The notes beneath the pieces are model-generated. The model did no database searches. It saw only the letters and a list, made by a program, of their open reading frames with translations, and was not told where the DNA came from. Below are positions 1 through 32,778 of a stretch of DNA of 32,778 bases, piece after piece. The position numbers and the translations under genes were made by a program. The DNA is from Salinirussus sp. (GTDB lineage: Archaea; Halobacteriota; Halobacteria; Halobacteriales; Haloarculaceae): the NCBI GenBank assembly GCA_028275005.1, contig JAQCNN010000101.1:1-32778 (forward strand). The letters are read 5' to 3'. Within the stretch, counting starts at the first letter, position 1. Each line of letters opens with the position of its first letter.

Positions 1-60
1 CGCCGTGAGGGCGCTGTCGAACGTCTCTTTGTCAGTTACGTCGGTGATGTCGGGTGCCAT
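1..60 (-). CDS. N-terminal fragment of a minus-strand protein (MAPDITDVTDKETFDSALTA...), truncated by window edge; possibly thioredoxin-like
   Basis: Open minus-strand frame with ATG at 60..58 reading off the left edge; too short for a firm product call. Confidence 0.4.
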   Translation of the reverse strand, partial: MAPDITDVTDKETFDSALTA

Positions 61-395
61 TTGATATGCCCGGATCGTGTATCGACTCGCGTTACGCCGG
101 AAGAGTGTCACATACCCGGGGTCGTAACCGCAAGTATACAGGTCCGTACAAAGTATTGGGCCATCATACACAAAGAACTGGCGGCTAGCCTGGTATACAA
201 GGTGTAAGTTGGCGCCGACCCGGCGCGCGGACTTTGGACGTTCGTCGAATCCGTCGCCCTCGGCGAGGGCGAATCCGGCGAGATCTATCAGCCCGGTTTA
301 ATCAGTCGACAGACATTTCAGTCGTGGTGTAGTAGCTTCGCATACCAAGCTATCAGACTTTGAGGCTTGGCTGAGAAAGACCAATACAGCCGCTA

Positions 396-1085
396 ATGAG
401 CGTCATCGTGGAACTGGAGATCGCCGCACGCGAGTTCGAACTGGGTCGGGTCCTGACAACCGGGCAGACCGGGCGGATCGAGATGGAGACAGTGGTCCCG
501 GCCGCCGAGCGAGCGGTGCCGCTGTTCTGGGCGTACGACGGTGACGCGGAGGGCTTCGAGTCCGCGGTCGGTGACCACCCTTCGGTCGACAACATCACGA
601 TGGTCGACAGCTTCGACACTCGGGCGCTGTACGCGATCGACTGGGACGCCACGTCCGACCACTTTCTCAGCGCGGTGGCGGACAACTCCGGGGCCATCCT
701 GACTGCGACCAGCGCGGCCGACCGGTGGCTCTTCGAACTCCGGTTTCGGTCCCACGACGACCTCGGGGCCTTCCAGTCGGCTTTAGAGGACGCACACGTC
801 CCGATAGATGTGATCCGGGTCTACAACCCGACAACGCCCGACGCCGGCGCGTGGTACGGGCTGACGCCGGCTCAGCGGGAGGCGCTGATGCTCGCCGTCG
901 AGTCGGGCTACTACGACATCCCGCGGACCTGCACGACCGTCGAGGTCGCCGAGGAACTCGGTATCTCCGACCAGGCGGTCACCGAACGGCTCCGCCGGGC
1001 CATCGTCAACCTCGTCGAGAACTCACTGGTCGTCGCCGAGGAGAGTCGCCAGGATGAGCGCGTCGACTCCACGACGGGGCCGTAG
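396..1085 (+). CDS. Bacterio-opsin-activator (Bat)-type HTH-10 transcriptional regulator
   Basis: 229 aa; C-terminal LTPAQREALMLAVESGYYDIPRTCTTVEVAEELGISDQAVTERLRRA is the typical haloarchaeal HTH-10 domain. Confidence 0.88.
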   Translation: MSVIVELEIAAREFELGRVLTTGQTGRIEMETVVPAAERAVPLFWAYDGDAEGFESAVGDHPSVDNITMVDSFDTRALYAIDWDATSDHFLSAVADNSGAILTATSAADRWLFELRFRSHDDLGAFQSALEDAHVPIDVIRVYNPTTPDAGAWYGLTPAQREALMLAVESGYYDIPRTCTTVEVAEELGISDQAVTERLRRAIVNLVENSLVVAEESRQDERVDSTTGP

Positions 1086-1193
1086 CGCCGGCGCGGGGCC
1101 GGTCACGACACGGCCGGTTCGACCGGGACAGGCCCGCTGGAGTCGATCCGGTGGGGTTTATTACTCGCCGGCCGCTCCGGTCAAGTGACGATT

Positions 1194-2504
1194 ATGAGTG
1201 TCGACGAGCGTATCCACGACCGGAAGTTTGTTCGGTCCTTCTTCACCACCCCGACCGCTGTCGAGGGTGAGGAGGACACCGGGAAGATGCTGCGACAGGC
1301 CGCCGGGCTGCGGGGGATGGAGGCCCCCGACGTCTGGGTCCCCGACAACGAGGACGCAACCGCACCCAACATGCGCGACGAGGGTGCCCGGAACATCGTC
1401 GATGTGCTCACCGAGCACGGCGCCGGCTTCCCCGGCGAGGTCCACCCCCGTGTGGTCTGGCACCGCGACAGCCCCGGGACCCGCTACCAGGGCTTTCGGC
1501 ACATGCTCGAGATGACCGACCCCGAGAGCGGCGCCCCCGAACACCTCGACGGGTTCGTCATCCCCGAGGTCGGCGACATCGACGACTGGAAGAAGGCCGA
1601 CGAGTTCTTCACCATCGTCGAAAACGAGAACGGGCTCGAGGAGGGCAGTCTGAAGATGTCGGTCATCATCGAGAGCGGCGCCGCCGAGCTCGCGATGGGC
1701 AAACTGCGCGAGGAGATCGGCAAGCCGACGAACAACCTCCAGCGGATGTTCCTGCTGGTCGACGGCGAGGTCGACTACACGAAGGACCTGCGCGCCATCA
1801 CGCCCACGGGCGAACTCCCGGCCTGGGCCGAACTCCGGCACAACACCTCCCGAGGGGCCAGTGCCGCCGGCCTCATCGCCGTCGACGGCCCCTACGACGA
1901 CATCCGTGACATCGAGGGCTACCACGAGCGGATGACCGACAACCAGGCGCGGGGGATGCTCGGCATCTGGTCGCTCACGCCGGGCCAGGTCGTCGAGGCC
2001 AACACCTCCCCGCTCCCGCCGGCGACGGGGTACTGGACCATCGACGCCGACGGCCGCGAGGTCGAACTCACGAGCGAGGACGGCGTCGAGGTCTACGACG
2101 GCGACCGGGTCGAACTCGAGGAGCTCGGCGAGGACCGCTACGAACTCGAGGTCGGTAGTGACGAGCGCGAGGTCACCGGCGAGGAGCTCCGCTCGGAGCT
2201 CCTCGACCTGGTCTCCTACGTCCCGAGCATGGACGACATCGTCGACTCCATGGAGGAGTTCGAGGCCGCAAAGGAGGCCGGCAAGGGCGCCATCGCGATG
2301 ACCCAGGCCGCCACCGTCCGGGTCGACGGGGTGGAGGTCGAGGTCAGCCGCGACCGGATGTGGGACGAGGCCACCTACCAGGCGCTACAGACCCCGATCA
2401 CGCTGTTCCAGGACGTCTACGAGAACCGCCCCGACCAGCACGACGACCTCGCCGACCTGTACGGCGCCGAGGTCGTCGAGCGAGCGACCGAGATCGGGCA
2501 GTAA
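1194..2504 (+). CDS. aceB: Malate synthase, haloarchaeal type
   Basis: Protein DRKFVRSFFTTPTAVEGEEDTGKMLRQAAGLRGMEAPDVWVPDNEDATAPNMRDEGA... closely resembles halophilic malate synthase. An in-frame upstream GTG at 1185 is an alternative start; TATA-like TTTATTA at 1157-1163. Confidence 0.93.
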   Translation: MSVDERIHDRKFVRSFFTTPTAVEGEEDTGKMLRQAAGLRGMEAPDVWVPDNEDATAPNMRDEGARNIVDVLTEHGAGFPGEVHPRVVWHRDSPGTRYQGFRHMLEMTDPESGAPEHLDGFVIPEVGDIDDWKKADEFFTIVENENGLEEGSLKMSVIIESGAAELAMGKLREEIGKPTNNLQRMFLLVDGEVDYTKDLRAITPTGELPAWAELRHNTSRGASAAGLIAVDGPYDDIRDIEGYHERMTDNQARGMLGIWSLTPGQVVEANTSPLPPATGYWTIDADGREVELTSEDGVEVYDGDRVELEELGEDRYELEVGSDEREVTGEELRSELLDLVSYVPSMDDIVDSMEEFEAAKEAGKGAIAMTQAATVRVDGVEVEVSRDRMWDEATYQALQTPITLFQDVYENRPDQHDDLADLYGAEVVERATEIGQ

Positions 2505-2532
2505 GAGCGCCGTCAAGGCCGACCACGCCTCC

Positions 2533-2540
2533 GTTTTTTA
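2533..2540 (+). terminator. T-tract terminator candidate after aceB
   Basis: GTTTTTTA about 30 nt after the aceB stop codon. Confidence 0.35.
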
Positions 2541-2810
2541 TCGGCGACCGGGTGCAGAGCCACGGCTGTGGCCCGGTCACTCGCCGAGGGTGGCGCGCCG
2601 GCCACCGCCGGGCCGGGGCGGTGACAGCCAACCGGCCGGCCCCCGCCCCGACTCCTGCGGGGACGGTCTGTGCACAGCGCCTCGGGAGCGTCAGGCAAGC
2701 CGGTCCTGCCGGGCGCTGGACCCGAGTCGACGCGGGGGCGCCAGAGCAGAGGGCGGTATCGGGGCCTGTCTGTCCCGCTGTGGGCGTCTACCTCCGCCGC
2801 GGGCCCGGAG

Positions 2811-2816
2811 TTTATA
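2811..2816 (+). promoter_or_regulatory. TATA box of helicase gene (leaderless GTG start)
   Basis: TTTATA centred ~26 nt before the GTG at 2840. Confidence 0.5.
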
Positions 2817-2839
2817 CCCGAGAACGCACAACAGAGGGT

Positions 2840-5098
2840 GTGTCAGAGACCTCGGGGTCCCCGCCGGGCTCGTCACGCTCGTACCTGCGCTTTTTCCCCT
2901 ACGAGGAGCCGTACGACCACCAGCGGGAGGCGATGGGGACCATCCACGAAGCCCTAGATGGCGGGACAGACGTCCTCTTCGAGGGGGCAACCGGGACCGG
3001 CAAGACGCTGGCGGCGCTCGCCCCTGCCCTGGAACACGCCCGCGAGACCGGCAAAACGGTCGTCATCACCACCAACGTCCACCAGCAGACCCGGCAGTTC
3101 CGCCGGGAGGCCTCCGCCATCGCCGACGCGACCGACCTCCGGGCGGTCGTCTTCCGCGGGAAGGCCTCGATGTGTCACATCGACGTCGGCTACCAGGAGT
3201 GTCAGGCGCTCCGGGACACGACCCGTGACCTGGTCGAGACCGAGCGCGAGCAGGCCGAACTCGAGCGGCGACAGCGCGAGCTACTGGAGGAGAGTCAGGC
3301 CGGGGACACGGCGGCCAGTGAGGCCCGCAGCGCCGTGATGGACGAGCTAGAGGGTGTCGAGGAGGAGCTCGCGGCGTTTGGCGACCGGGCGACCTGTGAC
3401 TACTACTACCGGAATCTCACCGCCGACACCGACGACTTCTTCGCGTGGCTGTACGACGATGTCCGCACCCCCGACGAGATCTACGAGTACGCCGAGGGCG
3501 CGGGGATGTGTGGCTACGAACTCCTGAAGAAGGGTGTCGAAGGCGTCGACCTGGTGGTCTGTAACTACCACCACCTGCTCGACCCGGCGATTCGCGAGCA
3601 GTTCTTCCGGTGGCTGGGCCGCGACCCGGAGGACGTCATCGCGGTCTTCGACGAGGCCCACAACGTCGAGGACGCCGCCCGCGACCACGCCCGGCGGACC
3701 CTGACCGAGACTACCCTCGAGGAGGCACTCGACGAGCTGGCGGGTGTCGAGGACCCCCGTCGGGAGGCCGCCGAGAACGTCCTCTCGACGTTTCGGGAGG
3801 CGCTCGCAGCGACCGCAGACAGGGTGCTCGCGGGTCACGAGGGGCCGGACGAGCGGGCGGTCGACGAGGAGTGGACGGACCTGGCGGTCGACAACGAGAC
3901 CGGCCGGGACGACCTCACGCTTGCCTTTCTGCGGGCCTACACCGGGCCGGGCGTCGAGGAGGAACTCGACCGGGCGGCCGACCTCGGCCGGACACTCGAC
4001 GAGCGCTACGAGGAGGCCTACCGGTCGGGGGAGACGAGTGTCCGCAAGGAGTGTCAGACCCGCCAGGCTGCCCGGTTTCTCGCCGCGTGGCTGGCGGAGG
4101 GCGACGACGCGGGGACGTATCCCGTGGTGAGCGTCCGCCGGGAGCAGGGTGACGGTAATACGGGTGACGGCAAGCAGACGGGCGCGGTCTACGGCCGCGC
4201 CGAACTCTACACCTGTATCCCCGAGGAGGTCACGAGTTCGCTGTTCGGGTCGCTACACGCGAGCGTGCTGATGAGCGCAACGCTGCGTCCCTTCGCGGTG
4301 ACCGAGGACGTCCTGGGGCTGTCGGAGCCGGAGACGCTGGCCTACGGCCCGCAGTTTCCCGCGGACCGACGGCGGACCTACGCGGTCGACGGGCCCGCCC
4401 TGTTCGCCAGCAAGCGCGACGACCGGCGTGTACAGGAGACCGTCACGGCGGCCCTGGAGGACGCCGCCCGGATGACCCCCGGGAACACGCTGGCGTTCTT
4501 TCCTTCCTACGGGGAGGCCGCCCGCTACCACGAGCGGGTCTCGGTCGGGACCCGGTATCTCGACGAGGCGGGCACGTCCGCCCGTGGGTTGCGCGAGCGC
4601 TTTGTGGAGGACGACGACGGGATACTGTTCACCTCGCTGTGGGGGACCCTGGGCGAGGGGGTGAGCTTCGACGGCGACGACGCCCGGACGGTGGTGGTCG
4701 TCGGTGTCCCCTACCCCCACCTCGACGAGCGGATGGAGGCCGTCCAGGCGGCCTACGACGGGGCCTTCGAGGTCGACCAGGACGAGGCGGTCGGCGCGAC
4801 CGTCGGCGACGAGGACGCCGGCTGGCACTACGCCGTCGAGATCCCGACGGTCCGGAAGACCCGGCAGGCGCTTGGCCGGGTGGTGCGCTCGCCGACCGAC
4901 TTTGGCGTCCGGGTGCTGTTGGACGCCCGCTACACCGAGCGCGCGGAGATGGAGATGGGCGAGTACGCCGTCCGGGGGACCTTCCCCCCGGAGGAGCGGG
5001 CCGAAACGGTCGACCTCGACCCCGAGAAGCTGAAGTTCGCGATGCTGAACTTCTACCAGGATATGGACGGCTACGACGGGGACCCGCCGAGGCCGTGA
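2840..5098 (+). CDS. XPD/Rad3/DinG-like superfamily 2 DNA helicase with Fe-S cluster
   Basis: Walker A EGATGTGKT, DEAH box VFDEAHNVED, four spaced Cys (SMCHIDVGYQEC...TCDYYYRN...GMCGYE), C-terminal QALGRVVRSPTDFG. The ORF-track start at 2360 overlaps aceB and is too far upstream; GTG at 2840 has a TATA box. Confidence 0.88.
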   Translation: MSETSGSPPGSSRSYLRFFPYEEPYDHQREAMGTIHEALDGGTDVLFEGATGTGKTLAALAPALEHARETGKTVVITTNVHQQTRQFRREASAIADATDLRAVVFRGKASMCHIDVGYQECQALRDTTRDLVETEREQAELERRQRELLEESQAGDTAASEARSAVMDELEGVEEELAAFGDRATCDYYYRNLTADTDDFFAWLYDDVRTPDEIYEYAEGAGMCGYELLKKGVEGVDLVVCNYHHLLDPAIREQFFRWLGRDPEDVIAVFDEAHNVEDAARDHARRTLTETTLEEALDELAGVEDPRREAAENVLSTFREALAATADRVLAGHEGPDERAVDEEWTDLAVDNETGRDDLTLAFLRAYTGPGVEEELDRAADLGRTLDERYEEAYRSGETSVRKECQTRQAARFLAAWLAEGDDAGTYPVVSVRREQGDGNTGDGKQTGAVYGRAELYTCIPEEVTSSLFGSLHASVLMSATLRPFAVTEDVLGLSEPETLAYGPQFPADRRRTYAVDGPALFASKRDDRRVQETVTAALEDAARMTPGNTLAFFPSYGEAARYHERVSVGTRYLDEAGTSARGLRERFVEDDDGILFTSLWGTLGEGVSFDGDDARTVVVVGVPYPHLDERMEAVQAAYDGAFEVDQDEAVGATVGDEDAGWHYAVEIPTVRKTRQALGRVVRSPTDFGVRVLLDARYTERAEMEMGEYAVRGTFPPEERAETVDLDPEKLKFAMLNFYQDMDGYDGDPPRP

Positions 5099-5197
5099 GC
5101 GTGGGCTGAGGGTACCGCGCGTGTCGGTCTCGCCCGCGGCCTGTGGTGTGTGCGGGTGAACCGCCGGGTTTGAATCCCCCGGCCGCGAACCCGGGCT

Positions 5198-5824
5198 ATG
5201 ATCGTTGCCTTCGACTTCGACGGGACGCTCTCGGACTCCGAGATGACCGTGCTCCTGGGCGAGCGCTGTGGGGTCGCCGACGAGATGGCCTCGATAACCG
5301 AGCGGGCGATGAACGACGAGATCGCCTACGCCGAGAGCCTCCGGGAGCGGTGTGGGTTGCTCGAGGGACTCGAGGACGCCGACGCACAGGCCGCCTTCGA
5401 GGCCGTCCGCCTGCGCCCCGGTGCGGCCGAGGCCATCGAGGCGCTTCGGGACGCAGGGGTCTACGTCGCCGTCCTCACCGGCGGGTTCGAACGCGGGGTC
5501 GAGGCTGCACTCGACAGGGAGGGTGTTGGCGTCGACGCGGTCGTGGCGAACCGGCTGCCGGTCGCGGACGGGCGGCTCACCGGCGGTGTGAAGGGCCCGC
5601 TCATCGAGGGGACGAAGGACGACGCGCTGGCGGTGTTGCGGGCGGTTGTCGGCGACGAGGAGACGGTCGCGGTCGGCGACGGCGCGAACGACCTCCCGAT
5701 GCTCGAGGCCGCGGGTCTTGCGGTCGGGTTCGAGCCAAAGCCAAGCGTCGCGCCCGCCTGTGACGTGACCGTGGAGACCATGGGCGAGCTAGACTCGCTG
5801 TTCGAGGACCGGGGCCTACGCTGA
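5198..5824 (+). CDS. serB: Phosphoserine phosphatase (HAD family)
   Basis: DFDGTLSDSEMT, VLTGGFERGVEAAL, KGPLIEGTKDDAL, VGDGANDLPML motifs; TATA-like TTTGAAT ~26 nt upstream. Confidence 0.88.
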   Translation: MIVAFDFDGTLSDSEMTVLLGERCGVADEMASITERAMNDEIAYAESLRERCGLLEGLEDADAQAAFEAVRLRPGAAEAIEALRDAGVYVAVLTGGFERGVEAALDREGVGVDAVVANRLPVADGRLTGGVKGPLIEGTKDDALAVLRAVVGDEETVAVGDGANDLPMLEAAGLAVGFEPKPSVAPACDVTVETMGELDSLFEDRGLR

Positions 5825-6091
5825 GCGGTCGGCCTCGACGACCTCGAGGTCGTCGTCGACGGTCAGCGTGAGGGTGTCACCGTCGACATCGAATCTGAAG
5901 CGGGCGCGGAACGGGTCCCGGGAGACGACCTCCTCCTCGTAGTCGCCGCGACAGTGTTGCTCCGGCGGTGGTACGCCCGGGTCGATATTCCGGGGGCGTC
6001 CGCGCCCACCGACCGAGGGGCCGACGGCGAGCGCGGCCGGACCGAACGGTGCGACCCACGGCTGGCAAACGGCCAGGGGTGAGACCGGCTG
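5816..6091 (-). pseudogene. Start-less coding-like frame ending in an acidic C-terminus (possible gene remnant)
   Basis: Minus-strand frame ...RPRNIDPGVPPPEQHCRGDYEEEVVSRDPFRARFRFDVDGDTLTLTVDDDLEVVEADRSA* reads like a haloarchaeal protein tail, but no ATG/GTG/TTG lies between it and the metY stop. Confidence 0.35.
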
Positions 6092-7381
6092 TTACGTTGC
6101 GGACTCGATAGCCTGGTCCAGGTCCGCGACGATGTCGTCGGTCGACTCCAGGCCGACCGAGAGCCGGACCATGTCGGGGGTGACCCCGGCCGCGCGCTGT
6201 TCGTCCTCGGTGAGTTGCTGGTGGGTGGTGGAGGCGGGGTGGATCACGAGCGTCTTTGCGTCCCCGACGTTTGCGAGCAGTGAGGCGAGTTCGGTGTTCT
6301 CGACGGTCGCGCGTGCGGCGTCGTAGCCCGCCTCGAGGCCGAAGGTGATCATCCCGCCGTAGCCGCCGTCGAGATACTCGGTGGCGAGGTCGTGGGTCTC
6401 ATGACCCGCGAGGCCGGGGTAGGTGACCCAGGCGACCGCCGGGTGGTCGGCGAGGTGTTCGGCGACGGCCATCGCGTTCTCGGAGTGGCGGTCCATCCGC
6501 ATCGGCAGCGACTCGATGCCCTGCATCGTCTGCCAGGCGTCGAAGGGTGACTGCTGGTTGCCCAGGTCCCGGGAGCCACGGGCGACCGCGGCGTAGGTGA
6601 ACGCCGCCTCCCCGAAGCGCTCGCGGAAGTTGACGCCGTGGTATGCGGGGTTGTCCTTTGCGACCTCCGGGAAGCGGTCGGCGTGTTCGTCCCAGGGGAA
6701 CGAGCCGCCGTCGACGAGCGCCCCGCCGACGGTCGTCCCGGAGCCGTGGATCCACTTTGTCGTGGACTCCCAGACCAGGTCCGCCCCCCGCTCCAGGGGG
6801 CGACAGAGATAGGGGGTCGCAAAGGTGTTGTCGACGAACAGCGGCACCCCGTGCTCGTGGGCGATGTCCGCGACCCGCTCGATGTCCGGGGTGACGAGCG
6901 CGGGGTTACCGACAGTCTCGAGGTGGACGTAGGCGGTGTCCTCGTCGATCTGCTCGGCGTAGGCGTCGTAGTCGAGTGTGTCGACAAAGCGGGTCTCGAC
7001 GCCCTGCCGGGGGGCGGTGTGGGTGTAGTAGGTGTAGGTCCCGCCGTACAGCGAGGAGGCGGTGACGACGTTGTCCCCGGCGTCCGCGAGCAGGAAGGTC
7101 GCCAGGTTGAGCGCGGCCATCCCGGAGGCGGTGGCGACGGCCCCGACACCACCCTCCAGCGCGGCCAGTCGCTCCTCGAGCATCGCGTTCGTCGGGTTCA
7201 TCAGCCGGGAGTAGATGTGCCCCGGCTTCTCGAGGGCGAACTGGGCGGCGGCGTCCTCGGCGTCCTCGAAGACGTAGGAGGTGGTCTGATAGAGCGGTGG
7301 CGCCCGCGCGCCGGTGGCGGGGTCGGGCTCCTCCTGGCCGGCGTGGAGTACGCTCGTCGCGAAGTCGTAGTCGTCAGACAT
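6092..7381 (-). CDS. metY: O-acetylhomoserine aminocarboxypropyltransferase (sulfhydrylase), PLP-dependent Cys/Met metabolism family
   Basis: MSDDYDFATSVLHAGQEEPDPATGARAPPLYQTTSYVFEDAEDAAAQFALEKPGHIYSRLMNPT...; PLP-lysine region STTKWIHGSGTTVGG. Confidence 0.9.
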   Translation of the reverse strand: MSDDYDFATSVLHAGQEEPDPATGARAPPLYQTTSYVFEDAEDAAAQFALEKPGHIYSRLMNPTNAMLEERLAALEGGVGAVATASGMAALNLATFLLADAGDNVVTASSLYGGTYTYYTHTAPRQGVETRFVDTLDYDAYAEQIDEDTAYVHLETVGNPALVTPDIERVADIAHEHGVPLFVDNTFATPYLCRPLERGADLVWESTTKWIHGSGTTVGGALVDGGSFPWDEHADRFPEVAKDNPAYHGVNFRERFGEAAFTYAAVARGSRDLGNQQSPFDAWQTMQGIESLPMRMDRHSENAMAVAEHLADHPAVAWVTYPGLAGHETHDLATEYLDGGYGGMITFGLEAGYDAARATVENTELASLLANVGDAKTLVIHPASTTHQQLTEDEQRAAGVTPDMVRLSVGLESTDDIVADLDQAIESAT

Positions 7382-7479
7382 GGATCGGCTATGACGGCGC
7401 CCGGGCGAAAATTCTTCGGCCGGCGGGCACGCTCTGCCGGCATCTCTGACAGGGGTTCGCGGCCGCCGGTGTGGGCCAC

Positions 7480-9021
7480 TCAGACGAACTTTCGCACGGT
7501 GAGGTCGAGTGTCTCCAGGTCGACGATCGGGGCGTAGCCGACGTCGGGCTCGAGGTTGACGCTCTCCTGGAAGGCGGTCTGTGACTGCCAGCACGCGGAG
7601 TTGACCGTGAGCACGCCGTGGTACTTGCCGTAGCCGAGCTTGTGGACGTGGCCGGCGTGGAAGATATCGGGCACCTCCTCGATGACGAGGTGGTCCTCCT
7701 CCTCGGGGGCCAGCCGTGTCCGGCCGCCGTACTGCGGGGCGACGTGGCGCTTCCTGAGCAGCTGGTACATCGCCTCGTGGGGCCGGTCGTAGCTGGCGGC
7801 CTCGTCGGGTAGCTCGGCGATCACCTCGTCCAGCGAGACCCCGTGGTACATCAGCACGGTCACCCCTTCGACGGTGACGGTGGCAGGGTTTGCCGCTATC
7901 TCCGCGTCGTGGGCCGACATGATCGACCGTAGCTCCTCGTCGAAGGCCGGCTGGGGTTCGGCCAGCCGGACGGCGTCGTGGTTCCCGGGGATCATCACCA
8001 CCTCCATGTCGCCGGGGACCGACTTGAGGTGTTCGCTGAACCGTTCGTACTGGTCGTAGATGTCCACGATATCGAGTTCCTCGTCCTGGTCCGGGTAGAC
8101 ACCGATCCCCTCGACCATATCCCCGCCGACCAGCAGGTACTCCACGTCGGCGGCCTCCTCGGTGTGCAGCCAGTCGGCAAAGCCCGCCCAGGCGTCGGCC
8201 CGGAACTCCTGGCTGCCGACGTGGACGTCCGAGACGAGGGCCGCCCGGACCGGACGGTCGGCGGTCGATGGGGTGTGTGTCCGGGGGATATCGGGAACGT
8301 GGAGGTCGTCGACAAAGAGGATCCCGCCGTCGTCAGCGAGGGTGCCCTCGACGGCAACGACCTCGTCGTACAGCAGTTCCCGGACGTCGTCGGCGAACTC
8401 GCGGTCGCTCATCACCAGACAGGGAAACACCCCCGTCGTGTCCTCCAGTTCGACCAGCCAGTGGCCCCCGGCCGTCGAGCGGATGTCCGAGACCAGCCCA
8501 ACAAGGGCGGCGTCGCTGCCTGGGCTCATGTCCGCGATGGTGGCTGCGGGCCGGTGGTTGACGCGACTCCGGAGGTGGCCCGAGAGCTTCTCGTAGCGGT
8601 CCCGGAAAACCGCCTGGAAGTCGCGGTACTGGCCGGTACCCGTGCTCGCGACGTCCCCGCTGGTCTCGACCGCCGCCAACCCCCCTGTTTCGACTGGAGG
8701 ACCGCCGCCGCCGTTTGACGTATCCCCGCGGTCGGTTGCAGTTGAAACGGAGGGGTTCGAGGCCGGGTCGTCCGGCTCCGTCGAGTCCCCGGTGTGGCCG
8801 GCGGGGGTCGGCGGAGAACCCGGAGCCCCCGTGGCATCGAGTGCCGCGTGGACGTGCTCGCTCGATACCTTTAACGCGTCATCGGGCGCCTGTTCGACTG
8901 CGCGGTCGAGGGCGGCGTCGAGGTCGGTGGCGTTCGCCAGGAGGGTGACGGCTTCACGGTCTGCGTTGTACCCTCGGCTGGCGAGTTCGCTGACGACCCT
9001 GGCGGCCCCCTCGAGTGACAC
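7480..9021 (-). CDS. polD1: DNA polymerase D small subunit (DP1, exonuclease/calcineurin-like phosphoesterase)
   Basis: Phosphoesterase motifs SDVHVGSQEF, VGGDMVEGIGVYPDQ, MIPGNHDAVR, YHGVSLDEVI, HAGHVHKLGYGKY; OB-like domain upstream. Most plausible start is GTG at 9021 (VSLEGAARVVSELASRGYNADREAV); the ORF-track N-terminal extension overlaps the signal peptidase gene. Confidence 0.92.
   Translation of the reverse strand: MSLEGAARVVSELASRGYNADREAVTLLANATDLDAALDRAVEQAPDDALKVSSEHVHAALDATGAPGSPPTPAGHTGDSTEPDDPASNPSVSTATDRGDTSNGGGGPPVETGGLAAVETSGDVASTGTGQYRDFQAVFRDRYEKLSGHLRSRVNHRPAATIADMSPGSDAALVGLVSDIRSTAGGHWLVELEDTTGVFPCLVMSDREFADDVRELLYDEVVAVEGTLADDGGILFVDDLHVPDIPRTHTPSTADRPVRAALVSDVHVGSQEFRADAWAGFADWLHTEEAADVEYLLVGGDMVEGIGVYPDQDEELDIVDIYDQYERFSEHLKSVPGDMEVVMIPGNHDAVRLAEPQPAFDEELRSIMSAHDAEIAANPATVTVEGVTVLMYHGVSLDEVIAELPDEAASYDRPHEAMYQLLRKRHVAPQYGGRTRLAPEEEDHLVIEEVPDIFHAGHVHKLGYGKYHGVLTVNSACWQSQTAFQESVNLEPDVGYAPIVDLETLDLTVRKFV
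8681..8700 (-). repeat. Degenerate ORB-like element inside polD1
   Basis: Minus strand CCTCCAGTCGAAACAGGGGG resembles oriC repeat GTTCCACTCGAAACGAAGGGG. Confidence 0.3.
8735..8756 (+). repeat. ORB-like element inside polD1
   Basis: GTTGCAGTTGAAACGGAGGGGT matches 18/22 positions of oriC repeat GTTCCACTCGAAACGAAGGGGT. Confidence 0.42.
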
Positions 9022-9097
9022 ACCCGCAGGTCGGGGTAGGCGAACAAAAGGGTATCGCGTTCCAGAAGATTGATTCGACGCTACCCCGGACAGGGGT

Positions 9098-9862
9098 GTG
9101 ATGAGAGGCCCCGGCGAGGGCGACAGGAGAGATGGACGTCGCGCCGACGGACCCGCGTCCGGACCTGCCAATCCCGGGGACCGAGCCACAGCGGAGGAGC
9201 ATACCGACGCCCCCGAGGGTCGGTCGCGTCGGCCGGTCGGGGACCGACGCGGCGCCGGGTCGTCTGACCCTGACCCCGAGCGTGGGAGCGGGAACAGCGG
9301 CTGGCGGCTGTTCGTCCGTGATATCGCTAGCAGCGTGTTTGCGGTGTTGCTCGTCGGGTTTTTGCTGTTTGCGGTCAGCGGGGTCTGGCCGCCCCTCGTC
9401 GCCGTCGAGAGCGGGAGTATGCTCCCGAACGTGGAGCGCAACGACCTCGTGTTCGTGATGGAGGAGGAACGGTTCCCGGGTGAGCGCGCGGAACAGGGGG
9501 TCGTGACCGCACAGAGGGGTGCGGAGACCGGCTATCAGAAGTTCGGTAACCCGGGTGATGTCATCGTCTTCGCGGCCAGTGGCGACAAGGCCGGGACGCC
9601 GATCATCCACCGCGCAATGCTGTGGGCGGAGGCCGGCGAGAACTGGTGTACCGCCGCCGACCCGGCGTATCTCGGCGGGCTGGACCCCGACGACCCTCGG
9701 TGTGTCGCCGACCACGCCGGCTTCATCACGAAGGGTGACAACAACCCTCGGTACGACCAGGCCACCGGGCTGAGCGGCCCGGTCAGGCCCGCCTGGGTCG
9801 TCGGGACCGCGGAGTTCAAGATCCCAGGTCTGGGGTGGATCCGGCTCCAGTCGGCGGGGTAG
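9098..9862 (+). CDS. Signal peptidase I, archaeal Sec11-like
   Basis: Transmembrane VFAVLLVGFLLFAVSGVWPPLVAVESGSMLPN (Ser motif), PIIHRAMLW (His), TKGDNN (Asp). Confidence 0.88.
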   Translation: MMRGPGEGDRRDGRRADGPASGPANPGDRATAEEHTDAPEGRSRRPVGDRRGAGSSDPDPERGSGNSGWRLFVRDIASSVFAVLLVGFLLFAVSGVWPPLVAVESGSMLPNVERNDLVFVMEEERFPGERAEQGVVTAQRGAETGYQKFGNPGDVIVFAASGDKAGTPIIHRAMLWAEAGENWCTAADPAYLGGLDPDDPRCVADHAGFITKGDNNPRYDQATGLSGPVRPAWVVGTAEFKIPGLGWIRLQSAG

Positions 9863-9892
9863 GACGGGGCGACAGTAACGCAAACACGGCGC

Positions 9893-11437
9893 TCAGCTGT
9901 CGAAGCGGGCCTGGACGAACGGCTGGACGTCCTCGATGTCACCGAGTCGCGAGTCGGAGAGGAGCACCGCCTCGGTCTCGTCGAGCGGGACCGAGAGGCT
10001 GATCTCCTTCGTGCGGCCGTATCTGCCCTTCGAGACGACGACCGCGTTGACGATCCCGAGCATATCGAGCTCGGAGATGAGGTCGGTCACGCGGCGCTGT
10101 GTGAGGACGTCGGTGTCGATCTCCTCACAGAGTCGCTTGTAGATGTTGTACACCTCGCCGGTGTTGATGCTGTGGACCCCCTGTCTCTCGAGGAGGATGA
10201 TCGCAAAGAGCACGAGCTTGGACTGCTGTGGGAGGGTCCGGACGACCTCGACGACCCGGTCGAGTTCGATCTTCTCCTGGGCCTTGCGGACGTGGGCCTC
10301 CTCGACGCCGTCGGTCTGGTCGCGCTCGGCGAGTTCGCCGGCGGTCCGGAGCAGGTCGAGCGCCCGGCGGGCGTCACCGTGTTCCTGGGCGGCAAAGGCC
10401 GCACACAGCGGAATGACGTCGTCGGTGAGCGCGTCCGGCTCGAAGGCCTCCTCGGCGCGGTGTTCAAGGATGTCCCGCAGCTGGTTTGCGTCGTACGGCG
10501 GAAAGACGATCTCCTCCTCGCCGAGGCTGGATTTGACCCGTGGGTCGAGAAAGTCGGTGAACTTGAGGTCGTTGGAGATGCCCATGATCGACACCCGGGA
10601 GTTCTCCAGTTCGGAGTTCATCCGCGAGAGGTTGTAGAGGGTGTCGTCGCCCGACTTCTCGACGAGTTTGTCGATCTCGTCGAGCATGATCACGACCACG
10701 CGCTCGCGGTAGTCGACCGCGTCGAAGAAGGAACTGTAGACACGGTCGGTCGGCCAGCCGGTCATCGGGACCTCGTCGAACCGGTCACGGTCGTCCTCGA
10801 GCCGGTCGAGCCGGTCCCGGGCCGCGTCAACGGTGTCGTACGCCGAGTCCCCGAGCTCCCCGGTCTCGACGAGGGTTTCGAGGTCGGCGAGTTCGTCGTT
10901 GATCGCCGCCCGGTTTTTGTCGATGAACTTGTTGGCGAGCTGGGCGAGCACGCGGTACTGGGTGTCGGTCACCTCACAGTTGATATACTCCACCTCACAG
11001 GGGACCTCGTACCGCTCGGAGGTCGACTCGAGTTCGTCCGAGACGAAGTTCGCGCTCGCGGTCTTGCCGGTGCCGGTCTTTCCGTAGATGAGGATATTCG
11101 ACGGCGTATCCCCGCGCAGGGCGGTCACCAGGATCGTCGCCATGTTGTTGATCTGCTCCTCCCGGTGGGGGAGCTTTCGGGGGGTGTAGGAGGGTCGCAG
11201 TACCTCCTTGTTCTCGAAGATCGGCTGGCCGCTCAACAGGTCGTCGAACAGTCCCTGCGAGGCCCCGTCGGTGGGCTCCCCGTCGGCGCTGTCGTCGTCA
11301 ACCGTCACTTCGGGTGGAGTCTCGTCGGCGGAGGAAGGGAGGGATGGGTCGGCGATATCGCCGGAGATCCCGCTGAATCCCGGGTCGTTGCTGTCGGCGT
11401 TGCCTGCGTCGTCTCGCGGTTCGTCCGCGTCAGTCAT
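9893..11437 (-). CDS. orc1/cdc6: Orc1/Cdc6 replication initiator
   Basis: NILIYGKTGTGKTASANFV (Walker A), VVIMLDEIDKLV (Walker B), C-terminal winged helix; ATG at 11437 (MTDADEPRDDAGN). Adjacent to ORB repeats. Confidence 0.95.
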   Translation of the reverse strand: MTDADEPRDDAGNADSNDPGFSGISGDIADPSLPSSADETPPEVTVDDDSADGEPTDGASQGLFDDLLSGQPIFENKEVLRPSYTPRKLPHREEQINNMATILVTALRGDTPSNILIYGKTGTGKTASANFVSDELESTSERYEVPCEVEYINCEVTDTQYRVLAQLANKFIDKNRAAINDELADLETLVETGELGDSAYDTVDAARDRLDRLEDDRDRFDEVPMTGWPTDRVYSSFFDAVDYRERVVVIMLDEIDKLVEKSGDDTLYNLSRMNSELENSRVSIMGISNDLKFTDFLDPRVKSSLGEEEIVFPPYDANQLRDILEHRAEEAFEPDALTDDVIPLCAAFAAQEHGDARRALDLLRTAGELAERDQTDGVEEAHVRKAQEKIELDRVVEVVRTLPQQSKLVLFAIILLERQGVHSINTGEVYNIYKRLCEEIDTDVLTQRRVTDLISELDMLGIVNAVVVSKGRYGRTKEISLSVPLDETEAVLLSDSRLGDIEDVQPFVQARFDS

Positions 11438-11447
11438 GTCGTTTCGT

Positions 11448-11469
11448 ACCCCTTTGTTTCGGTTGGAGA
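11448..11469 (-). repeat. ORB-like element adjacent to cdc6 start codon
   Basis: Minus strand TCTCCAACCGAAACAAAGGGGT, 17/22 match to GTTCCACTCGAAACGAAGGGGT. Confidence 0.6.
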
Positions 11470-11646
11470 TTGCTCGCGCGCATCTCGGCAATGGGCTTGC
11501 ACCGGTGAGAGAGCCCCTGATGGCCACGGTTCCCGTGTCGTCGTGTGTCCACCTGAACCACAACTACTGGCGATTGAGAATATCTTAAAGATTTCGATTG
11601 TGAAAGGATACCACAGTACCTGTCCCAGGTGCGTGACGGTGTACTG

Positions 11647-11665
11647 TGCACCCGAAAGAAGGGGT
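11647..11665 (+). repeat. Degenerate ORB-like element
   Basis: TGCACCCGAAA-GAAGGGGT vs CCACTCGAAACGAAGGGGT, a match if a 1-nt deletion is allowed. Confidence 0.4.
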
Positions 11666-11880
11666 ATCCGCGGTGACGCAGGGGACACACGGCTGTGGGA
11701 GAGGAACAGAAGGCATGGGAGGAAGGGGAGAGGCGGGAGAACGAGAGAGAAGGGAGAATGGAGGGCAAAGTGAGGAAGGAGGGAACACACTGCAGGAGGG
11801 GAGGGGGTCGGATGAGGGGACGACCAGGAGATGAGGGGACGGGGAACAGCAGCAGCCGATGAGAAGGAGTGGTCCGGAAC

Positions 11881-11908
11881 CCCCCCACCCCTTCGTTTCG
11901 AGTGGAAC
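11881..11908 (-). repeat. ORB, left arm of perfect 28-bp inverted repeat
   Basis: CCCCCCACCCCTTCGTTTCGAGTGGAAC is the exact reverse complement of 12189-12216 and includes a G-string. Confidence 0.92.
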
Positions 11909-11954
11909 GCCGGAGAGAGGGAGGGGGGTGGTCACAGAGCGGGGACTACCCGTG

Positions 11955-12112
11955 GCGAAGATTTAAGTGTGATAGCTGTTAACCAAATCCGTACTAGAGA
12001 GAATCACCAACTGTTCTGTTCGGTCTAGTGGAGACAGCTAGTGTCGAACCACTCATCTAGTCTAGTTAACTAGTTCCGGAGCGACGTCCCTAAAACAGCT
12101 GTTCGACACGCT
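11955..12112. other. Candidate DNA unwinding element
   Basis: AT-richer stretch between the perfect ORB arms; six CTAG, palindromes CTAGTTAACTAG and AACAGCTGTT, and 9-bp inverted repeat GTGTCGAAC/GTTCGACAC. Confidence 0.65.
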
Positions 12113-12188
12113 CTCCTGGCCGTTTATCGGGCTTCTCTCACCTCTCTCCCCCGACGCTCCCGTGTTGTCCCGCCCACCCCTCACCACT

Positions 12189-12216
12189 GTTCCACTCGAA
12201 ACGAAGGGGTGGGGGG
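12189..12216 (+). repeat. ORB, right arm of perfect 28-bp inverted repeat
   Basis: GTTCCACTCGAAACGAAGGGGTGGGGGG; ORB-like core plus GGGG string. Confidence 0.92.
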
Positions 12217-12575
12217 TATCTCCCCCGGTAGGTCAGCCTCCTCCTCCAACTCCGAACCCTTCTTCGCCCCCGTCTCATCCACCCCTGTCCACCCGTGCGT
12301 CCCTGCTAACCCTACTCACACATTCCTCACTGCCGCCTCCACCGGCTCCGTCCTCCTCGCTCACCCGGGCTCCTCCCGCCTGTCAAACACGGTATCTCCT
12401 GCTCCAAGCTCTCTGCTTCGTTTCATATCCTTCCTGAATAGCGGAGCGAACAGCTTGCAGTCCCCCAATCTTGCCGAGGTCACACCTATCTCATCGGTCT
12501 TATGTGTGTCTGACGCACAATTAAGTGAGTCGGGTCGACTAATTCTCTCAAGCCCGCACAGGGCCGGGAGATAGG

Positions 12576-13223
12576 ATGGGAATACTCACAGAACTCAAAT
12601 CCAGCATTTCACGCGCGGCATCGACGCTGTTCTCGGCGGAGGACCCAAAGCGGATCGGGATCTACGGCCCACCGAACGCCGGGAAGACGACCCTCGCAAA
12701 CCGTATCGCGCGGGACTGGACAGAACACGGCGACGCCGTCGGGCCGGAAAGCGAGATTCCCCACGAGACACGCCGGGCCCGACGAAAGGAGAACGTCGAG
12801 ATCGAACGCAACGGCAAGACCGTCGACATCGACATCGTGGACACGCCGGGTGTCACCACGAAGGTCGACTACACCGAGTTCCTCGAACACGACATGGAGG
12901 AAGACGACGCCGTCCGCCGCTCTCGCGAGGCCACCGAGGGCGTTGCGGAGGCGATGCACTGGCTCCGGGAGGACGTCGATGGGGTGATCTACGTGCTCGA
13001 CTCCGCGACGGACCCCTTCACCCAGGTCAACACGATGCTCATCGGCATCATCGAGAGCCAGGACCTCCCGGTTTTGATCCTCGCGAACAAGATCGACCTC
13101 GAGGAATCGAGCGTCCAGCGGATCCGTAACGCCTTCCCACAGCACGAGACGGTCCAGGTCTCGGCGCTCGAGGGGGACAATATGGACGAAGTGTACGACA
13201 AGATCGCGGAGTATTTCGGATAA
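12576..13223 (+). CDS. oapA: Origin-associated GTP-binding protein OapA (Era-like GTPase)
   Basis: G1 GPPNAGKTT, G3 DTPG, G4 ANKID; directly next to the origin and followed by oapB/oapC. Confidence 0.88.
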   Translation: MGILTELKSSISRAASTLFSAEDPKRIGIYGPPNAGKTTLANRIARDWTEHGDAVGPESEIPHETRRARRKENVEIERNGKTVDIDIVDTPGVTTKVDYTEFLEHDMEEDDAVRRSREATEGVAEAMHWLREDVDGVIYVLDSATDPFTQVNTMLIGIIESQDLPVLILANKIDLEESSVQRIRNAFPQHETVQVSALEGDNMDEVYDKIAEYFG

Positions 13224-13225
13224 CC

Positions 13226-13609
13226 ATGGCCGAAGTAAAAGACCCCCACGACGGCGTGCAGATAGACCTCATCAGCGGTGAGCGACTGGCGAACCAGACC
13301 TCGATGGAGAAGATCCGGATGATCCTCGACGGCGTCCGGGAGGGCAACATCGTCATCCTCGAGGAGGGGCTCTCGCCCGACGAGGAATCCCGCCTCATCG
13401 AGGTGACGATGACCGAGATCAGCCCCGACGAGTTCAACGGCATCGAGATCGAGACCTACCCACGGTCGGAGGCCACCGACGCGAGCTTCCTCGACCGGCT
13501 GATGGGTCGGGAGTCGACAAAGAAACTCACCGTCATCGGCCCGGCCAACCAGATCGAGACCCTCCACAAGGACGAGACGCTGATCCAGACGCTCGTCTCC
13601 CGGAAGTAA
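13226..13609 (+). CDS. oapB: Origin-associated protein OapB (DUF2073)
   Basis: MAEVKDPHDGVQIDLISGERLANQTSMEKIRMILDGVREGNIVILEEGLSPDEESRLIEVTM; position in oap cluster. Confidence 0.87.
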   Translation: MAEVKDPHDGVQIDLISGERLANQTSMEKIRMILDGVREGNIVILEEGLSPDEESRLIEVTMTEISPDEFNGIEIETYPRSEATDASFLDRLMGRESTKKLTVIGPANQIETLHKDETLIQTLVSRK

Positions 13610-13612
13610 CGC

Positions 13613-14284
13613 ATGCCACACCAGTGTACGGACTGTGGCCGCACGTTCGACGACGGCTCCAAGGAGATGCTGTCGGGGTGTCCGGACTGTGGCGGCAACA
13701 AGTTCCAGTTCCGACCCGGCGGTGTCGACAGCGCGGACCCGGACCCCGACGCAGAGCCCCCCGAGCCACCCGAACCGGCCACCGACGGTGTGACACGCGC
13801 GGTCGGCTCGGCCGCGACTGCGGTCCGTGACCTGGTCAGCCCCGACCCGGCAGAGCCCGACCCGGAGGCCGACCCCTCCGACGGGGCGACCAGCCCCGGT
13901 CAGGCCGGCTCGACCCCCAGCCCGGCCGACACGGCACCCGAGGACGCCGCCCAGGCCAGCGCCCGCGCCGACGTCGTCCCGATGGAGGAGCTCCCGAGTG
14001 ACACCCCGGAGCCCGCCGACGAGGACCACACACCCACACCCGACGAGCACGACGAGACAACGAGACACGGCGAGACCACGACGACGGACGAGCGCGAGGA
14101 CCGACCCGACCTCGCGGACCTTCGCGAGGAGCTCAACGACCAGTTCGAGTCGATCCGGGTCCTCGAGCCCGGCCAGTACGAGCTGAACCTGATGGAGCTG
14201 TACGACCGCGAGGAGTATATCATCGCGTTACAGGAGGACGGCAAGTACACCATCCAGGTTCCCGAGCGCTGGAAAGACGGCTAA
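13613..14284 (+). CDS. oapC: Origin-associated zinc-finger protein OapC
   Basis: N-terminal CxxC...CxxC zinc finger (CTDCGRTF...SGCPDCGGNKF), long P/D/E/T-rich linker, C-terminal FESIRVLEPGQYELNLMELYDREEYIIALQEDGKYTIQVPE. Confidence 0.87.
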   Translation: MPHQCTDCGRTFDDGSKEMLSGCPDCGGNKFQFRPGGVDSADPDPDAEPPEPPEPATDGVTRAVGSAATAVRDLVSPDPAEPDPEADPSDGATSPGQAGSTPSPADTAPEDAAQASARADVVPMEELPSDTPEPADEDHTPTPDEHDETTRHGETTTTDEREDRPDLADLREELNDQFESIRVLEPGQYELNLMELYDREEYIIALQEDGKYTIQVPERWKDG

Positions 14285-14396
14285 CGCCCGCGACCCCCGG
14301 GGCTGGACGCTCGAGGCCGCTGCCTCCCGCGAAGACGTGCCACGTGGTCCCGTTGGTTTCGGCCCACGCCCCGACGACCGGGTTCCGGCTCCGGAG

Positions 14397-14618
14397 CTAC
14401 TGTGGGGAGTAGTCGTGACCGGCCAGCAGGCAGACGGCGTTCAGCGCCAGCAGGCCCGCAACGAGCGGCGACCGGTCGCCGGCCACGCCGGAGAGCAGAG
14501 GGAGATGCACGGCCGGCAGTATGACTGTCCCCCAGAAGGCCAGCCGGCGGAGCTGGGCGGCGACTGCTGGAGGGGTCTGCTCGACAGCTCTGTGCAGTGG
14601 GAGCGCTCGGGGCGTCAT
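14397..14618 (-). CDS. Small putative membrane protein
   Basis: 73 aa with two hydrophobic segments (LAFWGTVILPAVHLPLLSGVAG; LVAGLLALNAVCLLAG), between oapC and mdh. Confidence 0.5.
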   Translation of the reverse strand: MTPRALPLHRAVEQTPPAVAAQLRRLAFWGTVILPAVHLPLLSGVAGDRSPLVAGLLALNAVCLLAGHDYSPQ

Positions 14619-14705
14619 TCCTGTTTGGACTCTCGTCTCCCCGCATAAAGACAGTCCCGAAGACTCAAACAGCGATTTGACCGGCAGCCCAGCCGACGCG
14701 CTCGC

Positions 14706-15620
14706 TCAGCTGATGCTCTCGTACTGCTCGCTCAGCTTGTCGGCGGCGTCCCCCATCTGTTCGCGCTCGAACGCGGTGAGCTCCCACTCGATGACCTCCT
14801 CGACGCCGTTGCTGCCGAGCCTGACGGGGACACCGAAGCCGACACCCTCGTGACCGTACTCCCCGTCCAGTTTCACGGAGGCAGGCAACACCTCGCCGGT
14901 GTCCCGGAGGATAGCGTCGACCATGTGGGCAACGCCCTGTGCGGGCCCCCACTCGGTCGCCCCTTTGCGTTCGATGACGTTCATCGCGGACTCCTGTAGG
15001 TCGGCGAGGATCTCCTCCTTCTCGTCGTCGGTCAGCGAGAGGTCCTTGCCGTCGACGCGGACCTTCGAGAAGACCGGAACCTGGGCGTCACCGTGTTCGC
15101 CGAGGATAGTCGCCTCGACGTTCCCGACGGGGACGTCAAAGCGCTCCGCGAGGACGTACCGAAAGCGTGCGGAGTCGAGCCGGCCGCCGAAGCCGACGAC
15201 CTTCCGGCGGTCGCGGTCACCGGCCTCGTAGAGGTGGCGGTTCAACAGGTCGACGGGGTTTGAGGTGGTGATCGAAACAAAGTCGTCGTTGTACTCGGCC
15301 AGTGACGACCGGATGTCCTCCATGATCGGGGCGTTGTCGTCGGCCAGGTCCAGCCGGGTGTCCCCCGGTGAGCGCGGGAGACCGGCCGTGATGACGACGA
15401 CGTCCGAGCCCTCGGTAGCGGCGTAGTCGCCCTGGTAGACGTCGGTGTTGGCGTCGTAGGCGATCCCGTGGTTGGTGTCGGCGGCCTGGCCAACAGTGGT
15501 ATCCTCCTGTTCGGGGATGTCTACGAGGACCAGTTCGTCGGCGATGTCACGGAGCGCGATACTGTAACCTACTGCGGCGCCGACAGTACCCGCGGCGCCG
15601 ACGATACTTACCTTTGTCAT
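14706..15620 (-). CDS. mdh: Malate dehydrogenase (LDH-like)
   Basis: [37 protein letters not shown]...; [45 protein letters not shown]. Start at the internal Met (15620). Confidence 0.93.
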
Positions 15621-15713
15621 ACCACATACGCCCTTCGGCCCGACGTTAAACATGTCGGAAGGCCCCGAGTAGCCTCCCGCAAACCCTTTTCGTCCCGATC
15701 GCCTCGTTCGTGT

Positions 15714-16487
15714 ATGAGCGATTTCGACAAGGAAGCCGAGCGCGAGCGTCTCCGCGAGAAGTACGAACAGGAACAGCAGGACCGCCAGGCCACCGAGCGG
15801 ATGAGTGAACTCCTATTGAAGGGGGCAACGATGACAAACGCCCACTGCTCGGACTGTGGTGACCCGGTCTTCCGGTACGAGGGCCAGGAGTTCTGTGCCA
15901 CCTGCGAGAAGGCCGTGGACCGCGGTGACGGCGCCAGCCCGGCGGCTCCCGACGGGAGCGAGGATACCGACGCCGCCGGTGTTGAGGCGAGTGACAACGG
16001 CACCCGCGAGACACCTGCCGACGGGAGCGAGGACGCCGAGCAGATCCACGTCACCTCCCCGGACGAGACCCGCGTCCAGTTCGGCGGTGGCGCCGGCGAG
16101 ACGGCCGAGTCGTCGTCACCCTCTCGGAGGAGCCAGACCCCCGAGGAACCCGAGCCAGCGGCCGGCCAGGAGCCCGGGGACCGACCGACGCAGCCACCGG
16201 CCGAGACACCCGGTCCACAGTCGGAGCCGGCGCCGGAGACGGAGACGCGGGCACCGGGTGTCGAGCCGTCCTCACCCTCTAGCACCGGTGCCGGTGCCGG
16301 CTCTACCGCCCGCGACGCCGGCGCCGAGCAACCGGCCGGGACACTCCCCGAGGCCCGGCACTCGCTCGAACGAACACTCGCGGGCCTGACCCGACGGGCC
16401 GCGGCCGCCAAGGACCCCACCGAGGCCCGGGAGTATCTCGCCGCCGCCCGGGAGGCCGCCGAGACGCTGGCGGCGCTGCGACAGTAG
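15714..16487 (+). CDS. Sjogren's syndrome/scleroderma autoantigen 1 (p27)-like zinc-ribbon protein
   Basis: [66 protein letters not shown]; low-complexity middle and helical C-terminus. Start trimmed from the ORF-track call. Confidence 0.85.
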
Positions 16488-16513
16488 CCTTGGGGCGTGG
16501 CAGTCGGCCGTCC

Positions 16514-19033
16514 TCACCCCTCGTAGGGGCTGCCGGTCACCTCACGGACCCGCTCGGCCGTCACCTCGCCGACCCCCTCGGCCGCCTGAAGCTCCGCCTC
16601 GTCGGCGGTCATGACTGCCTCGACGCCGCCGAACTCCTCCAGTAGCGCCCGCGCCGTCACGGGGCCGACCTCGGCGATGGCCGCGACGACGTACTCCTGC
16701 TGTTCGGCCAGCGTCCGGGACTGCTTCTCGCCGTGGACCGACACCTCCCGGTCGGCCGTCGCCTGTTCGCGCTCGGCGACCACCTCCAGCAGGTCGGCGG
16801 TCTCGTCCTCGCCGGCGGTCCGGAGCACGCTCGCGCCGAAGTCCACAGCAAGGGAGGCGAGCGCCCCGTGGATGGCCTTCGGGTGGACGTTGCGCTCGCC
16901 GTAGAGCCCCTCGCCCTCGATGACGACGACCGGCCGGTCGTAGTGGCGGGCGGCGTCCCCCACCTGCTCGAACAGCGACCGGTCACCGCCGGTGAGCGTG
17001 TCGAGAAAGTCGGCGACGGTCTTGCGCTCGACGACCACCCGGTCCGAGAGCACGTAGTCGCCGACCGCCAGCGTCTCCAGCCGGGTCTCGACGCCCTCCC
17101 GGGTCGACAGGTCCCGGGCGATGGTCGCGTCGAGTTCGCGCTGGTCGGCGACCACCTCGACCCCCTCACTGTCGGGGTCTGCCTCCGCCACGACGGCGTC
17201 CTCGGGGGCTGCCGGAGTCCCCGTCGTGTCGTCACTGCTCCCGCCAGCGTCCGGTGGCCCGTCTCCGTCCGTGTCCTGTCCGCCCGAACCGGCCGCGAAC
17301 GCCGCCAGGCCTGCCTGGTCGTCGTCGCTGTCGTCGCTGTCTGTCGCGTCCCTGGCGCCAGCACCGCTACTCTCGGATGGGAGCCCATCGCCGCTGGCCC
17401 CTGTCTCACCCTCCCCGGCGTCCGCACCGTCCCCGCCGGTGTCGGCGTACGCCTCGAGCCCGGCCTGTTCGAGCCGGGCCTCGATGGTCCCGGCGGCGTC
17501 TTTGAGGCCGCGTAACTCCGCTTCCATCTCCTTCTGGTCATTACGGGCCTTCCAGAAGTAGGCCTCGTCGCGGGTGTCCTCGGCGAGCAGCACCGTCACG
17601 GCGCCCTCGGTCTGGCGGCCAGTCCGCCCCTTTCGCTGGATGGCCCGGATAGCCGTCGGAACAGGTTCATAGAAGAGCACGCGGTCGACCTCGGGGACGT
17701 CGAGCCCCTCCTCGGCGACCGACGTCGAGACGAGCACCTCGAACTCGCCGGCGCGGAACCGTTCGAGGGTGTCCTGCTGTTCGGTCTGGGTCATCCCCTC
17801 GCTGCCGTCGGTGTCCGACTGGCCGACAAACCGCTCGGTCGTGAAGTGCTCGCCCAGAAAGTCGGTCAGTGTCTCCGCCGTGTCCCGGGACTCGGTAAAG
17901 ACGATCACCCGCTCGCCGCCCTGGATACCCAGGGTCTCGGCGAGCTTCATCCGGGCCCGACGGAACTTCGGGTGGAGGTCGTCGTACTCCCGGGCCAGTC
18001 GGACCGCCCGCCGCACCTTCGGCTCGGAGACCAGCCGCTGGTCGGCCTTCGAGGCCCCCGAGGAGCGGGCGGCCTCCCGCTGGCGCTCCATGTACTGTCG
18101 AAAGGACCTGACACTCTGTGTCTCGACGTAGGTGACGGCGGTCCGCAGCTTCCGAACCTCGGCGAGCAGGCTCATCCCCTGGTAGCCCTCGGACTGGTCG
18201 TTGTCCATCAGCTCCCGGAGCTGTCCCTGGATCTTGTGGATCTCCCGCTCGGAGACGTCGGGCTGGGTGGTCGAGGTGACGCCGAGTTCTTTGAGCTGGG
18301 TCAGCCGGTCCCGGACGACCTCCTTCAGCGCGCCCCGGACCTCCTCGACGGTCTCGGGCAACTCGACGCGCTCCCACTCGACGCTCGTGTCGTGGGTGTA
18401 CGCCGCGACGTCGGCGTCCGCCTCGGTCATCACCTCGACGTTACCGAGCCCGAGGTTCTCACAGACCTGGAGGATACTCTCCTCGTCGTCGCCCGGCGAG
18501 GCGCTCATCCCCGTCACCAGGGGCTGGTCGGCGTCGGCGTGGTAGCGCTCTGCGATGTAGTTGTAGGCGTAGTCGCCGGTCGCGCGGTGACACTCGTCGA
18601 AGGTACAGTGCGTGACCGCCGAGAGCGAAACCCGGTTGCCGACGAGGTCGTTCTCGACGACCTGTGGGGTGGCGATGACCACCCGCGCGTCAGCCCAGAG
18701 AGCTGCCCGGTCGTCGGGGCTGACCTCGCCGGTGAAGACCACGACCGCCTCGTCCGGAATGTCGAGGGCCTCCCGGTAGAAGTCGGCGTGCTGGGCGACC
18801 AGCGGTTTCGTCGGCGCGAGCAGCAGTGACTTCCCGCCGGCCTCGTGGAGCCGGTGGGCGGTCACCAGCAGGCTCACCGCCGTCTTTCCCAGCCCGGTCG
18901 GGAGACAGACCAGCGTGTGCCCGCCGGTCGCGGCCTCGGCCAGCTGGAGCTGGTAGGTCCGCCGCTCCAGGGTCTCGGGGACGAGAAGCGGGCGGTCGAT
19001 CGTCTCGGTGTCGTGCTCGGCGCCAGTCGCCAT
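16514..19033 (-). CDS. hef: Hef-type helicase-nuclease (SF2 helicase + ERCC4 nuclease + HhH)
   Basis: CLPTGLGKTAVSLL, FDECHRATGDYAYNYIAERY, QRKGRTGRQTEG, ERKTVADFLDTL (ERKxxxD nuclease), C-terminal HhH. Confidence 0.93.
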   Translation of the reverse strand: MATGAEHDTETIDRPLLVPETLERRTYQLQLAEAATGGHTLVCLPTGLGKTAVSLLVTAHRLHEAGGKSLLLAPTKPLVAQHADFYREALDIPDEAVVVFTGEVSPDDRAALWADARVVIATPQVVENDLVGNRVSLSAVTHCTFDECHRATGDYAYNYIAERYHADADQPLVTGMSASPGDDEESILQVCENLGLGNVEVMTEADADVAAYTHDTSVEWERVELPETVEEVRGALKEVVRDRLTQLKELGVTSTTQPDVSEREIHKIQGQLRELMDNDQSEGYQGMSLLAEVRKLRTAVTYVETQSVRSFRQYMERQREAARSSGASKADQRLVSEPKVRRAVRLAREYDDLHPKFRRARMKLAETLGIQGGERVIVFTESRDTAETLTDFLGEHFTTERFVGQSDTDGSEGMTQTEQQDTLERFRAGEFEVLVSTSVAEEGLDVPEVDRVLFYEPVPTAIRAIQRKGRTGRQTEGAVTVLLAEDTRDEAYFWKARNDQKEMEAELRGLKDAAGTIEARLEQAGLEAYADTGGDGADAGEGETGASGDGLPSESSGAGARDATDSDDSDDDQAGLAAFAAGSGGQDTDGDGPPDAGGSSDDTTGTPAAPEDAVVAEADPDSEGVEVVADQRELDATIARDLSTREGVETRLETLAVGDYVLSDRVVVERKTVADFLDTLTGGDRSLFEQVGDAARHYDRPVVVIEGEGLYGERNVHPKAIHGALASLAVDFGASVLRTAGEDETADLLEVVAEREQATADREVSVHGEKQSRTLAEQQEYVVAAIAEVGPVTARALLEEFGGVEAVMTADEAELQAAEGVGEVTAERVREVTGSPYEG

Positions 19034-19093
19034 TCGGCCGCTCGTAACCGGTCTGCGGGGTTAAGGGTGCGGGTGGCGGGGTGAAAGTGGTCC

Positions 19094-19666
19094 TCAGACC
19101 AGCGGCGGCACGTAGGTCACGAGCAGCCAGCCGGTCACGGCCGCCCCCACCGGGATCGAGAAGTTGTCGTCGATGACGTAGCCGTGGACGCGGGGCTTGA
19201 ACGCGTCGGCGGCGACCACCACGACCGCGACGGGCAAGACGGCCCGCGGGGGGAGGAAGGGCAGGGCAATCAGCACACAGACCGCGAAGGTGACCATCAT
19301 CACCCCGGCGGACTTGCGGGTGTCCGGGCCCTCTGCCTCCGAGAGCACGCCCGCAAGCGGGTCGGCGATACCCAACAGGAGGTAGGCGGCGACGGCGACC
19401 GCCGGCTGGAAGGTCCAGCCGACGATGGCCGCCGAGACGACCGCCAGCGCGTAGCCGGCGGGGTTGTCCTGCTCGTACTCGCGGGTGAGCCGGTCGTACA
19501 CCACCCAGTCCAGCCCGGCGAACAGCCGGGCCAGCTCGAGGACAACCGCGAGGGCGGCACCCGCGGCGATTAAGTATCTGACTGTCTGCCACTCGACGAG
19601 ACCGGCGAGGTACAGCCCTGGCACGGCGACCCCGCTGACGTGTGCGAGCCGGCGGCCGTAGTCCAT
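19094..19666 (-). CDS. Dolichol kinase / CTP-transferase-like integral membrane protein
   Basis: MDYGRRLAHVSGVAVPGLYL..., GIADPLAGVLSEAEG, several transmembrane segments. Confidence 0.75.
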   Translation of the reverse strand: MDYGRRLAHVSGVAVPGLYLAGLVEWQTVRYLIAAGAALAVVLELARLFAGLDWVVYDRLTREYEQDNPAGYALAVVSAAIVGWTFQPAVAVAAYLLLGIADPLAGVLSEAEGPDTRKSAGVMMVTFAVCVLIALPFLPPRAVLPVAVVVVAADAFKPRVHGYVIDDNFSIPVGAAVTGWLLVTYVPPLV

Positions 19667-19669
19667 CCC

Positions 19670-21460
19670 TCAGCCGAGGTCCCCGAACCCGATATCACCC
19701 CTCCGGAGCGACTGTAGCGTTTCGGACAGCTCCTCGACGGCGACCCGGCGCTGGGACGTCGTGTCACGCTCCCGGACAGTGACGGTCCCCGCCAGGTCGG
19801 GGCTGTCACCCTCGCCGAGGGTGTCGTAGTCGACGGTCACACAGAAGGGCGTGCCGACCTCGTCCTGTCGGCGGTAGCGGCGGCCGATGGCACCCGAGTC
19901 GTCGTAGGTCACGGCGAGTCCGGCCTCGCGCAGCTGTGTGGCGACCTCGCGGGCCCGGTCGCCGAGCCCGTCGCGGTCCATCAGCGGGAACACGCCGACT
20001 GTCGTCGGCGCCAGGGCCGACGGGAGCGAGAGGTAGGTCCGCTCCTCGCCGTCGACCACGTCGGTCTCGTAGGCGTGTGCCAGGACGGTGTAGACCAGCC
20101 GGCCCACACCGAAGGAGGGCTCGACGACGTGTGGGGTCACCCGCTCGCCGGCCTCGGTCACCTCCTCGACCGCGAAGCCGGTCTGCTCGACGGGGACCGT
20201 CCGCTCCCCGCCGTCGACCTCGACGGTCACCGTGTTGCCTTCGAAGGCATCCGGGTTGCGACCGGCGAGGTCGGCCAGCGCCTCCGCGACCGCCTCCGCC
20301 TCGCCGCCGAACGTCGGGCCGAGTTCGCTCATGTCGGGGTCGACCGTCGGGCGCTCGACGGTGACCGGCTCGTCGTACTGTTTGAAGATGTCGTAGTCCT
20401 CGCCGGAGTGTGCGGCGTGGTTCGTCAGGTCGTAGTCACCCCGGTAGGCAAAGCCGGTGACCTCCACCCAGTCGCCGTCGACCTCGGACTCCGCGTCCCA
20501 GCAGTCCGAGGCGTAGTGAGAGAGCTCACCGGGGAGATGCTGGCGGTAGCGAAACCGGTCCATGTCGACGCCGACCCGGTCGTACCAGCCCGCCGCGAGC
20601 CCCAGGTAGAAGGCGACCCACTCGCTCTCGATGACGCCCTCGTTGACGGCCTCCTGTACGGTCATCTCGACGGCCGTGCCCTCCTCGCGCTGCTGTGCCG
20701 CGGCGGCGTACAGGGGTAACTCCACGTCCGCAACCCGTTCCAGTGGCGGCTCGTCGGTCTCGGGGTCGACGAAGTGCTCGAGTTCGGCCTGGGTGAACTC
20801 CCGGACCCGCACCAGCGACTTCCGGGGGCTGATCTCGTTGCGGTAGGCCTTCCCGACCTGTGCAACGCCGAATGGCAGCTGGTTGCGGGCGTACTCCGCA
20901 AGCTGGGGGAACTCCACGAAGATGCCCTGGGCGGTCTCGGGGCGCAGATACCCCGGCGCGGCGTCGCCCGGCCCGATGTTCGTCCCGAACATGAGATTGA
21001 AGTTGTCGACGGGCTCGTCGGCGAGGGGCTCCCCACAGGATGGACAGCCGACCTCGTGGTCCGCGATAACCTCCATCGCCGCCTCGTTTGCCATCGACTC
21101 GGCCTCCTCGATGTCGGTGGCGTCCTCGATGAGGTGGTCGGCCCGGTGGGTCGCGTCACACGCCGGGCACTCGACTATCATGTCGTCGAAGGTGTCGAGG
21201 TGGCCGGAGGCCTCGAAGACGGCCTCGGGCATCACGTCGGGGGCGTCGATCTCCATGTGGCCCTCCCGGGTGACAAAGCGGTCCCGCCAGGCCTCCTCGA
21301 GATTCGTCTTCAGGGTCGCCCCCTGTGGACCGTAGGTGTAGAAGCCGGCGACGCCGCCGTATGCGCCGGAGCTCTGGAAGAAGAAGCCACGACGCTTGGC
21401 GAGTTCGGCCAGCCGCCGCCCCTCGGTGTTCCCGCCGGCTGTGCTGTTGCCCTCGCTCAT
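19670..21460 (-). CDS. glyS: Glycyl-tRNA synthetase
   Basis: RRGFFFQSSGAYGGVAGFYTYGPQGATLKTNLEEAWR, FNLMFGTNIGPG, YLRPETAQGIFVEF, RNEISPRKSLVRVREFTQAELEHF. Confidence 0.95.
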   Translation of the reverse strand: MSEGNSTAGGNTEGRRLAELAKRRGFFFQSSGAYGGVAGFYTYGPQGATLKTNLEEAWRDRFVTREGHMEIDAPDVMPEAVFEASGHLDTFDDMIVECPACDATHRADHLIEDATDIEEAESMANEAAMEVIADHEVGCPSCGEPLADEPVDNFNLMFGTNIGPGDAAPGYLRPETAQGIFVEFPQLAEYARNQLPFGVAQVGKAYRNEISPRKSLVRVREFTQAELEHFVDPETDEPPLERVADVELPLYAAAAQQREEGTAVEMTVQEAVNEGVIESEWVAFYLGLAAGWYDRVGVDMDRFRYRQHLPGELSHYASDCWDAESEVDGDWVEVTGFAYRGDYDLTNHAAHSGEDYDIFKQYDEPVTVERPTVDPDMSELGPTFGGEAEAVAEALADLAGRNPDAFEGNTVTVEVDGGERTVPVEQTGFAVEEVTEAGERVTPHVVEPSFGVGRLVYTVLAHAYETDVVDGEERTYLSLPSALAPTTVGVFPLMDRDGLGDRAREVATQLREAGLAVTYDDSGAIGRRYRRQDEVGTPFCVTVDYDTLGEGDSPDLAGTVTVRERDTTSQRRVAVEELSETLQSLRRGDIGFGDLG

Positions 21461-22302
21461 AGCGCCTCCAGCAGTTCGATGTCCCTGACGACGCCGTAGA
21501 GCTCGTCACCGGTGACGACCGGGACCTGCTCGATGTCGTGTTCGAGAAGGAGTTGGGCGGCGTCCCGGATGGTCCGGCGCTTGCCGACGGTCACCAGATC
21601 CGGTGTCATGAACTCCGCGACAGGTTCGGCGGGAAGCTCGACGTTCCGGGTCGGCATATACCGGTTGCCGACGGCCTTGATCCCCTCCCAGGCCCACTCG
21701 TCGTCCTGGTTCGCGATCGACTCGCCGGTGTCGGCCTCGCCCTCGACGACCCGGGCGACATCCAGCACGTCCACCTCGGTCAACATCCCGGTCAGCTCCC
21801 CCTCGTCGTCGAGCGCGATGGCGTACGGCACCCGGGCGAAGGAGAGTTCCCGCTCGGCGACGGGCAGAGGCGTGCCGGCGTAGACGGAGTTGACCTCGCG
21901 GCCGGCGACGGCGTCGACCGCCGTGTCACCGGGCAGGTCGTCGTTGGCGATGGCCCGGACCACGTCGGTGACGGTGACGATCCCCTCGAGCCCGCCGTCG
22001 ACGACGGGGACCCGGCGGTCGCCGGTCTCGACCATCCGGCGGGCGACCGTCTCGATTGCGGTGTCGGCGGTCGTCGTGGTGACCTCCTCGGCGAGCATGG
22101 CGAGCTGGTCCTCGTCGGGCCGGTCGATGAGGGCGTCCCGGGTGACCAGCCCGCGGTACTCCTCGCCGTCCGCGCCGTCCTTGACGACGGGGACCGAGGA
22201 GAACGACCCACCCTGTAGGTACTCGAGTACATCGTCGCGGGTGCCCGGCACCTCTACCGTTACGGTGTCCGCCCGGGCCGTCATGACGTCTACGACGTTC
22301 AT
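21457..22302 (-). CDS. CBS-domain protein (about four CBS repeats)
   Basis: Repeated V.VTD/V.D patterns (GIVTVTDVVRAIA, GMLTEVDVLDVA, GVVRDIELLEAL); 4-bp overlap with glyS; start at internal Met MNVVDVMTARADTV. Confidence 0.85.
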   Translation of the reverse strand: MNVVDVMTARADTVTVEVPGTRDDVLEYLQGGSFSSVPVVKDGADGEEYRGLVTRDALIDRPDEDQLAMLAEEVTTTTADTAIETVARRMVETGDRRVPVVDGGLEGIVTVTDVVRAIANDDLPGDTAVDAVAGREVNSVYAGTPLPVAERELSFARVPYAIALDDEGELTGMLTEVDVLDVARVVEGEADTGESIANQDDEWAWEGIKAVGNRYMPTRNVELPAEPVAEFMTPDLVTVGKRRTIRDAAQLLLEHDIEQVPVVTGDELYGVVRDIELLEAL

Positions 22303-22450
22303 ACTGCCACCATTCCACGCCGCACCCACTAAGTCCTTGCACTTCGGCGAGCCGGCCCTTCGCCGCCCCGCCTGGCACCCGCGGGGGTCCGTCCGCCGAC
22401 CAACCGTCTGCGCGCTCTCCGGCGGTCACCGCCGTGGTGTTCCGGAGGAG

Positions 22451-22457
22451 TTATATA
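22451..22457 (+). promoter_or_regulatory. TATA box for leaderless small ORF
   Basis: TTATATA centred ~26 nt upstream of ATG at 22480. Confidence 0.5.
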
Positions 22458-22479
22458 CGAGTGTTACATGTTCACACGC

Positions 22480-22647
22480 ATGGAGACTGACGCTGTCCCG
22501 GCGTCGGGGGTGGGAACCGACGCGGAGGTAATGGCCGCTGTCGAGGATGGCCCGGTGCAGACACTCGTGATCGCCGACGTTAGCCGGGACGACGCCTATC
22601 TCACACTGCCACTCGGTGACGCCGTCTCGCTCCCGGCCTGGCGGTAG
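22480..22647 (+). CDS. 55-aa conserved-looking small protein
   Basis: METDAVPASGVGTDAEVMAAVEDGPVQTLVIADVSRDDAYLTLPLGDAVSLPAWR*; TATA box at leaderless spacing; absent from the ORF track (below its cutoff). Confidence 0.65.
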   Translation: METDAVPASGVGTDAEVMAAVEDGPVQTLVIADVSRDDAYLTLPLGDAVSLPAWR

Positions 22648-22731
22648 CTCCGCTCCCGTTGACTGCTGTCGCGCACAGCCCCGCGTGCGCCGAAAGACAA
22701 CCGTTTTTACCGGTCGCTGATTCCCCTGGGT

Positions 22732-24321
22732 ATGAGGATACTCGTCACCGACCCCATCGCCGACGCGGGGATCGACCGGCTCCGGACGGCCGGTCACGAG
22801 GTAGAGACGGCCTACGATATCGAGGGGGCGGCGCTCCACGAGGCGGTCGCGGACGCCAACGCACTGGTCGTCCGGTCGGGCACGACCGTCGACGCCGCGC
22901 TCTTCGAGGCGGCCCCCGACCTGGTGATCGTCGGCCGGGCGGGCATCGGGGTCGACAACATCGACATCGACGCCGCCACCGAACACGGGGTCATCGTCGC
23001 CAACGCCCCGGAGGGAAACGTCAGGGCCGCCGCCGAGCACACCGTCGCGATGGCCTTTGCGACCGCCCGGTCGATCCCCCAGGCCCACAACCGGCTCATC
23101 ACCGGCGAGTGGGCCAAAGGCGACTTTCTGGGGACGGAGGTCAACAACAAGACGCTGGGTATCGTCGGCTTTGGCCGGGTCGGCCAGGAGGTCGGCAAGC
23201 GACTGGCCTCGCTGGGGACCGACCTGGTTGTCTTTGACCCCTACATCAGCGAGGAGCGCGCCGAGCAGTTCGGCGCGACGCTGGTCGACGACCTCGACGC
23301 CTGCTTGGAGCGTTCCGACTTTCTCACGATTCACACGCCGCTGACGAGCGAGACCGAGAATATGGTCGGCGAGGCGGAACTCGCCAAACTCGGGGAGGGG
23401 TACGTGGTCAACTGCGCCCGCGGGGGGATCGTCGACGAGACAGCCCTCGCGGCAGCCGTCGAGGACGGCCCGCTGAAGGGGGCGGCTGTGGACGTCTTTG
23501 CCGAGGAGCCTGTCTCCCCGGACAGCCCCCTGCTCTCGGTCGACGACGTGATCGTCACACCCCACCTGGGTGCGTCGACGGAGGCCGCCCAGGAGAACGT
23601 CGCCGTCTCGACGGCCGAGCAGGTGCTCGCCGCCTTCGAGGACGAGCCGGTCGTGAACGCGCTGAACGCCCCCTCGGTCGACGAGAGCGCCTTTCCGGCC
23701 ATCGAGCCCTACATCGGGCTCGCGGAGACCGCCGCAAAGATCGCCGTCCAGATGTTCGACGACCGCGTCGAGCGCATCGAAGCCGCCTACGCCGGCGAGG
23801 TTGCCGAGGAGGACGTCGACCTGGTCACGGCGTCGGCGCTGAAAGGTGTCTTCCAGCCCCTCGAGTGGCAGGCCAACGCCGTCAACGCCCCGGGGATCGC
23901 CGAGGACCGGGGGATCGATGTCACCGAGACGAAGACCCGCCAGGCCGAGGACTTCCAGTCGCTGGTCACGGTGACGGTCGGCGACGAGGACCGCGAGGTC
24001 AGTGTCTGTGGCACCCAGTTCGCCGGCGGGGACTCCCGTATCGTCCGGATCGACGACTACCGGATCGACGCCATCCCTCACGGCCACATGCTCGCGGTCC
24101 GCAACGAGGACAGCCCCGGGGTCATCGGCTCTATTGGCACCACCCTGGGCGAGTACGACCTCAACATCGCCGGGATGTTCAACGGCCGCGAGACCATCGG
24201 CGGCGAGGCGCTGTCGGTGTACAACCTCGACCAGCCCGTCCCCGACGAGGTGCTCGCGGAACTCGAGACCGACGAGCGCGTCATGAAGACAACGTACATC
24301 TCACTCGACAACGGGGTGTGA
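22732..24321 (+). CDS. serA: D-3-phosphoglycerate dehydrogenase
   Basis: LGIVGFGRVGQEVGKRLA, NCARGGIVDETAL, TPHLGASTEAAQENVA, C-terminal ACT domain (NEDSPGVIGSIGTTLGEYDLNIAGM). Confidence 0.95.
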   Translation: MRILVTDPIADAGIDRLRTAGHEVETAYDIEGAALHEAVADANALVVRSGTTVDAALFEAAPDLVIVGRAGIGVDNIDIDAATEHGVIVANAPEGNVRAAAEHTVAMAFATARSIPQAHNRLITGEWAKGDFLGTEVNNKTLGIVGFGRVGQEVGKRLASLGTDLVVFDPYISEERAEQFGATLVDDLDACLERSDFLTIHTPLTSETENMVGEAELAKLGEGYVVNCARGGIVDETALAAAVEDGPLKGAAVDVFAEEPVSPDSPLLSVDDVIVTPHLGASTEAAQENVAVSTAEQVLAAFEDEPVVNALNAPSVDESAFPAIEPYIGLAETAAKIAVQMFDDRVERIEAAYAGEVAEEDVDLVTASALKGVFQPLEWQANAVNAPGIAEDRGIDVTETKTRQAEDFQSLVTVTVGDEDREVSVCGTQFAGGDSRIVRIDDYRIDAIPHGHMLAVRNEDSPGVIGSIGTTLGEYDLNIAGMFNGRETIGGEALSVYNLDQPVPDEVLAELETDERVMKTTYISLDNGV

Positions 24322-24481
24322 GCCACGGGCTCGACCCGTGCCTCGCCCCCGTCGGTCCCACTGGCGGTCGGGCCGCCCGTGCTGTTGACAGGCTGGATGA
24401 CCCGACCCGGACAGCAGGGGCGTCGCCCCCGCAGGCCGGACGACCCCCTGGACATATTGGTCAGGACGACCTACGGCCGGC

Positions 24482-24691
24482 ATGGGACTGCGCGACCGGA
24501 TCCTCGACTACATCGCGAAGGTGTTCATGCCGGTCCCCGACCACCCCGCCCGCGGTGGGATGACCGGCGAACTGACCGACGGTGACGAGACCGAGGACGG
24601 CGGCGAGAGCGAGGACACAGCCGAGCGGCCGACGGACGCGGACCGGCCGGCCGGGGCGGACGCTCCGGAGACGACAGACGAAACCGGCTAA
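24482..24691 (+). CDS. Small hypothetical protein with acidic disordered tail
   Basis: 69 aa MGLRDRILDYIAKVFMPVPDHPARGGMTGEL followed by a D/E/T-rich tail; haloarchaeal composition. Confidence 0.5.
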   Translation: MGLRDRILDYIAKVFMPVPDHPARGGMTGELTDGDETEDGGESEDTAERPTDADRPAGADAPETTDETG

Positions 24692-24723
24692 TCCTGCCGT
24701 TCACCGACGCCCGGCGGCGTGGC

Positions 24724-25983
24724 TCAGTCACCCAGGTGGGCGAGCACGCCTTTGGTGTCCCCGGGCACGGGCTCGGGCTCGCTCCCGGCCTCGACGGCCG
24801 CGGCCGGGTCCTTCAGCAGGTGACCGGTGGTGAGACAGACGACCTGTTCGTCGGCGGATACGACGTCCTGTTCGCGGAGCTTCCGGACACCGGCGACCGA
24901 GGCGGCGGAGGCCGGCTCGACGCCGACACCCTCCTCCGCGAGGTCGCGCTGTGCGGTCTGGATGGCCTCGTCGGTGACCGCAACGGCCGTCCCGCCGGTC
25001 GCCCGGATCCCCGGCAGCGCCTTCGGGGCGTTGACGGGGTTCCCGATCCGGATCGCCGTTGCCTTCGTCTCGACGTCCTCCCAGCGTTCGGTCTCCTCCC
25101 AGCCGTGTTCGATGGCCTCGACCATCGGCGCGGACCCTGCGGCTTGGACGCCCGTCAGCGCGGGCACCTCCTCTTCGGTGAGCGCGCCGCTTCGGACCAG
25201 CTCCCGGAAACACTTGTACAGCGCCGCGGTGTTGCCGGCGTTGCCAACCGGGAGGACGATCCGGTCCGGATAGGCGCCCTCCTCCCTGTGGAACTGCTCC
25301 AAGACCTCGAGCCCGATGGTCTTCTGTCCCTCGAGCCGGAAGGGGTTCAGCGAGTTCAGGAGGTAGACCTCCCCCCGCTGGGCGAGGTCCTGGACGATGT
25401 CGAGACAGGTGTCGAAGTTCCCGTCCACCTCGAGAATGCGGGCGCCGTGGAGGCTGGCCTGGGCGACCTTTCCCGCCGCGACCTTCCCCTGTGGGAGGAG
25501 CACGAGCGTCTCCATGTTGCCGCGGGCGCCGTAGGCCGCAAGCGCCGCGGAGGTGTTGCCAGTCGACGCGCAGGCCAACCGGTCGACCCCGACCTCCTTT
25601 GCGACGCGGACGCCAACGGTCATCCCGCGATCCTTGAACGACCCGGTGGGGTTCATCCCCTCGTGTTTCACCCGGAGACGGTCGAGCCCGGTCTCGGCCT
25701 CCAGCCCGGGTACGTTGTGGAGTTGCGTGTCACCCTCGGGCAGTGAGACCCCCTCCTCGAAGGGGAGGGCGGCAGCGTACCGCCAGACGCCCCGACGGTC
25801 GTCCCGGAAATCCGCCCAGGTGGGCAGGTCGGCGTAGCGGACCTCCAGTAGCCCCTCACAGTCATCACAGGTGTAGCGCACCTCCTCGAAGGGTGGGAAC
25901 GTCTCGCCACACTCGATACAGGTGAGCCAGGCGCCATTCGCGGCGGCGGCGGGCTCCGCGCTGGTAAGCCGGAGGTCAGCCAT
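24724..25983 (-). CDS. thrC: Threonine synthase
   Basis: N-terminal zinc ribbon (CIECGETF...CDDCEG), NPTGSFKDRGMTVGV PLP site, ACASTGNTSAALAAYGA, LPVGNAGNTAALYKCF. Confidence 0.93.
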   Translation of the reverse strand: MADLRLTSAEPAAAANGAWLTCIECGETFPPFEEVRYTCDDCEGLLEVRYADLPTWADFRDDRRGVWRYAAALPFEEGVSLPEGDTQLHNVPGLEAETGLDRLRVKHEGMNPTGSFKDRGMTVGVRVAKEVGVDRLACASTGNTSAALAAYGARGNMETLVLLPQGKVAAGKVAQASLHGARILEVDGNFDTCLDIVQDLAQRGEVYLLNSLNPFRLEGQKTIGLEVLEQFHREEGAYPDRIVLPVGNAGNTAALYKCFRELVRSGALTEEEVPALTGVQAAGSAPMVEAIEHGWEETERWEDVETKATAIRIGNPVNAPKALPGIRATGGTAVAVTDEAIQTAQRDLAEEGVGVEPASAASVAGVRKLREQDVVSADEQVVCLTTGHLLKDPAAAVEAGSEPEPVPGDTKGVLAHLGD

Positions 25984-26064
25984 TACCGGGGCGACGGTCT
26001 GAGCGGGCAAAAGTGGGACGGTTGCGTGCCGGCCGACCGTACCCCCGCGAGACCGGGGGCAGGC

Positions 26065-26460
26065 TCAGCCGTCGGGAACCGACTCGGGCCCGAACTCGTC
26101 GATCCGTTCGTGGACGTAGGCGGTCCACTGGTCGAGTGTCTCGTGCATCAGCTCACGGGCCTCCGGCAGCGGGGTTGCGGTGTACTGGTAGACGTGCCCG
26201 CCGTCGTCGAGTAACCGGCGCTCCCGGCCGGCGAGTTCCTTCTCCCGGAGTGTCGACAGCGACCGGTTGACGTTCGACCGGTCCCGTTCGAGCCGGTCGG
26301 CCAGCTCGGCGACGGTGCTCCCTGGCGCCTCGAGCAGGACCAGATAGGTCCGGACCTCGTGGTCCTGGACGTTGAACACACAGGCCAGCACGTCCGCAAA
26401 CCCCGGCTCGTTGTCCAGCATGAGCTCGCGGAACCGCTTTGGGGAAGGCTCGCTCTCCAT
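26065..26460 (-). CDS. TrmB-like winged-helix transcriptional regulator
   Basis: HEVRTYLVLLEAPGSTVAELADRLERDRSNVNRSLSTLREKELAGRERRLLDDGGHVYQYTA; TATA-like TATTTATT at 26491-26484. Confidence 0.75.
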   Translation of the reverse strand: MESEPSPKRFRELMLDNEPGFADVLACVFNVQDHEVRTYLVLLEAPGSTVAELADRLERDRSNVNRSLSTLREKELAGRERRLLDDGGHVYQYTATPLPEARELMHETLDQWTAYVHERIDEFGPESVPDG

Positions 26461-26765
26461 ACCTCATATTCGCGTTTCATCGGAATAAATAGCCGTGGTA
26501 CCCGGCCTCCACCTGTCGCCGGCGACTCACCCCCGACCGGCTTACCCCTGGCCTTCGAGACACTCGTGTCTCCCCTCGGCGGAGCCATGAGTGTGCAGCC
26601 GTGTGGGGCCCACAGTGCTAAATCCCGCCCTCCCGGCGCAGGGTCCCGGTGTGTCCCGAGCCGGAAACCCCCGTGTTCGCCAGGACCCGCCGGCCCGAAC
26701 CCTGACCTGCCCGCTGTTGCTGTCCGACGGCCGTCAACCGACCGGGTGACCGCCTCAGTAGCCTG

Positions 26766-28763
26766 TCACCGCTCGAAGGCCGGGTCGCGCAGTGACCCGA
26801 CCTGTCCCATCGCCTCGGCCGGGAGCCGTCGGCTCCCGGCGGCCAGGTTCGCGACCAGGTGGTCCGGGTCCGTGCTCGATGGGATCGGGACGACACCACG
26901 GGTGACAGCCCAGGCTATGACGACACCTGCCGGCGAGAGCCCCTCCTCCTCCCCGACCGCCGCCAGGACCGGCTCCTCGAGCAGCCCTGGCGCCGACAGC
27001 GGGGAGTGGGCGACGACCCTGATCCCCCGGTCGTGACAGAACTCGACGAGTTCGGGCCGGGGCTGGTAGGGGTGGACCTCCACCTGGACCAGCGCCGGCG
27101 GGACGGAGCCGGTCCGGAGCACCGTCCGGAGCTGGTCGACCGAGACGTTACACACCCCGAGGGTGCGTGCCCACCCGCGCTCGTGGACGGCTTCGAGATT
27201 CTCCCAGGCTTCGGCCAGTGACACGTCCGCCGTCACCGGCTCGCCGTCGGCGTCCGTCGGGAACGTGAGCGCCTCCTGGCGCTCGACCGGCTGTTCGGCC
27301 AGCCGCTCCAGGGCACCCTGGTGGGCCCACGCCGCCGGCCAGTGAAGCGAATAACAGTCGAGCGTCTCGACCCCGAGCTCCTCGCGGCTACCCGCACACG
27401 CCTCGAGCAGGTGCTCACGACGGTGATTCGTCCGCCAGACCTTCCCGAGCACGAAGAGGTGGTCGCGGTCGGGTGTCCCGGGCGCCGCCAGCAGGTCGCC
27501 GATCCGGTGTTCGTTGCCGTACAGCTCCGCGGAGTCAAGCAGCCGGTAGCCCGCGTCGAGCGCCTGCGCGATGGAGTCGACCCGGTCGACGTACTCCTCG
27601 CCACGGTACCGCGAGCAGCCGAGACCGACCGGCGGGAGCCGGATAGCGGCGTCCCGGCCGGGCGGGCCGTCCCTGTCACCGTTTGCCGCTGCGTGTCGCC
27701 CGTTGCCCGCCGGCCGACCGACCGGTGCGGGCACCGGGTCGGCGGTCGCGCCGTGCCCGTCGACGGCGACCGGCTCGCCGGTCTCCGCCGCCCGCTCGAT
27801 GGCGTTACACACCGCGACGATGTGAGAGGCCCGGCGCCCGCCGGCTCGCGGCGGGTCGCCGGCGGCGATAGCTGTCGCGAACGCCTCGACGGCGTCGAGG
27901 CGGTCCCGCTCGGTCGGTGGGGCCTGTGGCGGGACCGGGGTGTAGCCTCGGCCGGCGCGGCCGAACTGGACGGTGTCGCGGTCGGTCCCGAGGGCGCCGG
28001 TGTCGCCGAGGTAGACGGAGCCGTCGTCGCCGTGGAACTCGAGCCCGTAGAACTCCCGGGCACGGTGGGGGACGTAGAGGCTAGCACTCAGCCGGGCGAC
28101 CGGCCCGCCGGCAAAGGCAAGCGTCGCCTCGATGTGACTCGGCGCCGACGGCGTCCGGTCCTCACGGTCAGGCCACACATCGAGGCTGTCGGCGGTTCGG
28201 ACCCGCTCGACGGGGCCGAACCACGCGACCAGCAGCGCGAGGGGGTAGACACCGCCGTCGTACAGCGGCCCAACCTCCAGAAAGGACGCCGGCCGGTCGT
28301 GCCACTCGGTGACCCGGCCAACGTGGGCGTGTGCGTAGCAGAGCCGGACCGTCCCCGTCCGCCCGTCGGCGAGTGTGCGGCCGGCGAGCCGCTGGGCGGG
28401 GCCGACGGCCGGCGCACACGCCAGCCCGAGACCGCGACGGCGGGCGGTCGCGACCAGTTCCCGCGCGCGGTCGGCATCCAGCGCCAGCGGTTTCTGTGAG
28501 TAGACGTGGCGGCCGGCGGTCAGTGCCTGTTCGGTCACGGCCGCGTGGGCCGCGTGCCCGGTCAGATTCACCACCACCGGGGCGTCGACCGTCGCCAGCG
28601 CCCGGTCGAGGTCGGTAAACTCGCGGGCGCCGTGGTCGCCGGCCAGTGCCGCTGCGCGCTCCGGGTCGAGGTCACAGACGCCCGCCAGCGAGAGCGGGCT
28701 CTCCGCGAGCCCCGCCGCGTAGTCGGCCGCGACTGCGCCGGCCCCGACAAACAGACAGTTCAC
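26766..28763 (-). CDS. Gfo/Idh/MocA-type oxidoreductase fused to aldo/keto reductase
   Basis: N-terminal Rossmann VNCLFVGAGAVAADYAAGL, SQKPLALD, SFLEVGPLYDGGVYPLALLVAWFG; C-terminal AKR with tetrad residues (LLDSAELYG, GKVW, SLHWP) and VGLGCSRYRGEEY. GTG at 28763 has CTTATG ~28 nt upstream; ATG at 28790 is the alternative start. Confidence 0.85.
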   Translation of the reverse strand: MNCLFVGAGAVAADYAAGLAESPLSLAGVCDLDPERAAALAGDHGAREFTDLDRALATVDAPVVVNLTGHAAHAAVTEQALTAGRHVYSQKPLALDADRARELVATARRRGLGLACAPAVGPAQRLAGRTLADGRTGTVRLCYAHAHVGRVTEWHDRPASFLEVGPLYDGGVYPLALLVAWFGPVERVRTADSLDVWPDREDRTPSAPSHIEATLAFAGGPVARLSASLYVPHRAREFYGLEFHGDDGSVYLGDTGALGTDRDTVQFGRAGRGYTPVPPQAPPTERDRLDAVEAFATAIAAGDPPRAGGRRASHIVAVCNAIERAAETGEPVAVDGHGATADPVPAPVGRPAGNGRHAAANGDRDGPPGRDAAIRLPPVGLGCSRYRGEEYVDRVDSIAQALDAGYRLLDSAELYGNEHRIGDLLAAPGTPDRDHLFVLGKVWRTNHRREHLLEACAGSREELGVETLDCYSLHWPAAWAHQGALERLAEQPVERQEALTFPTDADGEPVTADVSLAEAWENLEAVHERGWARTLGVCNVSVDQLRTVLRTGSVPPALVQVEVHPYQPRPELVEFCHDRGIRVVAHSPLSAPGLLEEPVLAAVGEEEGLSPAGVVIAWAVTRGVVPIPSSTDPDHLVANLAAGSRRLPAEAMGQVGSLRDPAFER

Positions 28764-28858
28764 ACCACCCACCCGGGGCGCCAAACGCATAAGTGCCGCC
28801 GCCGAGCCGAGAGAGCTTTGCGCTTGCCGCCACAACTGCTCGTGTGCGAGAACAGGGT

Positions 28859-29731
28859 ATGGGACTGCTCGGGACGGCCTACCTCCGGGCGCTACAGGCT
28901 GTTGGCCGCCGCCTCCCCTACGGAACCAGCGTCTACGAGCGCGAGTGGGACGTGTTGGTCGTCCTGGACGGCTGCCGGGTCGACACGCTCCGGCGGGTCG
29001 CCGCCGACGTCTCGGCGGTCGGCGAGGTCGGCGCGGTCCGGTCGGTCGGGTCGTCCTCATCGGAGTGGCTAGAGCGGACCTTCGACCCCGCGCGGGCCCC
29101 GGTCGACCGGACGGTGATGGTGACGGGCAACACCTGGACCGACCGGTATCTCGACGCCACGGCCTTCGCCGCGCTCGACGAGGTCTGGAAGTACGCCTGG
29201 GACGAGGAACACAACACGGTGCCGGCGCGGGCTGTCACCGACCGTGCGGTGGCGACCGCCCGCGAGCGCGACCCCGACCGGCTGGTCGTCCACTACATGC
29301 AGCCCCATCACCCGTTCGTCCCGGACCCGCTCGCCAGCGACGACGGCCTCACCAGAAGCGGTGCGGCGAGCAGTGACACCAACCCGTGGGTGTTACTCCG
29401 CCGCGGCGAGGTGTCAGCCGAGCGCGTCCGGACGGCCTACCGCGCGAATCTCCGGTACGTGCTGGCGGAGGTGGCAACCCTGGTCGAGAACGTCGCCGGC
29501 CGGGTGGCTATCACGGCCGACCACGCCAACCTGTTCGGGGAGTGGGGGCTGTACGGTCACCCGATGCACACCCCGGTGCCCGCGCTGTTGCGGGTCCCCT
29601 GGGCCGAGACCACGGGCGAGGACCGCCGGACCCGCGACCCCGACCACGAACCGCCGGAGCCGCTCCCGGTCTCCCGGGTCTACGGCGGCAGTGACCGCGA
29701 CCGACTGGCCGCGCTCGGGTATCTCGGATAG
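28859..29731 (+). CDS. Alkaline phosphatase/sulfatase superfamily protein
   Basis: VLVVLDGCRVDTLRRV, HYMQPHHPFVPDP, VAITADHANLFGEWGLYGHPMH metal-site motifs. Confidence 0.72.
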   Translation: MGLLGTAYLRALQAVGRRLPYGTSVYEREWDVLVVLDGCRVDTLRRVAADVSAVGEVGAVRSVGSSSSEWLERTFDPARAPVDRTVMVTGNTWTDRYLDATAFAALDEVWKYAWDEEHNTVPARAVTDRAVATARERDPDRLVVHYMQPHHPFVPDPLASDDGLTRSGAASSDTNPWVLLRRGEVSAERVRTAYRANLRYVLAEVATLVENVAGRVAITADHANLFGEWGLYGHPMHTPVPALLRVPWAETTGEDRRTRDPDHEPPEPLPVSRVYGGSDRDRLAALGYLG

Positions 29732-29842
29732 CCACAGGTTTTAGTGACAGACCCTCCTGGTTTGCGCCGTGTATTTGAAGGGCTCGCGCCTGTACGCTCG
29801 CTGTCCGGAGACGCTGTACCGCCCTGGAGGTCAGTGCCCGCG

Positions 29843-30847
29843 ATGACCGCCCGCTCGCTGTACTTCTCCGAGCCGGAGTCGGTGACCGTCCGCGAGCGGC
29901 CGGTGCCCGACCCCGGCCCCGGCGAGGTCCGGGTTCGGACCGAGCTATCCGCGGTCAGCCCGGGCACCGAGCTGCTGGTCTACCGGGGGGAGGTCCCCGG
30001 GTCGATGCGCGCCGACGAGACTATCGACGCGCTCGGGGGGACACTCTCCTATCCGCTGCAGTACGGTTACGCCGCCGTCGGGCGGGTGACGGCACTCGGT
30101 GAGGGGGTCGAGGAGTCCTGGCTCGACCGCCAGGTGTTCTCGTTCAACCCCCACGAGAGTCACTTCCTCGCCGAGCCGGCGGACCTCGTCGCGACGGACC
30201 TGCCGACCGAGCGGGCGCTCCTGCTCCCAAACGCCGAGGCGGCGGTCAGCTTCGCGATGGACGCCCGCCCCCGGCCCGGTGCCAGGGTCACCGTCTTTGG
30301 GCAGGGGGCGGTCGGACTGTTGACGACAGCCATCCTCGCCGAGTTCCCCCTCGCGGAGTTGGTGGCCGTCGACCGGGTGCCCGAGCGCCGCGAGCAGGCC
30401 CGGGCGTTCGGCGCCGACCGCGCTGTCCCGCCGGCCGAGGTGGAGGCGACCGTCGACGACGACGGCGCAGACGTCGCGGTCGAACTCTCGGGCTCGCCGG
30501 CGGCGCTGAACGACGCGATAGCGACGACCGGCTACGCCGGCCGGGTGGTCGTCGGCTCGTGGTACGGCACCAAGCCCGCCGAACTCGACCTGGGTGGGCG
30601 CTACCACCGCAGCCACATCCGGGTGCGCAGCAGCCAGGTCAGCCGGGTCGACCCCGACCACGCCGACCGGTGGGACAAGGACCGCCGGCTGGCGTACGTC
30701 CGCTCCTGGCTGGGCGATGCCGACGCCGACCTCCCGGCGCTGTTGACCCACCGTGTCCCCGTCGAGGAGGCCGCGGACGCCTACGCCATGCTCGAGAACC
30801 GCGAGGACGGCGCCATCCAGGTGGCGTTCACCTACGACCGGGACTGA
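29843..30847 (+). CDS. Zinc-type MDR dehydrogenase family oxidoreductase
   Basis: PDPGPGEVRVRTELSAVSPGTELLVYRGEVPG, VTVFGQGAVGLLTTAIL, VELSGSPAALNDAI, VVVGSWYG. Confidence 0.82.
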   Translation: MTARSLYFSEPESVTVRERPVPDPGPGEVRVRTELSAVSPGTELLVYRGEVPGSMRADETIDALGGTLSYPLQYGYAAVGRVTALGEGVEESWLDRQVFSFNPHESHFLAEPADLVATDLPTERALLLPNAEAAVSFAMDARPRPGARVTVFGQGAVGLLTTAILAEFPLAELVAVDRVPERREQARAFGADRAVPPAEVEATVDDDGADVAVELSGSPAALNDAIATTGYAGRVVVGSWYGTKPAELDLGGRYHRSHIRVRSSQVSRVDPDHADRWDKDRRLAYVRSWLGDADADLPALLTHRVPVEEAADAYAMLENREDGAIQVAFTYDRD

Positions 30848-30981
30848 TACTGCTGGCTGTAACTGCCCGAAGATATCCGCGACCCCGGGGTCGTGAAATT
30901 CCTCACAGACGTACAGCCGGCAGTATGAGACGCCCCCGGTCGACCGGAGATTTAGGTAGCCGGAGCCCGATGTATTCAGGG

Positions 30982-31359
30982 ATGTATACAACGACGGTGC
31001 GGACGGACTTTGTCGCCCAGCACTACCTCACAGTTCCGGACCCGGGCCCGGAGGGTGAGCCCCACTCCCACCACTACGAGGTCGAACTGGAGTTTCGCGG
31101 GCCGGCGCTGAACGAGTACGACTACCTGGTGAACATCGACGACGCGGAAGCCGCGCTGTCGGACCTGGCCGACCGCTACCGGGATACGATGCTCAACGAC
31201 CTCCCGGAGTTCGAGGGGTACAACCCCAGTGTCGAGCGGTTCGCGCGCGTCACCTTCGGCCGTGTGACCGACCGGGTCACCAGCGAGACCGTGACCGAAC
31301 TCGCGGTGACGGTCTGGGAGGACGACCAGGCCGCTGCCGGCTACGACGCGGCGGTATGA
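30982..31359 (+). CDS. 6-pyruvoyltetrahydropterin synthase / 6-carboxytetrahydropterin synthase (QueD) fold protein, atypical active site
   Basis: FVAQHYL...HSHHYEVELEF (Zn-His pattern), LNDLPEFEGYNPSVERFA, LAVTVWED; no Cys in the protein. In-frame ATG at 30970 is an alternative start. Confidence 0.8.
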   Translation: MYTTTVRTDFVAQHYLTVPDPGPEGEPHSHHYEVELEFRGPALNEYDYLVNIDDAEAALSDLADRYRDTMLNDLPEFEGYNPSVERFARVTFGRVTDRVTSETVTELAVTVWEDDQAAAGYDAAV

Positions 31360-32486
31360 GGGTCGGGTTGACGCTGTACGGCGACCTCGACGAGCGGTCC
31401 GGCGGGTTCCGGTACGACCGCCGACTCCTCGAGGAGCTGGAGGCCGCCGGCGACGAGGTCGAGGTAATCTCGTTGCCCTGGCGCTCCTACCCCCGGGGAC
31501 TGCTCGATTCGCTCTCCCCGCAGGTCCGCGAGCGCCTCGCGACCGACGTGGACGTGATGTTACAGGACGAACTCGCCCACCCGTCACTGCTCGGCCACAC
31601 ACAGGGGTTACCCTATCCGGTGGTGAGTATCGTCCATCACCTCCGGGCCAGCGAGGCCCGGCCGCTGGCGCCGGTGTACCGGCGGCTCGAATCCCGGTAC
31701 CTCTCGGGGGTCGACGCCGTTGTCTGTAACAGCCACGCGACCTGTGACGCCGTCACGGCGTTGGGTGTCGACCCGGCGGACACACTCGTCGCGCCGCCGG
31801 CCGGCGACCGGTTCGACCCCGCCGTCGACGACACACAGGTCCGCCGTCGTGCCCAGGAGGAGCCACTCCAGGTCGTCTTTGTTGGCAACGTCACCCCCCG
31901 AAAAGGGCTCGACACGCTTGTCGACGCCCTGGCACGCGTCGATACCCCGGTCCACCTGACGGCCGTTGGCCGGCCTGTCGACCAGGAGTACTACGACAGC
32001 GTGCGGGCTCGCGCCCGTGACCACGGCCTCGCCGACCGGGTGACATTCGCCGGGGAACTGTCCGACGACGCCCTCGCGGCGACGCTACAGGAGAGTCACG
32101 TCCTCGCCGTCCCCTCGCGTCACGAGGGGTTCGGCATCGTCTACCTGGAGGGGATGGGCTTTGGACTGCCGGCCGTCGCCAGCGCCGCCGGCGGCGCAGC
32201 AGAGGTCGTCGCCGACGGCGAGACGGGTGTGCTCGTCGACCCCGATGACCCCGCGGCGGTCGCCGAGAGCCTGAACGCGCTGGGGCGTGACCGTGACCGC
32301 CTGACCCGGATGGGTACGGCCGCACGGGACCGGTACGACTCACACCCGGACTGGTCGGAGACCGCATCCGAGGTCCGGTCCCTGCTCGCTCGGGTCGCAC
32401 GGGCCGGCGAGGGGGGACACGAGGCTGCCGACGCGGACACCGAGACCGGCCCAAGCGGCGACACCGGCCGGGAGGCACGGTCGTGA
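31356..32486 (+). CDS. GT4-type glycosyltransferase
   Basis: VVFVGNVTPRKGLDTLVDAL, VLAVPSRHEGFGIVYLEGMGFGLPAVASAAGGAAEVV; 4-bp overlap with preceding gene. Confidence 0.9.
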   Translation: MRVGLTLYGDLDERSGGFRYDRRLLEELEAAGDEVEVISLPWRSYPRGLLDSLSPQVRERLATDVDVMLQDELAHPSLLGHTQGLPYPVVSIVHHLRASEARPLAPVYRRLESRYLSGVDAVVCNSHATCDAVTALGVDPADTLVAPPAGDRFDPAVDDTQVRRRAQEEPLQVVFVGNVTPRKGLDTLVDALARVDTPVHLTAVGRPVDQEYYDSVRARARDHGLADRVTFAGELSDDALAATLQESHVLAVPSRHEGFGIVYLEGMGFGLPAVASAAGGAAEVVADGETGVLVDPDDPAAVAESLNALGRDRDRLTRMGTAARDRYDSHPDWSETASEVRSLLARVARAGEGGHEAADADTETGPSGDTGREARS

Positions 32487-32778
32487 CCGACACCGACTTC
32501 CAGCGGTATCTCGCCGCCAAACGAGGCGTCGACGACCGCGGGCTGGACCGACGCCTGCTCGAGCGTCTCTCCGCGGGGCTGGCCGAGGAGACCCCCGCCG
32601 AGGACACACTCCGGGTCGTCGAGGTGGGAGCCGGGGTCGGCACGATGGTCGAGCGCCTCCTCGAGTGGGACCTGCTGCCGCCCGGGCGGACACACTACAC
32701 GGCCGTCGACGTGGACCCCGACAGCGTCACCACAATCCGTGACCGTCTCACCGAGTGGGCCGCCGGACAGGACCTGAC
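32483..32778 (+). CDS. Class I SAM-dependent methyltransferase, truncated by window end
   Basis: GTG start overlapping the GT4 stop (GTGA); VTDTDFQRYLAAKRGVDDRGLDRRLLERLSAGLAEETPAEDTLRVVEVGAGVGTMVERLL...HYTAVDVDPDSVTTI. Confidence 0.75.
   Translation, partial: MTDTDFQRYLAAKRGVDDRGLDRRLLERLSAGLAEETPAEDTLRVVEVGAGVGTMVERLLEWDLLPPGRTHYTAVDVDPDSVTTIRDRLTEWAAGQDL

What the first reader, a model, noticed from the sequence alone, without database searches (positions are those of the whole stretch)
11881..12216. Perfect 28-bp inverted ORB pair bracketing a 280-bp core
11881-11908 and 12189-12216 are exact reverse complements (GTTCCACTCGAAACGAAGGGGTGGGGGG) pointing outward around an AT-richer core. 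The core motif resembles archaeal origin recognition boxes (GTTCCAnTGGAAAC...GGGG) with the halophile G-string, next to orc1/cdc6. This defines the origin at nucleotide resolution.
Basis: partly seen in the sequence, partly recalled or inferred. Interest (0 to 1): 0.75.

Follow-up and report, generated by a model that had tools for sequence, protein, structure and literature searches.

The report
Haloarchaeal origin with initiator-box network
The repeat pair is the main DNA replication start site (oriC1) of a salt-loving archaeon, itself an ordinary kind; but the same initiator-binding boxes also sit, conserved across many species, at the promoter of the initiator gene and, unexpectedly, inside the protein-coding sequence of a replicative DNA polymerase subunit.

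Summary
Observation confirmed: 11881-11908 and 12189-12216 are exact 28-nt reverse complements, 280 bp apart (longest chance arm in simulations 14-17 nt). Interpretation supported in kind: this is oriC1. Of 80 orc1 loci from other haloarchaea, 78 have the same outward ORB pair upstream of orc1. "Nucleotide resolution" is overstated: no start site was mapped.

(1) The orc1 promoter carries its own boxes: TATA at -120, an inverted mini-ORB over the likely transcription start, and a full ORB just before the start codon (78/79 loci). (2) An outward ORB pair lies inside the coding sequence of PolD small subunit (8679-8756). It is held at DNA level: wobble bases match the box, not codon usage (e.g. 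third-base T 38/39 vs 2.5 expected). It stays in this gene even where the gene lies 11-130 kb from oriC1. In the window's genome the exact box occurs four times, all here. (3) CTAG sites cluster strictly between the origin ORBs (15.5/kb vs 1.1/kb beside them), a published association sharpened here.

I propose an Orc1-box network tying initiator, origin and polymerase together; binding and function are untested.

The parts
11881..11908 (-). oriC1 ORB, left arm, with extended halophile G-string (reads outward on - strand)
12189..12216 (+). oriC1 ORB, right arm, exact reverse complement of the left arm
11909..12188 (.). 280-bp core / presumed unwinding region, AT 44% vs 31% window
11917..11930 (+). 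G-rich inner repeat, left half (AGGGAGGGGGGTGG region)
   Evidence: position equivalent to the enhancer repeat of PMC3936714; inference
12168..12181 (-). G-rich inner repeat, right half (imperfect)
   Evidence: inference
11994..12073 (.). cluster of 6 CTAG sites (11994, 12025, 12038, 12057, 12062, 12070); 4 of the genome's 5 overlapping CTAG triples
9893..11437 (-). orc1/cdc6 initiator gene (514 aa)
11448..11469 (-). ORB3, full ORB without the extended G-string, 10 nt upstream of the orc1 ATG
11548..11559 (+). inverted mini-ORB (TCCACCTGAACC) about 30 nt downstream of the TATA box, over the expected transcription start
11580..11596 (-). BRE/TATA-like box of orc1 (CGAAATCTTTAAGATAT), at the conserved -120 offset from ORB3
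7480..9021 (-). PolD (DNA polymerase II) small subunit DP1 gene, GTG start
8679..8700 (-). intragenic ORB in DP1, outward arm 1 (13/13 core positions)
8735..8756 (+). intragenic ORB in DP1, outward arm 2 (12/13 core positions), 56 bp from arm 1
12576..13223 (+). Era-like GTPase (gbp position beside oriC1)
13226..13609 (+). OapB
   Evidence: PF09846
13613..14284 (+). OapC
   Evidence: PF09845

Best explanation
The inverted pair is the two ORBs of oriC1. Orc1, made next door, binds each ORB with its AAA+ domain on the outward G-string, the 280-bp AT-richer core is unwound, and MCM is loaded (inferred from homology). The same boxes occur at two more sites that I read as Orc1 control points: the orc1 promoter and leader (mini-ORB over the transcription start, ORB3 against the start codon), best explained as autorepression; and an outward pair inside the DP1 gene, best explained as an Orc1-bound titration or transcription-roadblock site that couples initiator level to the replicative polymerase. 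CTAG sites in the core are probable targets of the conserved orphan CTAG methyltransferase, which could time re-initiation. Shown here: the sequences, their conservation and the DNA-level selection in DP1. Inferred: Orc1 binding and all functions. Confidence below is for origin identity plus all boxes being Orc1-type sites; for the origin alone it is about 0.95, for autorepression about 0.6, for the DP1 site acting through Orc1 about 0.6.
For: Origin: exact repeat; same pair in 78/80 loci; 37/41 relatives match, mostly only at the ORBs; gene order and families; published dissection of oriC1 (11, PMC3936714). orc1 leader: toward-gene ORB (at least 12/13) in 78/79 loci vs 9 opposite; 4-15 nt from the start codon in most; TATA at -121 to -119 in 58/78 (76); mini-ORB at -87 to -90 in 56/78 (77); retained in L004, where the origin is absent upstream. 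DP1: codon test; synonymous null 17.2 +/- 1.7 vs observed 24.05, 53/55 loci above all their own draws; genome-wide search found the pair in 79/161 genomes, one each (two in one), reversed control 0; 30/30 inspected are in DP1; kept when DP1 is distant. Own genome: exact box only 4 times, all in this window.
Against: No binding or replication data for any site. The genome is a 78% complete MAG, so further boxes or origins may be missing. DP1 and leader boxes lack the extended G-string that is essential at H. hispanica oriC1, so they may bind more weakly or bind another Orc paralogue. The strict DP1 pair is absent from about half of the sampled haloarchaea, including most of family f4, so it is not universal; some of these have one arm or other spacing.
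Confidence: 0.8

Rival explanations
1. The 28-bp pair is a terminator, mobile-element end or chance repeat rather than an origin.
For: [quoted passage not shown]
Against: 280-bp spacer, conserved sequence and outward polarity in 78/80 loci upstream of orc1; not found elsewhere in its own genome.
Confidence: 0.03
2. oriC1 is here but dormant, with another origin doing the work in vivo.
For: Haloarchaea often have several origins, and some are inactive in the wild type (PMC4595724 abstract). The genome is incomplete.
Against: A Cdc6_C search found only this Orc1 above the family cut-off; local GC skew turns at the core.
Confidence: 0.1
3. The DP1 boxes are a by-product of a conserved peptide (PSVSTG...PVETKG), not a DNA element.
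For: The peptide is recognisable in many DP1 linkers.
Against: Among loci chosen by peptide alone, wobble bases follow the box: V codon third base T 38/39 vs 2.5 expected, NNT 37 vs 2.2, third base A 36 vs 2.6, CCA 36 vs 2.5, GAA 39 vs 9.4 (53). Amino acids vary where the box has N.
Confidence: 0.04
4. The DP1 pair regulates only DP1 transcription (roadblock or repression) rather than titrating Orc1.
For: It stays inside DP1 when DP1 lies 11-130 kb from oriC1 or on another contig (61), and lies 88-114 codons into the gene (71).
Against: E. coli datA also titrates initiator at a distance (general knowledge), so position does not decide; an ORB cluster thought to titrate Cdc6E is known next to oriC2 of H. 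hispanica (PMC3936714).
Confidence: 0.45
5. CTAG enrichment in the core is merely relaxation of genome-wide CTAG avoidance in AT-rich non-coding DNA.
For: CTAG is avoided in coding DNA (0.18/kb in orc1); the trinucleotide-based expectation in the cores is already 166 of the 272 seen.
Against: Flanking non-coding DNA has 1.1/kb vs 15.5/kb in the core; CTAG is the most enriched tetramer in the cores; flanking bases carry almost no information, so it is the tetramer itself. Counts are lower without the methyltransferase, 1.4 vs 3.9, but tree-controlled pairs are too few to be significant.
Confidence: 0.25

Closest known systems
Haloarcula hispanica oriC1-cdc6A (PMC3936714)
   Same: Inverted outward ORBs with extended G-string around an AT-rich core, inner G-rich repeat, next to cdc6.
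   Different: The inner G-rich repeat is imperfect here; the arms are identical over 28 nt. That paper does not describe the leader ORB or the DP1 boxes in the passages read.
E. coli datA and the H. hispanica oriC2D ORB cluster
   Same: Initiator boxes away from the origin that could titrate the initiator.
   Different: oriC2D is an intergenic 11-ORB cluster for Cdc6E; the DP1 element is a two-box pair inside a polymerase coding sequence, of the oriC1 box type.
Bacterial dnaA autoregulation (DnaA boxes in the dnaA promoter)
   Same: Initiator boxes in the initiator's own promoter.
   Different: Archaeal TATA promoter, one mini-ORB plus one ORB at a fixed distance of about 120 bp from TATA; repression not shown.
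Dam/SeqA GATC sequestration; haloarchaeal CTAG orphan methyltransferase (PMC4752239, PMC5867850)
   Same: Methylation-site cluster at the origin and a conserved orphan methyltransferase.
   Different: m4C CTAG and no SeqA analogue known; PMC5867850 found raised CTAG density only at oriC2 in H. volcanii, consistent with only 1-2 sites in Haloferax oriC1 cores here.

Membership tests
Haloarchaeal oriC1 | Two inverted ORBs (TTCCANNNGAAAC + GGGG) flanking a core | tested here: met
Haloarchaeal oriC1 | Halophile-specific extended G-string at ORB ends | tested here: met
   GGGGTGGGGGG on both arms; mean 5.5 G in the 7-nt extension over 158 arms
Haloarchaeal oriC1 | AT-rich unwinding element between ORBs | tested here: met
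   44% AT vs 31% window; best 60 bp 63%
Haloarchaeal oriC1 | Directly upstream of the oriC1-type orc1/cdc6 | tested here: met
Haloarchaeal oriC1 | Conserved synteny GTPase-oriC1-cdc6-signal peptidase-polymerase | tested here: met
   order in PMC4010727. The signal-peptidase-like ORF 9098-9862 had no Pfam hit and is assigned by position and sequence appearance
Haloarchaeal oriC1 | Inner G-rich inverted repeat (enhancer) | tested here: inconclusive
   G-rich on both inner sides but imperfect; only half of the repeat exists in some known oriC1 (PMC3936714)
Haloarchaeal oriC1 | ARS activity / replication initiation in vivo | not testable with these tools
   needs experiment
Initiator titration site (datA-like) | Initiator boxes outside the origin | tested here: met
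Initiator titration site (datA-like) | Binds initiator and lowers initiation | not testable with these tools
   needs ChIP and genetics
Methylation-controlled origin (Dam/SeqA-like) | Target sites clustered at the origin | tested here: met
Methylation-controlled origin (Dam/SeqA-like) | Cognate orphan methyltransferase in the genome | tested here: inconclusive
   N6_N4_Mtase-family candidate at C173 and orthologues in 114/115 family genomes; CTAG specificity inferred from homology only
Methylation-controlled origin (Dam/SeqA-like) | Hemimethylation-dependent sequestration | not testable with these tools
   needs SMRT data and genetics

The most novel reading that the evidence does not exclude
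Haloarchaea keep a dual-coding initiator-binding element: an Orc1 box pair written into the linker of the PolD small subunit, by which Orc1 titration or roadblocking links origin licensing to replicative polymerase supply, together with Orc1 autoregulation at the orc1 leader.
Probability: 0.5. Interest if true: 0.8.

Novelty: new variant of a known kind. Interest (0 to 1): 0.6.

Why it matters
How archaea restrain re-initiation and balance initiator with polymerase is largely open. A small, fixed set of Orc1 boxes, four exact copies in this genome, at origin, initiator promoter and polymerase gene makes this testable by ChIP and by silent recoding of one gene in genetically tractable haloarchaea. 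The DP1 element also shows a regulatory site conserved under protein-coding constraint. The CTAG data sharpen a published, disputed link between methylation and archaeal origins to the space between the ORBs.

Tried and rejected
Structured orc1 leader RNA: alifold energy near zero, MFE z about -0.7, no Rfam match reaching its gathering score; rejected. Purine/pyrimidine asymmetry outside the arms as a conserved feature: strong in the window (outward purine 19-28%) but mean 45-46% in relatives; only a local trait. Periodic CTAG spacing: none evident. CTAG count versus methyltransferase: significant without tree control (p 0.0006), not with independent pairs. DP1 element beyond Halobacteria: no 57-bp pair among the listed hits from other classes of the phylum, but the list was truncated.

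Full report
THE OBSERVATION. The two arms are exact reverse complements over 28 nt, at the stated coordinates, with 280 bp between them. They form the longest perfect inverted repeat of the window with arms less than 1 kb apart; simulated sequences reached 14 (intergenic region) and 17 (window). The G-strings face outward and the core is AT-richer (44% vs 31%).

WHAT IT IS. The gene to the left is an Orc1/Cdc6 initiator; to the right lie an Era-like GTPase, OapB and OapC. In 78 of 80 orc1 loci from other haloarchaea an ORB pair with the same orientation lies upstream of orc1, with cores of about 156-584 bp. The two exceptions are L018, where only 500 bp of upstream DNA is held, and L004, where orc1 with its promoter adjoins a transporter gene and the origin is not upstream (a MAG, so a chimeric contig cannot be excluded). 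In a DNA search of relatives the ORBs are what is usually conserved, in 37 of 41 genomes. This is the oriC1 family. In H. hispanica the ORBs and their G-strings are needed for autonomous replication and an inner G-rich repeat acts as enhancer (PMC3936714). The equivalent here is present but imperfect. The origin is thus a new member of a known kind.

A 13-position core of the ORB (T-CCA-N3-GAAAC-N3-GGGG; mask given) scanned over the window finds five sites at 12/13 or better: the origin pair, 11448-11469, and 8679-8700 with 8735-8756. The exact 19-mer TCCANNNGAAACNNNGGGG occurs four times in the whole 2.43-Mb assembly, all in this window; the reversed control pattern occurs in none of 25 genomes.

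THE orc1 LEADER. In 78 of 79 loci an ORB pointing toward orc1 lies before the gene, against 9 with an opposite one. In most it ends 4-15 nt before the start codon; here 10 nt. It lacks the extended G-string (mean 0.97 G in the 7-nt extension vs 5.53 for origin arms). Aligned on this box, a TATA-like box sits at -121 to -119 in 58 of 78 loci. An inverted mini-ORB (GTTTCNNNTGGA type, usually 7-8 of 9 positions) sits at -87 to -90 in 56 of 78, i.e. where transcription should start about 30 nt after TATA. No RNA structure explains the spacing. Inference: Orc1 represses its own promoter, as DnaA does in bacteria. L004 keeps this unit without the origin.

THE BOX PAIR INSIDE DP1. 8679-8756 lies in the linker of DP1, the PolD small subunit (NCBIfam equivalog over residues 1-512 of 513), 88-114 codons into the gene. 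The same outward pair, mostly at 56 bp and otherwise at 53, 68, 71 or 74 bp (whole-codon steps), appears in most of 55 DP1 genes found near orc1. I tested whether the peptide could explain this. Loci were picked by peptide pattern only (39 of 55). At seven telling codons the wobble base follows the box, not the codon usage of the gene: 38/39 vs 2.5 expected, 37 vs 2.2, 36 vs 2.6, 36 vs 2.4, 36 vs 2.5, 39 vs 9.4, 35 vs 10.5. Residues vary where the box has N. Sampling synonymous codons gave pair scores of 17.2 +/- 1.7 (one of 1100 draws reached 23); the observed mean was 24.05, and 53 of 55 loci exceeded all their own draws. So selection acts on the DNA.

SPECIFICITY AND RANGE. A genome-wide search that did not mention DP1 found the pair at exact spacing with at most 2 mismatches in 79 of 161 haloarchaeal genomes, one per genome among the rows shown except one with two, 0 in reversed controls; 30 of 33 in the window's family. 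All 30 loci inspected lie in the DP1 frame. It follows DP1 when DP1 is 11-130 kb from oriC1 or on another contig. Hence it serves DP1 or acts in trans, and is not just part of the origin. The strict pair is missing from about half of the genomes sampled, including much of family f4.

CTAG. The cores of 79 origins hold 272 CTAG in 17.5 kb (15.5/kb) against 1.1/kb in the non-coding DNA between origin and orc1 and 0.18/kb in orc1. CTAG is the most over-represented tetramer in the cores against base composition, and its flanks carry almost no information. In the window's genome four of five overlapping CTAG triples lie in this core; the fifth lies between what look like a tRNA gene and an integrase gene. 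Blow et al. 2016 (PMC4752239) already reported CTAG density at orc1/cdc6 starts tied to an orphan methyltransferase; Ouellette et al. 2018 (PMC5867850) doubted it for H. volcanii. New here is the confinement between the ORBs and the resolution by lineage. A methyltransferase orthologue is present in 114 of 115 family genomes. The window's sister in the Orc1 tree, L007 (support 88), has a decayed copy at the same place after hisG and no CTAG in its core. This is one case; tree-controlled pairs do not reach significance. That the enzyme methylates CTAG rests on homology.

WHAT IS SHOWN AND WHAT IS INFERRED. Shown: sequences, positions, conservation, codon-level selection. Inferred: Orc1 binds these boxes, autorepression, titration or roadblock at DP1, methylation control. 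In the passages of the papers read I found no mention of the leader ORB or the DP1 boxes, but two founding papers, Norais 2007 and Coker 2009, are not held, so priority is not certain.

VERDICT. The ORB pair alone would score low (about 0.15): ordinary oriC1. The Orc1-box pair written into the polymerase gene, with the orc1 leader boxes, raises the whole to 0.6.

Noticed in passing
window 8679-8756: Outward ORB pair inside the DP1 coding sequence under DNA-level selection; developed in the report.
   Followed up: yes
window 11448-11596: Conserved TATA / mini-ORB / ORB3 layout of the orc1 promoter; developed in the report.
   Followed up: yes
L124 4300-5500 (genome of L007): Decayed CTAG-type methyltransferase downstream of hisG, with frameshifts and stops, in a genome whose oriC1 core has no CTAG.
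   Followed up: partly
L121 1440-1740 (own genome, contig C206): CTAG triple between an apparent tRNA gene and an integrase-like gene, probably one end of an integrated element.
   Followed up: no
L004 1-1320: orc1 with its promoter boxes but no origin upstream; a transporter-like gene adjoins instead, and the TATA region is tandemly duplicated. Rearrangement or chimeric contig.
   Followed up: partly
window 11600-11880 and 12217-12400: Strong purine-rich / pyrimidine-rich strand asymmetry outside the arms, not shared by relatives.
   Followed up: partly
several loci (e.g. L032, L052, L053): Single ORBs just past the end of orc1, in species where DP1 is not nearby.
   Followed up: no
own genome C252:7426-7572 (L115): Weak Cdc6_C match below cut-off in a 404-aa frame; possible Orc paralogue or other AAA protein.
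   Followed up: no
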